64,000 nucleotides of DNA from Acidobacteriota bacterium (GTDB taxonomy: Bacteria > Acidobacteriota > Terriglobia > UBA7540), in assembly GCA_902812465.1 (NCBI GenBank), contig CADDZE010000014.1:1-64000 (forward strand), in the 5' to 3' direction. The notes beneath the pieces were generated by a model, which searched no databases, was not told where the DNA came from, and saw only the letters and a program-made list of their open reading frames with translations. The position numbers and the translations under genes were made by a program. Shown one piece after another: positions 1-64,000 of the stretch. Each line of letters opens with the position of its first letter. Position 1 is the stretch's first letter.

Positions 1-243
1 CCAAGAATCTTCGCGGCGGGGAACCGTTCGAAAAGGTGAGGATGGCCTGAAGGGTTCGCCCATCACCGCGGCGATACTGCAAGTCGAACATCTGCTGCCG
101 ATAGCGAATATTGCGAAGCCCGAACCAGCGCCCCTCGCCGAGCAACGCTTCTGGAAGGGCGGGGCTGAGGGTAAACCAGAAATGCCCGGGTTCATTCCCT
201 TCTCGGAATCCGAACAGGGTGCGGATGATATGGGCGGGCAGCG
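1..243 (-). pseudogene. C-terminal fragment of a glycoside-hydrolase-like protein (runs off left edge)
   Basis: Read on the minus strand from about 243 down to 1, one frame stays open with no stop. It gives protein-like sequence including HIIRTLFGFREG, FWFTLSPALPEALL and GLRNIRYRQQMFDLQYRR. The pattern 'LSPALP ... L ... LRYR ... D' resembles the C-terminal beta domain of GH63/MGH1-type and glycogen-debranching-like glycosidases; this is my inference. The 5' part is missing because the sequence switches near 243 to an unrelated gene on the other strand. The 3' end is outside the window. No start codon can be assigned. It could also be an unknown acidobacterial protein. The coding reading is moderately secure, the family weak. 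Confidence 0.4.
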
Positions 244-937
244 TGGGCCTGACCAAATACTACATCGCCCAGCCGCAGTGTGAAGCGCCTCCCCAGGTTT
301 TGTTCCCGCAGATGGTCAATCTCGTTCGCCGTTACGCAGAAGAGAAGGTGAGGGTTGTTGAGCCGGCCGACATCAAGGATCTGTTCCTGGCTCCGTATTA
401 TGGCTGGCTGGTGGAGATTCTTACGGAGCACATTCAACCGGATGCGTTGCAGGGCGAGGCGCCCGAAGTTCCACGGTATGAAGCCAGCCGGGGCCGGGAT
501 CGACAGCGGAGGTGGATTTTTGGACCAGCCGCGAACCGCGTGAGGTGATTCACAGCCACGTCAATTATGTCGTGCCGGACACGATGAAATGGGAACAATC
601 AGCCGCGTATTTTATCGACACGCATCCCGCCGTGGATGCCTTCGTGAAGAACACGGGCTTGGGTTTCGCCATTCCTTACCTCCACAACGGCCAGATGCAC
701 GACTATATGCCGGACTTTATCGTCCGATTGAAAGCCGATCGCCCCATTCACCTGATCTTAGAAACCAAGGGCTTCGATCCGCTGGAAGAGAAAAAGCGGG
801 CCGCCGCTGAGAGGTGGGTAGCGGCTGTGAATGCCGAGGGTAGTTACGGAACTTGGTGCTACGCTGTAGTCAAGAAGCCAACGGAAGTGCCGGCTCTGCT
901 GGCGATAGCGGCCGGTGTGGCCGATTCCCGCAAGTGA
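244..937 (+). pseudogene. C-terminal remnant of a type III restriction/DEAD-helicase-like protein, frameshifted
   Basis: From about 244 one frame encodes LTKYYIAQPQ, VLFPQMVNLVRRY and FLAPYYGWLVEILTEH. Near 492 the reading moves to another frame, which continues with GSTAEVDFWTSRE, NYVVPDTMKWEQSAAYFID, AFVKNTGLGFAIPYLHNGQ and DYMPDFIVRLK, ending at a TGA at 935-937. The two parts join if one base is missing in the G run at 491-493. The second part resembles the PD-(D/E)XK-like nuclease end of Res subunits of type III restriction systems and related helicases, with D in MPDFI and E/K in ILETKGF. The helicase domains and any methylase gene are absent. It is therefore a remnant or an assembly break, not a working enzyme. 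Confidence 0.65.
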
Positions 938-958
938 AGGGCATGGCCGGCTCGTGTT

Positions 959-2938
959 ATGCTGGGCACGCGCGGCCTCTGGCCATGCGCTGCAGATATG
1001 CCGCTCGCTAGTGCTGAAACGCGCGTCCGGCCGCCGCTTGAGCAAATCTTTGGCCCACACGGTTGGCTGGCCCGTCACCATCCGAAGTATGAATACCGGC
1101 TGTCGCAGCTTGAGATGGCGGAAAGTGTCGAGGCCGCGCTCGAGCACGGCCGGCACCTGATCGCGGAAGCGGGAACGGGTACCGGCAAAACGCTGGCCTA
1201 CCTGGTTCCCATCCTGCGCAGCGGTCGCCGCGTTGTGGTCTCGACCGGGACCAAGAATTTGCAGGAACAGATTTTCTTTAAGGACATCCCCTTCCTGCGC
1301 AAGCTCTTTCCCGATCTGCGAGCCGTGTTGATGAAGGGTCGGCAGAACTACCTTTGCCGCCAGAAGCTCTACGATATCGAAAGGCAGCCGGTGCTCAAGG
1401 GCCTGGAGGAAGTCGAGCTCTACGCAGCGATTCGGAAGTGGGAGCGGCGTACCGAGACCGGCGATCGTGCCGAGCTCCATAGCTTGCCGGATACGAGCGA
1501 GCTCTGGCCGCAGATTGACGCCCGGAGCGAGACCTGCACTGGGCAGAAGTGCCAGCAGTTCGACCGCTGCTTCATTACCTGGATGCACCAGAGGGCGGCG
1601 CAATCAGACTTGATTATTGTCAACCACCACCTCTTCTTCGCCGACCTGGCCCTCAAGCGAACTGGTGTTGCGGGCCTGCTGCCCGACTACGCGGCCGTGG
1701 TCTTTGACGAGGCGCACGAGATCGAAGACGTGGCGACGGAGTATTTTGGTATCCAGGTGTCCAATTACCGGGTTGAAGAGCTGGCCCGGGATACAGAAGC
1801 CACTCTGCGGCTGAAGGATCTGCGCGTGCCGGAAATCGTTGCCGCCGTCGGCGACCTCCGGCGGCGCGCTGAGCAGCTTTTTGAGCTCTTTCCCGGTAGT
1901 GAGGGGCGCTTCAATTTCGAGCATCGTGACCGCTTTGTCGAAACCCACCGCGGGGCCTGCTCCGCCTTCGAGAATGCTCTCGTGCGGCTTGAGACCGAGC
2001 TGCTGAAGGTCAAGGACCGGCCCGAGGAGCTAAACAACTTGGCGCGGCGTGCCGCCGAACAGCGGGCGGCCTTCGAAACGGTACTCGAAAGCCACGACCG
2101 CAACTACGTTTACTGGTGGGAACGGCGGGGTCGGGGCGTCTTTCTGGAAGCGTCGCCCATCGACGTTTCTGCCCTCCTGAGGGAATATCTGTTTGCGAAG
2201 GTAAACACGGTGATACTCACTTCGGCCACGCTTGCCGTAGGAGGAAGCTTCGCGTTTCTCAAGAGTCGACTGGGTGTCGACCAACCGCAGGAGAAGATCT
2301 ACGCTTCCCACTTCAACTTCGGCGAGCAGGCCCTGTTGTACACCCCCCTTCACCTGCCCGATCCGCGGGAGCCGAGCTTCGCCATGCGCGCGGCACAGGA
2401 GGTGGTCGAGCTTCTGAAGGTCACGCGCGGTCGGGCTTTTGTGCTCTTCACGTCGCATGCACAGATGCGCGAAGTCTATGAGCACGTGCGCCAGAAAGTT
2501 CGCTTTCCGCTGCTGCTCCAGGGGACGGCACCGCCCACGGCTTTGCTGGAGCGCTTCCGCCGAAGCCGCAACCCCGTTCTGTTTGCCACCAGCTCTTTCT
2601 GGCAGGGTGTCGACGTGCAGGGACAACAATTGAGCGCCGTGATTATTGACCGGCTGCCCTTCGCTGTGCCGACGGACCCAGTGGTGGCGGCGCGCATCCA
2701 GCGAATCAACGAGCACGGGGGCAATGCTTTCACCGAATATCAGATTCCAGAGGCCGTCATCGCCCTGAAACAGGGTTTTGGCCGGCTCATTCGCAGCGAA
2801 ACGGATCACGGGGTGCTGGCCATCCTCGACCACCGGCTGATCCGCAAGCCTTACGGCCGCCTCTTTCTCGAGAGCCTGCCCGGCTACCGCCGCACGACGC
2901 GGATCGAAGACGTGCGGGAATTTATGCAACGATGGTGA
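959..2938 (+). CDS. dinG: DinG/YoaA-type ATP-dependent DNA helicase (XPD-like)
   Basis: A superfamily 2 helicase of 659 residues, predicted to unwind DNA 5'-3' in repair, on forked DNA or R-loops. Walker A AGTGTGKT is at residues 71-78 and the DEAH box (FDEAHEIED) at about 249-257. Four cysteines at about 133, 193, 198 and 204 fit the iron-sulfur cluster ligands of the XPD/DinG family. The C-terminal helicase half has SATLAVGGSFAF, SSFWQGVD and QGFGRLIRS. No N-terminal exonuclease domain is present, as in the shorter DinG/YoaA group. The ATG at 959 starts 21 bases after the preceding remnant; an in-frame ATG at 998 would remove 13 poorly conserved residues and is also possible. Length is normal for the family. 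Confidence 0.9.
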   Translation: MLGTRGLWPCAADMPLASAETRVRPPLEQIFGPHGWLARHHPKYEYRLSQLEMAESVEAALEHGRHLIAEAGTGTGKTLAYLVPILRSGRRVVVSTGTKNLQEQIFFKDIPFLRKLFPDLRAVLMKGRQNYLCRQKLYDIERQPVLKGLEEVELYAAIRKWERRTETGDRAELHSLPDTSELWPQIDARSETCTGQKCQQFDRCFITWMHQRAAQSDLIIVNHHLFFADLALKRTGVAGLLPDYAAVVFDEAHEIEDVATEYFGIQVSNYRVEELARDTEATLRLKDLRVPEIVAAVGDLRRRAEQLFELFPGSEGRFNFEHRDRFVETHRGACSAFENALVRLETELLKVKDRPEELNNLARRAAEQRAAFETVLESHDRNYVYWWERRGRGVFLEASPIDVSALLREYLFAKVNTVILTSATLAVGGSFAFLKSRLGVDQPQEKIYASHFNFGEQALLYTPLHLPDPREPSFAMRAAQEVVELLKVTRGRAFVLFTSHAQMREVYEHVRQKVRFPLLLQGTAPPTALLERFRRSRNPVLFATSSFWQGVDVQGQQLSAVIIDRLPFAVPTDPVVAARIQRINEHGGNAFTEYQIPEAVIALKQGFGRLIRSETDHGVLAILDHRLIRKPYGRLFLESLPGYRRTTRIEDVREFMQRW

Positions 2939-3124
2939 AGCGCAGTTTATGGTTCGCTATTCCCAGCCTCCTGCCGCTGCTCCCTTCCCCGCATTCCCGC
3001 CATCTTCGAGCGTTCCGAAGCAGACCAGGAGTGGTCGGCAAAGAGCCAACCATGACAGGAAGGGAGGAATGACGGCGAGCTGAGGACCGCGGAACGTGAT
3101 CTAAACCTTACCAGACAACGACTC

Positions 3125-3502
3125 ATGTTCGAAGTTTCTGTCGATTATTCGTTTGCCGCTGGGCACGCCCTCAGAGGCTACAAGGGCAAGTGTGAAAACG
3201 TTCATGGGCACAACTACAGGGTGCGGGTGACACTGGCGGGGGAAAACCTGGATGCCAGTGGCTTACTGGTGGATTTTGCCGATCTTCGCGCCGCCATCCA
3301 GGACGTTGCCCAGCGGCTAGATCATCGCTATCTGAACGACCTGGCGCCGTTCGACTCCCTCAATCCATCGGCGGAGAATCTGGCTAAGTACTTCTTCGAT
3401 GAGATTCAAGGCAGGATCGGAAACCGAGGTGTGCGGGTGGAGGAGGTTACAGTATGGGAGACGGAGCTGACCTCCGCTACCTACCGTCCAAACGCCCGCT
3501 GA
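3125..3502 (+). CDS. queD: 6-carboxy-5,6,7,8-tetrahydropterin synthase (QueD/PTPS family)
   Basis: This 125-residue enzyme should convert dihydroneopterin triphosphate to 6-carboxytetrahydropterin in the queuosine/7-deazaguanine pathway. The zinc-binding histidines of the family are visible in FAAGHAL and VHGHNYRV. The catalytic Cys is in GKCENVHGH, the Asp-His pair in RLDHRYLND, and the C-terminal Glu in VTVWETE. Length is typical for bacterial QueD. No queC, queE or queF lies next to it here, so a folate-related pterin role cannot be fully excluded. The ATG at 3125 directly precedes the conserved FEVSVDYSFAAGH start. Confidence 0.92.
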   Translation: MFEVSVDYSFAAGHALRGYKGKCENVHGHNYRVRVTLAGENLDASGLLVDFADLRAAIQDVAQRLDHRYLNDLAPFDSLNPSAENLAKYFFDEIQGRIGNRGVRVEEVTVWETELTSATYRPNAR

Positions 3503-3573
3503 TGGGTTTGACGGCGACCTGCGAAAAGGCACTGGCCAAGGCAAAGGTCCACGGCGGGTGGCTCCTTGAGCCT

Positions 3574-3783
3574 CTACTCCCAGAGCCAGCCGCAAGCGCA
3601 CTTGATTCGGTCCCAAGCGCGAATCTTGGTCAGCAGCCTGCCACATTGCGCGCAGGTGCGCTGCCATTTCGACGTGGGTATCTTATCAGCTTCCATGGCC
3701 ATTACCGGATCGTCGCCTCTGCCGGTTGCCGAGGCGTCCCCCGATCCTTTACCAGCTCCAGTAGGCAAGTCCAGGATGCGCAT
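3574..3783 (-). CDS. Small hypothetical protein with two Cys-x-x-Cys-like pairs
   Basis: A 69-residue frame ending in TCAQCGRLLTKI and IKCACGWLWE. The two pairs (CAQC and CAC) and the Trp-rich end look like a small zinc ribbon; function is not recognised. The N-terminal part is low-complexity, so the true start may be the internal Met of MAMEADKIPTSKW. It lies 41 bases after another tiny Cys4 protein on the same strand, which suggests one short operon. No clear ribosome-binding site is seen. It may still be a chance frame, but the closely spaced cysteines at the C-terminus support coding. Confidence 0.4.
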   Translation of the reverse strand: MRILDLPTGAGKGSGDASATGRGDDPVMAMEADKIPTSKWQRTCAQCGRLLTKIRAWDRIKCACGWLWE

Positions 3784-3824
3784 CGATGTTATGTTGCTGC
3801 GAGCGGGTTCCGTCGCGGCACAGG

Positions 3825-4016
3825 TTAGGTGTCACCGCACCACCGACACGGTGCCAGCTTGTCCCTCTCGCGTACCCTTCCGCAGATCTCGCAGGCTTCG
3901 AGCAGCTCGGCCAGGACGTGTCGGGAGTGCCGGCGCCGCTGGTCCATAACCTCATGCTCTTGCCGAAGCTCGGCTAGTTCGTCAAGGCTCGGCATCATCG
4001 CGTGTTGCCCTCGCAT
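3825..4016 (-). CDS. Small hypothetical Cys4 protein
   Basis: A 63-residue frame with an acidic/helical N-terminal half (SLDELAELRQEHEVMDQRRR) and a C-terminal Cys4 pattern, CEICGRVRERDKLAPCRWCGD. The spacing CxxC-x10-CxxC fits a treble-clef or zinc-ribbon knuckle. The start may be the second or third Met (MMPSLDE). It is followed after 41 bases by a second small Cys-pair protein on the same strand. The family is not recognised; a small DNA- or protein-binding role is only a guess from the fold pattern. Confidence 0.4.
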   Translation of the reverse strand: MRGQHAMMPSLDELAELRQEHEVMDQRRRHSRHVLAELLEACEICGRVRERDKLAPCRWCGDT

Positions 4017-4451
4017 TCATCGTGTAGCAATCCACAGTCCAAATACTTCGAAAAATCGACGCTTCTATGAAACATCCATTTAAATCTCTGCATATCAGCT
4101 GGTTACACAATTTGTTTCTTGACCCTCAGTAGCTGGCAATGGCCGCCCGGGCTCCCTTCCCGCTCCACTTTGGGGTAACAACACGCCTATGGTAGCAAAC
4201 TGGGACCCGCATTCCCCCGGTTGGCATCGAGTTCACGGCGATGGGCGTATAGTCGCAGGTGGCTCAACTCATCCCAAGCTGGCTCTTTCGGCCGGCCATC
4301 GCTTGCCTAAAACCTGACTCGGGTCTGGAGCCGGGATCAGCGATCGGAGATGGCGCTTGTCAGTTGTGGTAGAATCACGAGTAGCGGCAGGCGAGTCCAC
4401 AGCCTAGATGACGCGGCGCAGGGCGTGCGAGCTCCTGGGGAAGGCGGTGCC
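4017..4451. other. Gene-free stretch upstream of the VWFA pair
   Basis: No convincing coding frame or RNA gene is seen. It should hold the promoter for the VWFA genes that follow. A TTGTCA near 4356 has no well-spaced -10 box, so no promoter is called. Confidence 0.4.
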
Positions 4452-5465
4452 ATGAAGGGCGGTAGCGCACACAGGACATGCTCATGGGGCGTGGTGCTAG
4501 GGGCGGCCATTTTTGCTTTCGCTGGATCGGGAGCGAAAGGCCGACCGAAGGACCAACGGAACGTTAAACTGAATGAGCAGACCCCGCCCCAAGTCACCGT
4601 TCGCCAGCCTTCGCTTCACCCTGCTCCGCTACGTGTGTCCGTGGACATGGTGGTGGTCAATGTGACGGTCACTGACCCGTACGACCGCATCGTGACCGGC
4701 CTCGATCAAAGCAACTTCGAAATCTTCGACGAGAAGGTACCGCAGAAGATTGTTTCCTTCTCGACGGAAGATGCTCCCATCTCGGTGGGTCTTATCTTCG
4801 ACTCCAGTGGCTCGATGAGCGATAAGATTCAAAAGTCAAAGGAAGCAGCGCTGCAGTTCTTCAAAACATCCAATCCGCAGGATGAATTCTTGCTCATCAA
4901 CTTCAACGAAAGCCCGAACCTTATCTCGGGTTTCACGTCGAAGTTTGAAAACCTACAAGAGCGGCTGCTGTTTGTGAAGTCGGGGGGCAAGACGGCGCTT
5001 CTCGACGCGATTTATTTGGGCATGGCGGAAATGAAGAAAGCGAGCACACACCGCAAGGCGCTGCTGGTGATCTCGGACGGCGGGGACAACCACAGCCGCT
5101 ACACCGAGAACGACGTCAAGAAGGCGGTTAAGGAATCAGATGTTGAGATCTACGCGGTCGGCGTCTTTGAGCCGTTGTCCTCGCGTAACCGCACGCCCGA
5201 AGAGGCGGCCGGACCAGGTCTTCTTTCCGAGTTGGCTGAGATTTCCGGGGGCCGGCTCTTCAGCGTGGAGGATGCCAACGAGCTTCCGGACATCGCCGAG
5301 AAGATCTCCATCGAGCTGCGCAACCAGTACGTCATCGGCTACAAGCCATCGAACCTGGTTCGCGACGGGCGGTGGCGTCGCATCAAAGTGAAACTCGATC
5401 CGCCGCGTGGCCTACCGCCGCTGCAAGTCTACGCCCGCACCGGATACTATGCTCCGACCCAGTAG
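4452..5465 (+). CDS. Secreted VWFA-related acidobacterial protein (first of a pair)
   Basis: A 338-residue protein with a signal-like N-terminus (GVVLGAAIFAFAGSGAKG) and one von Willebrand factor A domain. The metal-ion-dependent adhesion site DSSGSM is intact at about residues 117-122, with the later ISDGGDN segment supplying the second Asp. The conserved C-terminal pattern RNQYVIGYKPSN and GYYAP is typical of the acidobacterial VWFA-related family (TIGR03436 as I recall). It is predicted to act outside the cytoplasm in protein binding; the partner is unknown. The ATG at 4452 is chosen because it begins the signal peptide; a frame start at 4350 adds 34 residues without such features. Its end overlaps the next, paralogous gene by 17 bases, so the two are probably translationally coupled. 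Confidence 0.87.
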   Translation: MKGGSAHRTCSWGVVLGAAIFAFAGSGAKGRPKDQRNVKLNEQTPPQVTVRQPSLHPAPLRVSVDMVVVNVTVTDPYDRIVTGLDQSNFEIFDEKVPQKIVSFSTEDAPISVGLIFDSSGSMSDKIQKSKEAALQFFKTSNPQDEFLLINFNESPNLISGFTSKFENLQERLLFVKSGGKTALLDAIYLGMAEMKKASTHRKALLVISDGGDNHSRYTENDVKKAVKESDVEIYAVGVFEPLSSRNRTPEEAAGPGLLSELAEISGGRLFSVEDANELPDIAEKISIELRNQYVIGYKPSNLVRDGRWRRIKVKLDPPRGLPPLQVYARTGYYAPTQ

Positions 5466-6537
5466 GAACCACTTTCCTCTTGCGACCCTCCTTGCCATTG
5501 TACTTGCCGGCGCTGGGGTTTTAGCTCAGGCGGTGGCACAGGCGCCGGCGAATCCGCCAGGAGGTTCCTCTGGGACAGCCTCCCCCAGTCGGGTCGGAGC
5601 ACCCCAACCCAAGACGAGCAGCGCTTCGGGCTTGGGACAGCAGGGCGGCGAATACCGATTGCGTGTGAACGTCAACTTGGTGGTGTTGCACGCGACGGTT
5701 CTCGACAAGAAGGGGCGCATGGTGAATGACCTCACCCAGGACAACTTTCGCGTTTACGAGGACGGTGTGCCGCAGAAACTGGCTGTCTTCTCCCACGCGG
5801 ATATCCCGGTCACCATGGGCATCGTGATCGACGACAGCGGCAGTATGCGGGAGAAACGCGCCGCGGTGAACGCCGCTGCCCTGACGCTGGTGCGCACGTC
5901 CAATCCTCAGGACCAGGTCTTCGTGGTGAACTTCAACGACGTCTATTATCTCGACACACCGGGCGACTTCGCCTCTAACATGGAGGATTTGAAAGCGGCC
6001 CTCTCCAAGATCGACTCGCGCGGGGGCACTGCGCTTTACGATGCCGTGTATGCTTCGCTCGACCACCTCAAGCTGGGAAACCGCGATAAGAAGGTGCTGG
6101 TGGTGATTACCGACGGCGAGGATAATGCCAGCCGCTACACCTTTGACGAACTGATCCAGCGGGCCCGCCAATCCAACGCAGTGATCTATTGTATCGGCCT
6201 GTTGGGGGAGGAGCAGCCAGGGGGGCTGTTCAAGATCGGACATGGGGCGCATCGCGGAGGAAAGGTTCTGGAGAAACTGGCCGAAGCCACGGGAGGCACC
6301 GCCTACTTCCCGAAGTCGCTCGACGAGGTGGATGCCATCTGCCAGCAGATTGCCCACGACATTCGCAATCAGTACACGCTGGCCTACTATCCCAGCAATA
6401 CCAAGCGTGATGGCACGTTCCGCACCGTGCGCATCGAGGCCTTTGCCCCTGGCAGCCACAGCCGGCTGATTGTCCGCAGCCGGCCGGGTTATTTCGCTCC
6501 CAGACCCGAGCCCTCCGGGGTGGCCGCGAGCTGGTAG
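5449..6537 (+). CDS. Secreted VWFA-related acidobacterial protein (second of a pair)
   Basis: A 362-residue paralogue of the gene before it. The N-terminus has a hydrophobic signal segment (FPLATLLAIVLAGAGVLAQA), followed by a Gly/Ser/Pro-rich linker and a VWFA domain with the MIDAS motif DDSGSM and the second metal-site segment ITDGEDN. The family end RNQYTLAYYPSN ... GYFAP is present. The ATG at 5449, inside the end of the upstream gene, gives the best signal peptide; a GTG at 5407 would add 14 residues. Tandem duplication of this family in an overlapping pair is visible directly. Substrate or partner is unknown; an extracellular binding role is inferred from the domain. Confidence 0.87.
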   Translation: MLRPSRNHFPLATLLAIVLAGAGVLAQAVAQAPANPPGGSSGTASPSRVGAPQPKTSSASGLGQQGGEYRLRVNVNLVVLHATVLDKKGRMVNDLTQDNFRVYEDGVPQKLAVFSHADIPVTMGIVIDDSGSMREKRAAVNAAALTLVRTSNPQDQVFVVNFNDVYYLDTPGDFASNMEDLKAALSKIDSRGGTALYDAVYASLDHLKLGNRDKKVLVVITDGEDNASRYTFDELIQRARQSNAVIYCIGLLGEEQPGGLFKIGHGAHRGGKVLEKLAEATGGTAYFPKSLDEVDAICQQIAHDIRNQYTLAYYPSNTKRDGTFRTVRIEAFAPGSHSRLIVRSRPGYFAPRPEPSGVAASW

Positions 6538-6698
6538 AGCGTGCGCCTCCGACTGCCCTATTGGTGTATTGCTTCTCCTCTTGAGCTTGCGAGGAACCCT
6601 GCCTTACAGAATAGTTTCGAGCCACGAATCGCCACTTGACGCCGCTGCTGCGGCGCGCAAGGGCGCATGGAGGGTGGCAACCACGGAGGCTTACTAGA

Positions 6699-7355
6699 GT
6701 GGACGGGTTATCGGGCTTCGCGTCAGGCGCCTTTGAGTTCTTCCGCGAGCTGGCACAGAACAACAACCAACAGTGGTTCAACCACAACCGGGAGCGTTAT
6801 GACCATTACGTGGTCGGCAGTTTCCGCGCCTTGTTGCAAGAACTCGCGCTTTTCTTGCGGCAGCTCAACCCGCACTTTGAGACTTCCGGCAAGACCAATC
6901 GCAACTTCTCCCGCATCAACCGCGATATCCGGTTCAGCAAGGACAAGAGCCCTTACAAATCCAACTTCTACCTCTACGTCTTCGACTGCCAGCGCGAGCC
7001 GCAGGCCGACGGCCGCTTGTATGTTGGACTTAGCGCCGATTGTCTTACCGTTAGCTTCTCTGTGTACGCCTCCTGGAAAGCCGGAAGGAAGAGGGTGCTG
7101 GAGTCGATCTTCCGGCCGCGAGTGAAGGTCCATCCTGAGCTTTGGCAAAACCTCCTGGATCGCGTTGTCCGGCGCGGACACTACGAGACCTACTGGTACC
7201 GGCACGACGACGGCGGCTTGACGCAGCATCCTGGCCTGCCGCGCCGCCCGGAAGACCGGGAGACCTTGCAGGCCTGGGTGGTGCGCCGCGTGTTTCGACC
7301 TAATGCCTGCGGGCTTGGCCAACCGTCCTTCGCCCGGAGAGTCGTTCAGATCTAG
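6699..7355 (+). CDS. DUF2461 family protein, probably shortened by an in-frame stop
   Basis: A 218-residue protein with family features near the N-terminus: FFRELAQNNNQQWFNHNRERY, then TNRNFSRINRDIRFSKDKSPYK and LYVGLSADCLTVSFSVY. The family (TIGR02453) has no established function. The GTG at 6699 is preferred because GGAGG lies nine bases upstream, although the frame extends further back. The TAG at 7353-7355 is followed in the same frame by 29 sense codons including SYLYPLYVFTSVAAPPWQ before a TGA at 7443. That looks like the lost end of the same protein. Either the gene carries a nonsense change or the natural end is here. Confidence 0.72.
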   Translation: MDGLSGFASGAFEFFRELAQNNNQQWFNHNRERYDHYVVGSFRALLQELALFLRQLNPHFETSGKTNRNFSRINRDIRFSKDKSPYKSNFYLYVFDCQREPQADGRLYVGLSADCLTVSFSVYASWKAGRKRVLESIFRPRVKVHPELWQNLLDRVVRRGHYETYWYRHDDGGLTQHPGLPRRPEDRETLQAWVVRRVFRPNACGLGQPSFARRVVQI

Positions 7356-7654
7356 AGCTACCTGTATCCGCTGTATGTCTTTACGTCCGTCGCCGCGCCC
7401 CCATGGCAAACTGAGTTGCGCAAGTCCCTCCGCGTTCCGGCGTGAAGGTCTGGCCCGCACGCGTGTTACAGCTTGCGTCGTTTTCGCAGTTATATCCAGG
7501 AGTCGGCGGCGCAGACGGATTTAGCCGTCGACGGTCAGACCTCGTCGCAACCCCAATTTCTGAAGCGGGCGAATACCTTCATGACGCTTAATCCTCCCGG
7601 CTTTAGTCTAGGCGCCACCTACCTGCCGGACGGGGTCCGCTCATCCCAGTGACT
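7356..7654. other. Degraded stretch between the DUF2461 gene and the GH57 gene
   Basis: The first 90 bases continue the upstream frame after its stop. From about 7446 to 7652 another frame is open (RRFRSYIQESAAQTD ... FLKRANTFMTLNPPGFS) and overlaps the GH57 start region. I do not recognise it; it may be a gene remnant. No clear promoter is seen. Confidence 0.35.
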
Positions 7655-10081
7655 ATGCGCTACGTCTGCGTTCACGGCCACTTTTATCAGCCACCGCGGG
7701 AGAACCCTTCGCTGGAAGACATCGAGCTGCAGGACTCTGCCTACCCTTATCACGACTGGAACGAGCGCATTACCTCCGAATGCTACGGACCTAACACGAC
7801 CTCGCGGATCCTGGACGCGGACCAGCGCATCGTCCAGCTGGTCAACAATTATTCCCGGATCAGCTTCAACTTCGGGCCGACGCTGCTTGCGTGGCTTGAG
7901 ACCAAGGCGCCCAAAGTCTACCAAGCGATTCAGGAGGCCGACCGCATTAGCCGGCAAACCTTCTCCGGCCACGGCTCGGCTCTGGCGCAGGCCTATAACC
8001 ACATGATCTTGCCGCTGGCCAACCGCCGCGACAAAGTGACCCAGGTGAAGTGGGGCCTCCGCGATTTCGAGCACCGCTTCGGGCGCCGGCCGGAGGGAAT
8101 GTGGTTGCCGGAGACAGCTGTCGATCTGGAAACGCTCCAGGTGCTAGCCGATCACCAGATTCGGTTCACCATCCTTGCTCCGCGGCAGGCCCGCCGCGTG
8201 CGCCGCTTCGGGGGCAGAACCTGGAAAGACGTTAGCGGCGAGAGGATCGACCCCAGCCGGGCCTATCTGGTGCGCCTGCCGCAGCGGCGCGCTATCGCTG
8301 TTTTCTTTTACGACGGACCGATTTCGCGCGCGGTCGCTTTCGAAGGTCTGCTGAATAACGGGGAGCGTTTCGCTGAGCGCCTGCTGGGTGGGTTTTCCGA
8401 TGCACGCGACTGGCCCCAGCTCTCGCACATCGCCACCGACGGGGAGAGTTATGGCCATCATCACCGCCACGGCGAGATGGCGCTAACCTATGCGCTGCAC
8501 TACATCGAATCGAGAAAGCTGGCCGAGCTTACCAATTACGGCCAGTTCCTGGAGCGCCATCCGCCTCGCCACCTAGTGGAGATCTTCGATAACAGCTCCT
8601 GGAGCTGCGTGCACGGCATCGAGCGCTGGCGCAGCCATTGCGGCTGCAATTCGGGCGGGCACCCGGAATGGAACCAGGAGTGGCGTGCCCCGTTGCGCGA
8701 GGCGCTCGACTGGCTGCGCGACGCGATGGCCCCCGCTTATGAGCAGCACGCTGCTGCTCTTCTGAAGGATCCTTGGGGAGCGCGCGACGAATATATCCGC
8801 GTCATTCTCGACCGCTCGCCCGCGAACGTGGATGCCTTTCTAGAAGAGTTCGCCACCCATCCCTTGGAGGAGAGCGAGAAGGTCCGTGCTCTCAAGCTCC
8901 TCGAGCTGCAGCGACACGCGCTCCTGATGTACACCAGTTGCGGCTGGTTCTTTGATGAGCTTTCCGGCCTCGAAACTGTTCAGGTCATCCAGTATGCCGG
9001 CCGTGCCCTCCGGCTCGCACAGGAGGTATTCGGCGATCACCTGGAGGCGGAGTTCCTTGAGCGGCTGAGCCGGGCCAAGAGCAACCTTCCCGAGCACCAG
9101 GACGGCCGGGCGATCTACGAGAAGTTCGTCCGACCAGCCATCGTCGACATGCCCAAGCTAGCGGCCCACTACGCCATCAGCTCGATTTTCGAATCGTATC
9201 CGGAGCACACCCGCATCTATTGCTACACGGCCGACCGCGAGGACTACTCGGTGAACGCCGAGGGTAAGATGCGCCTCGCTACGGGGCGCGCGCGCTTTAC
9301 TTCCGAGATTACCCGCGAGTCCTCCACCCTGAGCTTCGCCGTACTTCACTTGGGTGATCACAACCTCAGCGGCGGAGTCCGGCATTTCGATAGCCCAGAG
9401 GAGTATCAGCTCATAGTTGGAAATCTCACCGATGCCTTCTCCAGAGCAGATACCGCGGAAGTGATCCGCCTGCTGGACGAGGGCTTCGGCCGAAAGATTT
9501 ATTCGCTGCGATCGCTCTTTCGCGACGAGCAGCGCAAGATCGTCAACCTAGTGCTTCAGGAAACGCTGGCAGAGGCGGCCTCAGCCTACCGTGGCCTCTA
9601 TGAGAACCACGCCCCGCTGATGAAGTTCCTCAACGCCCTCGGAATCCCACTGCCCAAGGCCTTTTTGGCGGCTGCCGAGCTGGCGCTCAACACGCAGTTG
9701 CGTCAGGCCTTCCAGCGCCCCGAGCTGGACCTGCAGGTGATACGCAGTCTGCTCAAAGAAGCCTCCGGCATGAACGTAAGCCTGGACGCCGCGACGCTGG
9801 AGTACACGCTGCGCCGGCGGCTCGAAGAGTGCGCCGCGGAGTTCGCTTCCGCTGCGGCGGAGTCAGCCGCTGCGGAGAAACTGAACAGCCTGCTCGATCT
9901 TGCAGCCTCGCTCCCTTTTGCGGTGAACCTCTGGGACGTGCAAAATATCTGTTTTGCTCCCCTTACCAAGGCTTATGAGCAGCTGCGACGCTCTGCCGAG
10001 GCAGGCGACGGAGAAGTGCAAGCGCGGCTCGGCACGTTGCGCGCTCTGGCGGATAAACTAAGTCTCCGCGTCCAGCCATAA
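7655..10081 (+). CDS. GH57-type glycoside hydrolase with DUF3536
   Basis: A cytoplasmic-type protein of 808 residues. It starts with RYVCVHGHFYQPPRENP, the standard opening of the GH57/DUF3536 group of alpha-amylase/4-alpha-glucanotransferase-like enzymes. Further signs are SAYPYHDWNERITSECY, EGMWLPETAVD (probable catalytic Glu region) and IATDGESYGHHHRHGEMAL (probable catalytic Asp region). The C-terminal half has the helical DUF3536 pattern (FFDELSGLETVQVIQYAGRA). The ATG at 7655 begins the conserved MRYVC start; a GTG six bases upstream is possible. A decayed treY lies directly downstream, so an alpha-glucan/trehalose locus is likely. Substrate is not proven. Confidence 0.88.
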   Translation: MRYVCVHGHFYQPPRENPSLEDIELQDSAYPYHDWNERITSECYGPNTTSRILDADQRIVQLVNNYSRISFNFGPTLLAWLETKAPKVYQAIQEADRISRQTFSGHGSALAQAYNHMILPLANRRDKVTQVKWGLRDFEHRFGRRPEGMWLPETAVDLETLQVLADHQIRFTILAPRQARRVRRFGGRTWKDVSGERIDPSRAYLVRLPQRRAIAVFFYDGPISRAVAFEGLLNNGERFAERLLGGFSDARDWPQLSHIATDGESYGHHHRHGEMALTYALHYIESRKLAELTNYGQFLERHPPRHLVEIFDNSSWSCVHGIERWRSHCGCNSGGHPEWNQEWRAPLREALDWLRDAMAPAYEQHAAALLKDPWGARDEYIRVILDRSPANVDAFLEEFATHPLEESEKVRALKLLELQRHALLMYTSCGWFFDELSGLETVQVIQYAGRALRLAQEVFGDHLEAEFLERLSRAKSNLPEHQDGRAIYEKFVRPAIVDMPKLAAHYAISSIFESYPEHTRIYCYTADREDYSVNAEGKMRLATGRARFTSEITRESSTLSFAVLHLGDHNLSGGVRHFDSPEEYQLIVGNLTDAFSRADTAEVIRLLDEGFGRKIYSLRSLFRDEQRKIVNLVLQETLAEAASAYRGLYENHAPLMKFLNALGIPLPKAFLAAAELALNTQLRQAFQRPELDLQVIRSLLKEASGMNVSLDAATLEYTLRRRLEECAAEFASAAAESAAAEKLNSLLDLAASLPFAVNLWDVQNICFAPLTKAYEQLRRSAEAGDGEVQARLGTLRALADKLSLRVQP

Positions 10082-10098
10082 CACGGAGGGCAGTATTA

Positions 10099-10440
10099 CG
10101 CATTCCGGCCGCAACCTACCACCTGCAGTTCAACCGTCAGTTGACCTTCGGCGACGCCCGCGCCGAGTTGGCATACCGCCGACTGGCATCCCCCTTCCCG
10201 AACCCTTGATGACAAGGTACTGCTCCCCGTGCTTGGGACTTTTTACTAATTCGCGGCGTCGATCACCTGTTTCCGGAACGGCGCGAGGAGCGCTTAGCCT
10301 TTGTGATGCGCTGGCAGCAGATGACGGGTCCTATCGTGGCTAAGGGCCTCGAAGATACCGTCCTATATGTCTCACGCCGCTGACCTTCCTGAACGAGGTA
10401 ACGCGCACTCCAGGCCGCTGGGTAAACATCCTCACTGAAG
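10099..10440 (+). pseudogene. treY: Remnant of malto-oligosyltrehalose synthase
   Basis: Three short blocks in TreY order lie within 340 bases. At 10099 the reading RIPAATYHLQFNRQLTFGDAR matches the N-terminal start of TreY. At 10211 DKVLLPVLGTFY matches its C-terminal third. At 10259-10380 ERLAFVMRWQQM, TGPIVAKGLEDTVLY and, after a frameshift, LTFLNEV match the TGPVMAKG.EDTA.Y ... LNEVGG region. Several hundred codons are missing between the first two blocks, and stops break each one. TreY normally converts the reducing end of maltodextrin to a trehalosyl unit. Together with the GH57 gene upstream this suggests a lost trehalose branch. Confidence 0.75.
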
Positions 10441-10945
10441 AAGTCGTGGCTAAAGCCCCGAGATCCCGCGCGTTGCCCCTGCGTACCGTATTTGCCAGTT
10501 TCCCAGTCGTGCTGCTCGCCGGGGATGGGGCCGTTGCTGTTTAATCGCCGTGCCAAAGGTTTTGCTTGGTACGCCTTCGCGTGAGGTTCCTTTCGTCGTT
10601 CACGTCTCACACATAGATTTCAACTAATACGCCCCCCGGCGCTCAGAACTGACGTTTAATGATGATCTGACGCGTAGGAAGGGGTCGCGACCAATAGAAG
10701 GAGGCAGGCGAGGCCGAAGGCCGAATTGAGGACTGAGAAACGAGGAGTCGCGACGCAAAAATGAGGGAACGAAGCCACCAAGTGATTGAAAACACGAGAT
10801 GGCGTATCTGGCAAACCGACCGATACGACGGCCCAAGAGCCAACACCTAGCCCAGGCAGGGTCTGCTGATCGTTCCGCTTGCAGTCCGTGCTACGGCAGG
10901 TTAACTTGATTAGCTGTCTGTCCCCGGATTGGGCGTTTGGGCGAG
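10441..10945. other. Gene-free stretch between treY remains and the ABC exporter
   Basis: No convincing gene is seen on either strand. The first part may be the last traces of treY. Two palindromic copies of GTCGCGAC lie at 10683-10692 (extended to GGTCGCGACC) and 10747-10754. The promoter of the exporter operon should be near the right end, but no good -35/-10 pair is obvious. Confidence 0.4.
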
Positions 10946-11902
10946 ATGACCGACGCGCTGACGGTTGACAATGTAACGAAGCGATACGACACAGTGACGG
11001 CGGTCGACCACCTCTCATTCCGCGTGCCCCAGGGGTCCATTTTCGGGCTATTGGGCCCGAACGGCGCCGGCAAGACGACAACCCTGCGGATGATCATGCG
11101 CATCCTGGTGCCCGACGAAGGCTCCATTTTGATCATGGGACAACCGCTCACCGACCGCTCGCAGCATTTGGCCGGCTATCTGCCGGAGGAGCGTGGGCTC
11201 TATCCACGCATGACCGTGCGCAGCGTGCTGGTGTTTCTCGGGGCTCTGAAGGGGCTCTCTGAGGCTGAGGCTGAAAGGCGGGCGCGAGCCTGGCTGGAAC
11301 GTTTCCAACTGGGTGAGTGGTCGGAAAAGAAGGTCATCGACCTTTCGAAGGGGATGCAGCAGAAGGTGCAGTTCATTGCCGCGGTACTCCACGAGCCGTC
11401 CCTACTGATACTCGATGAACCCTTTACTGGCCTGGACCCCGTGAACACTGTTGCGGTGAAGGATATTATGCTCGAGCTCCGCGCCCGCGGCACCACGGTG
11501 ATCCTCTCCACCCATCGCATGGAGCAGGTGGAGATGATGTGCGACGCCATCTGCCTGATCAACGCAGGCAGGAGTGTGCTGCAGGGGGAGCTACGGGCCA
11601 TCAAGCAAGCTTACGGGAAAAATACGCTGCGGATCGAATACTCAGGGGACGACGGCTTTCTCAACCAGTCTACCCTGATCCAGTCGGTGAACCGCTACGG
11701 CGGCATGGTCGAAGCGAGGCTGCGTCCTGGGGCTGATCCCCAGGAGATCCTGAAAGCAGCCGTCGGGAAAGGGGCGCGCATCACCCGCTTCGAGCTGGTT
11801 GAACCACCGCTGAACGATATCTTCATCGAGAAGGTTTCCGAGGGCAGCGGTCATGCAGCCGCGGATCGTAAAGGCCGACGGTTCGTCGGCCTTCCTGACT
11901 GA
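10946..11902 (+). CDS. ABC transporter ATP-binding protein, NatA-like (ABC-2 type)
   Basis: A 318-residue ATPase expected to drive export through the permease encoded next. Walker A GPNGAGKTT is near residue 39, the signature is the variant LSKGMQQK, and Walker B is LLILDEPFTGLDP followed by the switch His in STHRMEQ. The C-terminal extension of about 90 residues ending in PLNDIFIEKV is typical of NatA/YhaQ-type subunits. The ATG at 10946 is preferred over a TTG nine bases upstream. The permease follows after 39 bases with AAGAAGGAG before its ATG, so the two form an operon. The substrate is not visible; sodium, a drug or a lipid are all possible for this group. Confidence 0.9.
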   Translation: MTDALTVDNVTKRYDTVTAVDHLSFRVPQGSIFGLLGPNGAGKTTTLRMIMRILVPDEGSILIMGQPLTDRSQHLAGYLPEERGLYPRMTVRSVLVFLGALKGLSEAEAERRARAWLERFQLGEWSEKKVIDLSKGMQQKVQFIAAVLHEPSLLILDEPFTGLDPVNTVAVKDIMLELRARGTTVILSTHRMEQVEMMCDAICLINAGRSVLQGELRAIKQAYGKNTLRIEYSGDDGFLNQSTLIQSVNRYGGMVEARLRPGADPQEILKAAVGKGARITRFELVEPPLNDIFIEKVSEGSGHAAADRKGRRFVGLPD

Positions 11903-11941
11903 GCGGGTCACTGACGAGGAGTCACAGCGAGAAAGAAGGAG

Positions 11942-13213
11942 ATGCGCAAGGTCTGGCTGGTGCTGAAGCGGGAGTACGGCACCCGGGTGCGCACCAAGGG
12001 CTTTGTGATCGGCACCCTGGCATTGCCGGTATTGGTGGTTGCCCTCTTGGCCTTTTCGGTTTTCATGGCGGAGAGGACGGCCAGCCAGCCTGTGAAGCTC
12101 GCTATCCTGGACGAAGCCGGTGGCTTGGCCCAGGCCGTCGCTGCTGGGTTGAACCAGAAACTGCCCAACGGCCAGCCCGCCTTCCGTATCGTGGATGTCC
12201 TCGAGGGACCAGTAGGTGCAGAAGCCGAGCAGGGCCTCTCTACCAAAGTGCAGCAGGGCGAGCTTGACGCGTACATTCTGCTGCCGCCCGATGCGGTTCA
12301 GTCCGGCAGGGCCGAATTTCGCGCCGGCACAGCGGGCGACTTCTCAATGCTGCATGATGTCACCGCCGCTGTGAACAGCGCGCTTATCGCCCGGCGCCTC
12401 CGCGATCGCGGCATTCACCTTGAGGACCTTCGCAATGTGGTCCGCGGTGCGGAGGTGAAACTGGTGAAAGTGTCCAAGGAGGGAGTGGCGGAGGAGAAGG
12501 GGCAAACTTTCGTTATTGCGATGGCCGTGCCCATGATCCTCTACACGACGTTGCTCATCTATGGTGTCATCACGATGCGGTCGGTACTGGAGGAGAAGAC
12601 CACACGCACCGTCGAGGTGTTGGTGTCCTCCATAAGGCCGTCACAGCTTCTGGCCGGTAAGATTCTCGGCGTCGCGGCGGTGGGTTTTACCCAGTATCTG
12701 ATATGGATGGGGTGCGCCGGACTGGTGGCCGGCTATGGCAGAGCCATGGCGGTCGTCGTTCGACCCGGTGTGTCTCTTCCTTCCCTGCATCTGCCTCTTA
12801 GTTTGCTGGTCTATACGGTGATCTTCTTCCTGGGGGGTTATTTCCTTTACTCCGCCCTCTATGCCGCCGTCGGTGCGGCGGTATCGAGCGAATCCGATGC
12901 CCAGCAAATGCAGTGGCCCGTCACCTTGCCGTTGGTGCTCTCCGTCGTAATGTTTGTTTACGTCCTTCGCGAGCCCAATACGACACCGGTGGTGATCCTC
13001 TCGGAGATCCCCTTTTTCGCTCCCATTCTCATGCTGGTTCGGATCGCGGCCCATAGACCCCCCTTCTGGCAGATTGGGCTCTCCATTGGCTTGCTGGCAG
13101 TGACCACCATGGGAGTAGTTCGTCTCGCCGCTCGCATCTACCGCGTGGGTCTGCTGATGTACGGCAAGCGACCATCGTTGGCCGAGGTCATCCGTTGGTT
13201 CCGCTACGCGTAG
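11942..13213 (+). CDS. ABC-2 type permease, NatB-like
   Basis: A 423-residue inner-membrane subunit. It has a first membrane helix after VWLVLKREYGTRVRTKGF, then a large extracytoplasmic domain of about 150 residues, then a block of helices from TFVIAMAVPMILYTTLLIYG to the end (ABC2_membrane_3 layout). The motif MRSVLEEKTTRTVEVLVSS is the well-conserved cytoplasmic coupling loop of the NatB/YhaP family. It pairs with the ATPase encoded just upstream. A strong hairpin at 13374-13407 probably ends the operon. Confidence 0.9.
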   Translation: MRKVWLVLKREYGTRVRTKGFVIGTLALPVLVVALLAFSVFMAERTASQPVKLAILDEAGGLAQAVAAGLNQKLPNGQPAFRIVDVLEGPVGAEAEQGLSTKVQQGELDAYILLPPDAVQSGRAEFRAGTAGDFSMLHDVTAAVNSALIARRLRDRGIHLEDLRNVVRGAEVKLVKVSKEGVAEEKGQTFVIAMAVPMILYTTLLIYGVITMRSVLEEKTTRTVEVLVSSIRPSQLLAGKILGVAAVGFTQYLIWMGCAGLVAGYGRAMAVVVRPGVSLPSLHLPLSLLVYTVIFFLGGYFLYSALYAAVGAAVSSESDAQQMQWPVTLPLVLSVVMFVYVLREPNTTPVVILSEIPFFAPILMLVRIAAHRPPFWQIGLSIGLLAVTTMGVVRLAARIYRVGLLMYGKRPSLAEVIRWFRYA

Positions 13214-13373
13214 AGCGGGTGCTCGCAGAGGTGCTAGCGGAAGCGCGGTCCGTCACCCCAAAACCCTTGCCCCATGGTCGCCGAGGACTGCGACCAGCTT
13301 GCAGCCACGGGCGGAAGGCCTGCAACACCGATATAGAGATAGGCTGCTGGACTGTCTCGGAGGGAACAAAAGA

Positions 13374-13407
13374 GGCCAGAGGGGTGGTTTTAACCACTCC
13401 TCTGGCC
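13374..13407. terminator. Strong inverted repeat between convergent genes
   Basis: The 16-base arm GGCCAGAGGGGTGGTT pairs with AACCACTCCTCTGGCC, with one G-T mismatch and almost no loop beyond TT. It lies between the ABC permease (plus) and the PEP-CTERM gene (minus). There is no U tract, so it may be a shared hairpin that protects or ends both transcripts. Confidence 0.6.
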
Positions 13408-13461
13408 GAGTCACCCCCTTCCTCGGGAGGGGGAGTATGAGCAACCGCTTGTCGAAGCGCC

Positions 13462-14235
13462 CTATCTTAGCTTGCGACGCAGGATGCCGCCGAGAGCTAG
13501 CAATCCCGAACCCAGGAGTGCCAGTGAGCCAGGCTCTGGAGTCGCGGCCGGCGTCACGTGGATAATCAGGTCGTTAAAGTCCCTGTCGGTATTGCCGAAG
13601 GGGAGGTCCTCGACGCCAATCCAGTAAGAGCTGTTGCCGCCATCAAAGATGGCGAAGTGTTGATCCCCCTTCCCCTCCGTGTTGTCTCCGGCCTGCGTGA
13701 ACCATTCGCCCAGTGTGTGGTCGGGGCTATCTTTACCGATGAGGCAGAACCCGTACTGCGCGGTAGGTGTGAAAAACGCAGTATCCCCGGGCCCGCCACC
13801 GTTAAATAGGACTTGGCAGACGGGATTAGAGACGCTGGCATCATACCAGCCGAACTCATTGAACCCCGCGTTACCCGCGACCGTTAGTTCCACGGCTGCC
13901 TGGGTTCCGCCGCCGCTATGGTCAAAGTAAATGTCCGGATCGGCCTTGCCGCCTTGATCGGTGCTAGCCACGAACTTGGTACCCCAAAAGGGAATGGAGC
14001 CGGGCGCCGATGTCCCCAGTTGTGTGCAGTTGCCAAGGCCTGTCAGGCAGAATCCAAGGTTGTAATCGCTGCCGTCCCAGGAAGTATGGTCCCAGTAAGG
14101 CTTGCCGTTTTGATTGAGGTCGGACACTTGCCACGTCTGCCATGTGGCGTTGGTCGAGCCTGCAATAGTGTCACCCAGTGCTGCCGATGCCACGGCCAGC
14201 AACGTTGCTGCTGCAAGAATCGACAGTCTCCTCAC
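13462..14235 (-). CDS. Secreted PEP-CTERM protein with DUF4114-like domain
   Basis: A 257-residue exported protein. The N-terminus is a signal peptide (LSILAAATLLAVASAALG). The C-terminus is a PEP-CTERM sorting tail: PEP in ATPEPGSLALLG, one membrane helix, then the basic end RRKLR. The segment TDRDFNDLIIHV before the tail matches the DxDFNDxxxxV signature of DUF4114 domains. Exosortase normally cleaves such tails for surface or exopolysaccharide-linked attachment; no exosortase gene lies in this window. The GTG at 14235 is chosen because GGAGG lies seven bases upstream; a GTG at 14241 is too close to it. The role of the protein is unknown. Confidence 0.85.
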   Translation of the reverse strand: MRRLSILAAATLLAVASAALGDTIAGSTNATWQTWQVSDLNQNGKPYWDHTSWDGSDYNLGFCLTGLGNCTQLGTSAPGSIPFWGTKFVASTDQGGKADPDIYFDHSGGGTQAAVELTVAGNAGFNEFGWYDASVSNPVCQVLFNGGGPGDTAFFTPTAQYGFCLIGKDSPDHTLGEWFTQAGDNTEGKGDQHFAIFDGGNSSYWIGVEDLPFGNTDRDFNDLIIHVTPAATPEPGSLALLGSGLLALGGILRRKLR

Positions 14236-14637
14236 GAACACCCCTCCGACGACTCCTCAGTGACTCGCCGCGGCCTTCTGAACTGCACGGCGGCGAGCGC
14301 AACTTCCGAATAGCAACTGAGGAGCCAGCTCGGGCTAGTACGCAGTCAGTATTAACTGCTCAATTTAATGGACTGATGGCGTTGCAACTATCCTGGATGG
14401 TTGCGAGAGGCGAGGGGGATCGAGCTGTGGTCGCGACTTCCACATCAGGTCAGGAGATTACCCACGAAGAGGAAGCAGCTTCCACTGCCAGTTGACGAGA
14501 GCGGGCGACCCAAGCCTCCGCTGGGAATGCGGCAACGTTGATTCCGCCCCCGATTTAGGATCAGGTGCGGCATTCGCCCTGCAAGCCTTTCCCGGGCGAA
14601 AGCGCCGACGCGGCGGGAGGTCTCCGCCATTGCTACA
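14236..14637. other. Intergenic stretch upstream of the PEP-CTERM gene
   Basis: No gene is seen. On the minus strand it holds the leader and presumably the promoter of the PEP-CTERM gene. A TTGAGC about 130 bases upstream of the start is followed after 17 bases by only a weak -10 (TACTAG). Confidence 0.4.
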
Positions 14638-15822
14638 TCAAATGATGCGAAGCTTGCGGCCCACGCTCTCGAAGATGTCCAGCGCACGCGCGAGCTCTTC
14701 TTCCGTGTGGGTGGCGGTAACAATGGTGCGGACGCGAGCCTTGCCAACGGGCACTGTCGGGTAGCCGATACTCTGGGCGAACACGCCCGCCTCAAAGAGC
14801 TGGCGCGAGAACTCGTGCGCCAGGGCTGCATCGCCGACGATGACGGGCGTGATGGGGGTTTCGCTCATGCCGGTGTTGAAGCCCAGCTTCTGCAGCCCCG
14901 CTTTGAAGAACCGAGTGTTTGACCACAGCTTCTCGATCAGTTCGGGTTCTTCCTCCAAAACCTCGAAGGCCGCCAGGCAGGAAGCGGCCACAGCAGGCGG
15001 ATGCGAGGTGGAGAAGAGGAAGGGGCGGGCGCGGTGGTAAAGGAATTCGATGGCGTCGCGCGTGGAGCAGACGTAGCCGCCGAGGACGCCGATAGCCTTT
15101 GACAGCGTGCCGACTTGGATGTCAACCCGGCCGTGGAGGTTGAAATGGTCGACGGTGCCGCGGCCATGGCGGCCGAGCACGCCGGAGGCGTGGGCGTCGT
15201 CAATCATCATGATGCAGCCGTACTTTTCCGCCAGTTCGACCAGCTGCGGCAGGGGGGCAATGTCCCCGTCCATGGAAAAGACGCCGTCGGTGATGAGCAG
15301 CTTGCGGCCGCTGCGGTTCGCCACTTCCTTGAGAATCCGCTCGCAGGCGTCCACGTCCTTGTGGGGAAAGATCTTGATCTCGGCGCGCGACAAGCGGCAG
15401 CCGTCAATGATGGAGGCGTGGTTCAGCTCGTCGGAAATGATGACGTCCTCCCGGCCGAGGATCGCCTGGACGGTTCCGGCATTGGCCGTGAAGCCTGACT
15501 GGAATACCACCGACGCTTCGACCTGCTTGAACTGGGCGATCTTCTCCTCCAGTTGGAGGTGGATGGTCATGGTGCCGGCAATGGTGCGTACGGCGCCGGA
15601 TCCCACGCCGTATTCCTCGACGGCGCGCGCCGCCCGCTCCTTGAGCTTGGGGTGTGTGGTCAGCCCGAGGTAGTTATTCGAGGAGAGGTTGATGACTTCG
15701 TGTCCGTCGAAGTCAGCCACCGGCAGCTGCTCGGTCTGCAGCACGCGCAGCTTCTGGTAGAGCTTCTGCTCGCGCAGCTTATCGAGTTCATCCGCAAGAT
15801 ACTTCAGTTGGGCTTTGGGCAT
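14638..15822 (-). CDS. kbl: Glycine C-acetyltransferase (2-amino-3-ketobutyrate CoA ligase)
   Basis: A PLP enzyme of 394 residues that splits 2-amino-3-oxobutyrate with CoA into glycine and acetyl-CoA, the second step of threonine breakdown. Visible family marks are [12 protein letters not shown] near the N-terminus, the cofactor-binding segment [10 protein letters not shown], the Schiff-base Lys in [12 protein letters not shown] and [16 protein letters not shown] near the end. The ATG at 15822 has AGGAG just upstream and starts the conserved PKAQLKYL sequence; 17 codons of open frame before it are ignored. The dehydrogenase for the first step ends 34 bases upstream on the same strand. Together they form the classic tdh-kbl operon, here in tdh-first order. 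Confidence 0.93.
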
Positions 15823-15856
15823 GGTTCTCCTCAGAAGTGGGTGATGAAGCCTTCTC

Positions 15857-16912
15857 CTAAGCAGGACTGCCATTCGGGTAGAGCAGCACCTTGGAAGCGT
15901 TGCCGGAGAGCAGGAGTTCGACGCCGCGCTTGAAGTCGGTCAGCGGCAGGCGGTCGGTGATCAGCGGCGACAGATCCAGGGAGCCCGACTTCAGCAGCGC
16001 CTGCATCCTGTACCACGTCTCGAAGACGCGGCGGCCGTTGATGCCCTGCACCACCGCGCCTTTGAAGATAACATCATTGGCCAAGTCGAGCTCCACCGGC
16101 TTGGAAGGTATGCCGAGCAGGGAGAGGCGGCCACCGCGCCGCAGCATTTGGAATGCCTGCCGTACGCCCTGGGAGTTGCCGGACATTTCCAGCACCACGT
16201 CGGCTCCCACCTGATCAGTGAGGACTAACACTTCGGCCACCACGTCCGTCTTGCTGGGATCCAAAACCGCTGCCGCACCGACTCTTTCCGCCAGCTTCTG
16301 CCGGTAAGGATGTGGCTCGATCGCCAAAATCGGACCGGCACCGCAGGCCTTGGCCACGGCAATGGCCAGCAAACCGATGGGACCGCAGCCTACCACGGCC
16401 ACGCTCATGCCGGCCACTTCACCCGCCAGCACGGCGTGCACGGCGTTTCCCAACGGGTCGAGGATGGCCGCGTAATCGACGGGAATCGCCGGATCGATCT
16501 TCCAAATGTTGGTTTCGGGGATTCGCACAAACTCGGCGAAGCATCCATCCGTGTCGATGCCGATGATCCGGACGTTCTGGCAAATGTGGCTCTGTCCGGT
16601 GCGGCACTGGTAGCAGCGCCCGCAAGCCACATGCATCTCCGCGGAAACGAAGGCGCCCGGCTGCACCGTGGTCACCTCGGCGCCCACCTGCTCAACCACG
16701 CCGCAGAACTCATGGCCAAACACCAGCGGCGGATGAACCCGCCGTGCGGACCAGCGGTCCCAGCGATAAATGTGTAAGTCTGTACCGCAAATGGACGCCG
16801 CCTGAACGCGCACCAGCACTTCCGTGGGACCGACCGACGGCACCGCCACCTGCAGGATGTCCGCCCCCGGCTGTGGCTGAGATTTGACAACGGCTTGCAT
16901 GGTGACAGACAT
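15857..16912 (-). CDS. tdh: L-threonine 3-dehydrogenase
   Basis: A zinc-dependent medium-chain dehydrogenase of 351 residues that oxidises L-threonine to 2-amino-3-oxobutyrate with NAD. Catalytic-zinc ligands are in [13 protein letters not shown] and [11 protein letters not shown]. The structural-zinc cysteines appear as [15 protein letters not shown]. The Rossmann fold has [23 protein letters not shown] and MFE-like downstream segments distinguish Tdh from general alcohol dehydrogenases. The start is uncertain between ATG 16912 and ATG 16900; neither has a strong ribosome-binding site. The product feeds kbl, which follows after 34 bases. Confidence 0.92.
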
Positions 16913-17125
16913 GGTGTGCGGGCAAAGCACGAGTATAGAGGGTCCGCGAAGGTGAGTAAAGGGCGGTGAGAACGCGGTACAGCCTACTCACATCGTATCC
17001 CCCCTGTGGGGTCTCTCTGATCGGAGGCGAAGAGAGATGCCGCGCCGGTTCGAATTGCAGAATAGCCGCCTTGCTTGGCCCGGCAACCTGTGATGAAATA
17101 TAAATGCCATATAAGGTGAAGCGAA

Positions 17126-17461
17126 ATGGCTAGTGCCACGACGATCTACATTACGCCCCGCCAGCGGCAGCGGCTCTTCGCCCGCGCCAAGAAGCGCAAG
17201 ACCAGCTTCTCTGAGGAGTTGCGGTCTGCCGTCGAGCTGTATCTGGACCTCCCGCCCGAAGTCGATCAGGCGGCGTTTAGCGCCCTAGTGCGCAGGGCCA
17301 ACGAGTCCATGAAGCGCAGCGTGGCGCGCCTGGACGAGGCGGTGGCCCGTCTCCAGAGCGCCACCGCCAACCTCGAAACTTGCGAGCGCAAACTCCATGA
17401 GCTTGAGCAAAGACATCTACGACGCGCTGAAGAACGTGATGACCATCGAAGCGCGCCTTGA
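17126..17461 (+). CDS. Ribbon-helix-helix-like protein with coiled-coil tail
   Basis: A 111-residue protein. Residues 1-45 (TTIYITPRQRQRLFARAKKR ... SFSEELRSAVELYL) have the strand-helix-helix pattern of CopG/Arc-type DNA-binding antitoxins. The rest is a long charged helix (RANESMKRSVARLDEAVARL) likely to form a coiled coil. Its last 65 bases overlap the next gene, which is also mostly coiled coil, so the two are probably translated together and bind each other. No recognised toxin domain is present. The function is unknown; a two-protein DNA-binding or stress module is a guess. Confidence 0.6.
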   Translation: MASATTIYITPRQRQRLFARAKKRKTSFSEELRSAVELYLDLPPEVDQAAFSALVRRANESMKRSVARLDEAVARLQSATANLETCERKLHELEQRHLRRAEERDDHRSAP

Positions 17462-17645
17462 ACAAGTGACGCAATCGGTGGCGGCCATCTCCGAACGCCT
17501 AGAAGTCTTCTCCCGGCGCGTCACGGATCACTTGGGCGAGCAAGCGCAGCGCCTGGCGCGGCTGGAAGGCAAGTTCGAGCTGATTGAAACCACGCTGGGC
17601 TCCCGGCCGAAGCGGTTGCGTGGCGCTGGCGAATCGCACTCCTAA
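17397..17645 (+). CDS. Small coiled-coil protein overlapping the RHH gene
   Basis: An 82-residue protein (SLSKDIYDALKNVMTIEARL ... ISERLEVFSRRVTDHLGEQ ... LARLEGKFELIETTL) with heptad-like hydrophobic spacing over most of its length. It begins inside the upstream RHH gene in a different frame. No membrane segment or catalytic motif is seen. It could be a partner of the RHH protein. An internal Met (MTIEARLEQ) is an alternative start, which would remove the overlap by shifting the start to about 17439. Confidence 0.55.
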   Translation: MSLSKDIYDALKNVMTIEARLEQVTQSVAAISERLEVFSRRVTDHLGEQAQRLARLEGKFELIETTLGSRPKRLRGAGESHS

Positions 17646-17730
17646 ATAGCTTTCCAAGCCCGCCCGAACAGACAGCCACCTCCCGGCGATCGCGCGCCTG
17701 AAATTCCCTCCAAGCCCGGCGACCGGCGGA

Positions 17731-18900
17731 TCACTTGTATGCCGGGATCCCCGTCACACGCTCGCCGATGATCAGGGTGTGGATGTTGTGCGTACCTTCG
17801 TAGGTATACACCGACTCGAGGTTGCACATGTGCCGGAAGATGGGATACTCGTCGGCGACGCCGTTCGCTCCCAGGATGTCGCGCGCGGCCCGCGCGATGT
17901 CCAGCGCCATCTTGACGTTGTTGCGCTTTAGCATGGAGACGTGAGCAAAGTCGGCCCGGCCGCGGTCCTTCAACCGGCCCACCTGCAGGGCGAGCAACTG
18001 CGCCTTGGTGATCTCCGTAATCATGTCGGCGAGCTTCTCCTGTACCATCTGGTGGGAAGCGATGGGCCGGTCGTCAAACTGTTTGCGCGCCTTGGCGTAC
18101 TCGAGCGCCTCGTTGTAGCAGGCCATCGCCGCGCCGATTGCTCCCCAGCCGATCCCGTAGCGAGCCTGGGTGAGACAGCGCAGCGGGGCCTTCAGGCCCT
18201 GCGCGCCGGGGAGCATGGCACAGGCCGGGACGCGGACCTCCTGAAGCGCCAGGGTGCTGGTGACGGACGCCCGCAGGGACCACTTGCCCTTGATGTCCCG
18301 GGCGGTGAAGCCCGGCGTGCCGCGCTCCACCAGGAATCCTCGAATGCCATCGTCAGTGCGGCACCAGATGAGGGCCACGTCCGCGATGCTGCCAGATGTG
18401 ATCCAGGCCTTCTCCCCGTTGATCACATAGTGCTGGCCGTCCTTCACCGCACGCGTCCGCATCCCCGCGGGATTGGAGCCGAAGTCGGGTTCCGTCAGCC
18501 CGAAGCACCCAATCGCTTTACCCTGCTGCAAGGCGGGCAGCCAGCGGTTCTTCTGTTCCTCGGAGCCGTACTCGAGGATCGGGTACATCACCAGCGCCCC
18601 CTGTACTGACACGAAGCTGCGCAGGCCACTGTCGCCGCGCTCGAGCTCCTGCATGATTAAGCCGTATTGGACATTGTTCAGCCCGGCGCAACCGTATCCG
18701 TGCAAGTTCGCCCCATAGAAGCCGAGCTCCGCCATGATGGGCACCAGGTGGCGGGGAAACTTGCCTTCGCGGTTCCATTCTTCGATATGGGGCAGCACCT
18801 CGCGGTCGACGAACTCGCGCACTGTCTGGCGGACCAGTTTCTCCTCGTCGCTGAAGAGCGAGTCGATCTCCATGTAATCGACGCCACGGAAAGCGAACAT
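17731..18900 (-). CDS. gcdH: Acyl-CoA dehydrogenase, glutaryl-CoA dehydrogenase type
   Basis: A 389-residue flavoprotein predicted to oxidise and decarboxylate glutaryl-CoA to crotonyl-CoA in lysine/tryptophan breakdown. The catalytic Glu lies in YTYEGTHNIHTLIIG, as in GCDH, and the Arg that binds the glutaryl carboxylate fits GLRSFVSVQ. FAD/CoA-binding signatures GCFGLTEPDFGSNP and ITSGSIADVALIW are present. The ATG at 18900 is preceded by GGGAG at normal distance; a TTG start twelve bases upstream is less likely. It stands alone, with no lysine-pathway genes nearby. General short-chain acyl-CoA dehydrogenase activity cannot be ruled out. Confidence 0.88.
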   Translation of the reverse strand: MFAFRGVDYMEIDSLFSDEEKLVRQTVREFVDREVLPHIEEWNREGKFPRHLVPIMAELGFYGANLHGYGCAGLNNVQYGLIMQELERGDSGLRSFVSVQGALVMYPILEYGSEEQKNRWLPALQQGKAIGCFGLTEPDFGSNPAGMRTRAVKDGQHYVINGEKAWITSGSIADVALIWCRTDDGIRGFLVERGTPGFTARDIKGKWSLRASVTSTLALQEVRVPACAMLPGAQGLKAPLRCLTQARYGIGWGAIGAAMACYNEALEYAKARKQFDDRPIASHQMVQEKLADMITEITKAQLLALQVGRLKDRGRADFAHVSMLKRNNVKMALDIARAARDILGANGVADEYPIFRHMCNLESVYTYEGTHNIHTLIIGERVTGIPAYK

Positions 18901-19623
18901 GCCGTCTCCCAATAAGGCAGCCCGACCATTCTAGTGGCCGCGTTTGACGCGGGTCAAGGCGATGAGCTTCATGGCACAGCCTGCTCACACTATGTCGGCC
19001 GCGAGCCCTGCTGCCATATCCCCTCTGCCGCGCAGGCTGTAAGACTTGTCAGCTTTGGCTTCAATCGTGGACACGGTAAACTTCTCAGACGGCTGCCGCC
19101 CAGGAAGACGAGCCATACGATAGAGACACTGCACTTCCTTCCACGGCCCGAGGTGGGCAAAACATGGTGGCGGGCAGTGTTGCGGACGAAGAATGGCCCC
19201 TACGCATTTTCAATAACATAGTGGGATTCGCCAGAGATTACCAAAAAGTGTGAGACAAATGAGACGTTCCGGGTCTTTATTTTCAACAACATAGTAGGAT
19301 TCATCGCGGCCCAATTCTCTATCCAATCGTGTTTTCAATAACATAGTGGGATTCATTGTCAGCCACGGATTTTCTCACCGCATTTCGGCCATTTGAACGC
19401 CGTTTGACCGGTTGCCGGGCCGGCGGGATGGGAAGTGATACCTCAAACTTTTACCGTCCCAGTCTAGTATTACTTAGTAGTTAATAGCCTGTCAAACCCG
19501 CCGGCGCCCAGGCGCGGCCACCGCAATCGGCAATTGGCGGTCGGCCTTACCCCCGGAGTGCCTCGCGCTTTCAGGAACACCAGGGCGGGCATTGCCCCAG
19601 GACGAACGCGGCCCCCGCATCGA
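18901..19623. other. Long gene-free region holding three short repeats
   Basis: More than 700 bases between gcdH and the His/Met-rich membrane protein gene with no convincing coding frame. Its notable content is the three-copy repeat at 19207-19354, in a locally AT-rich patch within a GC-rich genome. Confidence 0.55.
19207..19354. repeat. Three direct copies of a 23-base repeat
   Basis: Copies lie at 19207-19229, 19280-19302 and 19332-19354. Each begins TTTTCAAYAACATAG and ends GGATTC; copies one and three are identical and copy two differs at three positions. Intervals are 50 and 29 bases. On the other strand each copy ends with TTGAAAA, like many CRISPR repeats, but the unequal intervals, the lack of cas genes and single related copies elsewhere in the window argue for a dispersed repeat. 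Confidence 0.8.
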
Positions 19624-21177
19624 TTAGCGGACCTGGGCGTCGAAAACGGCGGTCTCGATACGGCCGCTGCGTTTGATCTGGACGAAGATGCGGTAGTCGC
19701 CTGGACGCGGGAAGCCATAGGGGAAAGTCACTTCCGGGGGCAAGTGTTCGGGCGCCATGGACATGCTCATAGAAGCTACGGGGGAGGGCGTTGTACTCCC
19801 GGCAGTCACCCCAGGTGCGGCCAGGAGGCTGGACTGTGCGATTTCGACTGCTGCCATGGCCGCCGACCCCGCAGGGTGGACGTGGGCGAACACGCTCAAG
19901 TCGGAACGCACGAACTCAGCGTGCCCGGCCATTCCCATGTAGGGCTCGAGATCCTTCACCGGCTGGCCGCTGGCGTCCTCCACCTGAAAGCAGAACTCGA
20001 GCGGGACGTTAGCTTTCAAAGTACCTGGCGGCCGCTCCCACACCATACGTGCGCCGTCCGGCAGTAAAGACACGTTGGAAACCGAGGCGTCTGGGGCGAG
20101 TGGCGGGCCGGACCATGTGGCGTCGTCGCCTTCGAGCGGCTCCCCGGTTATGCGGGGAAGATCAACTTGGCCGACCAGGGTCTCAGGAAATCCGTTGGCA
20201 CGCACGATGTCAGCCAGCACTTTGTAATGACCGGGCGGCATGCCGGGCAGGTCCTGGACAAAGGTGGTGGTGCTTGTCCCGTCCGCAGGCCCTTGGGCTG
20301 CCCTACCGCCTTCCGCGACTGAGGCCACCCTGGGATGCAGATGGGCGAAGCTGTCCAGTCCGGTCGTGCGGATGAGGAAGAGATGCATCAGGTGCCCGTG
20401 GTCGGGGATCAAAGGGCCGCTCCGCCAGCTTCGACTCCTATGTCCGGCGAAGTCCGGGCTGCCCGGTTCGCTGAGGCTCAGGCGCAGCCGTTGGCCTTTC
20501 AAGGCGACGTCGAGCCAGGGGTTGTGGTAGACGTTGGCCGCGTGGACCCGGGCTTCTGAGTCCCACCATTGATCGCCAAGATAAATGGCACCGGCTATGA
20601 GCAAGCAGGCGACGACGGCGGCGCGGCGTCCCTTGCGCAGCTCTTGGTACCCAGGCTCAGCTCCAGGTGCGAGCATCCCTTCGCGTGCGGCGGCACCGGC
20701 AATGGAGACGGCGCTGGCGGCAAGGGCAAGCATCAGGAGAAACAGGAGGAGGCCCAGGGAGCGCTGCATGCGGAGCGTTCGCTGGGCTACTGCGGGAACC
20801 GGCACCGCGAGTACGCCCTGACCGCGCGCGCCGTCCGCCTCGACGCGCACCTGCAGCGAGCCGAACTCCATCAGCCAAAGGCTTCCGGTGAAGAATTGTG
20901 GATCGGATGGGGAGCGCTGGGCGATGTCGGGCACCGGCGGGTACTGAGAACCAGGACCCGTCAGGCGCAGCGGTACAATTCGGATCGTGCGCACGTCGGG
21001 TGACTCGCTGCGAATTTGAATCTCGGCCACGCCGGGGATCACCAGCGGCGGCCGGATGGTAACAAACAGGCGGTAGGGGCCAGCGTCACCTTCGTAGTAG
21101 ATGTCGGGGCTCCCGACATGAGGAAAGGCCGGCACCGCCGCCATCCAGATCAGCAAAAGGCTAAGTGGCCTGCGCAT
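19624..21177 (-). CDS. Membrane-anchored His/Met-rich protein, possible copper handling
   Basis: A 517-residue protein of unknown family. It has a signal peptide (LSLLLIWMAAVPAFPHVGSP), a beta-rich domain to about residue 130, two membrane helices (SLGLLLFLLMLALAASAV and VVACLLIAGAIYLG), then a large extracytoplasmic part. The second part contains metal-ligand-like clusters: DHGHLMHLF, FAHLHPR, MGMAGHAEF, FAHVHPAG and SMSMSMAPEH. The last 60 residues (FPRPGDYRIFVQIKRSG) resemble a YtkA/CopC-like beta sandwich. Periplasmic copper or other soft-metal binding is inferred. It follows, by 92 bases, a polytopic membrane protein gene on the same strand, so both may act together. Confidence 0.7.
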   Translation of the reverse strand: MRRPLSLLLIWMAAVPAFPHVGSPDIYYEGDAGPYRLFVTIRPPLVIPGVAEIQIRSESPDVRTIRIVPLRLTGPGSQYPPVPDIAQRSPSDPQFFTGSLWLMEFGSLQVRVEADGARGQGVLAVPVPAVAQRTLRMQRSLGLLLFLLMLALAASAVSIAGAAAREGMLAPGAEPGYQELRKGRRAAVVACLLIAGAIYLGDQWWDSEARVHAANVYHNPWLDVALKGQRLRLSLSEPGSPDFAGHRSRSWRSGPLIPDHGHLMHLFLIRTTGLDSFAHLHPRVASVAEGGRAAQGPADGTSTTTFVQDLPGMPPGHYKVLADIVRANGFPETLVGQVDLPRITGEPLEGDDATWSGPPLAPDASVSNVSLLPDGARMVWERPPGTLKANVPLEFCFQVEDASGQPVKDLEPYMGMAGHAEFVRSDLSVFAHVHPAGSAAMAAVEIAQSSLLAAPGVTAGSTTPSPVASMSMSMAPEHLPPEVTFPYGFPRPGDYRIFVQIKRSGRIETAVFDAQVR

Positions 21178-21269
21178 GGTTAGACTCGGGTAGCTGACAA
21201 GCGCTCCGCCCGGCGCGAAGCTCTGGCTACCGGTGGCCCATCACGGCCAGTCCTTGTGCCGGCTCCCGA

Positions 21270-22466
21270 TCACCTCCGCACGCGACGCATCCAGTCACCC
21301 CAAATCAAGCCTGCATGGCTGCTAGCCATGGCGATGCCCACCGCTTCCACCAGACCTCCCCAGAAGGCGAGTCGCGTGGTCTCAAAGGGATAAAAGCCGA
21401 ACCAGTAGGGAAAATTGGGATTAGCGAAATAAGGCAAATAGTGGGCACCGAAGAACCAGTTGCGCGCCGCCGGCGTCACCAGGAAGCTGGCGAAGGGATA
21501 CTGCGCGGCAACCAGCGTCACGACGAAGAGCAAGCCAGCCACCGCCGCCTGTCTTCCCTTGCCCCAGCTGCTCAGACGGAGCCGCAAGAGATCCACGGCA
21601 ATGCCCGGCACAATCAAGAGCACAGGAAATTCCATCGGGACGAAGTGCGTGACTTGGTGGTAGACGGGACCGAGCTTGGGTTCCGCCGGAAACAAAGGCA
21701 AAATCCAAAGCTGCCCGCATCTCCCGGCCATGTAAATTCCCGCGAGAATGGTGCAGGCCCAGCGCTGGCCCGATGCCCGCGCGACGCCGAGCAGGATAAG
21801 CGGGGCGCCGATCGCCAGGAGACGGTAGCAGCGGGCGCTGTGCTGGCTGAAGCGGCTGGTGTACTCCGCAACGACGATCGTGAAAAGTAGCAACAGCATG
21901 CCACCCATGTAGAGGAAGTGGCGCTGAAGCTTTTCGCGCAGGCCTCGGGCGGCGCGATTCATCGCTGCCAGGATCATGATCAACGCGCCCAGGTCAATCG
22001 CCAGGATTCCCGAGTCCAGCACCAGATGGGGAGGACTGAAGATCTTCACGTCCAGCCCGTAGGCGTTATGCCACCAGTTGTCAAACGGAGCGGACGTGAT
22101 CATCGCCACAGCGCCCCAGGCACACAGGAACGCTCCCAGCGGACCGCGGAAGCGCCAGACGGTCACAGAAGCCTGGTACAAAGCCGAGTCAGGATGGAGG
22201 GTGGTTGAGACGATCAGATAGGAACAACTCAGCCCAGCCAAGACGCCGCAGAAGTAGATCGCCATGTGGGCGGGTGTCCAGAAGGTATCGCGGCCGATCG
22301 TCATGTGCCAGGAGATGTCCCAGAATCCGCCCACAAGCGCTGACGTTACAGCCAGGGTCACCGACCGGATGTACCAGGGCGTGGAGACGGCTTGCGCGGA
22401 GACCGCATTCTGGGGCGCCCTGGAGGAGAGGGTAAGGTTCGGGGCTGCCGGGAGGGCTGTGGCCAT
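21270..22466 (-). CDS. Polytopic membrane protein of unknown function
   Basis: A 398-residue protein with about ten or eleven predicted membrane helices and no family that I can name. Conserved-looking His/Trp/Asp clusters sit at helix ends: FWDISWHMTIGRDTFW, TPAHMAIYF, APFDNWWHNAYG and SPPHLVLDSG. Their repetition suggests a metal or heme site within the membrane. The ATG at 22466 has AAGGAG seven bases upstream. The downstream gene encodes a His/Met-rich secreted-domain protein, supporting a shared metal or redox role. It could also be a transporter. Confidence 0.75.
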   Translation of the reverse strand: MATALPAAPNLTLSSRAPQNAVSAQAVSTPWYIRSVTLAVTSALVGGFWDISWHMTIGRDTFWTPAHMAIYFCGVLAGLSCSYLIVSTTLHPDSALYQASVTVWRFRGPLGAFLCAWGAVAMITSAPFDNWWHNAYGLDVKIFSPPHLVLDSGILAIDLGALIMILAAMNRAARGLREKLQRHFLYMGGMLLLLFTIVVAEYTSRFSQHSARCYRLLAIGAPLILLGVARASGQRWACTILAGIYMAGRCGQLWILPLFPAEPKLGPVYHQVTHFVPMEFPVLLIVPGIAVDLLRLRLSSWGKGRQAAVAGLLFVVTLVAAQYPFASFLVTPAARNWFFGAHYLPYFANPNFPYWFGFYPFETTRLAFWGGLVEAVGIAMASSHAGLIWGDWMRRVRR

Positions 22467-22736
22467 CAAGCACTCCTTTTCCCCCAACGCAGGATAGCAT
22501 AACAAGAGCCAGGCGACACTGCCAGCGGGCCGCTCCAGACTGGCGCTGAATGGGCGGGCGGTACGAGGCCTGCGCGCCGAATTTCTTCAAGCCGCGGTTC
22601 AGGGCGGGGATGGCGGGCCTTGCACTCGGCGCCGCAACGCCCTGGCGCGACTGTGCTATTGTGAGACGCGCCACAGGTGCTCCGCCCGTGGTCGTCGCCG
22701 CGGGTCTGCCCGGGGAGTCGCGCTGGAGCCGGTCAG

Positions 22737-24029
22737 GTGACCAACACGCGCCGCTGGTGGATCGTCGCACTGCTGTTCATCGCCTCGCTCATCAACTACC
22801 TGGACCGCGCCACCATCTCCATGGCCCTGCCCATGATCTCGCACGAGCTCCACCTGGGCCCCGAGGCCAAGGGGGTGCTGCTCTCCGCGTTTTTCTGGTC
22901 CTACGCCGCGATGCAGATTCCCATCGGCTGGTGTGCGGACCGGTGCAATCTGAAGCGGCTTTACATGGGCGCCTTCGCGCTCTGGTCGGTGGCGCAGGGC
23001 CTGGCCGGCCTGGCGAACAGCCTGGCAGCGCTGCTGGTGTTTCGCATACTGCTGGGCGCAGGCGAGTCGATTTACCTTCCGGGCGGCACCACTATCGTGA
23101 GCCGGCTCTTTAAACCAGCGGAGCGAGGATTTCCCTCCGGCGTCTTCGACTTTGGCACGCGCACCGGTCTGGTGCTGGAAGGCCTGCTCGTCCCATGGCT
23201 TCTGGTTCACTATGGCTGGCGGGTGACCTTCGTGGTGCTCGGTTTCTCGGCATTGCTCTGGTTGGTGCCCTGGCACTGCGTGTTTCCGCCTTCGGCAGCG
23301 CAACCGTCGCTCGTGGGCCCTGCCGGGTTCGATGCCGCCAGAGCTCCTTCCGAGCTCGAAGCCCGGCGTTTTTCCGGGGCGTTGCTTAACCGCGACTTGG
23401 CGGGCATTTGTCTGGGCTTTTTCTGCTTCGACTACTATTGGTACCTGCTGGTGACGTGGCTGCCCGACTATCTGCAGACGGTGCGGCACCTGACGGTGCT
23501 CGAGGCGGGCCTCTACACAGCGCTGCCGTTCCTGGTGTTCGGAGTCAGTGAGCCGGTGGGAGGACTAGTTGCCGATCGCTTGATCGGGCGCGGCTGGGAT
23601 GAGACTCGCACGCGCAAGGGGATCGTGACCGTCGCGTTCCTCACCGGCCTGCTGCTCGTGCCCGCCGTGCATGTCAGCAGCTCGGCGTCGGCTATCGCCT
23701 TGATCTACGGAGCGTCCCTGGTGGGTCTGTCGACTGGCAACCTGCTGGTGATTTTACAGTGCTGCGCGCCCGCCACGGACGTCGGCCTCTGGACCGGGTT
23801 CGAGAATTTTGCCGGCAATATCGGCGGGATTGTAGCTCCCCTGCTGACGGGCTTCCTGATCGCGCGCACCGGATCCTACTCCGCCGGCTTCATGCTGGCA
23901 CCGGCCCTTCTGCTGCTCGGCCTGATCGCTTATTGGTGGGTGGTTGGACCGCTAAAGCCTCTCGGGGCGCCAGCGGGAGCGGCCTCAGAGTTGCGCCCCG
24001 CCTCAATGCCACCAGGAACGGGACGTTGA
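22737..24029 (+). CDS. MFS transporter, anion:cation symporter-like
   Basis: A 430-residue major facilitator with twelve predicted helices. The opening WWIVALLFIASLINYLDRAT is typical for the hexuronate/glucarate/phthalate (ACS) group, which imports organic anions with protons. The loop WCADRCNLKRLYMG after helix 2 is the family A-motif, and GAGESIYLPG marks helix 4. The GTG at 22737 begins the conserved part; 20 codons of open frame upstream look non-coding. It stands divergent from the polytopic membrane protein gene and convergent with pcm. Substrate unknown. Confidence 0.85.
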   Translation: MTNTRRWWIVALLFIASLINYLDRATISMALPMISHELHLGPEAKGVLLSAFFWSYAAMQIPIGWCADRCNLKRLYMGAFALWSVAQGLAGLANSLAALLVFRILLGAGESIYLPGGTTIVSRLFKPAERGFPSGVFDFGTRTGLVLEGLLVPWLLVHYGWRVTFVVLGFSALLWLVPWHCVFPPSAAQPSLVGPAGFDAARAPSELEARRFSGALLNRDLAGICLGFFCFDYYWYLLVTWLPDYLQTVRHLTVLEAGLYTALPFLVFGVSEPVGGLVADRLIGRGWDETRTRKGIVTVAFLTGLLLVPAVHVSSSASAIALIYGASLVGLSTGNLLVILQCCAPATDVGLWTGFENFAGNIGGIVAPLLTGFLIARTGSYSAGFMLAPALLLLGLIAYWWVVGPLKPLGAPAGAASELRPASMPPGTGR

Positions 24030-24061
24030 AAGCGGCGAGCGGTGAGCCCGCCAAACCTGAA

Positions 24062-24739
24062 TCAGCCATTCCGATAGCCCCGGACTCGGTCTTCTTCGGT
24101 CCATCCGTAGCGGCCAATCAGAGGCACGAACTGGCAGGGATCCAGCACTTCGACGGTTGTGTCGACGCCATGTTTGGTCAGCACTTCGAGGTCCTGCCGC
24201 TGTAGATCGCCCACCGGGATCACCAAGCGGCCCCCGTCGGCCAGTTGGTCGAGCAGAGGCTGCGGGACGCTTGGCGCGGCGGCCGTCACGACGATAGCCT
24301 GGTAGGGTGCGGCGGGCGGATACCCCTCGGTGCCATCGCCCTCCACCACCTGGACGCTGTCATAGCCCAGCGCCGAGAGTACTTCGCGGGCGCGGGCGGC
24401 GAGGCGCGGATTGCGTTCGATGCTCCAAACCTGCGCTCCCAGGGTGGCTAGTACCGCTGCTTGGTAGCCAGCTCCTGTGCCCACTTCCAGCACCTTGTCC
24501 CCGGGCTTGACGGCGGCCGCTTCGGTCATGACCGCCACCATATATGGCTGGGAGATGGTTTCCGACAACCCGATCGGCACCGGCCGGTCCTCGTAGGCCA
24601 TGAAGCGAAAGGGCGCCGGCACAAATTCGTGGCGCGGTACACGGAGCATGGCCTCCAGAACGCGTTCGTCACGGATGCCGCGGCGGCGAAGCTGCTCCTC
24701 CACCATGGCGCGGCGCTCGGCTTCGAAAGGGTCAGGCAT
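24062..24739 (-). CDS. pcm: Protein-L-isoaspartate O-methyltransferase
   Basis: A 225-residue SAM-dependent methyltransferase that marks isoaspartyl residues for repair in aged proteins. The order of motifs is typical: RGIRDERVLEAMLRVPRHEFVP, GLSETISQPYMVAVMTEA (substrate-binding region), SAM motif I VLEVGTGAGYQAAVLA, motif II VEGDGTEGYP and the C-terminal VPLIGRYGW. Length is normal. The gene ends 32 bases from the convergent MFS gene. Confidence 0.94.
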   Translation of the reverse strand: MPDPFEAERRAMVEEQLRRRGIRDERVLEAMLRVPRHEFVPAPFRFMAYEDRPVPIGLSETISQPYMVAVMTEAAAVKPGDKVLEVGTGAGYQAAVLATLGAQVWSIERNPRLAARAREVLSALGYDSVQVVEGDGTEGYPPAAPYQAIVVTAAAPSVPQPLLDQLADGGRLVIPVGDLQRQDLEVLTKHGVDTTVEVLDPCQFVPLIGRYGWTEEDRVRGYRNG

Positions 24740-24760
24740 GGTGAGTTTGAAGCGATTGAG

Positions 24761-24787
24761 CCCATTGAGTCATTGACCCATTGAGTC
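24761..24787. repeat. Short direct repeat upstream of pcm
   Basis: CCCATTGAGTC occurs twice (24761-24771 and 24777-24787) with related ATTGAG pieces around it. It lies just upstream of the pcm start on the minus strand. It may be slippage DNA or a binding site. Confidence 0.5.
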
Positions 24788-24939
24788 AACCGATGCTGTG
24801 GCGATTATAATGGACTACGTACCAGTCTTCGATCGAGGCGATGTAACGGCGATCGCCCATCGCCGTGCGCCGCAGGTCGAGCTCGCCCCTCTTCCAAGGT
24901 TGCCGGGTACCTGGGGCGGCTTGAATCCGGTTCTACCCT

Positions 24940-25953
24940 ATGCTGCTAGGCAAATACTCGCGCCAGATGCTTTTCCAGCCTGTCGGGGCTGAAGGACAGC
25001 AGAAGCTGCTGGCGTCCAAGACGGTCATCGTCGGTTGCGGCGCCCTGGGGACGGCACAGGCCAACGCCCTGGTTCGCGCCGGCGTCGGCGTGCTCCGCAT
25101 CATAGATCGCGACTACGTCGAGGAGAGTAACCTGCAACGCCAGGCGCTGTTCGACGAGGGGGATGCGGCCCAGCGCCTGCCCAAGGCTGTCGCCGCGGAA
25201 CGCAAGCTCCGGGCCATCAACTCGGACGTGCGGGTGGAAGGCGTCGTGGCCGACCTCGAAAGCCGCAATGCGGAGGACTTGCTGCGCGGCTTCGACCTTA
25301 TTCTGGACGGCACCGACAATTTCGAGACTCGCTACCTGATGAATGATGCCGCCGTGAAGCTCGGGATCCCCTGGATCTACGGCGCGGTGGTGGGCAGCTA
25401 CGGCTCGACCATGACCATTCTCCCGGGCAAGACCGCCTGCCTGCGCTGTGTGTTTCCCGATCCTCCGCAGGGCCCGCATGAATCCTGCGACACCGCGGGC
25501 GTGATCGGGCCGGCGGTCGCCTGGGTGGCAGCCATCCAGACGGCGGAGGCCATGAAGCTCCTGCTCGGCCGTACGAATGAGCTGCACCAGTCCCTTCAAT
25601 CATTCGACGTCTGGACAAATAGGCTAGAGCGCATCCACCCTCGCCTTAATCCGGACTGCCCGGCCTGTGGCCAGCACGACTTGGCCTTTCTCCGACAGGC
25701 CGTTTCCCACTATGCGCGGTTGTGCGGGCGCGATGCGGTACAGGTCCGTCCTCCTCATCCCGTAAAGCTCGACCTCGAGCAGCTCCGGAGGCGGCTGGAA
25801 CGCCTAGGATCAGTGCGGGGGAACGACTTCCTCCTGAACTGTGCCCTTGATCCCTATGAGCTGACGATCTTTTCGGACGGCCGCGCCATTGTGAAGGGTA
25901 CGGGGGATCCTGCCGTGGCGCGCGGAGTCTACGCGAAGTATGTAGGTTCGTGA
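24940..25953 (+). CDS. ThiF/MoeB/HesA-family adenylyltransferase (E1-like)
   Basis: A 337-residue E1-like enzyme predicted to adenylate the C-terminal Gly-Gly of a ubiquitin-like sulfur carrier such as ThiS or MoaD. The ATP-binding segment is TVIVGCGALGTAQANALVRAG, with the following DRDYVEESNLQRQ containing the conserved Arg and Asn. A CLRC pair and a later CPAC pair fit the structural zinc. The Cys of ESCDTAGVIGP fits the catalytic/sulfur-accepting position. A C-terminal stretch of about 90 residues after CPACGQHD adds a small extra domain. No carrier gene is adjacent; the nearest MoaD-like gene lies at 52784. Confidence 0.87.
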   Translation: MLLGKYSRQMLFQPVGAEGQQKLLASKTVIVGCGALGTAQANALVRAGVGVLRIIDRDYVEESNLQRQALFDEGDAAQRLPKAVAAERKLRAINSDVRVEGVVADLESRNAEDLLRGFDLILDGTDNFETRYLMNDAAVKLGIPWIYGAVVGSYGSTMTILPGKTACLRCVFPDPPQGPHESCDTAGVIGPAVAWVAAIQTAEAMKLLLGRTNELHQSLQSFDVWTNRLERIHPRLNPDCPACGQHDLAFLRQAVSHYARLCGRDAVQVRPPHPVKLDLEQLRRRLERLGSVRGNDFLLNCALDPYELTIFSDGRAIVKGTGDPAVARGVYAKYVGS

Positions 25954-26090
25954 TGCACGAGCCGGCGGCGGTCCCCTTTCCCTTCGGTGCATAGCCGAGC
26001 AAGGTAAGGTAACTGCCCGCTGCCCTGCTGAGATCCAGGCCACGGCGAGGTAGAATCGCCGGGTGTCCCCCTCCGGCGCAGGGGTGAAGC

Positions 26091-27032
26091 ATGCAACTTT
26101 TTATCACAAGGCGATGGTTCATTACGGCGTTCGCGCTCACGCTCGCTCTCTGCTTCAGCGGAAGTGCGCTCTCCCAAGAGAGCGAACTAGGCAGCTTGCA
26201 GGCTGCTCGCCACGCCAAGCTTCAGGCCGCGATGTCCGAGATTGGTGAGCACCTGAATGGAGTTCTGGGTTATTTCCTCAAAGACCTGACGACCGGAGAG
26301 ACCTTCGAGAGGAATGCCGACCTGATTTTCCCGACCGCGAGCTCCATCAAGCTGACGGTGCTGCTCGAACTGATGCGCCAGGCGCAAGAGGGCAACGTGT
26401 CCCTCGACGAAAAGCATACGGTCCGGCGCAGCGAGACGGTGGCAGGCGATCCCATCCTCTATATGCTGGGTGACGGCACGGTCACCATGACCCTGAAGGA
26501 CATCGCCACTCTCATGGTAGTTCTCAGTGATAACTCGGCCACGAACATCCTCATCGATCGTCTGGGGATGGACAACATTAACCGCACCCTCCAGCAACTC
26601 GGCCTTACCCATACCCTCCTCCGGCGACACATGATGGACCTGAACGCCGCCCGCCAGGGGAACGAGAATGTCTCCACGCCGCGCGAGCTAGCGACACTGC
26701 TCGAGAAGATTCACGTCGGCCAGCTCCTGGACGCGGCGCGCACCAAGGAATACTTTGCCCTGCTAGCCTTACCGAAGGACAGCCTTTTTAATAAGGCCCT
26801 GCCTGACACAGTGAAGATCGAGGACAAGCCAGGAGCGCTCGAGGCCGTCCGCTGCGACGCCGGGATCATCGAACTGCCCGGACATCCAGTAGCCATGAGC
26901 GTGATGACCACCTACCTGGCCAGCGAGGATGAAGGCGAGGCCGCGGTGAAGAAGATTGCCCGCCTGGCCTTTGATTATTTCGATCGCACGGTCCGATCGA
27001 GTCCCTACGGACGGATCATTTCCGAGAAATAG
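26091..27032 (+). CDS. Class A beta-lactamase-like serine hydrolase
   Basis: A 313-residue exported protein with signal peptide (ITAFALTLALCFSGSALS). The active-site SxxK is S84-S-I-K87 in PTASSIKLTV. The SDN motif is present as VVLSDNSATN. The Omega-loop region (MMDLNAARQGNENVSTPREL) and a KPG triad replacing KTG (EDKPGALEAVRCDAG) are visible. These features fit class A-type enzymes, including chromosomal ones with unknown activity. Resistance cannot be concluded from sequence. The gene is followed by a hairpin with a T run at 27136-27156. Confidence 0.85.
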   Translation: MQLFITRRWFITAFALTLALCFSGSALSQESELGSLQAARHAKLQAAMSEIGEHLNGVLGYFLKDLTTGETFERNADLIFPTASSIKLTVLLELMRQAQEGNVSLDEKHTVRRSETVAGDPILYMLGDGTVTMTLKDIATLMVVLSDNSATNILIDRLGMDNINRTLQQLGLTHTLLRRHMMDLNAARQGNENVSTPRELATLLEKIHVGQLLDAARTKEYFALLALPKDSLFNKALPDTVKIEDKPGALEAVRCDAGIIELPGHPVAMSVMTTYLASEDEGEAAVKKIARLAFDYFDRTVRSSPYGRIISEK

Positions 27033-27135
27033 ACACCGAGGCATCGAGCCACCAGCCTCTTGAGCTATCTGGGAGTCTGCCATCCCTCGTCTCTCGCGTC
27101 CCCTTGCTGCTACTCTATCCCGCGGCCTAACGATT

Positions 27136-27156
27136 AAGCACTAGCCAGTGCTTTTA
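27136..27156 (+). terminator. Hairpin with T run downstream of the beta-lactamase-like gene
   Basis: AAGCACT at 27136-27142 pairs with AGTGCTT at 27147-27153 around a four-base loop and is followed by TT on the plus strand. It overlaps the stop codon of the convergent STAS gene, so it may serve both transcripts. Confidence 0.6.
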
Positions 27157-27494
27157 AAGGAGTGGCGAGCTGCCTCGAGGTCGTCGAAGATTTCGAATAC
27201 CGTGCTGAGGCGAGTAATCTGCAGCAGGTCCCGGACGCGCCGCGTCAGGTGCACCAGCTTGAGCTGAGCCCCTTGCTTTCGCGCCGTGACGTAAGCGGAA
27301 ATGAGGGTTGATAGGCCGCCGCTATCGATGTAATCCACCCCAGCGAGGTCCAGCAAGATCCAGGGGTAATGGGCGGCGACGGCTTCAGTGACTTTTTTGC
27401 GCACGGACTCCGTTTCTGGCCCTAGGGTGATGCGGCCGCGCAGATCGAGAACCAGCACTCCTTCGTTGAGCTTCTCGAGGATATGAATAGGCAT
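27141..27494 (-). CDS. STAS-domain protein (anti-sigma factor antagonist type)
   Basis: A 117-residue single STAS domain. The conserved loop is LDLAGVDYIDSGGLSTLISA, with the Ser normally phosphorylated in SpoIIAA/RsbV proteins. The end LLQITRLSTVFEIFDD is also typical. It should bind an anti-sigma kinase or a similar partner when unphosphorylated. The ATG at 27494 begins the domain; upstream open frame of 36 codons is ignored. A second STAS protein lies 3 kb away, and no RsbW-like kinase or sigma factor is encoded in the window. Confidence 0.87.
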   Translation of the reverse strand: MPIHILEKLNEGVLVLDLRGRITLGPETESVRKKVTEAVAAHYPWILLDLAGVDYIDSGGLSTLISAYVTARKQGAQLKLVHLTRRVRDLLQITRLSTVFEIFDDLEAARHSFKSTG

Positions 27495-27694
27495 GGCGGC
27501 CGGCCGCCTGTGGACCGAACGGATTCGCCGACGCAGGCTTGCGGCGCTTGGCACCGGGAGCAGGTCCCCGCCGCCTCCCGTCGCTAACGCGGTTTCGATC
27601 AAGCCCTCACCACTCGGAAAGGGGGAACGGCGCGGCTGGTTCGGCTGCAGCTTTTCCCGGCCAGCCCGCCCAACGGCATCAGCCTCCAGAGAGG

Positions 27695-29815
27695 CTAGCG
27701 GCTGGCCCGCTGCTGAGCGGGTTGTTGCGCCTTCTGACGCTGATCCCGCAGCACGGCCTTGCGGCTCAGCCGAATCTTGTTCCCCTCGATGGAGATCACT
27801 TTCACCAGGATCTGGTCGCCTTCCTTGAGTTCGCGCCGGATGTCGTGGATGCGATGCTCGGCCACCTCGCTGATGTGCAGGAGGCCGTCGGTACCGGGGA
27901 AGATTTCGACAAAGGCGCCAAAGTCGGCCAGGCGGACCACTTTGCCCAAGTAGGTTTTGCCGATCTCCGCCTCAGCCATCAGGTCCTTGATCATCTGCAG
28001 GGCCTTGTTCGCGGCCGCTTCGTCGGTGGCGGCGATGTTGACGCGGCCGCTGTCCTCAACATCGATCTTGACCCCCGTCTGGTCAATAATCCCCCGGATC
28101 ACTTTGCCGCCCGGGCCGATCAGCTCGCCAATCTTCTCGCGATTGATTTGCAGCGTATACATGCGCGGCGCGTAGGGGGAGATCTGAGCTCGCGGCTCGG
28201 CCAGCACCTCGAGCATCGTACCCAGGACGTGCAGGCGTCCGGCCTTGGCCTGTTCGAGGGCCTCCGCCATGATCTGGGGTGTAATGCCCGTAATCTTGGT
28301 GTCCATCTGCAGGGCAGTGATGCCGTCGCGCGTACCTGCTACCTTGAAATCCATGTCACCGTAATGATCTTCGGCGCCGGCAATGTCGGTGAGAATAGCA
28401 TACTGCTCGCCCTCCTTGACCAGGCCCATGGCGATGCCGGCCACCGGCGCCTTGATGGGAACGCCGGCATCCATCAGCGCTAAGCAGCCGCCGCACACCG
28501 TCGCCATGGAGGATGATCCGTTGGATTCGAGGATGTCCGATACCACCCGGATGGTGTAGGGGAAGGATTCCTCCTCGGGCACTACGGCGAGCAGGGCCCG
28601 CTCGGCCAGGTTGCCGTGGCCAATCTCGCGCCGGCCCGGCCCGCGAAGGAAGCCCACTTCGCCCACGCTGAACGGCGGAAAATTGTAATGGAGCATGAAG
28701 CGCTTGAACGATTCGCCTTCCAGCACGTCCAGCCGCTGCATATCCTCGGCGGTGCCCAAGGTGGCTGTCACCAGGGCCTGCGTTTCACCCCGGGTGAAGA
28801 GTGCTGAGCCGTGCGTGCGCGGCAGGAAGCCCACCTCACAGGAAATGTTGCGCACCTGGTCAAAGGCACGCCCGTCTGGGCGCCGGCGATGGATCAGCAC
28901 ACCCTCGCGGAACAGGCGTTCTTCCAACGCGTCGAAAGCCTGGGCCGCTGCCCGCCGCTTCGCCTCATCCTCTGGGGGATAGCTTTCGACCAGCGACTGC
29001 TTAAGCTCGCTTACTTTTCGCTGGCTGACCAGCTTCGAATATTTCGAAGTGTCCATGGCGTCCAGGAGCGCTTGCCGGACCTTCTGTTCAACCTCGCGGG
29101 CCAGGGCTGCGTCGCGCGCCGGAGGCGTGAATTCGCGCTTCTTCACGCCCAGCTTGGCAAATAGCTCTTGCTCGACCTCGATAATCTTACGGATCTCGCC
29201 ATGAGCGTACACGAGCGCGTCCACGATGGTGGCCTCGGAAACTTCACGTGCCGCCGCCTCGACCATGACAATGGCTTCGGCACTGCCTGCGACCACTAGG
29301 TTCAGCAGGCTGTTCTTAAGCTCCGCATATGTGGGATTAGTCACCAGCCGGCCGTTTACCAGTCCAACCCGCACGGCGGCAATCGGCGTCGGAAAGGGAA
29401 TGTCTGAAAGGTAGAGCGCGGCTGCGCCTGCCACAACGGCGATGACGTCGGGATTATACTCGGCATCCGCCGAGAGCACCATGGCGATAACCTGTGTTTC
29501 ATCGCGGAAGCCTTCGGGAAACATCGGCCGCACCGGCCGGTCAATCTGCCGGCTGGTTAAAATCTCTTTCTCCGTGGGCCTTCCTTCGCGCTTGAAGAAC
29601 CCGCCCGGGATTTTCCCGGCAGCGTAAGTGTATTCGCGATAATCGACCGTCAGGGGAAAGAAGTCGATGCCCTCGCGAGGCTCCGCTGTGCAGGCGGTGG
29701 CCAAAACCACAGTGTCGCCATAACGAACGTAGGCTGAGCCGTTGGCTTGCTTCGCCAGCTTGCCGCATTCAATGGTTAGGGTGCTGCCACCCAAGGGAAT
29801 ACTTACCTGTTGCAT
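27695..29815 (-). CDS. pnp: Polyribonucleotide nucleotidyltransferase (PNPase)
   Basis: A 706-residue 3'-5' phosphorolytic exoribonuclease of the RNA degradosome. Two RNase PH-like domains are visible: N-terminal (YGDTVVLATACTAEPREGID, GGFFKREGRPTEKE) and second (FLPRTHGSALFTRGETQAL, ILESNGSSSMATVCGG, DIAGAEDHYGDMDFKVAGT). These are followed by a KH domain (IGPGGKVIRGIIDQTG) and an S1 domain (GKVVRLADFGAFVEIFPG). The length is normal. The gene follows rpsO by 325 bases on the same strand, the widespread rpsO-pnp order. Confidence 0.97.
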   Translation of the reverse strand: MQQVSIPLGGSTLTIECGKLAKQANGSAYVRYGDTVVLATACTAEPREGIDFFPLTVDYREYTYAAGKIPGGFFKREGRPTEKEILTSRQIDRPVRPMFPEGFRDETQVIAMVLSADAEYNPDVIAVVAGAAALYLSDIPFPTPIAAVRVGLVNGRLVTNPTYAELKNSLLNLVVAGSAEAIVMVEAAAREVSEATIVDALVYAHGEIRKIIEVEQELFAKLGVKKREFTPPARDAALAREVEQKVRQALLDAMDTSKYSKLVSQRKVSELKQSLVESYPPEDEAKRRAAAQAFDALEERLFREGVLIHRRRPDGRAFDQVRNISCEVGFLPRTHGSALFTRGETQALVTATLGTAEDMQRLDVLEGESFKRFMLHYNFPPFSVGEVGFLRGPGRREIGHGNLAERALLAVVPEEESFPYTIRVVSDILESNGSSSMATVCGGCLALMDAGVPIKAPVAGIAMGLVKEGEQYAILTDIAGAEDHYGDMDFKVAGTRDGITALQMDTKITGITPQIMAEALEQAKAGRLHVLGTMLEVLAEPRAQISPYAPRMYTLQINREKIGELIGPGGKVIRGIIDQTGVKIDVEDSGRVNIAATDEAAANKALQMIKDLMAEAEIGKTYLGKVVRLADFGAFVEIFPGTDGLLHISEVAEHRIHDIRRELKEGDQILVKVISIEGNKIRLSRKAVLRDQRQKAQQPAQQRASR

Positions 29816-30140
29816 GTCTCTTTTCCTCCGTGGGGAACGACGGCCGCAACCCTGCCAGGCCGAGTCAGGCCCCTCGGGTTATCAGCTCCAGCCAGTTTTC
29901 TAACTCGGCCGATTACGATACGGCCGAAACCGGCCTCAGCGTCCTGGGCCGCAGGTTCCGCCATCATGGTTTCCGTTTGACAGTGGGAAGGCAGGTGGAA
30001 TGAAGGAGGAACCGCATGCTCCGCCCGCACCCCGAACGGAGCATCTGGGTGCCCCGCGGCCAGAACCACTATCTTCCGCGTTGGGCCCCTTCAACCGATG
30101 CGTACGCTCCGAATCACCAGGTTCGTCAGCCACAACGGAC
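29816..30140. other. Intergenic region between rpsO and pnp
   Basis: No gene is seen. Repeated CGGCCG pieces near 29905-29930 could form a small hairpin. In many bacteria this spacer holds RNase III processing signals for pnp control, but nothing specific can be claimed here. Confidence 0.4.
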
Positions 30141-30410
30141 TTACTTGCGGATGCCTAATCGCTCGATCACCTGCTTGTAGCGTTCCGGATTCCGCCTCTT
30201 CAAGTATTCCAGCAAGCGCCGCCGTTTGCCGACGAGCACGAGCAAGCCGCGGCGCGACGCATGATCCTTGCGATGCACCTGAAAGTGCTCATTCAGGTAG
30301 GAGATCCGTTCGCTCAAGACAGCAATCTGGACCTCGGGGGAGCCCGTGTCGCGCGGGTGCACGCGATAGCGTTCGATAAGCTTAGATTTGGCCTCCCGGG
30401 TCAGTGGCAT
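30141..30410 (-). CDS. rpsO: 30S ribosomal protein S15
   Basis: An 89-residue S15 protein that binds the central domain of 16S rRNA. Family marks are [39 protein letters not shown] and [20 protein letters not shown]. Length is the usual 89. GAGGAG precedes the ATG. A near-consensus promoter lies at 30459-30487 on the same strand. Confidence 0.98.
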
Positions 30411-30458
30411 CCGCTGATCTCCTCAATTCTCACAACTTTTGCCTCTTTTGTCGTTGAT

Positions 30459-30487
30459 AATATACCATGTTTTGCCAGGGATGCCAA
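30459..30487 (-). promoter_or_regulatory. Sigma70-like promoter for rpsO
   Basis: On the minus strand TTGGCA (30482-30487) and TATATT (30459-30464) are separated by exactly 17 bases. Transcription would begin near 30452, giving a leader of about 40 bases before the rpsO start. Confidence 0.75.
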
Positions 30488-30519
30488 ATTCAGATTTTCG
30501 CTCGACCGGAGGAGGGCAC

Positions 30520-30894
30520 GTGATTACACATTACGCGGTTCGCCAGGTCCCTCCTGATGTGACGGTGGTTAGCCTCCAGGGGTCGCTCACCCGCGGCCGC
30601 AATCTTGGGCGGGTCGAGCGCCATCTCCAGAAACTGGTGGCAGACGGCTCCCGAAAGCTCGTGCTTGACTTCAGCGGCTTGAACTCCATCGACAGCGCGG
30701 GCCTCGGGCTGCTGCTGGTGTGCACGGGCACCATGGAGCAGGCCGGGGGACAGTTCGCCGTGGCCGGCGCCGCAGGGAAAACAAAGCAGATTCTGGAGAT
30801 GGCGCGCCTCCAGCGCGTCGTCTCCGTGTACCCCGATCTGACAACGGCCTTGGCCGCCCTCGACGATCGCGGCCACCGTGCAAGCGAAGAGTGA
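30520..30894 (+). CDS. STAS-domain protein (anti-sigma factor antagonist type)
   Basis: A 124-residue STAS domain protein. The core is KLVLDFSGLNSIDSAGLGLLL, where the Ser after ID is the usual phospho-site, followed by AVAGAAGKTKQILEMARLQRV. The GTG at 30520 has GGAGGAGG directly upstream and is preferred; an ATG at 30481 lies inside the opposing rpsO promoter. It is divergent from rpsO and precedes a VWFA gene by about 110 bases. Its partner is unknown. Confidence 0.85.
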   Translation: MITHYAVRQVPPDVTVVSLQGSLTRGRNLGRVERHLQKLVADGSRKLVLDFSGLNSIDSAGLGLLLVCTGTMEQAGGQFAVAGAAGKTKQILEMARLQRVVSVYPDLTTALAALDDRGHRASEE

Positions 30895-31003
30895 TGCCTC
30901 CCACCCTGATTTGAACTACACGGGCACGGCCGCGCCCTGGAGCAGCCTCTAGCTGTTGGAATCTCGGGCTGCGTTTGTGCTTCAGCGGTAATCGGTTACC
31001 TGC

Positions 31004-31924
31004 ATGGACTTACGTTGTTCGCTGGCATGGGTTCTACTCCTGGTTTCGCCCTTCCCGGCCCAGACGCCCGAACAGCAACCAACCCTCCAGCGCCGTCCCC
31101 CTGTCGCGCCTGGCCCGGAGACGGTCAGCCTGCCCGTCACGGCGTTCACCAAGCTGGGCCGCAAGCACTTCCGCCTCCTGTCCAACCTCACGGCAGCCGA
31201 CGTCCGGGTGCTGGAGGATAACCGCGAGCAGCCAGTGACGTCCTTCGCGCGGGACACCCGCAGCCCGATCACCGTGGGTCTGCTTATCGACACCAGCGGT
31301 TTTCGAGACGAGATGGACGCAGCCGACGCCGCGGCAGTAGGGCGGTTCTTTCACAGTTTGCTTCGCCCAGAAGACGCTGGCTTTGTGGCCACCTTTGGGG
31401 GCGAGCACCAGCTTATCGCCGACTTCAGCACGGACAGCCGATCCCTTGAAGGGGCTACAGCGAAGGCTCTGGCGGTCGAGCCCTTTGGCTTCTCCGCCCT
31501 GTACGACGCCATCGACTGGGCGTGCCGCCAGAAACTGATGGCGCGCCCAGGAAGGCGTGTGCTGATTCTGATCACCGACGCGCGGGACGATTTCAGCGGC
31601 GTCACCTTTCAGCAGGTGGTCGAAGAAGCGCAGCGGGCCGGCGTGGTCGTTTATTTCATCGTCCCTGTCACCGCGCATTCGGGCTCCGGCATCGCCCAAG
31701 GCATGTCTGCCGATACTGGCGGCACGGTGTTCTTTCTGTCCCACAAGGGCGATTTCGCCCGCGCCTTCGAGGAAATTGAAGGGCTTCTGACGCGTCAATA
31801 CATCCTCACCTATGCGCCCCTCGACCCTAAGCACGACGGCAAGTTCCACACAGTGAAAATCGAGTGTCGGAGGCCCGGCGTGCGGCTGCTGAGTCCGGGC
31901 GGATACTATGCACCCAGGGAGTAG
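31004..31924 (+). CDS. Secreted VWFA-related acidobacterial protein with degenerate MIDAS
   Basis: A 306-residue member of the same family as the pair at 4452-6537. It has a signal peptide (CSLAWVLLLVSPFPAQ), the N-terminal FTKLGRKHFRLLSNLTAADV segment, a VWFA domain and the family end RQYILTYAPLDPKHDG ... GGYYAP. The metal-binding motif reads DTSGF instead of DxSGS, so the last metal-ligand Ser is lost, although ITDARDD keeps the second Asp region. Metal-dependent binding may be altered. Function unknown. Confidence 0.83.
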   Translation: MDLRCSLAWVLLLVSPFPAQTPEQQPTLQRRPPVAPGPETVSLPVTAFTKLGRKHFRLLSNLTAADVRVLEDNREQPVTSFARDTRSPITVGLLIDTSGFRDEMDAADAAAVGRFFHSLLRPEDAGFVATFGGEHQLIADFSTDSRSLEGATAKALAVEPFGFSALYDAIDWACRQKLMARPGRRVLILITDARDDFSGVTFQQVVEEAQRAGVVVYFIVPVTAHSGSGIAQGMSADTGGTVFFLSHKGDFARAFEEIEGLLTRQYILTYAPLDPKHDGKFHTVKIECRRPGVRLLSPGGYYAPRE

Positions 31925-32020
31925 CCAACGGGTTCTGGTGCTTGCCGCCGGCGCGCCGAGGTACTCCATCATTTCGGAATGAGCGCGGTCTTTCTCTCCG
32001 TCGGCGTGGTGTCCGCGTGG

Positions 32021-32452
32021 TTAAACCAGCGGGATGCCCCTTTCGTCCACCGGGTTGCGGATGACGTATTCCAGCTCTTGCCGGAACGCGCGGCACAAGA
32101 TATCCAGCGCGCGGCGCAACGGCAGGTCCGCCGCGCCCTCCACCAGAGGTTCCGAAGGCGTGGTTGCGCCTGCCCCGCCAAAGAGGCTTGAGGCCGAAGT
32201 CCACGTAAGCCTCAACGTTGGATCCTTCACTGGCCGCCGATCGAAGTGCAAGCGTCCACGGTCGATTTCCACAGTCCACTCCAGTCCCCAGTCCTGCAAG
32301 CTCCACACGGTGCCGATCTGGAGGTGCCGGATGTGCTGCCGCACCTCGCGCCTTCTCCCCGCCAGCACCAAAGCGCGCTGGATAAGCCGTCGCGTCGCCC
32401 GTTTCGAAAGCGGAGGTGACACGGGGCGGTCATTCGCTGGAGAGGTCTGCAT
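32021..32452 (-). CDS. SCP2-like lipid-binding-domain protein (weak call)
   Basis: A 143-residue protein at the downstream end of the acyl-CoA mutase gene group. The stretch WTVEIDRGRLHFDRRPVKDP and TLRLTWTSASSLF resembles the strand pattern of SCP2/sterol-carrier-like domains. The C-terminus (ALDILCRAFRQELEYVIRN) is helical. No catalytic motif is seen. The gene follows the enoyl-CoA hydratase-like gene by 95 bases, which fits a role around acyl-CoA substrates, but the family call is tentative. Confidence 0.5.
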   Translation of the reverse strand: MQTSPANDRPVSPPLSKRATRRLIQRALVLAGRRREVRQHIRHLQIGTVWSLQDWGLEWTVEIDRGRLHFDRRPVKDPTLRLTWTSASSLFGGAGATTPSEPLVEGAADLPLRRALDILCRAFRQELEYVIRNPVDERGIPLV

Positions 32453-32547
32453 CGGTCACGAGTTTCAGGCGAAGCGAAGAATCGACCGTGGCCTCGCCCA
32501 CGGAACAGATGGGTTGCGCCGCCGTTGCCCGATCACAATCGTCCGCC

Positions 32548-33153
32548 TCAGGACTCTCTTGCCCCCCGGTTGGCTTCGATCCGGGCCTGCCTGACCGCTG
32601 CTTCGATTAAGTCCCGCGACGGCACCAGTTCGTCCACCAGCCCCAGCGTCAGCGCCTGCGTGGCGGGAATACGCTCTCCCGTGAGCAGGATTTGGATGGT
32701 CGCGGCGCGGCCCACGCGCTCTAGCAGGCGCTGCGTGCCTCCCCATCCGGTCACGACGCCCAGAGCCGCGCCGGGATGGCCGAAAGAGGACGCGTACGTG
32801 GCCACGCGAACGCGGCAGGCGAGCGCCAAGTCAAGGCCACCGCCCAGGCAAAAGCCGCGGATCGCCGCCACCACAGGGACCGGGAAGTGTTCAATCTTTT
32901 CCAGCAGGGCCTGCCCCTGGCGCGCAAACTCCAGGGCTGCCAGCCCGCGCAGCTTGCCGAGTTCGGCGATATCAGCACCTGTAGCGAACGAATTCTCGTT
33001 CGCGGCGATGACTACACCATCGAAGGCAGTTTCTTGACGAATCGCTTCCAAGACGTTCAGGAGCTCATCGAGTGTGGCCCGGCTCAACCGGGGAAAGCGC
33101 GGAGAGGGCGGGAAGGAGAGGATAGCCACCGAATCCTTGTGCGTAAGGTCCAA
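32548..33153 (-). CDS. Enoyl-CoA hydratase/isomerase family protein, short
   Basis: A 201-residue crotonase-fold protein, shorter than the usual 250-260. The CoA-binding and oxyanion-hole segments are ANENSFATGADIAELG and AIRGFCLGGGLDLALACRV. Next come GHPGAALGVVTGWGGTQRL and GERIPATQALTLGLVDELVP. The C-terminal helices that normally complete the trimer fold are mostly missing. The usual second catalytic Glu position lies in GVVTGWGG, where Gly/Trp replace the LGLxPGxGG pattern. Activity is therefore uncertain. It sits 43 bases after the B12-binding subunit gene. Confidence 0.8.
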   Translation of the reverse strand: MDLTHKDSVAILSFPPSPRFPRLSRATLDELLNVLEAIRQETAFDGVVIAANENSFATGADIAELGKLRGLAALEFARQGQALLEKIEHFPVPVVAAIRGFCLGGGLDLALACRVRVATYASSFGHPGAALGVVTGWGGTQRLLERVGRAATIQILLTGERIPATQALTLGLVDELVPSRDLIEAAVRQARIEANRGARES

Positions 33154-33196
33154 TGTTTCGCCGACTCGGGCCGTGCAGCAGTGCCGCTGGCGGCGT

Positions 33197-33673
33197 TCAT
33201 GGACTAGCGCTATAGCCTTTTCGCTTCACATGCTGCCGGATGAATTCGACGATTTCCTGAGTCGAGGCCCCGGGCTGGAACACCTCGGCGACCCCCGCCT
33301 GTTTGAGGCCGGGAATGTCCTCATCCGGAATGATGCCGCCGACAACTACTAGCGTGTCCTCCATTCCTTGCTGGCGGAGCAGCTGGCAAATGCGGGGCAG
33401 AATCGTGTTGTGCGCGCCGGACAGAATGGAGATGCCGACCACGTCGACATCCTCCTGCACGGCGGCGGCGGCAATCTGTTCGGGAGTTTGCCGCAGCCCC
33501 GTGTAGATCACTTCCATGCCCGCGTCGCGCAGAGCGCGAGCGACGATCTTGGCGCCACGATCATGTCCGTCCAGGCCCGGCTTGGCGACGAGAACTCGGA
33601 TTCTGCGGTTAGTAGCAGATGGGACCCGGGGCTCAGGGCTCGGGATTCGGGACTCTTCAACAGGGTTGCTCAT
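33197..33673 (-). CDS. B12-binding subunit of acyl-CoA mutase
   Basis: A 158-residue cobalamin-binding domain protein. The DxHxxG motif is in [19 protein letters not shown], with the cobalt-coordinating His; [14 protein letters not shown] and [14 protein letters not shown] are the other B12 contacts. The domain is fused to the catalytic chain in most methylmalonyl-CoA mutases but separate in archaeal and several bacterial enzymes, as here. The first 20 residues are Pro/Ser-rich and probably disordered. The catalytic chain is encoded 129 bases upstream. Confidence 0.92.
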
Positions 33674-33802
33674 GGGGTCTTGAGGCCAGCTCGAGTATTC
33701 AGGATATGCTTAGGAAGCCAGACTTCAGACCGCCTCAGCCGTGCCGCGCTTCTCGCGCGAAGGCGATGTTGTGGCGAACAGCGTTTTCCCATCGATGCTG
33801 TC

Positions 33803-35440
33803 TCACTGAAACGCAGGCTCGTCGTATGTGCCGAACACCCGCCGCAGCACGTCACACATCTCGCCCAACGTGGCATAGGCGCGGACGCACTCGAGGATAT
33901 AGGGCATCAGATTGGCGCTGGTGGAAGCAGCGCTGGCCAGGGCTTCGAGAGTCGATTGGACGCGCCGTGCGTCGCGCTTCTTCTTCAGCTCAGCCAGCTT
34001 CGGCGTTTGGTGGCGGGCAGCAGCCTCATCGATGACCAAGATATCGATGGGCCGCTTCTCTTCCATCACGAAGTCGTTGACGCCGACGATGATCTTTTCC
34101 TTGCGCTCGAGCTGGCGCTGGTAGTGGTAGGCTGCTTCGTGAATTTCTCGCTGGGGAAAGTTCTTCTCGATGGCCGCCACCATGCCACCCAGCGCGTCGA
34201 TCCGGTCGAAGTACTCGTAGCACGCGCGCTCGGTTTCGAGCGTCAGCTTCTCGACGAAATAGGAGCCGCCGAGCGGGTCGACCGTATTCACCACGCCGCT
34301 CTCATGCGCAATCACCTGCTGCGTCCGTAGAGCCAGCGTGGCGGCAGATTCGGTGGGCAGCGCCCAAGCCTCATCGAGCGAGTTGGTGTGCAGCGACTGC
34401 GTCCCGCCAAGCACCGCGGCCAGCGCCTGGATCGTGGTGCGTACCACGTTGTTGTAGGGCTGCTGCGCCGTCAGCGAGCACCCGGCGGTCTGGGTGTGGA
34501 AGCGGCACAGCCAGGAGCGCGGGTTGGTGGCTCCGAAACGCTCGCGCATCACGCGTGCCCACACCTTGCGGGCCGCACGGAACTTGGCCACCTCCTCGAA
34601 CAGGTCATTGTGGGCGTTGAAGAAGAAACTGAGGCGGGGAGCGAAATCGTCCACCTTTAGGCCGGCGCGGATCACCCATTCGACGTACTCAATGCCGTCG
34701 CGGAGCGTGAAGGCCAGCTCCTGCACGGCCGTGGATCCCGCCTCGCGGATGTGGTAGCCGCTGATCGAAATAGGGTTCCAGCGCGGCAGCTCCCGGCTGC
34801 CGTAGACGATGGTATCCACCACCAGGCGCATCGAGGGACGCGGCGGGAAGATGTACTCCTTTTGGGCGATGTATTCCTTCAGAATGTCATTTTGCGTCGT
34901 CCCCGAGAGCTTTCGGCGATCCGCCCCACTCTTTTCCGCCGCCACGATGTACATGGCCCAGATCACGGCCGCGGGGGAGTTGATGGTCATCGAGGTACTG
35001 ACCTCTTCGAGGGGCAGCCCGGCGAGCAGCGTCTCCATGTCCGCCAGCGACGAGACGGCGACGCCGCATTTGCCGACTTCCCCTTCGGCCAGCGGGTGGT
35101 CACTGTCGTAGCCCATCAGGGTGGGTAGGTCGAAAGCAATGGAGAGGCCCGTCTGGCCCTGCTCGAGCAAGTAATGGAGACGGCGATTGGTGTCTTCCGG
35201 CGTCCCGAAGCCGCTGAACTGCCGCATCGTCCACAACTTGCCGCGATACATGGTGGCGTGGATGCCGCGGGTGAACGGATACTGGCCGGGATCGCCCAGG
35301 TCCCGGTCGTAGTCAAATCCAGGCAGGTCGGCAGGGGTGTAAACGCGCTCGACGGGGACGTCCGAAAGCGTGGTGAAGCGGCGCTCGGGTTTTTGGGTAC
35401 TTGTTTCAGGGGGTAGCCCTGTCTTAGTTACGTCACCCAT
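33803..35440 (-). CDS. Acyl-CoA mutase catalytic subunit (methylmalonyl/isobutyryl-CoA mutase family)
   Basis: A 545-residue TIM-barrel chain that binds acyl-CoA and works with the separate B12 protein, rearranging the carbon skeleton (for example methylmalonyl-CoA to succinyl-CoA). Family marks include [37 protein letters not shown] and [18 protein letters not shown]. At about residue 75 the motif reads RQFSGFG, while typical methylmalonyl-CoA mutases have RQYAGFS; that Tyr contacts the substrate, so isobutyryl-type specificity is possible. The ATG at 35440 begins the family-like part; 19 upstream codons are ignored. No B12 riboswitch is seen upstream. Confidence 0.88.
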
Positions 35441-35727
35441 TACGCGCCCAGTATAAGCGATAGAGCGGTGAGTGGGAAGCCGACTCAACCGGGACACGGC
35501 CGCGTGCGGACGCGCTTACTCGGATCCGGCCCAGCGCCTGCGAGCGCCTCTGCGGCGTTAGAGATGCGAGGCCGCGTCATAATTCACTCCCAGACCGGAA
35601 CCCTTGCTTCTCCCCTCTGGGTGGCATACGCTAAGTAGCGAAGCACACAGAGGGCGGGTCCGGCATCCCCAAAGTTTGCGTGCTTCATTCATCAACCATC
35701 CAGCGAGTTTATATCTCGCTTTTCACA

Positions 35728-35803
35728 GGGCCTGTAGCTCAGTTGGGAGAGCACCTGGTTTGCAACCAGGGGGTCAGGGGTTCGAATCCCCTCAGGTCCA
35801 CCA
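35728..35803 (+). tRNA. tRNA-Ala (anticodon TGC)
   Basis: A full cloverleaf of 76 bases with encoded CCA. Acceptor arm GGGCCTG pairs with CAGGTCC, including the G3-U70 wobble that identifies alanine tRNA. The anticodon stem CCTGG/CCAGG encloses TTTGCAA with anticodon TGC. The T arm has GGTTCGAATCC. Confidence 0.97.
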
Positions 35804-36453
35804 GGCTGTCCACCCTGCTTCGGACTCCGATTCCGCCAGCCCATTCGGCTTGACCAGTCAGCCCCTGGCTTAGCGGCTCGTTGAGGTAAAAAGCGCAGGC
35901 GAGGGGTGCACACTGATTGGCCCGGTCCTGTGTTTTCAATCACATATCCGGTTCGTTTCGTCAATTGATCTTCTGTTTCCTCGAATTGATATCCGGGTTG
36001 TAGCCCCACCTGCGTCCTGGGCCGCAATCGTTGACAAACCTGACAAGCGATACGAGAGTGGCGGCGCAGACAGAGCGGGGTACCGCACAGAATATGGACG
36101 CAAATTTAAGCTGTTTGAGGTCTGCTAATCGTGGCTCTGTGCGGGAAGCCCGTTTCGCGCCAAGCCACAAAGGCCAGGTGCCTCCCGTCTGGCTAAGGCA
36201 CAGCCCAGGTGCCGACCTCCGCCAGTTGAGGACAGAGAGACTCAGGCCGGAGAGCCAGCGGCGAGCGGGTTCGAACGTTGAATCGGTTCCAGCGTGAGGG
36301 CAGGAGCTTTTCGAGGCAATTGGGTAGCGGTGCCGCCCGCCTGCGGTTGCTCCCTTTACACAGCGAGGACTCACGTCGGCCCCGCACCCTCGTTTTGCCA
36401 CAGGGGACAGTCGAGCCGGGCAAAAGGCCGGCGTGCCCTTGCGACGGATCGTT
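35804..36453. other. Gene-free stretch after tRNA-Ala
   Basis: No convincing gene is found. It contains one copy of the 32-base dispersed repeat (35933-35964). The rest looks like old, decayed DNA next to three broken genes. Confidence 0.45.
35933..35964 (-). repeat. Dispersed 32-base repeat, copy A
   Basis: On the minus strand it starts TTGACGAAACGAACCGGATA and ends TGATTGAAAA. Two nearly identical copies lie at 40838-40869 and 55230-55261. Read on the plus strand it begins TTTTCAATCACATA, close to the start of the 19207-19354 repeats. Confidence 0.85.
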
Positions 36454-37000
36454 TTACGGGGCTTTCCAATCGAGGGCGTAAATATCTTCGAAGCCTAAAT
36501 CGCGCATCACCAGGGGTCCGTTATCGGGTGTCAGCCCCAGCCACGAGCTGCCCATACCGCCGACGATCGGAAGATTCTTCAAGCTGGCTACCTCTTCGAT
36601 GCGCTGATCTCTCACCGATAGGCGGCGGATCGCTAACGGCGGCCAGCTCGCTCCACTGCTGGGTAAGCCAATCGAACAGGAGAAGTGCGCTCAGATCACG
36701 CAGCTGACCGAGCACATGGCGGCCGTTCGGCGACCATCCCCCACGACGACCCTCTTCTCCGAGTCTGGAAGTTTCGTCAGCCGGCCGGTCTTCAGGTGGC
36801 AGAGATAGGCGCCCATCGCTTCGGGAGGGCCCACGTTGTGAAAAGGGGATAACTGAAGATGATCGCGCTTCCATCCGGGGACCAGTATTCGGCCGCAATA
36901 TTGTACGGCATATCGGCCTCCAGCTGCACGGGCCCGCCTTGCGCCGCAATCAGGTAAGGCTGCCAGGGTTTGCCAGGCAGCATGCTGCCTCCCCTGGGGC
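36454..37000 (-). pseudogene. Broken PD40/TolB-type beta-propeller protein, C-terminal part
   Basis: Pieces of one protein appear in order on the minus strand but in different frames: GKPWQPYLIAAQGG ... YWSPDGSAIIFSYP, then GWSPNGRHVLGQL ... LLLFDWLTQQWSELA, then RLSVRDQRIEEVASLKNLP ... VMRDLGFEDIYALDW ending at a TAA at 36454-36456. SPDG and FDW..QQW are repeat signatures of PD40 propellers, often found behind a winged-helix domain in Acidobacteria. The N-terminal part is missing and at least two frameshifts are needed to join the rest. Confidence 0.75.
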
Positions 37001-37163
37001 CACTCGTCTCGCGGCGGCCTGTCCGGGCCTGGCGCTGGGGGAGCAGGAGGCTACCCCGGTCTCTCTCCCCATGGAGAGGAGACGGCGGTGTAAAGCAATG
37101 GGTGACGGGAGTCACTGCCACCCGGTTGCGTAAATCTATTTAAGTCTGCTGGCTGCAACGGCC

Positions 37164-37640
37164 GTCTCGACAGCGGAGACCCTACTTGGATCGACGTTCA
37201 AGTGCTCAAAGCCGGACCCGGTTTATTCTCTAGAAGTCGGGGATGCGCCAAACCATCATTTTTATGTCCTCACAGTGTCCTGCGCGCCGACGCAGAGCCT
37301 TCGGATTGCTGGCGTGGAGCTGAAGGACGATGCTGTCACTGGATCAGGCGAGGTGTCAGGGGATCAAGATCGCGCGGGGGCTGTACACGTGGACACGATG
37401 GCCAACAACGATAAAGTATTCGCTCGCTCGATCAGCACGGGAAGGATCCAAAACGGTCGAGAGACACAAGGTGGCATCTGGACTTTTTTTGGGGTACTGG
37501 AAAGTTTAAGAACCTCAGGGAAAAGGGCACATATCAATGCAAGTCTGACGAAGCGGGGGTTGCAGAATGCACCTCAAGCGGGTCCTACTCGTTAACTTCG
37601 AACCACGACGGACTCTTATGCGGGGGAAACGCAAAGAGGG
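37164..37640 (+). pseudogene. Remnant of a small secreted protein, frameshifted
   Basis: One frame from about 37164 reads STFKCSKPDPVYSLEVGD, GSGEVSGDQDRAGAVHVDTM and ANNDKVFARSIS. Near 37487, in the run TTTTTTTGGGG, the frame shifts, and the protein continues as GTGKFKNLREKGTYQCKSDE ... TSSGSYSLT. The pattern 'WxGTGKFKxLKGKGTYxCK' is one I associate with small exported acidobacterial proteins with no named domain. The signal peptide is not clear. The homopolymer suggests either a true slip mutation or a sequencing error. Confidence 0.55.
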
Positions 37641-37689
37641 ATACCGCCCGTTGGAAGCAGCACATCAAGGAGGCCAGCGGTGAAACCCG

Positions 37690-38423
37690 GTCCCGACACC
37701 GGACCTGATCGGCGTCACGGACCGCCACTATCTCGACCACACGGGCTTGGTGCAGCAACGCTCCCTGGTTGACCTGATAGGCTATGCGGCGCTGAACCAG
37801 GGTGCCGACCAATTGAACAGTTACCATGGCTTCGTTCCCGGAGCCCGGATTTCAAGACCTTGCCCAGCCCCGACAAGTTGAAGGAATCTCCCATCGACCA
37901 CCCGGACCGCTACAGTGATGAGCAGCTTTATGCTCCGGCGCTCTACCTTTACTCGCTACAGCCGCCGCCGAATCCGAACAAGTCTGACGCCCTGGCAGCG
38001 CGCGCCCAGAAGGTCTTCGAGCGTGAGGGCTGCGCCGTGTGCCACGCGCCTCCGCTCTAAACCAACAATAAGCTGACGCTGGCCGAGGGGTTCACGCCGC
38101 TGCCCGGTGCCGAAAAGAAATATGACATCCTGTCCGTTTCAGTCGGCACCGATCCCAACCTGGCGCTTAAGACCCGGCGTGGCACCGGGTATTACAAAAT
38201 TCCGTCACTCAAAGGCGTGTGGTACCGCAGCATGTTCGGGCCCAGCGGCTGGTGCGCCACGCTCGAAGACTGGTTCGATCCGGCGCAATTACGCGAGGAC
38301 TATGTTCCCACCGGATTCAGGCCGTACGGCCGGAAGACGTATGCGGTGCAAGGGCATCCCTTCGGGCTTGGCTTGAACGCCGAAGAGAAGAAGGCTCTCA
38401 TCGCCTTTCTCAAGACGTTATGA
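37690..38423 (+). pseudogene. Broken c-type cytochrome
   Basis: Order of pieces: DLIGVTDRHYLDHTGLVQQR and DLIGYAALNQGADQL in one frame, then after a shift near 37845 DKLKESPIDHPDRYSDEQLY, ALYLYSLQPPPNPN and REGCAVCHAPPL. The heme-binding CxxCH is CAVCH. An in-frame TAA at 38058-38060 takes the place of an expected Tyr codon, after which the same frame continues with TNNKLTLAEGFTPLPG, TGYYKIPSLKGVWYRSMFG and GLNAEEKKALIAFLKTL. One frameshift and one nonsense codon thus break an otherwise full family pattern. Confidence 0.8.
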
Positions 38424-38477
38424 GGCGGGTCAACTGGGAAGACCGGGCGAACGCCGGCTGATCTTCAGCCCGGCCGT

Positions 38478-38747
38478 TCAGCAGCGCGGGCGAAATATAG
38501 AAACATAGATGGCGCCGATAACCGCCATGATCGCCCCCCACCAGATGGGCGCGTGAAGCTCAGCCAGCACAGTAGCCGGCGGGTGGGACAGCTCGTGAAT
38601 TCCCGTGACCAGGATCATGATTCCGTAAGTCAAGAGCGTCAGGCCGATGAAGAACCAAACGGGAATCATGTGGCCTTTAGAGGAGTCACCCGCCGCCGCG
38701 TTGCGGTCTCCGCCTCCGCCCGCCTTGTTCCCTGGTTGGTCTTCCAT
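38478..38747 (-). CDS. Small two-helix membrane protein next to a solute symporter
   Basis: An 89-residue protein with a hydrophilic Gly-rich N-terminus and two membrane helices (VWFFIGLTLLTYGIMILVTG and APIWWGAIMAVIGAIYVSIF), separated by HELSHPPATVLAELH. The ATG at 38747 has GGAGG at good distance. It lies 29 bases after the symporter gene on the same strand. By analogy with small proteins encoded beside other Na+/solute symporters it may assist the transporter; this is inference. Confidence 0.75.
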   Translation of the reverse strand: MEDQPGNKAGGGGDRNAAAGDSSKGHMIPVWFFIGLTLLTYGIMILVTGIHELSHPPATVLAELHAPIWWGAIMAVIGAIYVSIFRPRC

Positions 38748-38776
38748 TGAACCCGCCTCCCGCTGTGTCCTACCCC

Positions 38777-40561
38777 TTACCAGAAGATATACTGCAGAAC
38801 GAGAAAGGCTGCGGCAGCCACGCCTGCCCAGAAGATGGGGCGCTGCACAAGAGGTAGATTGCCCTCGCTGGGCAGCTGGGTGGCACCGTAAACCAAGCCG
38901 GCCAGTTCGGCTTCCGGCTTGGGTTTGGTGAGCAGGCTGACAATCACCGTGACCAGCACGCAGATGATTCCCGACCACAGCGCACGCCACATATCCACCG
39001 CCAGCGGCTTGGCCAGGGGCGAAAGTGCCACTAGCGACACCTTGCTGGGATCGAGCTCCACCAGCGTAAACATGGCCACCGACGAGAGGGTGCCCGCCAA
39101 CAGTCCCCAGAACCCGCCGGCGGCCGTCGCGCGCTTCCAAAGCATGCCAAGCAGGACGGTGCCAAACAAGGGCGCGATGAAGAAGCTGAAGAGAGCCTGG
39201 ACGTAGTCCATCAGGCTGCCAAAGTGGGTGACGATGTAGGCAGCCGCAATGCTGACCAGCAGCCCGATGATGGTGCACCACCGCCCCATGGCCACGTAGT
39301 GGGGGTCGGGTGCCGTCTTGCGGATAAAGGGTCGGTAAATGTCATAGGTCCAGACCGTCGCGAAGGCGCTCACGTTGCCCGCCATGCCGGACATAAAACC
39401 AGCGATGAGCGCCGTAATGCCCAGCCCGAGCAGTCCGGGACCACAGTAGCGCGCCAGCATGAGTGGCAGCACTTCATCAAAACTGTGCTGGCCCGGCTGC
39501 AGGGAGCTGGCGGGTGCCAGGTGAAACGGCAGTACGGCGCGCCCCAGCAGTCCGGGCAAGATGACGATGAAGGGCACGGCCATCTTAAAGAAAGAACCGA
39601 TGATGGGGGCGAGTTTGGCGGCGCGAACGTCCTTGGCGGCAATGACGCGCTGCACCACCAAGAAGTCGGTGGTCCAGTAACCCATCGAGAGCACCGCACC
39701 CAGCCCGAAGACGATTCCTACCCACTGCACACCCATGGGGTTGTCGGCAAAATGAGCCATGGGCCGCCACATGTGGGTGAAGTCCTGGCCGGGAAAGTTC
39801 TGGTGAATGCGGGCCACCATGCCGCTCCAGCCGCCCGTTTCGATCAGGCCGAGGATGGGGATGAGCAGCGCGCCGAACCAGATCAGGAAGAACTGCACCA
39901 CTTCGTTAAAGATGGCGGAGAAGAGCCCGCCCAAGGCCACATAAATGCCCACGGTCAACGACGACATCCAGATGCTGAAGTTCAGATTCCAACCTAGCAT
40001 CACCTTCATAATCAGGGCCATGGAGAACATATTGACGCCTGACATCAGGATGGTCATCACGGCGAAGGAAATGGCGCTGAGGCCGCTGGCGGCACGGCCA
40101 TAGCGCATCTCGAGATAACCGGGGACGGAGTGCGTCTTGGAGATGTAGTAGAAAGGCATCATGACGATGCCGAGAAAGATCATGGCTGGGATGGCTCCCA
40201 CCCAGTACCAGTGTGCTGCCAGGATGCCGTATTGGTACGCATTCCCGGCCCAACCCAAAAGCTCGAGCGTGCCGAGATTGGCGGAAACAAAACTGAGGCC
40301 GGCCACCCAAGCGGTCATCTCGCGCCCTGCCAGGAAGAAGTCCTCCCCGCTTTTGGTATACTTCTTCAAGTAAAAGCCGATGCCCAGCACCATCGCGAAG
40401 TAAATCACGATGATGGCGAAGTCCACGGGGTGCAGCGCCATAATCCGGGTCGCCTGGTCGGCGGGCGATGGCAGGAAGGCGGCAACGATTATGGACGACG
40501 GGATTCTGGGAAGTCCTAAACTTCTGAGAAGGAAGGCGGCGGCCGCCGGTGCGTAGGTCAT
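38777..40561 (-). CDS. Sodium:solute symporter family protein
   Basis: A 594-residue SSS-family transporter with about 14 predicted helices. Marks of the family are FFLAGREMTAWVAGLSFVSAN, GWAGNAYQYGI, VPGYLEMRYGRAASGLSAIS and ALGGLFSAIFNEVVQFFLIW, close to the SGLT/sugar subgroup. The ATG at 40561 has GGAGG eight bases upstream; an internal ATG at MALHPVDFAI would give a more standard N-terminus without the extra first helix. A small membrane protein gene follows. The substrate may be a sugar or related solute but cannot be fixed from sequence. Confidence 0.9.
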   Translation of the reverse strand: MTYAPAAAAFLLRSLGLPRIPSSIIVAAFLPSPADQATRIMALHPVDFAIIVIYFAMVLGIGFYLKKYTKSGEDFFLAGREMTAWVAGLSFVSANLGTLELLGWAGNAYQYGILAAHWYWVGAIPAMIFLGIVMMPFYYISKTHSVPGYLEMRYGRAASGLSAISFAVMTILMSGVNMFSMALIMKVMLGWNLNFSIWMSSLTVGIYVALGGLFSAIFNEVVQFFLIWFGALLIPILGLIETGGWSGMVARIHQNFPGQDFTHMWRPMAHFADNPMGVQWVGIVFGLGAVLSMGYWTTDFLVVQRVIAAKDVRAAKLAPIIGSFFKMAVPFIVILPGLLGRAVLPFHLAPASSLQPGQHSFDEVLPLMLARYCGPGLLGLGITALIAGFMSGMAGNVSAFATVWTYDIYRPFIRKTAPDPHYVAMGRWCTIIGLLVSIAAAYIVTHFGSLMDYVQALFSFFIAPLFGTVLLGMLWKRATAAGGFWGLLAGTLSSVAMFTLVELDPSKVSLVALSPLAKPLAVDMWRALWSGIICVLVTVIVSLLTKPKPEAELAGLVYGATQLPSEGNLPLVQRPIFWAGVAAAAFLVLQYIFW

Positions 40562-40837
40562 CGGATGTCCTCCGAAGGATCCCTCGCTGCCAGAGCAAGC
40601 GCCTAACCTAATGAAATCAGGCAGAGGTGTCAAGGATATATCGGGCTATATCGGGCCAAACCCCCGAGATAGCCTCCCAAGCGTGTGCCGCTAGCACGCG
40701 GCGGCGTGCTCGAGCCTCGCCCCTTGAAGGCCCGGGAGGACACTTCTAAACAGGCCAAAGAGTTGTTCGCAACGTCCGTCTCGTTTACAACGTGAACAGG
40801 GTAAAACTGCCGGGACGCCGCGTCCGCCAAAAGCATT

Positions 40838-40869
40838 TTGACGAAACGAACCGGATATGTGTTTGAAAA
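40838..40869 (+). repeat. Dispersed 32-base repeat, copy B
   Basis: Starts TTGACGAAACGAACCGGATA and ends TGTTTGAAAA. It lies between the symporter gene and recN and reads toward recN. It differs from copy A at one position. Confidence 0.85.
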
Positions 40870-41031
40870 GAAAGGATCGGTGTTTTGCTCGATGCGCGCC
40901 GTGCGCAGTTCGTGCAAGTCGGACCAGCCCGGGCGGGGAGTTGGCACAGTCGGCGGACTAGCATTGAGGAGTACACGCGCCGCGGGCGCGCCCGCCGCCG
41001 GCGGCGGTCTCCGCCAGCGCAGGACGACCCG

Positions 41032-42900
41032 ATGCTAAAATGTCGCCAGCTGGCTAATACCGCCGCCGGCGCTTCTCAGGCACTGGGACGAATCAAGTTG
41101 CTGCACTCGCTCCATATCCAGAATTACGCCGTCATCGAAACCCTAGCCCTCGAGTTCCGCCCGGGGCTGAATCTGCTGTCGGGCGAGACAGGCTCGGGCA
41201 AGTCGATCCTGGTGGACGCGCTCGGCCTGGCTTTGGGCGGACGTGCGTCCCCGGACGTGGTGCGCGCCGGCTCCGACAAGGCCGTGGTGACGGCAGTGTT
41301 CCGCTGGGAGCCTGGGGGCGCAGCACCCCCATCGCGACGTGGATCAGAGCCTGCCGCGCGCGACGAGCCGCCGCCTTGGCGCAACTGGCTGGAGGAGCAC
41401 GGCCTCGCAGCCGACGACGATTCCGAAATCATCTTGCGCCGCGAAGTGCAAGCTGGTGGTAAGACGCGCCTTTTGGTTAACGACCAGCCGGTGACCCTGG
41501 CAGCCGCGAAATCGTTGGCCCAGGGCCTCGTCGAGTTGCACGGTCAGAACGAGCACGTGGCCCTGTTCGCGCGCGAAGCGCAGCTTGCCCTCTTGGATCG
41601 CTTTGCTGGGTCGGCGCCCGCGCTGGCGCGGGTCGGCGAGCTCTTCGTCCGTTGCCGCGACCTGGAACGCGAGATGGCTGAGCTTAATCAGAACGAGCAG
41701 GAGCGGCTGCGTGCTATCGACCTGCTCCAGTTCCAAGTGCAGGAACTCGACGGCGCCCACCCCGAGCCAGGCGAAGACGCGAGACTCGAGGCAGAACGGC
41801 AGGTCCTTGCTAACCTGGAAAGAATTCGAGCCGCAGCCGCCAGCGCCTACCACCGCCTCTATGAGGACGAAGATGCGGCTTGTGCCACGCTGGCGGCGGT
41901 CCGCCGGTCCCTCGAGGAATTGCGCCGTTACGACAACCGGATCGAGCCCTACATTGAGCCTCTCGCCGCCGCCAGGGCCAGCTTGGAAGACCTAGCCAGC
42001 TTTCTCCGAGACTACCTCGGCCGGTTGGAGGCCCGTCCCGGCCGGCTGGAGCAAATCGAGGACCGGCTGGCCCTGATTGAGCGTCTTAAACGTAAATACG
42101 GAAAGACAATTGAGGAGATGATGGCCTACCGCGAACGCGCTCGTCAGCAGTTAGGTGCCCTCGAACATGCCGACGAGCGCCGCGGCGCGTTGCAGCAGGC
42201 GCTGGCCTCCGCCTGTGCGGAGTACCGCGAGGCCGCGGAGGCCTTGTCTCGCCAGCGCCGAGCCGCGGCGCGCCAGCTCGAAAAGCTTGTGCGGGCAGAG
42301 CTGGCGCACCTCGGCATGGAAAAAACGCGATTCGAGATCCACCTCTCACGGAAGAGCACAGGCCAGGAACCGTCTGGGCATGAGTCTTGCCATCGCTCCT
42401 CCTTACCCGGCGGTCCCCAAGGGATAGACGAAATCGAACTGCTGATCGCCCCCAATCCGGGCGAGGAGATGAGGCCGCTCGAACGAATCGCCTCTGGCGG
42501 CGAGCTTTCGCGCTTTGCGCTGGCACTGAAGACCGCGGTGGGCGTGTACGCCGGCGCGCGAGGCCAGGCTGGAATGGCGCAGACTTTCATTTTCGACGAA
42601 GTCGATGCGGGAATCGGCGGTCGCGTGGCGGAGGCCGTGGGCTTGCGCCTGAAACGCCTGGCCCGGCAGGCGCAGGTGCTCTGCGTCACACACCTGCCGC
42701 AGATTGCCTGCTTCGCCGACCATCACCTCTACGTCGAGAAGTTCGAACGGGGCGGGCGCACTGTGACCACCGTGACACCCCTGATAGCCAAGCGCGAGCG
42801 GGTGGAAGAGCTGGCTCGCATGCTTTCCGGGTCGCAGGTTACCGAGGCGGTCCGCAAGCATGCTCTGGTCATGCTGGAGCACGCCGCCGCCTGCGATTGA
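41032..42900 (+). CDS. recN: DNA repair protein RecN
   Basis: An SMC-like ATPase of 622 residues for double-strand break repair. Walker A is LLSGETGSGKSILVDAL, the Q-loop region VELHGQNEHVALF, the signature IASGGELSRFALALK and Walker B TFIFDEVDAGIGG, followed by LCVTHLPQIACFAD. Between them is a long coiled coil. Start choice is open: ATG 41032 gives a 22-residue leader, while TTG 41098 would begin at the usual LLHSLHIQNYAVIE. Two Pro/Ser/Gly-rich inserts (around GGAAPPSRRGSEP and STGQEPSGHESCH) are longer than in common RecN proteins. It stands alone, 71 bases before a BON-domain gene. Confidence 0.93.
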   Translation: MLKCRQLANTAAGASQALGRIKLLHSLHIQNYAVIETLALEFRPGLNLLSGETGSGKSILVDALGLALGGRASPDVVRAGSDKAVVTAVFRWEPGGAAPPSRRGSEPAARDEPPPWRNWLEEHGLAADDDSEIILRREVQAGGKTRLLVNDQPVTLAAAKSLAQGLVELHGQNEHVALFAREAQLALLDRFAGSAPALARVGELFVRCRDLEREMAELNQNEQERLRAIDLLQFQVQELDGAHPEPGEDARLEAERQVLANLERIRAAAASAYHRLYEDEDAACATLAAVRRSLEELRRYDNRIEPYIEPLAAARASLEDLASFLRDYLGRLEARPGRLEQIEDRLALIERLKRKYGKTIEEMMAYRERARQQLGALEHADERRGALQQALASACAEYREAAEALSRQRRAAARQLEKLVRAELAHLGMEKTRFEIHLSRKSTGQEPSGHESCHRSSLPGGPQGIDEIELLIAPNPGEEMRPLERIASGGELSRFALALKTAVGVYAGARGQAGMAQTFIFDEVDAGIGGRVAEAVGLRLKRLARQAQVLCVTHLPQIACFADHHLYVEKFERGGRTVTTVTPLIAKRERVEELARMLSGSQVTEAVRKHALVMLEHAAACD

Positions 42901-42971
42901 GTTGTCGATTTTGGGCGCGGTGGATCATCTAATCAAACGAAAGGCATGCGTCGAGAGAGGAGGAAGACTCG

Positions 42972-43553
42972 GTGACCGAAGGGAGGGTAGGCCTCGTTCG
43001 TCTATTCACGCTGAGCATGGTCTTCTTGCCGGTGGCCGCGCAGGCGAAGGACAAAAATAAGCAGAAGGCACCTGAAGTTCCCGGTTCCTACCTGGTGAGG
43101 GAGGTTGGCCATGAACTGCGCATGCTTCCCTTCTACACCGTGTTCGACAACCTCGAATACAAAGTCGAGGGCTACACGGTGATTCTCTCCGGGCAGGTCA
43201 CCCAGCCGGTGCTGAAGTCGGACGCGGAGAATGTGGTGAAGCGCATCGAAGGGGTCGAGCGAGTGGTCAACAACATCCAGGTGCTTCCTCTGTCGCCGAA
43301 TGACGACCGCTTGCGCCGCGCCCTCTATCGGGCCATCTATGGGCAGTCGACGCTGAATCGCTACGCTCTTCAGGCTATCCCGCCTATTCACATCATCGTC
43401 GACAACGGCCACGTGACGCTGGTCGGCGTGGTGGCCAACGAGATGGATAAGAACATCGCCGGCATCCAGGCCAACGGCGTGCCCGGCGTCTTTTCCGTTA
43501 CTAACAATTTGCGGGTGGAAGGGGTAGAAGGGAAGGAAAAGGCGGTAAGCTGA
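42972..43553 (+). CDS. Exported protein with two BON domains
   Basis: A 193-residue protein with a signal-like start (LFTLSMVFLPVAAQAKDKNK) and two BON domains: about residues 50-100 (VFDNLEYKVEGYTVILSGQV ... RIEGVERVVNNIQVLP) and 120-185 (IHIIVDNGHVTLVGVVANEMDKN). BON domains bind membranes or phospholipids in proteins such as OsmY. The GTG at 42972 follows GGAGGAAGACTCG. Role probably in the cell envelope; no specific partner is visible. Confidence 0.85.
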   Translation: MTEGRVGLVRLFTLSMVFLPVAAQAKDKNKQKAPEVPGSYLVREVGHELRMLPFYTVFDNLEYKVEGYTVILSGQVTQPVLKSDAENVVKRIEGVERVVNNIQVLPLSPNDDRLRRALYRAIYGQSTLNRYALQAIPPIHIIVDNGHVTLVGVVANEMDKNIAGIQANGVPGVFSVTNNLRVEGVEGKEKAVS

Positions 43554-43756
43554 CTTCGCACCCGCATGACCAAGGGGGAAACGTCACCTTCAGCCGAAGC
43601 ACCTTCAACGCCTACGTGCCTGTGTGCTTGATGATGCCTTTCAGGCGGACCGGAGCCGATCGCGATGTTAAGGAGCACTCGGGCACGGTCTAAGAGCCAC
43701 ACGAGTTTATGCTGGAGAAGACGCTTGCTCCTCTTGCGAAACGTCGGCGTACGGCC

Positions 43757-46700
43757 TCAAAAGATGAACTTTAGGGCCAGTTGAATTTCACGCGTTGTCA
43801 GGCTGGCCTGGATGTGGTTGAAGACGTCCGCCGAGTTATCGTAATGGAGGTTCTTCTTCTGCAGGTCCCAGTTGGGGTGGTTGAGCAGATCAAAGAACTC
43901 GGCGCGAAATTCCAGTCTCTTCGTTTCGGTGAGCGAAAAATCCTTGTGCAGTCCGAAGTCGAGGTTGTTAAAACCTGGGCCTAGGATGGTGTTGCGCCCG
44001 GCATTTCCCGACCGTCCATTCGGTGGATTCGGGTTGAAGGCAGCAACGTTGAACCACTGTGCCGGCGTCCGGGACCCGCTATTGGGGTTCTGTCCGGGCA
44101 CGGCGTCAGGCCGCAGCGATTCAGCGTTGCCGTCGTTGCAGTTGCAGGTATCGTTGCCGTCAAAGGCCGTGAACCAGTAGCCCGATTGAACCGACCAGAT
44201 GGCGCTGACTTGCCATCCGCCGAGCAGCGCCCCTGCGAGCGGGTTCACGCGGGAGGTGTGGCCGAACGGCAGATCATAGATTCCGCTGAAGACGAAGCGG
44301 TGGCGCACGTCAAAGTCTGAATTGCCGTACTCCCAGTTCAAATGCTGCGGTTCGCGGAACGTGTCGCCGGCGTGCTGGCTACCCAGATTGGCGTCCGAGG
44401 CGTTGTCGAGTGCGTGTCCCCAGGTGTAGGAAGCGAGAAAGCTCAGGCCGTGCGCATAGCGCCGTTCAAGCTTAGCGAGGAAGGCGTTGTATTTAGAGAA
44501 GCCGCCGTTGCTGGTCATCTGCGAGCCGTCAGACAGGAAGGGGAACTGTTGCCTCGCCTGGATGCTGGTGGAGCCGTCACCTGGGACTGCCTGGTCAAAA
44601 TAGATAAGGGTGTAGAGGTTGTGACCGGCAGAGCCGCTGTAGTCAAAGGAGGCAACGGTGTTTTGGGCGATTTCTCTTTCCAGCGCAAGGTTCCACTGCT
44701 GGACGCGTGGCGTGTGCATCTGCGCGGGGATCGCCGCAATTTGAAACTGCACGCTCGGGTCTCGGGTAAAATCGAGGCTGTATCCCTGGGAGAAGACGTT
44801 CGGCCGCCCGGTCGCTGGGTTTACCGGGAACCAGATCACGTTAAAGGGCGGATTGTAGCCAGGACTGGGGAAGCTCCAAGGGCCGATTTCCTGAAATTCG
44901 TAATAGACGCCGTAGCCACCCCGGACGACGGTGCGGGGATCCTTCGAGTACGCAAAGCCTATCCGCGGGCCCCAGTTGTTCTTATCGGTCCGAACGAGGC
45001 CTGGAGTGCCGTTGCGGTCCACTGGGATACCGGCCATGGCCACCGGCAGCGGTCCGGTGAACGCCTTAGGATAGACCATCGTGCCACGGTCTACATCGAA
45101 GGTGGCCTGGTGATTGTGCCGCTCATCGTAGGGTGTGTAGTACTCATAACGCACGCCGAGGTTGAGGGTGAGTCGGTCCGTAGCGCGAAAGTTGTCTTGA
45201 AAATAAGCCGCGAAATTTATCTGACGGTAGATGATGTCGTTTACGGTGGAGAATTGTACCGCGCTGGGAGCGCCGGTAAGAAACTGGGCGAAACCGACAG
45301 TAGTCGGACGATGGTTGTTGTCATCAGCGTTGGCGTCCTGGAACTTGAAGTCGCCGCGCGGTGCCTGCGATTCGTAGTGAGTGGTGCGTGTGGGCCGCAG
45401 CTCGCCACCGATGTGGAGACTGTGGCGCCCCTTGATCCAGGTTACGCTGTCAAGGTAGTCGCGCACGATGCCGTAGTCCTGGTAGAAACCGGTGCGGTTG
45501 CCTATGTTCCGGATTCCGGGGTTACCGTGAAATTCAAAGAGGCCAGTGGGCATGCCCGGAACGTTGGGAATGCCGTGTAAGCCCAGCTGGGCGTAGAGGT
45601 CTTGGTTCGGAGCATTAGCGCGCCGGTAGGGATGGTCGCGATCGAAGCCGAAATGAGCCTCGTTGATGAGATTGGCGCGGAAAATGTGTGTCCAGGCGAG
45701 TGCCAGCACCTGGCCGTGGGTGAAGACGTTCGTGCCGGGTGCTAGCAGATCGGACCAAGTCAGGTTGTGCTGCACCTGAAAGTCGTAGGTGTAGCGGCCA
45801 AACATGGTATCACGCTCGGAGAAGCGGTGGTCCAAGCGCACGCCGAAGCGATCCTCGTCAAAGGCATTGCGGACGGTCTTCGAGTAGAGCAGCGTGCCCG
45901 GCGTGTTCGGTTCCGGGTAGAGTGCGGCCAGTGCCCGGGCGAAAGGGTCAAGCAAGCCCGCAGGCAGCACGTTGTTCACGTAAGGCGAGCCCAGGGTGAA
46001 GGTACAAGCCGGTGAGCTGCCGCAGGGGTTGGTGGTCGATCCGGGAAGGAATTCGGAGAAATCGCCGCGGCGCATTTGGTCGTCCGGCACGGCGACGGTG
46101 ACCGGCCCGGGCGGCAATAAGTCGCGGATTCCCTCGTAGTCGGCGAAGAAGAACGTCTTGTCGCGGCCGTCGTATCGAAGCAGCCTGACGGGTCCGCCGA
46201 CGACGCCGCCAAACTGGTTGCGTATCCGTACTCCCCTGGCAATGCCCAGTTCGTTGTTCTGCCAGGAATTGGCATTCAAAGCGGAATTGCGCAGGTAATC
46301 GTAAGCGGTCCCGTGAAGCTGGTTGGTGCCGCTCTTAGTCACGACGTTGATTACACCGCCGACCGTCCGGCCGTACTGAGCGTCAAACGTGCTGCTCTGA
46401 ATCTTGAACTCCTGAATGGCATCGAGGTTAGGCGAAGCGGTGAGATTGACATTGGTCACCATTTCGGCGGTATTGGTGCTGTTGTCGACGCCGTCGATCA
46501 GGAAAGCGTTGTCGAACGACCGCGTGCCGCTGAGGCTGACGCCGCCGGCGGAGTTGTGGTCAATTCCCGAGTCGCGTGAGTGGGCGCTGGAAGGGATCGC
46601 GCCAGGCACCAAGGCAGCAAGCCCCTGGAAGTTGCGCCCTATCAAGGGCAGGTTCTGTATCGGGCGGCTGCCGATCACTTGTCCGACTGTCGCACTCTGC

Positions 46701-47152
46701 ACTTCGAGAGCAGGCGGTTCACCGCTCACCACTACGGTCTGCTGCATCGATCCGGCGCGCAAGGTGAAATCCAAGCGCACGTGCTGGTCAACATCCAGGT
46801 TAACGTTCCCAAAGACCTGAGAGGCCATTCCCGGCGCATCGGCCTGCACCCGATAGGCTCCGACACGCAACGGGCCGAGGACGTAATCGCCGCTGCCGTC
46901 GGACACGGTCTCGACGGTGGCGCCGGTCGCCTTGAGGGTTGCGGTGATCCTGGCCTGCGGTAGAACGCCGCCGGTTGAATCCCGCACCGTGCCGAAAACC
47001 GACGCGGTGTCCCTTTGAGCGAGGGCCGTGGACGCAGGAACCGCTGCCAAGGCCACCAGTAACCCGGTCGCTGCTAAACGGATGTTCCCGCCGCGACTAC
47101 CTGTGTCTCCGGGAAGGGGTTGGTCACCAAATCCTTCGGTTGGATACATCAT
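43757..47152 (-). CDS. Oar-like TonB-dependent outer-membrane receptor
   Basis: An 1131-residue outer-membrane protein. After a signal sequence (LAATGLLVALAAVPASTALA) comes a carboxypeptidase-regulatory beta-sandwich (SVFGTVRDSTGGVLPQARIT), a plug region (GRNFQGLAALVPG, LIDGVDNSTN, GRTVGGVINVVTKSGTNQLH) and a large beta-barrel ending in the typical Phe (ALKFIF). Such receptors are very common in Acidobacteria and are thought to import or bind large carbohydrates or peptides. The ATG at 47152 has GGAGG six bases upstream; 23 upstream codons are ignored. It is divergent from a LacI regulator, a usual arrangement for a sugar-regulated receptor. Confidence 0.9.
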   Translation of the reverse strand: MMYPTEGFGDQPLPGDTGSRGGNIRLAATGLLVALAAVPASTALAQRDTASVFGTVRDSTGGVLPQARITATLKATGATVETVSDGSGDYVLGPLRVGAYRVQADAPGMASQVFGNVNLDVDQHVRLDFTLRAGSMQQTVVVSGEPPALEVQSATVGQVIGSRPIQNLPLIGRNFQGLAALVPGAIPSSAHSRDSGIDHNSAGGVSLSGTRSFDNAFLIDGVDNSTNTAEMVTNVNLTASPNLDAIQEFKIQSSTFDAQYGRTVGGVINVVTKSGTNQLHGTAYDYLRNSALNANSWQNNELGIARGVRIRNQFGGVVGGPVRLLRYDGRDKTFFFADYEGIRDLLPPGPVTVAVPDDQMRRGDFSEFLPGSTTNPCGSSPACTFTLGSPYVNNVLPAGLLDPFARALAALYPEPNTPGTLLYSKTVRNAFDEDRFGVRLDHRFSERDTMFGRYTYDFQVQHNLTWSDLLAPGTNVFTHGQVLALAWTHIFRANLINEAHFGFDRDHPYRRANAPNQDLYAQLGLHGIPNVPGMPTGLFEFHGNPGIRNIGNRTGFYQDYGIVRDYLDSVTWIKGRHSLHIGGELRPTRTTHYESQAPRGDFKFQDANADDNNHRPTTVGFAQFLTGAPSAVQFSTVNDIIYRQINFAAYFQDNFRATDRLTLNLGVRYEYYTPYDERHNHQATFDVDRGTMVYPKAFTGPLPVAMAGIPVDRNGTPGLVRTDKNNWGPRIGFAYSKDPRTVVRGGYGVYYEFQEIGPWSFPSPGYNPPFNVIWFPVNPATGRPNVFSQGYSLDFTRDPSVQFQIAAIPAQMHTPRVQQWNLALEREIAQNTVASFDYSGSAGHNLYTLIYFDQAVPGDGSTSIQARQQFPFLSDGSQMTSNGGFSKYNAFLAKLERRYAHGLSFLASYTWGHALDNASDANLGSQHAGDTFREPQHLNWEYGNSDFDVRHRFVFSGIYDLPFGHTSRVNPLAGALLGGWQVSAIWSVQSGYWFTAFDGNDTCNCNDGNAESLRPDAVPGQNPNSGSRTPAQWFNVAAFNPNPPNGRSGNAGRNTILGPGFNNLDFGLHKDFSLTETKRLEFRAEFFDLLNHPNWDLQKKNLHYDNSADVFNHIQASLTTREIQLALKFIF

Positions 47153-47381
47153 CGGAACCTCCACTGATCCGGGTGGATTCGCCGGGGGGTATCGTAACGA
47201 TTCGACATTTTGCCACTGCATGGGCGAAAGTCAAGTGAATTGTGCGTTCAGCGTGCGTGAAGAGACGCTCCCCTCCATCTGGGGCTTCGGAGCTTAAAAT
47301 TGCTTCTTTTGTTGGGGCAAGGACCAAGCCGTCTCTGGCAACCTCGCGGGCAGCAAGCCGTCCCCCGACGCAGGAGAAAGT

Positions 47382-47410
47382 AGGACAGAGGATCGAATCG
47401 ATTCTATAAT
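47382..47410 (+). promoter_or_regulatory. Promoter and possible operator upstream of the LacI gene
   Basis: A perfect -10 TATAAT (47405-47410) lies 17 bases after AGGACA (47382-47387, four of six -35 matches). The spacer holds the perfect palindrome GAATCGATTC (47395-47404), well placed for binding by a LacI-type repressor and self-control. Confidence 0.65.
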
Positions 47411-47424
47411 TTAAAGGGATCTAC

Positions 47425-48483
47425 ATGGCAACCATTCAGGAAATTGCCCGGCAACTCCGAGTGTCTGTCTCTACCGTGTCGGCGGTGGTGAACCGGCGAG
47501 GCTATGTGAGCCCGACTATGCGCGCCAGAGTGGAACAGGCCCTCGAAGAGGCGCAATATCGCCCCAACGACATGGCACGGGGCTTGCGCCTCGGCCGCAG
47601 CCGCACTGTGGCGCTGATCGTGCCCGACCTCACCAATTCCTTTTATGCCCGCCTGATGCGCGGCGCGGAGGACTATCTGGCTTCGCTCGGCTACCGACTA
47701 CTGCTTGCTGACTCGCGCGAAGAGTGGAACCGCCAACGGGAGTACCTCGTTTCCTTCGCCAACGGGAGGACGGACGGCATTCTGCTGGTGCCTTGCCGCT
47801 CGACCGACGAGCAGTTAGCAACCATTCCACAACTGATCGGCAAGACGCCCTTAGTTTACGTTGATCGAAGTCCGCTGGGCCCGGCCGTTGATTCCGTGGT
47901 GGCTGACAACGTCCACGCCGGATACGCGGCAACGAGCCATTTGCTGGAGTTGGGGCATCGGCGCATCGGTATCGTAAGTGAGCCACTCGATTTATTGAAC
48001 GGTGCAGACCGCCTCGCGGGGTACAAAAAAGCTTTGCGGGCCCGACGCGTAGCCCTGGACCGCAGCCTGATTCGCGTCGGGGCCAACACGGAGGACTCGG
48101 GCTACTGGCAGGGTCTGGAGTTGTTCAAGCTGGCCAATCCCCCGACCGCCGTCGTGGTCTGCAATAACCTAATGACGCTGGGCCTGCTCAGCGCGCTGCG
48201 TGATGCCCGGCTGGAATGTCCGAGGGATGTCTCCGTGGTCGGCTTTGACGATTTCGAGTGGTGCCCTTATCTCTCACCACCTCTCTCGATGGTCCGCGTG
48301 CCTGCTGCCGAGCTGGGCGCGTTGGCGGCAAAGGCCCTCCTCAAGCGCCTCAATGGTGCGGGCAAAGAAGCGCGGGAAACGATCCGGCTACCAACTCAGT
48401 TGGTTCTCCGAGAGTCCACGGCCACACCCGCGTGGAAATCGCTCGCAGGCGGCAAGACTCAGCATCGAAGGTCACGTGAATAG
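47425..48483 (+). CDS. LacI-family transcriptional regulator
   Basis: A 352-residue repressor. The N-terminal helix-turn-helix is ATIQEIARQLRVSVSTVSAVVNRRGYVS, followed by the hinge region RARVEQALEEAQYRPNDMAR and a periplasmic-binding-like effector domain (ALIVPDLTNSFYARLMRGAE, GHRRIGIVSEPLDLLNGADR, VSVVGFDDFEW). The effector is probably a sugar or sugar acid. It is divergent from the TonB-dependent receptor and lies beside the sugar-oxidation-like genes at 48.6-51.2 kb, which may be its targets. Its own promoter holds a palindrome that may be the operator. Confidence 0.92.
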   Translation: MATIQEIARQLRVSVSTVSAVVNRRGYVSPTMRARVEQALEEAQYRPNDMARGLRLGRSRTVALIVPDLTNSFYARLMRGAEDYLASLGYRLLLADSREEWNRQREYLVSFANGRTDGILLVPCRSTDEQLATIPQLIGKTPLVYVDRSPLGPAVDSVVADNVHAGYAATSHLLELGHRRIGIVSEPLDLLNGADRLAGYKKALRARRVALDRSLIRVGANTEDSGYWQGLELFKLANPPTAVVVCNNLMTLGLLSALRDARLECPRDVSVVGFDDFEWCPYLSPPLSMVRVPAAELGALAAKALLKRLNGAGKEARETIRLPTQLVLRESTATPAWKSLAGGKTQHRRSRE

Positions 48484-48605
48484 ACTTTTGTTTCCGGCAG
48501 AGGTGTGAGCAAGGCGCTCCGAAAAGGACAGGCTCATGCAATTCGCCAAACTGTATTGCGTCAGGCAGGAGCCGCACGGAGCCTTGGAGGAGGCGCGGAA
48601 TTCAG

Positions 48606-49430
48606 TCAGCTCGCCTTGCATCCCGGGCATTCGACCCAGAACGAGTTGCCCTTATAACCCAGCTCCTTCAGCCCCAGGCGGGACGTATAGAATCCTCGGA
48701 CGGTTTGAGAGGTAAGGTAGGATAGGAATTGGCGCGTTCGCGAGCGCGCATCAGTGATGGAGCTCAGAAATTGGATTTGAGAGGCCTCCTCCAGCTCGAG
48801 AAAAGGCGCCCCGTGGAGTTCGATGCACTTTGCGTTGATGCTTCGCAGACCTTCCCGGCAGATCATGTCCGGTTCGCTGTTCTCCAGTTGTTCCACTGCC
48901 TCTCGCCCATAGTACGCGACGGCTAAGGCTCGGTGCTGGGGCGACAATCGTCGGGCCGCTTCACGTATCGCGCCAGCTTCGGAAGCCGTCAGGTCAACCC
49001 ACTCGACGATTTCCGTGAGCGCCTCCTCAAATTCGGGCTGGCGCGCCGCTACGCTTCTCGGCGGGGCGCCCAAAATGAGTCGGATTAACTGCCGAACCAT
49101 CCGAAGCTCATTCGGATCGAAGAACGCAGAGCGGAAGGATCCGCGCCGAGGCTGAACGTAATCGGTCTCCGCGCCTGCCGGAATCTTTATATACCGCTCG
49201 TCCCGTGTCAGGGCGTCTGCCATGAGCTGGCTATCCGGTTCGTAGAGACCAGGCGGGAGCGCGCGCACACTAGAGGAGATCCAGCTGGCCGGTTTTTCTG
49301 GCTTCAGCTCACATGCCAAGCCCCTAAATCCAAACAGTATTGCTGTTTCCGCGAGCTTCAGCAGCCATGTCCTCCGAGAAGACTCGCTGGCCAGCGTGGA
49401 TGTTTCCTTTCCCCTTCCTTGGGTTCTCAT
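48606..49430 (-). CDS. Gluconate 2-dehydrogenase subunit 3-like protein, Tat-exported
   Basis: A 274-residue protein. The N-terminus has a twin-arginine pattern (SSRRTWLLKLAETAILFGFRG). The middle and end (FFDPNELRMVRQLIRLILG, YYGREAVEQLENSEP, RQFLSYLTSQTVRGFYTS) fit the small-subunit family found with GMC/gluconate dehydrogenases. The Tat signal would carry a folded complex including the flavoprotein encoded 52 bases upstream on the same strand. The ATG at 49430 starts the signal region; the longer frame upstream lacks support. Substrate unknown. Confidence 0.8.
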   Translation of the reverse strand: MRTQGRGKETSTLASESSRRTWLLKLAETAILFGFRGLACELKPEKPASWISSSVRALPPGLYEPDSQLMADALTRDERYIKIPAGAETDYVQPRRGSFRSAFFDPNELRMVRQLIRLILGAPPRSVAARQPEFEEALTEIVEWVDLTASEAGAIREAARRLSPQHRALAVAYYGREAVEQLENSEPDMICREGLRSINAKCIELHGAPFLELEEASQIQFLSSITDARSRTRQFLSYLTSQTVRGFYTSRLGLKELGYKGNSFWVECPGCKAS

Positions 49431-49482
49431 CCTGCCTCGCAAAGGAGAGTGGGCGGCGGGATCAGAGATCGAGCTAGTGGGC

Positions 49483-51186
49483 CTACAGGTTTCCGCGCCG
49501 CAATTCTTCGACAATGTAATCGGCCGTTCGAGCGGCAAGCGCCATGATGGTCAGGGTCGGCTCGTAACAGCCTTGGGTGACGAAGACGGCACCATCTGCC
49601 ACGAAGACGTTTCTGGCGTCGTGCAGTCGTCCGAACTTGTCCACGACGCTCGTCTTGGGGTTGTTTCCCATCCGCGCGGTTCCGCATTCGTGGATGTTCT
49701 TGCCAAACACGCTGAGCTCTTCGCGGGGAGGCTGCGGCTTCTCGACCCTCATCAGGTCCAAGATCTCCGCCAGGTCTTGGCGCATCGCCTTGGCCATCTG
49801 GTACTCGTTCTCGCCGTAGCTAGCCTCGATGTGGAGCACGGGTATCCCCCAGGCATCGACCTTCTCCGGGTCGAGCGTCACGTAATTTTCGTACCGGGGC
49901 AAGCACTCGCCCTGGGCCTCGATAGCGAAATAGTAGGGAATCGCTTCCCGCACCTTAGCGCGCCAATCCCGGCCGGCTGCGGCAAGGCCGAATGCGTGCG
50001 AGTACACCTCCTGGCTGCCATCGCCGTCGAAGCGGTAACCTCGCAAGAAGTTCGTGTCCCTCCGCCCCGTAGCATTCACATACTTCGGTATCAGAAACCC
50101 GCAGGGGCGGCCGACAGGCTCGCGGGTAGAGGAACGGAGTGCGGGGAGGAAGCCGCCCGCACCCTCCACCGTAAAATGATCCATCAGGTAATGACCCAGC
50201 ACGCCCTCTGAGTTTCCAACTCCCTTGGGAAAGCGAGGCGAGGCGGAATTGAGCAAGATGCGCGTGGATTCGAGCGCGCCCGCGCACAGGATTACAACTT
50301 TGGCCTGCACGTCGCGGTGGTGGTGCGAAAGCCGCTCGATATAGTGCACGCCGCGGGCCATCCCTTCCTGGTCGGTGACGACGTGACTGACCACGGCGTC
50401 GGTGACCAACGTGAACCGCCCGGTACGGGCGGCAGCTGGTAGGGTAACTGCAGGGCTGTTGAAATAGGAGGCGGTATGGCATCCGCGCTGGCACTGGTCA
50501 CAGTAATGGCATGCCGGGCGGCCGCGGTGCGACACGGTCAGATTGGCGACCCGGTCAGGCATGACACGCCAGCCGAACTTCTGTTCGATTACTTTTTTGG
50601 CTAGTAAGCTGCCGCAAGAAAGGTTCATCGGAGGCAAGAACTTCCCGTCCGGCATCTGCTCGAGGCCTTCCAGCGATCCGCTGACGCCGATGTAGCTCTC
50701 CACCTTGTCGTAATAGGGCTGCAGGTCGGCATAACTGATCGGCCAGTCTTCTCCGAAGCCGTCGCGGCTGGCGGCTTTGAACTCGTAGTCGCTGTAACGG
50801 TAGCTTTCGCGTCCCCAGCAGAATGTCCTTCCGCCGACCTGCCGGCCTCGTATCCACATGAAAGGCCTGTCGGCCGGAAAGGTATAGGGGTTTTCGTGGT
50901 CGTTGACGAAGAACTGGTGGCTGTACTCGTCGCAGGCAAAGCAGAGCCGCTGGACCGGCTGGTCACGAAGAAGTTTCGCTTGGTCGCCAAATCCCCGGAA
51001 CTTCAACTGATACGGCCAGACGTGTTCGGTGAAGTCTCGGGTAGGGACACGAGGAGGGCCCGCCTCCAGCATCAAGACCTCCACACCTTGCTCGGCCAGC
51101 TCCTTCGCCACCCATCCCCCACTTGCACCGGAGCCGACCACTATGGCGTCATAAACCTTTTGCGAATTGGGAGCTTGAGTTCGCAC
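49483..51186 (-). CDS. GMC-family oxidoreductase, large flavoprotein subunit
   Basis: A 567-residue flavoenzyme that likely oxidises a sugar or polyol. FAD binding is AIVVGSGASGGWVAKELAEQG with LMLEAG. FCWGRESYRYSDYEF is the second GMC signature, and the active-site His lies in NIHECGTARMG near the C-terminus. A Cys cluster CHYCDQCQRGC at about residue 225 may bind metal or form disulfides. No Tat signal is present on this chain, but the small subunit encoded next has one. Together they resemble gluconate-2-dehydrogenase-type complexes without the cytochrome subunit; a broken c-type cytochrome lies far away at 37.7 kb. Confidence 0.9.
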   Translation of the reverse strand: MRTQAPNSQKVYDAIVVGSGASGGWVAKELAEQGVEVLMLEAGPPRVPTRDFTEHVWPYQLKFRGFGDQAKLLRDQPVQRLCFACDEYSHQFFVNDHENPYTFPADRPFMWIRGRQVGGRTFCWGRESYRYSDYEFKAASRDGFGEDWPISYADLQPYYDKVESYIGVSGSLEGLEQMPDGKFLPPMNLSCGSLLAKKVIEQKFGWRVMPDRVANLTVSHRGRPACHYCDQCQRGCHTASYFNSPAVTLPAAARTGRFTLVTDAVVSHVVTDQEGMARGVHYIERLSHHHRDVQAKVVILCAGALESTRILLNSASPRFPKGVGNSEGVLGHYLMDHFTVEGAGGFLPALRSSTREPVGRPCGFLIPKYVNATGRRDTNFLRGYRFDGDGSQEVYSHAFGLAAAGRDWRAKVREAIPYYFAIEAQGECLPRYENYVTLDPEKVDAWGIPVLHIEASYGENEYQMAKAMRQDLAEILDLMRVEKPQPPREELSVFGKNIHECGTARMGNNPKTSVVDKFGRLHDARNVFVADGAVFVTQGCYEPTLTIMALAARTADYIVEELRRGNL

Positions 51187-51608
51187 GCCGGCAGTTTACG
51201 TGAGACCGTTCGAGAAGGCAATTGAGTAATGCTCGTCCGGTGCCTTGTTCACACTGAGGTTTCTTCGAAGCGGACTGAGAATGTGTCAGGAATGCGGGAA
51301 AGGAGGATAGCCAGGTGCTTGACTACGGGGGACGGCGGCCGTATCAGGTCCGTCCCCAGATCCTTGCGTCTGCTGGCTTGCCTCAAGCTAGTGTGTGGCC
51401 GAGGGTTTCGCTGGGATCAAGACCGTAGGTTAGATCTTTTGAAGGGAACGCCAGGGCGTTCCGGGGCATCGAATTGTAGACTTATGTCGTTATTGTCCGG
51501 GCGCGCGGAATGCGGGTGAGTGAGGATCCGAGTCACCGAATCGATCAGTTGCGATGGACGCGAGCACTGAATGAGCCTTCGGCCAAAAACAAAGAGAGGA
51601 GTCAAGGA
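51187..51608. other. Intergenic region between the GMC and BNR genes
   Basis: No gene is seen. A small hairpin GGAACGC/GCGTTCC lies at 51445-51462. A site GAATCGATCA near 51539 matches eight of ten bases of the palindrome in the LacI promoter. This spacer must hold divergent promoters, but none is clear. Confidence 0.4.
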
Positions 51609-52787
51609 ATGAGCAGCGTCAGAGTGCTAGTGGGCACCCGCAAGGGTGCGTTCATTTTGAAGGCAGACGGCAAGCGGAAGAACTGGGAGGTCAACGGGCC
51701 TTACTTTACCGGTTGGGAGGTCTACCATCTAAAAGGATCGCCGGCTGATCCGAATCGGATATACGCGTCGCAATCCAGCGGCTGGTTCGGGCAAGTGCTG
51801 CAACGCTCCAACGACGGTGGCACGACTTGGGAAGCACCAGGCGGCGGTGTGACCGCGAGTCCCCAGGGGTGGCCGATGGGCGAAAGCAACCGGTTCGTAT
51901 ACGATACTTCTCCGGAGACGGGCAAGCCGCTTACCACGCATCAGTGGTACGACGGTACCCAGCACCCCTGGGAATTCAAGCGGGTATGGCACCTTGAGCC
52001 CTCACTGACCGATCCGGACACAATTTACGCGGGAGTGGAAGACGCGGCGCTGTTCCGCTCGACGGACGGCGCACATAGTTGGCAAGAGCTGGCGGGGTTG
52101 CGCGGCCACGGCACTGGTCCCAAGTGGCAGCCAGGTGCCGGTGGCATGTGCCTGCACACCATTATCCTGGACCCCGCTAACCCTGAACGCATCTATACCG
52201 CTATCTCGGCCGCGGGTGCCTTTCGCAGCGACGATGGGGGCAAGACTTGGAAGCCTATCAACCGCGGCCTTAGGTCTCTGTACATCCCCGATCCGACTGC
52301 CGAAGTGGGTCATTGTGTCCATCATATCGCCATGAATCCCTTGCGACCTGGCCTGCTCTTCATGCAGAAGCACTGGGACGTAATGCGAAGTGACGATGGG
52401 GGCGAGCAATGGGAGGAAGTTAGCGGCAACTTGCCGACGGATTTCGGCTTCGCCATTGACGTCCACGCCCACGAGCCGGAGACGGTGTACGTGGTGCCCA
52501 TCAAGAGCGATTCGGAACACTTCCCTCTCGATGGAAAGCTGCGCGTCTACCGCAGTCGGACCGGTGGTAACGAGTGGGAAGAGCTTACAAAGGGCCTGCC
52601 GCAGCGGAACTGCTATGTTAATGTGCTGCGCGATGCCATGGCCGTCGATTCGCTCGACGAGTGCGGCATCTATTTCGGGACCACGGGAGGGCAGGTTTAC
52701 GCTTCAGCGGACGCAGGGGACTCTTGGGCTCCCATCGCCGAGCACCTTCCGCCTGTGCTCTCCGTGGAGGTGGAGACGCTGGCATGA
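51609..52787 (+). CDS. BNR/sialidase-like beta-propeller protein
   Basis: A 392-residue protein with repeated Asp-box/BNR motifs: [58 protein letters not shown] and [15 protein letters not shown]. These give a six- or seven-bladed propeller similar to sialidase/VPS10-like proteins. No signal peptide is visible, so it may act in the cytoplasm. The ATG at 51609 has AGAGGAG upstream. Its stop overlaps the ATG of a MoaD/ThiS-like gene (ATGA), so the two are translated together. Function not known; glycosidase residues were not recognised. Confidence 0.83.
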
Positions 52788-53080
52788 TCCGGGTGATGCT
52801 TCCTACCCATCTTCGAAACCTGGCCCAGGTTGAGGGCGAGATTACACTCGAAGTCGATGGCACGGTCACCCAGGGTTCGGTGCTGGACGCGCTCGAGGCG
52901 CGCTATCCCGTGCTGCGCGGCACCATCCGCGAACACGACACATTGAAGCGCCGGGCCTTTATCCGTGTCTTTGCCTGCCAGGAGGACCTTTCCCATCAGC
53001 CGCCGGACGCTCCGCTACCCGAAGCGGTGGCGAAGGGTTTCGAGCCTTTGATGATCATTGGGGCCATTGCCGGTGGTTAG
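52784..53080 (+). CDS. MoaD/ThiS-family ubiquitin-like protein
   Basis: A 98-residue beta-grasp protein with the C-terminal Gly-Gly (IIGAIAGG) needed for adenylation and thiocarboxylate formation. The start [20 protein letters not shown] and [14 protein letters not shown] fit the fold. It shares an ATGA overlap with the BNR propeller gene upstream. No moa or thi genes are nearby, so its partner could be the stand-alone E1-like protein at 24940 or one outside the window. The use of its thiocarboxylate, if any, is unknown. Confidence 0.85.
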
Positions 53081-53437
53081 CCCGCGAACCGGCTTGCCGA
53101 CTCGATCCAGCATAGTCAACCGACGGTCGCTTTCAGCTTACCTCGGTTGTTGGAAGCTGGCTGCGTTGGGGGGCATTCGGCGGTGTTCGGGCGTTCGGCC
53201 CTAAGCTTGACAACGCCGCAAAGCCATCGGTAACATTTTTCACTCACCTGCGGACTCAGGGACTTGTCGCGAGAGCAGCGATGGTCATAGAAGCGCGCCC
53301 TCAGCGCGCTTTGAGGGGTCCGCTTCTTAAGCAGCGCGGATCATATCGCTCGGGCAGGTGAATCAGCTTGTGGCTCTGCTTCGAGCCTGCAGGTTGTCAC
53401 CGTTCGAGAGGACGCCGAACCACCTTTTAGTCCTTGC
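53081..53437. other. Gene-free stretch before the lipid-type cluster
   Basis: No gene is seen. It contains the hairpin described at 53291-53312. The promoter of the acyl reductase-like gene should lie in the last 100 bases but is not obvious. Confidence 0.4.
53291..53312 (+). terminator. Hairpin downstream of the BNR/MoaD-like operon
   Basis: AAGCGCGC pairs with GCGCGCTT around a five-base loop, followed by a single extra T. It lies 210 bases after the MoaD-like gene, so its link to that operon is uncertain. Confidence 0.45.
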
Positions 53438-55039
53438 ATGAACCAGCTCCCTCTCATCAGCGCCAGCGAGTCCTTTCGCCGGCATGAAATCCTCCTGACG
53501 GGCGGCAGTGGCTTCCTGGGCAAGGTCATTCTAGGGCTGCTGCTGGACCGCTTTCCCGACTTCCGGCATCTTCACTTTTTCGAGCGTCCGGCGCGAGGCA
53601 TGTCAGCCGAAGAGCGCTTCTATCGGGAAACGCTGGCGTCCCCGGCACTCTCGGCAATCGTCGAGCGGCTGGGGCAGGACCGGCTGCGCGATAAAGTCAC
53701 CGTCTGGTCCGCCGACCTAGCGCATGCTAACTGCGGTGTGGACCCTAACGGAGTTGAGAAACTGGCAGGACGCGTCAGCCTCATCATCAATTGCGCGGGC
53801 AAGGTTGACTTCTTTCCTCCCGTTGACGAGTCGTTCCGTTCGAACGTCGACGGGGTAGAGAACGTCTTAGGGCTGGCACGGTCACTGGGCGCCCGGCTGC
53901 TTCATGTCTCCACCTGCTACGTGCGGGGCGAGGCCGACGGCCTCGCCGAGGAGACCGAACCCGTCCTCGGCTTTTATCCGCACCGCCATGGTCCGGAGGA
54001 CCACAGCTTCCGTTACCGCGATGAAATCGCCTATTGCCGCGAGCGCATTCGTCACATCACTTCAGGGCACGGCTCGAACGGAACGACGCTTCCGTCCGAC
54101 GTCTCGCAGCGGCTCGTGGCTCTGGGGCGGCAGCGCGCCCGGCACTGGGGTTGGGTGAACACCTACACCTACGCGAAGAGCCTGGGGGAACAGATTGTGG
54201 CGGCGGCTGGGGCGGGACAGGACGGCGGACCTGCCTTGGAATACGCGATTGTCCGGCCGGCGATCGTTGAGAGCGCCCTGCGGTTTCCCTTCCCGGGTTG
54301 GATTGAAGGGGGGCGTACGGCGGCGCCCTTGGTGCTGATGGCGCTGGGCGGCTTGAAGGATTGGCCCGTACAGCGAGACATGCCTCTGGAGGTGGTCCCG
54401 GTTGACTTGGTTGCCGCCGCCATCCTCGTGGTGGCGGCTCTGCTCCTCGAGGGCCGGCATCAGCCCGTCTATCAACTGGCGACAGCGGACGTGAATCCAC
54501 TGGAAATGGAGCACCTTATCCACTTGCTGGATCGCGAGGCGCGGCGTCGAACTAGGGCCCGGCGTAACGGCCACCTCAGCAGAGCGCTGCTGGAGCGCCT
54601 GGCTGGTACTCATCCTGGTGCACGAGCCCGCTTTGTCTCCCCAGCCCAGGCGCGCGCCAAGCGCCGGCGCCTGCAACAAAGGCTTGGCCGCATCGAAAGC
54701 CTTCTGGCCAAGGCCCGCCGCGCATGGGAGCGGACCGGACTCCCCGGCGGCCAAGGCCTCGGCGCTTGGTCGGCTGCCGCTCGGGCGCTCAGCTTGCAAG
54801 CCCAGTTTCGGGAGCAGACTTTGGATACTTACCTTCCCTTTATTCTGTATCACCGCTATATCTTTGAGTCGGAAAACATCCGAAGCGCCTACGCTTCGAT
54901 GACCGAGGCCGACCGCCGTCGGTTGCCTTGGGATCCTGAATCCATCGACTGGGACTCGTATTGGATTCACAATCAGATCGAGGGTATCGAAAGGTGGATA
55001 CAGCCGGCGGCGGTTAAGGATTGGACGTTTAAGATCTGA
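53438..55039 (+). CDS. Fatty acyl-CoA/ACP reductase-like SDR protein
   Basis: A 533-residue extended short-chain dehydrogenase. NAD(P) binding is ILLTGGSGFLGKVILGLLLD. HLHFFERPARGMSAEERFYRE, INCAGKVDFFPPVDESF, LLHVSTCYVRGE and the active-site YxxxK in NTYTYAKSLGE match the fatty acyl reductase/thioester-reductase group. VRPAIVESALRFPFPGWIEG is also typical of FAR proteins. The C-terminal 150 residues (FREQTLDTYLPFILYHRYIF) resemble the FAR C-terminal helical domain. Such enzymes reduce acyl thioesters to aldehydes or alcohols. The gene leads a group that includes an acyl-activating fusion protein. Confidence 0.83.
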   Translation: MNQLPLISASESFRRHEILLTGGSGFLGKVILGLLLDRFPDFRHLHFFERPARGMSAEERFYRETLASPALSAIVERLGQDRLRDKVTVWSADLAHANCGVDPNGVEKLAGRVSLIINCAGKVDFFPPVDESFRSNVDGVENVLGLARSLGARLLHVSTCYVRGEADGLAEETEPVLGFYPHRHGPEDHSFRYRDEIAYCRERIRHITSGHGSNGTTLPSDVSQRLVALGRQRARHWGWVNTYTYAKSLGEQIVAAAGAGQDGGPALEYAIVRPAIVESALRFPFPGWIEGGRTAAPLVLMALGGLKDWPVQRDMPLEVVPVDLVAAAILVVAALLLEGRHQPVYQLATADVNPLEMEHLIHLLDREARRRTRARRNGHLSRALLERLAGTHPGARARFVSPAQARAKRRRLQQRLGRIESLLAKARRAWERTGLPGGQGLGAWSAAARALSLQAQFREQTLDTYLPFILYHRYIFESENIRSAYASMTEADRRRLPWDPESIDWDSYWIHNQIEGIERWIQPAAVKDWTFKI

Positions 55040-55229
55040 TGCTAGTACGCGAGCGGTGGATGATCGAAGCGTGGGCGTTGGCGGCGAGGCGAACTTGGGA
55101 GTCTGGGGCGCCGCCGGCCAAGGAACCAGACACGAGGAGCCAAGGTGAGGAATGTAAACTTTGTGCGCTTTGTAGTGATTGTGAATGAGCTGGTCCGCGC
55201 GCCAGTCCGAAGTAAGCAAAAGAGTGATT

Positions 55230-55261
55230 TTGACGAAACGAACCGGATATGTTGTTGAAAA
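55230..55261 (+). repeat. Dispersed 32-base repeat, copy C
   Basis: Starts TTGACGAAACGAACCGGATA and ends TTGTTGAAAA, one or two changes from copies A and B. It lies 49 bases before the start of the ACP/acyl-AMP ligase fusion gene and reads toward it. Its other-strand start TTTTCAACAACATA is identical to that of the repeat at 19280. Confidence 0.85.
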
Positions 55262-55309
55262 AGCGAGGCCGAACCGCTTAGTTTTGTCGTTCCGCGCCTT
55301 TCTTCGCCA

Positions 55310-58093
55310 ATGAGCTCCGCCGTCCAACCCGCTGTGGAGCCTGCCTCGCTGGAGGCGCAGTTCCTGGAGCTTGTCCGGGACCTGCTCCGCGAGCTAGGGT
55401 CGCACCGCGCTGCTGAAGCCTTGACCCTGCACTCGTCCTTTGAGCGCGACCTCGGACTCGGCAGCCTCGAGCGGGTCGAGCTGCTGGTGCGCACGGAGGT
55501 GCGCTTCCAGGTGCGCCTGCCGGACGAAATCGCCCAGCAAGCTGAGACGCCGGCGGAATGGCTGCGGGGGCTGCGCGAAGGCGGCCAAGCGCAGCAGGGC
55601 GCTCAACGGTACCGTATCGTGCAGCCGGCACGGCCTGCTCCTCCGGCCCCCGCCGGGGCGCGCAGTTGGGTGGACGTCCTGCGCCACCACGCCGAGGTGG
55701 AACCGGACCGGGTGCAGATTCACTTGCTGGAAGGAGACGGCGGCGAGGACATTACCTACAGCCAGCTTCTAACGCGCGCTTCCGAAGTGGCGGGTGGTCT
55801 CCTGGCACGCGGTTTACGCCGGGATGAGACGGTGGCCATTATGCTACCCACTTGCAGTGACTTCTTCTATTCCTTTTTCGGCGTCATGCTGGCGGGCGGC
55901 ATCGCCGTGCCGATTTATCCTCCTGCCCGGCCCGACCGGATCGAAGAGTATGTGCGGCGACAGATGTCGATTCTGCGCAATGCCGAGGTGCGATTCCTGA
56001 TCAGCTTCGCTGAGGTGCGTGCCGTTTCGCGCATCATGCGAGCGGGAATTCCGACGCTGAAGGATGTGACCACGGCCGGTGCCTTGCGCGAGCTGGGCGT
56101 CCAGGCCAGCGTGTCGCAGCGGCGCGGCCCCGCCAAGCCTTCGGAGACAGCGTTCATTCAATATACTTCCGGCAGTACCGGCGATCCCAAGGGCGTGGTG
56201 TTGAGCCATGCGAACGTGCTGGCCAACGTGCGGGGTATCGGCTGGGCCGTACAATTCCGGTCGACGGATGTGGTGGTGAGCTGGCTGCCGCTCTACCACG
56301 ATATGGGGCTGATCGGCTCGTGGCTCTTTAGCGTTTATTTCGCCGCGCCCATCACCATCCTGTCACCCTTGGCGTTCCTCAGCCGCCCGGAACGCTGGCT
56401 GTGGGCGCTCCACGACTCGCGTGGTACCCTGTGCCCAGCTCCCAACTTTGCCTACGAGCTTTGCGCGCGCAAGATTCGCGATGAGTCTCTGCAAGGCCTC
56501 GATTTAAGCGCCTGGCGCGTGGCTATTAACGCCGGGGAAGCGGTGCTGCCGGACACGCTCGCGCGTTTCGCGGAGCGCTTCCGCCCCTTCGGGTTCCGCC
56601 CTGAGAGCTACGTGCCCTGCTATGGGCTGGCAGAATCGTCCGTGGCGTTAACCTTTCCTCCTATCAACCGCCCACCGCTCATCGATCGTATTCGCCGCGA
56701 CGAGTTCGAACGGGAAGGCCGCGCCGTCCCGGCCGCGCCGGACGAACCGAACGTCCTGCGCTTTGTAGCCAACGGCACACCCCTCCCCGGCCACGAAGTC
56801 CGCCTTCTGGACGAGGACGGCCACCCGGTAGGCGAGCGCGTGCAAGGCCGCATCTTCTTCCGCGGGCTCTCGAAGACCGCCGGCTACTACCGCAATCTGC
56901 CAGCCACCGCCGCTGTCACCACGGAAGATGGCTGGATGGATACCGGCGACCTAGGCTATTGGGCAGAGGGCGAACTGTTTGTTACCGGCCGGCGCAAGGA
57001 CTGCATCATCAAGTCAGGGCGCAACATTATTCCGCAGGAGGTGGAGGCGGCGGCAGGAGAGGCGCAGGGCGTGCGCCGGGGATGTATTGCTGCCTTCGGC
57101 ACTGTCGATCCTGAGACCGGCACGGAGCGCCTGGTGGTGGTGGCGGAGACACGCGCCACCGATTCCAGCGAACGCCGGCGCATAGAAGCTGACATCGTGC
57201 AGCGCATCGACGCTGTGCTTGGCATTCCGCCCGACCGTGTCGAGTTGGTGCCGCCGCAAAGCATCCCTAAGACCAGCAGCGGCAAGATCCGCCGCAGTGA
57301 AGTGCGTTCGCTCTATGAGCGGGGGAAACTGGAAGCGCGTACCCGTCCGCCTTGGGTGCAAGTGACGCGCCTGTGGGCCCGTCACTTTCGCTCCTGGGTG
57401 AAGCTGGGCGCCAAGACCTGGGCCAGCCGGCTGCGTCATCTCGGCCTCTCGGCGATGTCCCTGGTAATTGCCGGGTTTTGCGGTGTGATGGCGCGCCTCG
57501 TTCCGGGGCGGGAAGGTTCCGCCCGGTGGGCTCGGGCGGGAGCGCGCTGGCTTCTGCGCCTGCAGGGTTGGCAGGTGACGATGCGGACTGCCAATCCGGT
57601 GGGTGGGAGGAGGCAAGCGGTGTTCTTCGCCAACCGCAGCCACCGGCTGGATCCGGTGCTGCTGGTGGCCGTTCTACCTTCGCCGGTCTTGCTGGCCGAC
57701 GGCTTTGCCGTCAACGCCGCAGGAGTCCGCACCCGTTTCTTGCTGCGTCCCTTACTGGTCAGGCCTGCGGCACAGGCGCAGTCCCCGCCAGGCGGGACCC
57801 TGCGTGAGCGTATCCGCGCCGCCCTGGGACGCGGCTGCTCGGTGGTGGTGACGTCAGAGGCGCCGGCCGGTACGCCGCCCGAGTTGAGCCGCTTCCGCCT
57901 GGATGCGTTGCATGCGGCCATCTCGACCTCGAGCCCCATGATTCCGCTGCGAATCGAGGCCACGTCCGCAAGCCGTTTCATCGTTGCTGTGGGCGACCCG
58001 ATCGAGCCCGTGAAGTGCGGCCAGGTCCCGGTGACCGAGCTGCGCGAGCGGCTGCGCCGCTCTATTGCCGGCTTAGGGAACGGGCGCCCATGA
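55310..58093 (+). CDS. ACP-acyl-AMP ligase-acyltransferase-like fusion protein
   Basis: A 927-residue protein with three parts. Residues 15-90 form an acyl carrier domain with DLGLGSLERVELL, Ser52 being the phosphopantetheine site. Residues about 110-690 form an acyl-AMP ligase: QYTSGSTGDPKGVVLSHANV (P loop), SWLPLYHDMGLIGSWLFSVY, YGLAESSVALTF, MDTGDLGYWAEGELF and GRRKDCIIKSGRNIIPQEVE, closest to fatty acyl-AMP ligases. After a hydrophobic stretch near residue 710, residues 740-925 look like a PlsC-type acyltransferase, but the HxxxxD motif reads NRSHRLDP, with Arg at the catalytic His position. The protein may activate a fatty acid and load its own carrier. Its end overlaps plsY. Confidence 0.87.
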   Translation: MSSAVQPAVEPASLEAQFLELVRDLLRELGSHRAAEALTLHSSFERDLGLGSLERVELLVRTEVRFQVRLPDEIAQQAETPAEWLRGLREGGQAQQGAQRYRIVQPARPAPPAPAGARSWVDVLRHHAEVEPDRVQIHLLEGDGGEDITYSQLLTRASEVAGGLLARGLRRDETVAIMLPTCSDFFYSFFGVMLAGGIAVPIYPPARPDRIEEYVRRQMSILRNAEVRFLISFAEVRAVSRIMRAGIPTLKDVTTAGALRELGVQASVSQRRGPAKPSETAFIQYTSGSTGDPKGVVLSHANVLANVRGIGWAVQFRSTDVVVSWLPLYHDMGLIGSWLFSVYFAAPITILSPLAFLSRPERWLWALHDSRGTLCPAPNFAYELCARKIRDESLQGLDLSAWRVAINAGEAVLPDTLARFAERFRPFGFRPESYVPCYGLAESSVALTFPPINRPPLIDRIRRDEFEREGRAVPAAPDEPNVLRFVANGTPLPGHEVRLLDEDGHPVGERVQGRIFFRGLSKTAGYYRNLPATAAVTTEDGWMDTGDLGYWAEGELFVTGRRKDCIIKSGRNIIPQEVEAAAGEAQGVRRGCIAAFGTVDPETGTERLVVVAETRATDSSERRRIEADIVQRIDAVLGIPPDRVELVPPQSIPKTSSGKIRRSEVRSLYERGKLEARTRPPWVQVTRLWARHFRSWVKLGAKTWASRLRHLGLSAMSLVIAGFCGVMARLVPGREGSARWARAGARWLLRLQGWQVTMRTANPVGGRRQAVFFANRSHRLDPVLLVAVLPSPVLLADGFAVNAAGVRTRFLLRPLLVRPAAQAQSPPGGTLRERIRAALGRGCSVVVTSEAPAGTPPELSRFRLDALHAAISTSSPMIPLRIEATSASRFIVAVGDPIEPVKCGQVPVTELRERLRRSIAGLGNGRP

Positions 58094-58728
58094 CCCAAGC
58101 TACCATGATGCCCTTGCTGTTGCGCTGCCTGGTCTGTTTTGTGGCTGGCTCCATTCCCTTCTCAGTCCTGGCAATGGCGGGATCGGGCATCGACATCCGC
58201 CAGGTGGGCTCAGGCAATCCCGGCTTCAATAATGTCCTGCGCGTGAGCAAGCGGCGCGCAGTGGTAGCTTTAGCTGGCGACCTCGGCAAAGGGATTCTCG
58301 CGCTTTGGCTGGTGCGAGACCGTTTCCCAGTGCCCTGGCCTCCTTTCGGCGATGTCGTCGCCTTGGGCTGGATTTATGCCTTCGCCGCCATACTCGGGCA
58401 CTGCTACTCACCCTTCCTCCGCTTCAGGGGCGGCAAGGGCATTGCCACCTCAGGGGGAGCCATGCTGGTGCTCCACCCGCTCTGGGCAGTTGTGGCTCTG
58501 GTCTATTTTGCGGCAGCGCGCATCACCCTGGGTAAGCTCCGCTGGCCGGAGGCAGGGGCGCTGGCTTCGCTGAGCACCTGGGTGCTGTTCACGCTGTTCA
58601 TGGCGGGCTTCCTCGGCCGCGAGGACGCCCTCTTTGCCGCCCTGCTCACGGTCTTCCTGGCCTGGCGCCACAAGAAGAACGTGCAGAATCTGCTGCGAGC
58701 ATGGCAGGGTGGAGTCGTCGGGTCGTAG
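58090..58728 (+). CDS. plsY: Glycerol-3-phosphate acyltransferase PlsY
   Basis: A 212-residue membrane enzyme that transfers acyl from acyl-phosphate to glycerol-3-phosphate. Family motifs: AGSIPFSVLA, QVGSGNPGFNNVLRV (usually GSGNxGATN) and GHCYSPFLRFRGGKGIATSGG. Seven or so membrane segments are predicted. The ATG at 58090 overlaps the TGA of the upstream fusion gene (ATGA), which strongly suggests coupled translation. The variant GFNN in place of GATN is unusual and may reflect a special acyl donor or acceptor. A housekeeping plsY elsewhere in the genome is possible. Confidence 0.9.
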   Translation: MTQATMMPLLLRCLVCFVAGSIPFSVLAMAGSGIDIRQVGSGNPGFNNVLRVSKRRAVVALAGDLGKGILALWLVRDRFPVPWPPFGDVVALGWIYAFAAILGHCYSPFLRFRGGKGIATSGGAMLVLHPLWAVVALVYFAAARITLGKLRWPEAGALASLSTWVLFTLFMAGFLGREDALFAALLTVFLAWRHKKNVQNLLRAWQGGVVGS

Positions 58729-58864
58729 CGCCGGCGGTGGCTATTTCTGATCCTTGAGTTGGGCTTTCGTGAGCTCCGCAGCGAACCGCACGCGCCAAGC
58801 CCAGCAGGCCAGCGCTGCCAGTGCTACCTAGCCGGTAGGGCGCCAGCCACGGATCACGGTCTTC

Positions 58865-59566
58865 ATGGTCGCGTTCTATGACTTCGATGGTACGCTCGCC
58901 CACAGCGATGTGGTGCGCCGCTACGCTTTCTACGCGAGGAATCACCCCTCGCGGACGCAAGCGGCGTGGCGATGCCTGAAGCTGGCCCTCAGCGTGCCGA
59001 TACTGATCGGCTTGGACTTTTATTCGCGCCGCCTTTTCAACGAGATCTTCTACCGTGAATATCGCGGCATGAGGGAGAGCTGGCTGCGCGAGCTCGAGCA
59101 GCCTGTTTTCGAGCGCGTAATCCTCCCCGCGATCTATCCGGGCGCTGAAGCGTTGCTGGAGGCTGATCGGCGCGCGGGGTGCCTCTTGGTACTGGTAAGC
59201 GGTGAGCTCGATTTTGCGCTGCAACCCGTCGTTCGGCACTTTGGCTTTGACGCGCTGATCTCTAACAGGCTGGTCTACCGCGATGGCGTGGCGACGGGAG
59301 AAGTAGTGCAACCCATCCTGGCCGGCGCCGAAAAGGTTGAGGCCATGAAGCGTTTCTGCCACGACCGTGGCCTCGAGCTGGGCTCCGCCAAAGCGTATTC
59401 GGACAGCTTTTCCGACGTGCCTATGCTGGAAGCGGTGGGCCATCCCGCCGCCGTCCACCCTGACCAGCGGCTGCGGCGTGTGGCCGAAGCGCGGGGCTGG
59501 CCGATCCTGGACCTCAGGCGTCGCCAGGCGCCAGCAGAACCCAAGGTGGTAGTCAAAGGAGGCTGA
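58865..59566 (+). CDS. HAD-IB family phosphatase (SerB-like)
   Basis: A 233-residue haloacid dehalogenase-type phosphatase. Motif I is FYDFDGTLAHSD with the nucleophile Asp, motif II LVLVSGE, and motif III/IV AKAYSDSFSDVPMLEAVG. The cap region (ARNHPSRTQAAWRCLKLALS) is that of HAD-IB proteins, which include phosphoserine phosphatase-like and lipid-linked phosphatases, some fused to acyltransferases. In this place, between plsY and a LarA-like gene, dephosphorylation of a glycerolipid intermediate is plausible. It overlaps nothing but is followed after one base by the next gene. Confidence 0.87.
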   Translation: MVAFYDFDGTLAHSDVVRRYAFYARNHPSRTQAAWRCLKLALSVPILIGLDFYSRRLFNEIFYREYRGMRESWLRELEQPVFERVILPAIYPGAEALLEADRRAGCLLVLVSGELDFALQPVVRHFGFDALISNRLVYRDGVATGEVVQPILAGAEKVEAMKRFCHDRGLELGSAKAYSDSFSDVPMLEAVGHPAAVHPDQRLRRVAEARGWPILDLRRRQAPAEPKVVVKGG

Positions 59567-59567
59567 C

Positions 59568-61262
59568 GTGGCTGGATCCGCCTACCATGGAGAACCCTCC
59601 TCAAGCCACCCGCCTGACCTCGGTGATCCGAAGCCTAACGCCGTCGGCAGAAGAGCCCACGTTTCCTACGAAGGCTGTGTCGTCCACTTGGAGGCCAAAT
59701 CTGCGCCGCGGCTGATGTGGTTTGGTGAGGATTTGATCTCGGTGAAGTTCCCTGCCGGAACCCGGGTGCTCTATCCCAACCCAACCATTCCGGGGCTTCC
59801 GAATTTTGAAGCGGCGATTCGTTATGCCCTCGCCCATCCCGAGGAGATGGAGCCGCTGGAGGCCTTGCTGCGGCCGGGTATGCGCGTGACGATCGCGATG
59901 GACGACGTCTCCCTGCCCCTACCCAAGATGGCGCGGCCGGACGTGCGCGAGTCCGTTCTCTCCGTGATCCTGCCCATGCTGGCGGCCCACGGCGTCGAAG
60001 ACGTCCACATCATTATCGCCACCTCGTTTCACCGCCGCATGCGTGAGCAGGAGATTCGCCGCGCGGTAGGGCCGCGGATCTTCCGCGCGTTCTATCCCTC
60101 GCGCCTTTACAACCATGATGGTGAAGCGCCTGGCGGCATCGTCGAGCTGGGCGTCACCGAGCATGGCGAGCGCGTCCGGATCAACCGGCGTGCGGCCGAA
60201 TCCGACCTGCTGATCTATGTCAATATCAACCTGGTGCCCATGGACGGCGGCAGCAAGTCCGTAGGGGTGGGGCTTTGCGATTACCTCACGCTGCAGGCAC
60301 ACCACACACCCCAGACGATCCTCGGTTGCGATTCCTACTTCGACCATACCCGCTCCGCCATGAACCGGTCTTGCGACCGCATCGGCCGGATCATCAACCA
60401 GCACCTCAAGGTCTTTCACATCGAGACGGTGCTCAACAACCGCATGTTTGACCCGCGGATGAGTTTTTTTATCAAGAATGAGGACCGCTATAACGCCTAC
60501 GATCGAGCGCTGTTTGCCAGCACGTGCATTGCCCTGGCCAGGCTCAGCCGTCCGGCCAAACGCAAGATCCTGTTCAGCATTCCCGCGCCTTATCAGCCCA
60601 TCGCCGTGCACGCCGGCGCCACGCTGCCGGTCCACGAGAAGACCCTGGCCTACTGCTACGCACAGTACTGCACGCCACTGGAGGGGCAGTCGGATGTGGT
60701 AGTGCATGGGATTCCGTTCATTTCACCCTATAATGTCAACTCCATTCTGAATCCTCTGTTAGTGCAGGTCATGGCGCTCGGGTATTTCCACAACATGTAT
60801 CGCGGCATGCCAGTGGTGAAAAAGGGGGGCGTGCTTATCATCACCCATCCGCTTTACGACGAGTTCGATCCGCAGGTTCACCCCTCCTACATCGAGTTCT
60901 TCCACCGTATTCTGCCGGAGACGCGCGATTCGTTCGTCCTGCAGCAGAAATACGAGGAGGAGTTCGCGCGCAGCCCGGAATACATCCGCCTCTACCGCCA
61001 TGGGTACGCCTACCATGGCGTCCATCCCTTCTACATGTGGTACTGGGGCGAGAACGGGCGCGCCCACGTCGGCAAAGTGATCTGTGTGGGTGCGGAGTCG
61101 AAGCGCGCTGCCGACATCATGGGCTGGGAGACGGCGTCGCGCATGGAGGAAGCGCTCGAAATGGCCGAGTCATTTGTCGGACACAAGCCTGGTATCACGT
61201 TGATGCACTTCGCACCGATTCTCATGGCGGATGTAACGGCGTCTCCCGGGTCGGCGAAATGA
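59568..61262 (+). CDS. LarA-like (DUF2088) lactate-racemase-domain protein
   Basis: A 564-residue protein of the LarA superfamily. Visible marks are VTIAMDDVSLPLPKM, IATSFHRRMREQEIRRAVG (His-Arg site) and PMDGGSKSVGVGLCDY, where the Lys fits the residue that holds the nickel-pincer cofactor in LarA. It is longer than LarA (about 420). The GTG at 59568 has a perfect AAAGGAGG and is one base after the previous stop. No larB, larC or larE genes for the cofactor are in the window. Such LarA-like proteins catalyse racemisation or epimerisation of 2-hydroxy acids or sugars; here the substrate is unknown. Confidence 0.82.
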   Translation: MAGSAYHGEPSSSHPPDLGDPKPNAVGRRAHVSYEGCVVHLEAKSAPRLMWFGEDLISVKFPAGTRVLYPNPTIPGLPNFEAAIRYALAHPEEMEPLEALLRPGMRVTIAMDDVSLPLPKMARPDVRESVLSVILPMLAAHGVEDVHIIIATSFHRRMREQEIRRAVGPRIFRAFYPSRLYNHDGEAPGGIVELGVTEHGERVRINRRAAESDLLIYVNINLVPMDGGSKSVGVGLCDYLTLQAHHTPQTILGCDSYFDHTRSAMNRSCDRIGRIINQHLKVFHIETVLNNRMFDPRMSFFIKNEDRYNAYDRALFASTCIALARLSRPAKRKILFSIPAPYQPIAVHAGATLPVHEKTLAYCYAQYCTPLEGQSDVVVHGIPFISPYNVNSILNPLLVQVMALGYFHNMYRGMPVVKKGGVLIITHPLYDEFDPQVHPSYIEFFHRILPETRDSFVLQQKYEEEFARSPEYIRLYRHGYAYHGVHPFYMWYWGENGRAHVGKVICVGAESKRAADIMGWETASRMEEALEMAESFVGHKPGITLMHFAPILMADVTASPGSAK

Positions 61263-61290
61263 CCGTGTCGCACGCTGGGTGCAGTTTCGG

Positions 61291-62361
61291 ATGAAGGTCG
61301 TCCTCGTCACTGGCGCCACCGGCTTTCTGGGCAAGCACCTGGTCGAGCAGCTTCGATTGTCGGGGAGTGCGGAGCCTGGCGCCGGGGATCAGCGAGTGCG
61401 GGTGCTGTGCCGCAGATCATCGCTGTGGAGCGGCCATCCGGAGATGGAAGTGGTCCGGGGCGACGTGACCTCGCGCACCGAGGTAATGCGCGCCGCGGAG
61501 GGTGCGGACGAAATCTATCACCTGGCCGGCATCGTCTCGCGGAATCCTCGCGACGCCGAGCTGCTTTACCAGACGCACATCGAAGGTACGCGCAACGTTT
61601 GCGAAGCGGCGCTCAAGCACGGAGTGCGTAAGGTCGTGCACGTTTCCTCTTCGGGCACTATCGCGGTTAGCCGGCAGCCGGAGGTGCGGGATGAAACGGC
61701 AGGCTACACCAACGAGTTAGTGGGCGAGTGGCCGTACTACCTCAGCAAGATCTTCGCCGAGAAGCTGGCTCTCAGCTATTTCGCACACTACCAGCTCCCC
61801 ATCGTCGTGGTGAATCCGAGCCTCCTGCTTGGACCTGGCGACGATCGTGGTTCCTCCACGGGTGACGTCCGGGATTTTCTGGAGGGGCGGATTCTGGCCG
61901 TACCCGGTGGCGGATTGAACTTTGCCGATGTTCGCGACGCCGCTGCCGGTGCCGTCGCCGCCATGCGCTGCGGTGTCCCTGGCCAGCGATACCTCCTCGG
62001 CGGGGTCAACTGGACCTTCCGGGAGTTCATCGACGCTCTGGCGCGAATCGCCGGCCTTCGTCCACCCCGCTTTCAACCATCGCTGCGTCTTGCCCTGGTT
62101 ACCGCGCGCTGGTTGCGGTGCCTCCTGCCGTCATTGGCTCGCTCCTTCGTGCTGGATGAGGTTTCCATCCGAATGTCCGCCCTCTTTTGGTTTTGCGACT
62201 CAACGAAAGCGCGTGCCCAGCTTGGGTTTACCGCGCGACATCCTTACGAGACGCTACAAGCTACCGTGGAGGATCTGCGGCGACGGAAGCGGAGCGTCGG
62301 ACAGGAGGGTCAAACGCGCGATCCAATCGCCGAGGGCTCAGGCAGCACCGACTTGTCATAA
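61291..62361 (+). CDS. NAD(P)-dependent epimerase/3-beta-HSD-like reductase
   Basis: A 356-residue extended SDR. The Rossmann start is VVLVTGATGFLGKHLVEQL, followed by DEIYHLAGIVSRNPRDAELL, VHVSSSGTIAVS and the active-site YYLSKIFAEKLAL. Its closest look is to 3-beta-hydroxysteroid dehydrogenase/dihydroflavonol reductase-type proteins, which often occur with lipid and hopanoid genes. The ATG at 61291 begins the fold; a GTG at 61279 would add four residues. Its last 52 bases overlap the convergent gltB end. Substrate unknown. Confidence 0.86.
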   Translation: MKVVLVTGATGFLGKHLVEQLRLSGSAEPGAGDQRVRVLCRRSSLWSGHPEMEVVRGDVTSRTEVMRAAEGADEIYHLAGIVSRNPRDAELLYQTHIEGTRNVCEAALKHGVRKVVHVSSSGTIAVSRQPEVRDETAGYTNELVGEWPYYLSKIFAEKLALSYFAHYQLPIVVVNPSLLLGPGDDRGSSTGDVRDFLEGRILAVPGGGLNFADVRDAAAGAVAAMRCGVPGQRYLLGGVNWTFREFIDALARIAGLRPPRFQPSLRLALVTARWLRCLLPSLARSFVLDEVSIRMSALFWFCDSTKARAQLGFTARHPYETLQATVEDLRRRKRSVGQEGQTRDPIAEGSGSTDLS

Positions 62362-64000
62362 GCCGGTGCAGCGCTCGGCGCCGTTGTGGGTGTGCCACGG
62401 GGCTTTACCTTCCAAAAGTGACGCAGGCTTTCCTGCCAGGCGCTGAGAATTCGCCGCGCCTGCTGGCTGCCAGTGTTTTCCAGGTGAGCGACGACGAGGT
62501 GCCGAAGGAAGTCGGAGTCGGCAGGATCAAGAATGCGTTCGATGGCAACCAGCTCCGGATTGTAGCGGCGAGCGAAGCGGTTGGATGGGTCATAAACGTA
62601 AGCGACCCCGGCGGTCATTCCGGCGCCGAAGTTGCGTCCGGTCTCGCCCAGGATCACCGCCACGCCGCCCGTCATGTACTCGCAGGCGTGGTCGCCGGTG
62701 CCTTCCACCACAGCCGTCGCTCCGCTATTGCGGACGCAGAACCGCTCGCCGGCGCGCCCAGCGGCAAAGAGCCGTCCCCCGGTGGCGCCGTAGAGGACCG
62801 CATTGCCCAAAATCGTGTTCTCCTGAGATTGAAAACCGCTGGCGTTGGGCGGCCGTATGACAATCTCCCCGCCGCCCATTCCTTTGCCCACGTAGTCGTT
62901 GGCATCGCCTTCCAGCGCCAGCCTCAGGCCTGGCGTGAGAAAGGCGCCGAAGCTTTGCCCGGCACTCCCGCTGAAGCGAAACTCGGCGTGCGCGCCTTCC
63001 AGCCCGCGAGCCCCGCAGCGACGCGCGATCTCGCCGGCAGCGCGTGCTCCAATAGTGCGGTTGATGTTGCGGATCGGATAGGCGCGCCGAACCGAGTCGC
63101 CGCCGCCGAGTGGCTCTTGCACGTCCTGAACCAGCTGCGCCGCTAGGGAGTCTGGCGGAGCAGGGTGCCCATCGCCGGTGCAGGAATGAGCGCCGCGTGA
63201 ACTTCTCTCCCCCAGCTCAACCCGCGCCAACAAGAGCGAAAGATCAAGTCGGCCCTCACGTCCCGGGACTGCGTAGGGGAGGGGCTCGAGTCGGTCGGTG
63301 CGCCCGATCAATTCGTCGATTGAGCGGAAGCCTAGTGATGCCAGCAGTTCCCTGACATGCCGAGCCACGTGTTCGAAGTAGTTCACAAGCCGCTGGGGAT
63401 CGTTGGGAAACCGCAGACGCAGGTCTTCCCGCTGCGTGGCTACACCTACAGGGCAGGTGTTCAAGTGGCACTGGCGCGCCATGACGCAGGCCAGCGCCAC
63501 CAAGGCAGCGCTGCCGAAGCCAAATTCGTCGGCCCCCAGCATGGCGGCCACGACCACGTCCCGCCCCGTCTTAAGGCCGCCGTCCACGCGCAGGCGTACC
63601 CGTCCGCGGAGGCCGTTGGCCAGCAGCGCTTGGTGCGCTTCGGCTAGCCCCATCTCCCACGGTGAACCTGTGCTCTTGATGGAGATAAGCGGGGAGGCGC
63701 CGGTCCCGCCATCGTGCCCGCTGATAAGTATGACATCCGCGTTAGCCTTGGCCACACCACAGGCCACGGTGCCTACACCTGCTTGCGATACCAGCTTCAC
63801 GCCGATGCGCGCCCGCGGGTTGATCTCGCGCAAATCGTAAATGAGCTGGGCGAGGTCCTCGATCGAATAGATATCGTGGTGGGGTGGAGGGGAGATCAGC
63901 GCGATGCCGGGCACGGCACGCCGCACGCGCGCAATCAGCGGCGTGACCTTGTGGCCAGGCAGTTGACCGCCTTCGCCCGGCTTCGACCCCTGCGCCATCT
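62310..64000 (-). CDS. gltB: Glutamate synthase large subunit, C-terminal part (runs off right edge)
   Basis: About 563 residues of the ferredoxin- or NADPH-type glutamate synthase large chain. The FMN domain has ALISPPPHHDIYSIEDLAQL, SGHDGGTGASPLISIK, DGGLKTGRDVVVAAMLGADE and the 3Fe-4S cysteines CVMARQCHLNTCPVGVAT. The C-terminal GXGXG domain follows (YVGKGMGGGEIVIRPP, AVLYGATGGRLFAAGRAGER, VVEGTGDHACEYMTGGVAVI). The enzyme makes two glutamates from glutamine and 2-oxoglutarate. The amidotransferase N-terminus and start codon lie beyond base 64000. The end overlaps the convergent SDR gene by 52 bases. Confidence 0.95.
   Translation of the reverse strand, partial: MAQGSKPGEGGQLPGHKVTPLIARVRRAVPGIALISPPPHHDIYSIEDLAQLIYDLREINPRARIGVKLVSQAGVGTVACGVAKANADVILISGHDGGTGASPLISIKSTGSPWEMGLAEAHQALLANGLRGRVRLRVDGGLKTGRDVVVAAMLGADEFGFGSAALVALACVMARQCHLNTCPVGVATQREDLRLRFPNDPQRLVNYFEHVARHVRELLASLGFRSIDELIGRTDRLEPLPYAVPGREGRLDLSLLLARVELGERSSRGAHSCTGDGHPAPPDSLAAQLVQDVQEPLGGGDSVRRAYPIRNINRTIGARAAGEIARRCGARGLEGAHAEFRFSGSAGQSFGAFLTPGLRLALEGDANDYVGKGMGGGEIVIRPPNASGFQSQENTILGNAVLYGATGGRLFAAGRAGERFCVRNSGATAVVEGTGDHACEYMTGGVAVILGETGRNFGAGMTAGVAYVYDPSNRFARRYNPELVAIERILDPADSDFLRHLVVAHLENTGSQQARRILSAWQESLRHFWKVKPRGTPTTAPSAAPAYDKSVLPEPSAIGSRV

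Follow-up and report, generated by a model that had tools for sequence, protein, structure and literature searches.

The aerobic oxidation of methane and of ammonia starts with a reaction catalyzed by copper membrane monooxygenases (CuMMOs), for which surveys usually target the genes pmoA and amoA. CuMMOs are encoded by three genes, for the subunits C, A, and B, while the locus described here consists of two. For PmoC, the positions D156, H160, R165, and H173 are given for the CuC site and N227, H231, and H245 for the CuD site in an excerpt of PMC12576850. In the following, two genes from an Acidobacteriota bacterium, coding for the proteins P1 and P2, are compared to these systems. The genes are located on contig CADDZE010000014.1 (assembly GCA_902812465.1), of which positions 1 to 64,000 were analyzed and are referred to as the window; all features given below lie on its minus strand.

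P1 (21270..22466) consists of 398 aa and is encoded by an open frame starting with the ATG at 22466; six bases 5' of this codon, the sequence AAGGAG (22473..22478) resembles a ribosome-binding site. P2 (19624..21177) consists of 517 aa and is predicted to be a His-rich partner protein that is exported and anchored in the membrane. Neither protein has a family match at cut-off in Pfam or NCBIfam, with the AmoC model PF04896 reaching 12.4 bits for P1, below its cut-off of 26.7. AmoC is, in both libraries, the family matched by most members of the P1 family: among 81 homologues, PF04896 matches 16 (best E 7.7e-5), NF041641 19 (best E 7.7e-6), and TIGR03078 11, while DUF6410 matches 4 with an E-value (5.7e-5) as good as that of PF04896. 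P1 was identified in 10 of 121 genomes, comprising its own and 120 relatives, and at least 550 relatives are present in one genome collection. A single weak PADLOC match of P1, to a 4TM effector (E 0.016), was judged to be due to chance. With Rfam at gathering thresholds, tRNA was the sole match.

The predicted structure of P1 (mean pLDDT 92.4) contains ten helices, in agreement with the ten to eleven proposed in a preliminary description made from the DNA alone. The repeated His/Trp/Asp clusters described there were identified as WDISWH..GRDTFWTPAH and FDNWWH..GLD...SPPH, and 14 of their positions (D50, W53, H54, G58, R59, D60, H67, D129, W131, W132, H133, G137, D139, and H147) are each conserved in 81 of 81 aligned sequences; a decayed copy with Asn at D50 (L009) was excluded from this alignment. 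Not visible to the preliminary description were the correspondence of these motifs to the CuC and CuD ligand sets in PmoC/AmoC and the PmoA-like fold predicted for the remainder of P1.

The correspondence to PmoC/AmoC covers a region of four helices, residues 28-171 (21954..22385), as identified by HHalign and hmmsearch. It includes a CuC-like ligand set of D50, H54, and H67 with R59 (22266..22319) and a CuD-like set of D129, H133, and H147 (22026..22082), in which an Asp is located at the position of PmoC Asn227. The spacing of these positions, Arg59 included, is identical to that of PmoC (Dx3Hx12H in the first set; H-x12-H and H-x13-H for the two His pairs). By HHalign, P1 27-178 was aligned to PmoC 107-257 with E 2.6e-4 and 20% identity. 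In a comparison with 26 decoys, the first half of P1 scored 38.9 by HHalign, and the top decoy 21.9. An HMM built from true PmoC/AmoC sequences detected 47 of the 81 P1 proteins at E<=0.01 (best 6e-8) and none of 1053 decoys (best 0.017), placing both motifs in register within one alignment. Of 8185 ORFs in the gathered DNA, 215 show the two-motif spacing pattern (126 P1-like, 88 PmoC/AmoC, and 1 other), compared to 1 when the ORFs had been shuffled once; the pattern was chosen after the match had been seen, and overlapping loci were counted repeatedly. Both motifs are also present at exact spacing in a distant pair of genes, L215 (BLAST identity 33% and 25%). With VIA-align, the PmoC-like half of P1 matched PmoC (7s4m_C, Z 6.3) no better than other helical bundles, such as TRPV entries with Z of about 7. 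Taken together, P1 is likely, with considerable confidence, to be homologous to copper membrane monooxygenases.

For the second half of P1, residues 172-398 (21273..21953), a PmoA/AmoA-like fold was indicated by VIA-align. The best 12 entries for the P1 model are all pMMO/AMO chains with Z 14.0-15.2, followed by an unrelated entry with Z 10.5, where helical models without a clear match obtain a best Z of about 14. In these matches, 195-212 residues are aligned with an rmsd of 3.7-4.8 A and 8-12% identity, and in 8 of the 12 the aligned range starts already at residue 17-19. The Foldseek E-value for the fold match is only 0.04-0.08, and HHalign gave little sequence support for the PmoA half (24.1 compared to 20.5 for the top decoy). 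Neither the own genome nor any of the 120 relatives yielded a match to the PmoA/AmoA model PF02461 at E<=0.01. Because its second half folds like PmoA, P1 looks like a fusion of a PmoC core with PmoA.

P2 starts with a predicted signal peptide, residues 1-19 (21121..21177), as derived from the sequence and its homologues. Behind it lie one beta domain, a pair of membrane helices, and another two beta domains. The first domain, residues 20-132 (20782..21120), begins with the invariant His20 and appeared CopC/CrdA-like by VIA-align; the membrane helices at residues 139-214 (20536..20763) were taken from the predicted structure. H20, D25, and M103 are each present in 65 of 65 aligned homologues. 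The residue preceding His20 is Pro in the P2 of the window, the sole Pro among 49 sequences covering that column, which makes it doubtful that the His is a free N-terminus in this copy. Residues 23-129 matched CrdA (9ll2, Z 9.7) and CopC (5icu, Z 8.0), in a list where unrelated Ig-like entries reach Z 9.1, and CrdA was the only, weak, match of the P2 profile in the PDB (E 0.85). CrdA is described in an excerpt of PMC9182242 as containing no His and a Met-rich loop. The CopC family PF04234 has no match to P2 itself and is absent from the best 25 of 28 families that the aligned set of 65 matched at E<=10. The YtkA label given in the preliminary description is weak: P2 itself matched neither YtkA nor FixH, and among the 65 members YtkA was matched by 2 (best E 0.05) and FixH by 1 (0.27).

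Two His/Met clusters are located behind the membrane helices of P2. In the DHGHLMH...HLHP cluster, residues 259-282 (20332..20403), H260, H265, H279, and H281 are present in all 65 sequences, M264 in 64, and H262 in 60; in the YMGMxxH...HxHP cluster, residues 413-435 (19873..19941), M416, H419, H432, and H434 are likewise invariant in 65 of 65. The His residues of the HGHLMH and HxHP clusters noted earlier are largely invariant, but the MSMSM run, residues 470-474 (19756..19770), is not conserved. This run is located in a low-confidence loop, overlapping a stretch with pLDDT<50 (464-473), and M470 is Met in 17 of 65 sequences with a gap in 44, M474 in 39 of 65. As judged by eye, P2 of the distant L215 pair has kept its leading His together with the counterparts of H262, M264, H265, and H279, and has lost those of H260, H281, and the entire second cluster. 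Conservation of the His and Met clusters in homologues, on which the first reading had been made to depend, was accordingly found for the motifs of P1, L215 included, but only partly for those of P2.

The whole of P2 and its pieces N+TM, TM, C1, and C2 (N+TM and C2 without decoys) were compared to four PmoB sequences. A true homology of P2 to PmoB was rejected, with HHalign giving 24.9 compared to 25.6 for the top decoy, hence no sequence tie; among the pieces, only C1 rose above the decoys, with a marginal match around HLHP (23.3 compared to 22.3 for the top decoy). No PmoB chain is present among the 50 matches listed for P2 by Foldseek and VIA-align, which are filled by Ig-like proteins and exclude nothing, and AmoB is absent among the 25 NCBIfam families found for the P2 family. 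For the PmoB model PF04744, a search of the own genome at E<=0.01 was negative; one sub-threshold match was observed in the 121 genomes (G049).

In 68 of 80 loci, P1 is followed by P2, which is missing from this position in 11; in the first genome search, the pair was complete in 11 of 11 distinct loci. When ORFs of 110 aa or more from the 80 loci were clustered, P1, P2, and antisense shadows were shared by most loci, with no conserved third gene. The commonest neighbour family after these two consists of short-chain dehydrogenases/reductases (SDRs), in 20 of 80 loci. In 11 loci the SDR gene abuts P2, and these SDRs are 60-87% identical to each other; the same kind of SDR is found in L047 at another place, not abutting P2. 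Copper families are absent among the best 25 of 30 and 25 of 57 Pfam families of ORFs adjoining P1-P2 in Acidobacteriota, tallies based on 67 of 68 downstream ORFs (one, a piece of P2, was omitted) and 62 upstream ORFs, many of which are probably spurious frames. No canonical pmoA, pmoB, or amoC over cut-off was identified in the own genome. An HmoC query had no match in viral contigs or phages; with a PmoC protein alignment as query, viral pmoC/amoC were found.

Six 'hypothetical proteins' from actinobacterial plasmids (P0006-P0011) have a body that resembles P1 and was aligned to its family by HHalign with E 6e-27. In five of them both P1 motifs were read at exact spacing, while in P0011 the first motif is longer by two residues; for P0009, an acyltransferase model (3.4e-5) scores better than AmoC. 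Five of the six end in an AHDPGQG domain resembling the first domain of P2 (score 27.6; top of 20 decoys, 15.8). Product names for copper, cupredoxin, multicopper, or heavy-metal proteins were identified in five of seven actinobacterial plasmid loci (L183, L186-L189), compared to one of seven arbitrary stretches of the same plasmids. The undescribed two-part copper system proposed in the preliminary description is partly supported: the pairing in 68 of 80 loci, the invariant His residues, the CrdA and CopC matches of the first P2 domain, and the actinobacterial copper loci are in its favour, and the unconserved Met cluster and the partial loss of the P2 clusters in L215 are not. Full-text literature searches, covering few subscription papers and no preprints, listed nothing that describes such genes in its title or the opening of its abstract.

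Based on these data, P1-P2 is suggested to be a membrane copper complex of a distant CuMMO branch and a predicted oxygenase, a reading to which a probability of roughly 55% is assigned. In this complex, P1 would likely be a PmoC/AmoC copper core joined in a single chain to a PmoA/AmoA-like half, with the ligand sets predicted to hold copper like CuC and CuD. These sets are placed at the ends of the first four helices, probably at the outer face as judged from loop charges. P2 may stand in for PmoB, its further His/Met clusters loading copper or passing electrons. The complex would activate O2 at the CuC/CuD-like site and hydroxylate some small or lipophilic substrate, and in some genomes the SDR encoded right after P2 could oxidize the resulting alcohol.

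The main alternative, considered rather unlikely, is a complex of CuMMO ancestry that handles copper by uptake, export, sequestration, or delivery, without oxygenase activity and with a role like that of CopC-CopD. CrdA and CopC being among the best fold matches of the first P2 domain, with CrdA as the weak PDB match, and the excess of copper or heavy-metal genes near the one-chain actinobacterial form are consistent with such a role, and the His/Met clusters of P2 would fit Cu(I) transfer. However, the exact spacing of CuC, CuD, and Arg would hardly be needed by a transporter, no copper family was listed among the Acidobacteriota neighbours, and an SDR follows P2 in 11 loci. That P1 is instead a redox or respiratory membrane protein, with a convergent likeness to the PmoC ligands, appears improbable. 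Caa3 oxidase (Z 8.2) and CcmF were found lower in the P1 fold lists, and the PmoA fold match stems from a predicted helical model, for which a Z near 14 can be background; but under convergence, coincidence would have to account for the seven residues being equally spaced, for the outcome of the HMM controls, and for the fold of a second CuMMO subunit in the same chain. An internal duplication of a single metal site, suggested by the resemblance of the two P1 motifs (Dx3Hx5Dx6/7H), was rejected as very improbable, because each motif aligned to a different PmoC motif, in order and with equal H-x12-H and H-x13-H spacing, and PmoC itself has both.

It is tentatively proposed, as a possibility going beyond the predicted oxygenase, that these genes represent a major, previously unrecognised CuMMO branch with fused C and A subunits and a CopC-like partner in place of B, acting as an oxygenase in Acidobacteriota and present in a one-chain form in Actinobacteria, the substrate of which has not yet been sought there. 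If true, a branch invisible to the pmoA model would broaden the known range of the CuMMO superfamily. The fused C/A protein with a different copper partner would further serve as a natural experiment showing which components are required for the copper chemistry, an issue still debated for pMMO.

In comparison to the known systems, P1 shares with PmoC/AmoC both motifs in the same order, including the equivalent of Arg165. It differs in an Asp in place of Asn227, in that the region before CuC is mostly missing (D50 compared to D156), and in that the chain runs on into a second part. With PmoA/AmoA, the second half of P1 appears to have a fold of about 200 residues in common, while this A-like part is fused to the C-like part. 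P2 resembles PmoB/AmoB (PF04744) in layout only, as an exported protein whose two membrane helices are preceded by a beta domain and followed by one or more; it also has a His directly after the signal-peptide region, like HmoB, and contains HxH motifs. However, PmoB is characterized by two cupredoxin domains and the CuB His brace, and P2 has three beta domains, of which the first is CrdA/CopC-like, and its HxH motifs are located in the other domains, with none in the first. The first domain of P2 appears to share the fold of CopC and CrdA, but is part of a larger membrane protein. Finally, the actinobacterial version forms one chain encoded by one gene, while P1-P2 is encoded by two.

The two genes of the pair lie on the minus strand of the window, 92 bases apart, and code for P1 (21270-22466, 398 aa), a ten-helix membrane protein, and P2 (19624-21177, 517 aa), its exported, His-rich, membrane-anchored partner. 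No Pfam match was identified for either protein at E<=1, and the single NCBIfam match of P1 was to AmoC (E 0.18). The sole match of the Pfam AmoC model (PF04896) in the window's own genome was the first motif of P1, with 12.4 bits (cut-off 26.7). The pair is covered by no family model at cut-off, and full-text literature searches listed no description of genes of this type. Downstream of P2, on the same strand, a run coding for a PLP enzyme, a zinc alcohol dehydrogenase and an acyl-CoA dehydrogenase is located (14638-18912).

P1 was identified in 10 of 121 genomes (the window's own and 120 relatives) and in 22 of 396 genomes sampled across the phylum. In a first set, P2 was present in all 11 distinct loci. 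A wider scan gave at least 550 relatives of P1, and in the best 80 loci retained from it P2 follows P1 in 68, a count including L022, in which the P2 frame is broken, and some loci with a contig ending inside P2; P2 is absent behind P1 in 11, and the contig ends beforehand in one more. Ten of the 11 P1 proteins without P2 (L031, L033, L038, L053, L059, L062, L064, L065, L077 and L081) group in one supported clade of 11 rows. Since some of the same assemblies also yielded a P1-P2 pair (e.g., L038 and L054), this group is possibly a stand-alone paralogue. The P1 copy of L009 (genome G119, 1435-2652), a locus of the first set, is probably a decaying gene, containing an in-frame TAG and Asn at the otherwise invariant Asp50, next to an open P2.

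For the copper membrane monooxygenases (CuMMO; pMMO and AMO), AmoC was the Pfam family matched by most P1 members (16 of 81, best E 7.7e-5), and DUF6410 matched 4 of 81 (best E 5.7e-5); NF041641 (19 of 81, best E 7.7e-6) and TIGR03078 (11 of 81) led in NCBIfam. A PmoC/AmoC HMM was built from 20 sequences, 7 of them plasmid CuMMO genes and 13 viral pmoC/amoC, the viral set having been thinned from 80. It matched 12 of the 81 P1 proteins at E<=1e-4, 47 at 0.01 and 74 at 1; among 1053 decoys, made by shuffling or reversal, it matched none at 0.01 and 11 at 1. Profile-profile alignment of the P1 family with PmoC gave E 2.6e-4, and the first part of P1 alone scored 38.9 against a decoy maximum of 21.9 (26 decoys); against PDB sequences, the P1 profile had no match at E<=10. 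Plasmids of Nitrosomonas and Methylocystis (L099, L101, L102) carry amoC with no annotated amoA or amoB adjoining, and tblastn of one A and one B subunit against plasmids gave no match in either genus.

The predicted model of P1 (pLDDT 92.4) had pMMO chains as its top two Foldseek matches (E 0.04-0.08). In VIA-align, chains of 12 pMMO/AMO entries lead with Z 14.0-15.2 over 195-212 residues, a level (Z ~14) which can be background for helical models, and the next entry is an ECF S-component (Z 10.5). From length and chain letter, the leading chains are taken to be PmoA/AmoA; the aligned range of P1 is about 171-398 in four rows and begins at 17-19 in eight. PmoC chains stand lower in the list (7s4m_C, Z 6.3, P1 23-175). 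HHalign weakly matched P1 280-329 to HmoA 126-174, approximately the position counted straight from the structural match. The case for the PmoC part of P1 is thus one of sequence, and that for the PmoA part one of fold.

In the model of P2 (pLDDT 88.8), a pair of helices separates the first beta domain from two others. For the first domain, CrdA was the best VIA-align match (Z 9.7) and CopC reached Z 8.0, with unrelated rows of up to 9.1 in between; CrdA was also the only match of the P2 profile to PDB sequences (E 0.85). H20, D25, M103, H260, H265, H279, H281, M416, H419, H432 and H434 are each conserved in 65 of 65 sequences, several being lost in the distant pair L215. Judged from loop charges, the metal motifs of both proteins would face outwards.

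One-chain relatives were identified on actinobacterial plasmids, where tblastn of P1 gave eight records at E<=1; seven loci were examined, the eighth record scoring the same as the first. Both motifs are present at exact spacing in five of the six full proteins, while P0011 contains two extra residues within the first. The PmoC/AmoC HMM matched one of the six at 0.01 and the AmoC model two, weakly (E 0.044 and 0.094); P0009 matches an acyltransferase model (E 3.4e-5), not AmoC. The five proteins with exact spacing also share a C-terminal domain starting AHDPGQG, which scored 27.6 with the first domain of P2 (maximum of 20 decoys, 15.8) and had no match to the other two. This fusion of a P1-like body to a P2-like domain argues that P1 and P2 work together. 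The plasmid gene is annotated as a hypothetical protein in six loci and unannotated in one. On the Rubrobacter marinus plasmid (L185, 7892-9019) the P1-like stretch was unannotated at the start and is apparently in two frames, and Mycolicibacterium chubuense NBB4 pMYCCH.01 contains a classical CuMMO operon (C, A, B; L096) with the one-chain protein elsewhere (L186).

The most likely reading of the P1-P2 pair is a copper complex descended from the CuMMOs, in which the P1 sites would carry the metal. A role in copper handling is the main rival, given the CopC-like domain and the gene surroundings in Actinobacteria: product names referring to copper, cupredoxin, multicopper, heavy metal or CopC occur in five of the seven stretches (L183, L186-L189), L184 containing no more than a BlaI/MecI/CopY regulator plus a YHS protein and L185 no copper or heavy-metal names, as compared to one of seven author-chosen control stretches of the same plasmids (L229). 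For a complex of CuMMO descent, O2 activation is proposed, because the positions of the copper sites CuC and CuD are kept in P1. An alcohol product would fit the short-chain dehydrogenase (SDR) directly behind P2 in 11 loci (L014, L019, L020, L021, L022, L025, L032, L035, L057, L063 and L074; 60-87% identity between loci); this enzyme class is widespread, however, and no SDR gene adjoins P2 in the window.

In comparison to the known enzymes, the parentage is likely and the architecture new, and profile alignment with decoys identified no sequence tie between P2 and PmoB. D50, H54, R59, D60, H67, D129, H133, D139, H147 and H209 of P1 are invariant in the 81-row alignment, H209 being lost, by eye, in L215. 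For new archaeal CuMMOs, one report describes the C-site as fully conserved and what it names D-sites as not required (PMC9038741). In pMMO, CuC is bound by PmoC Asp156, His160 and His173, with Arg165 hydrogen-bonding nearby, and CuD by Asn227, His231 and His245 (PMC12576850); compared on these residues, the offsets of the ligand regions, 0, 4, 9, 17 and 0, 4, 18, are identical in PmoC and P1.
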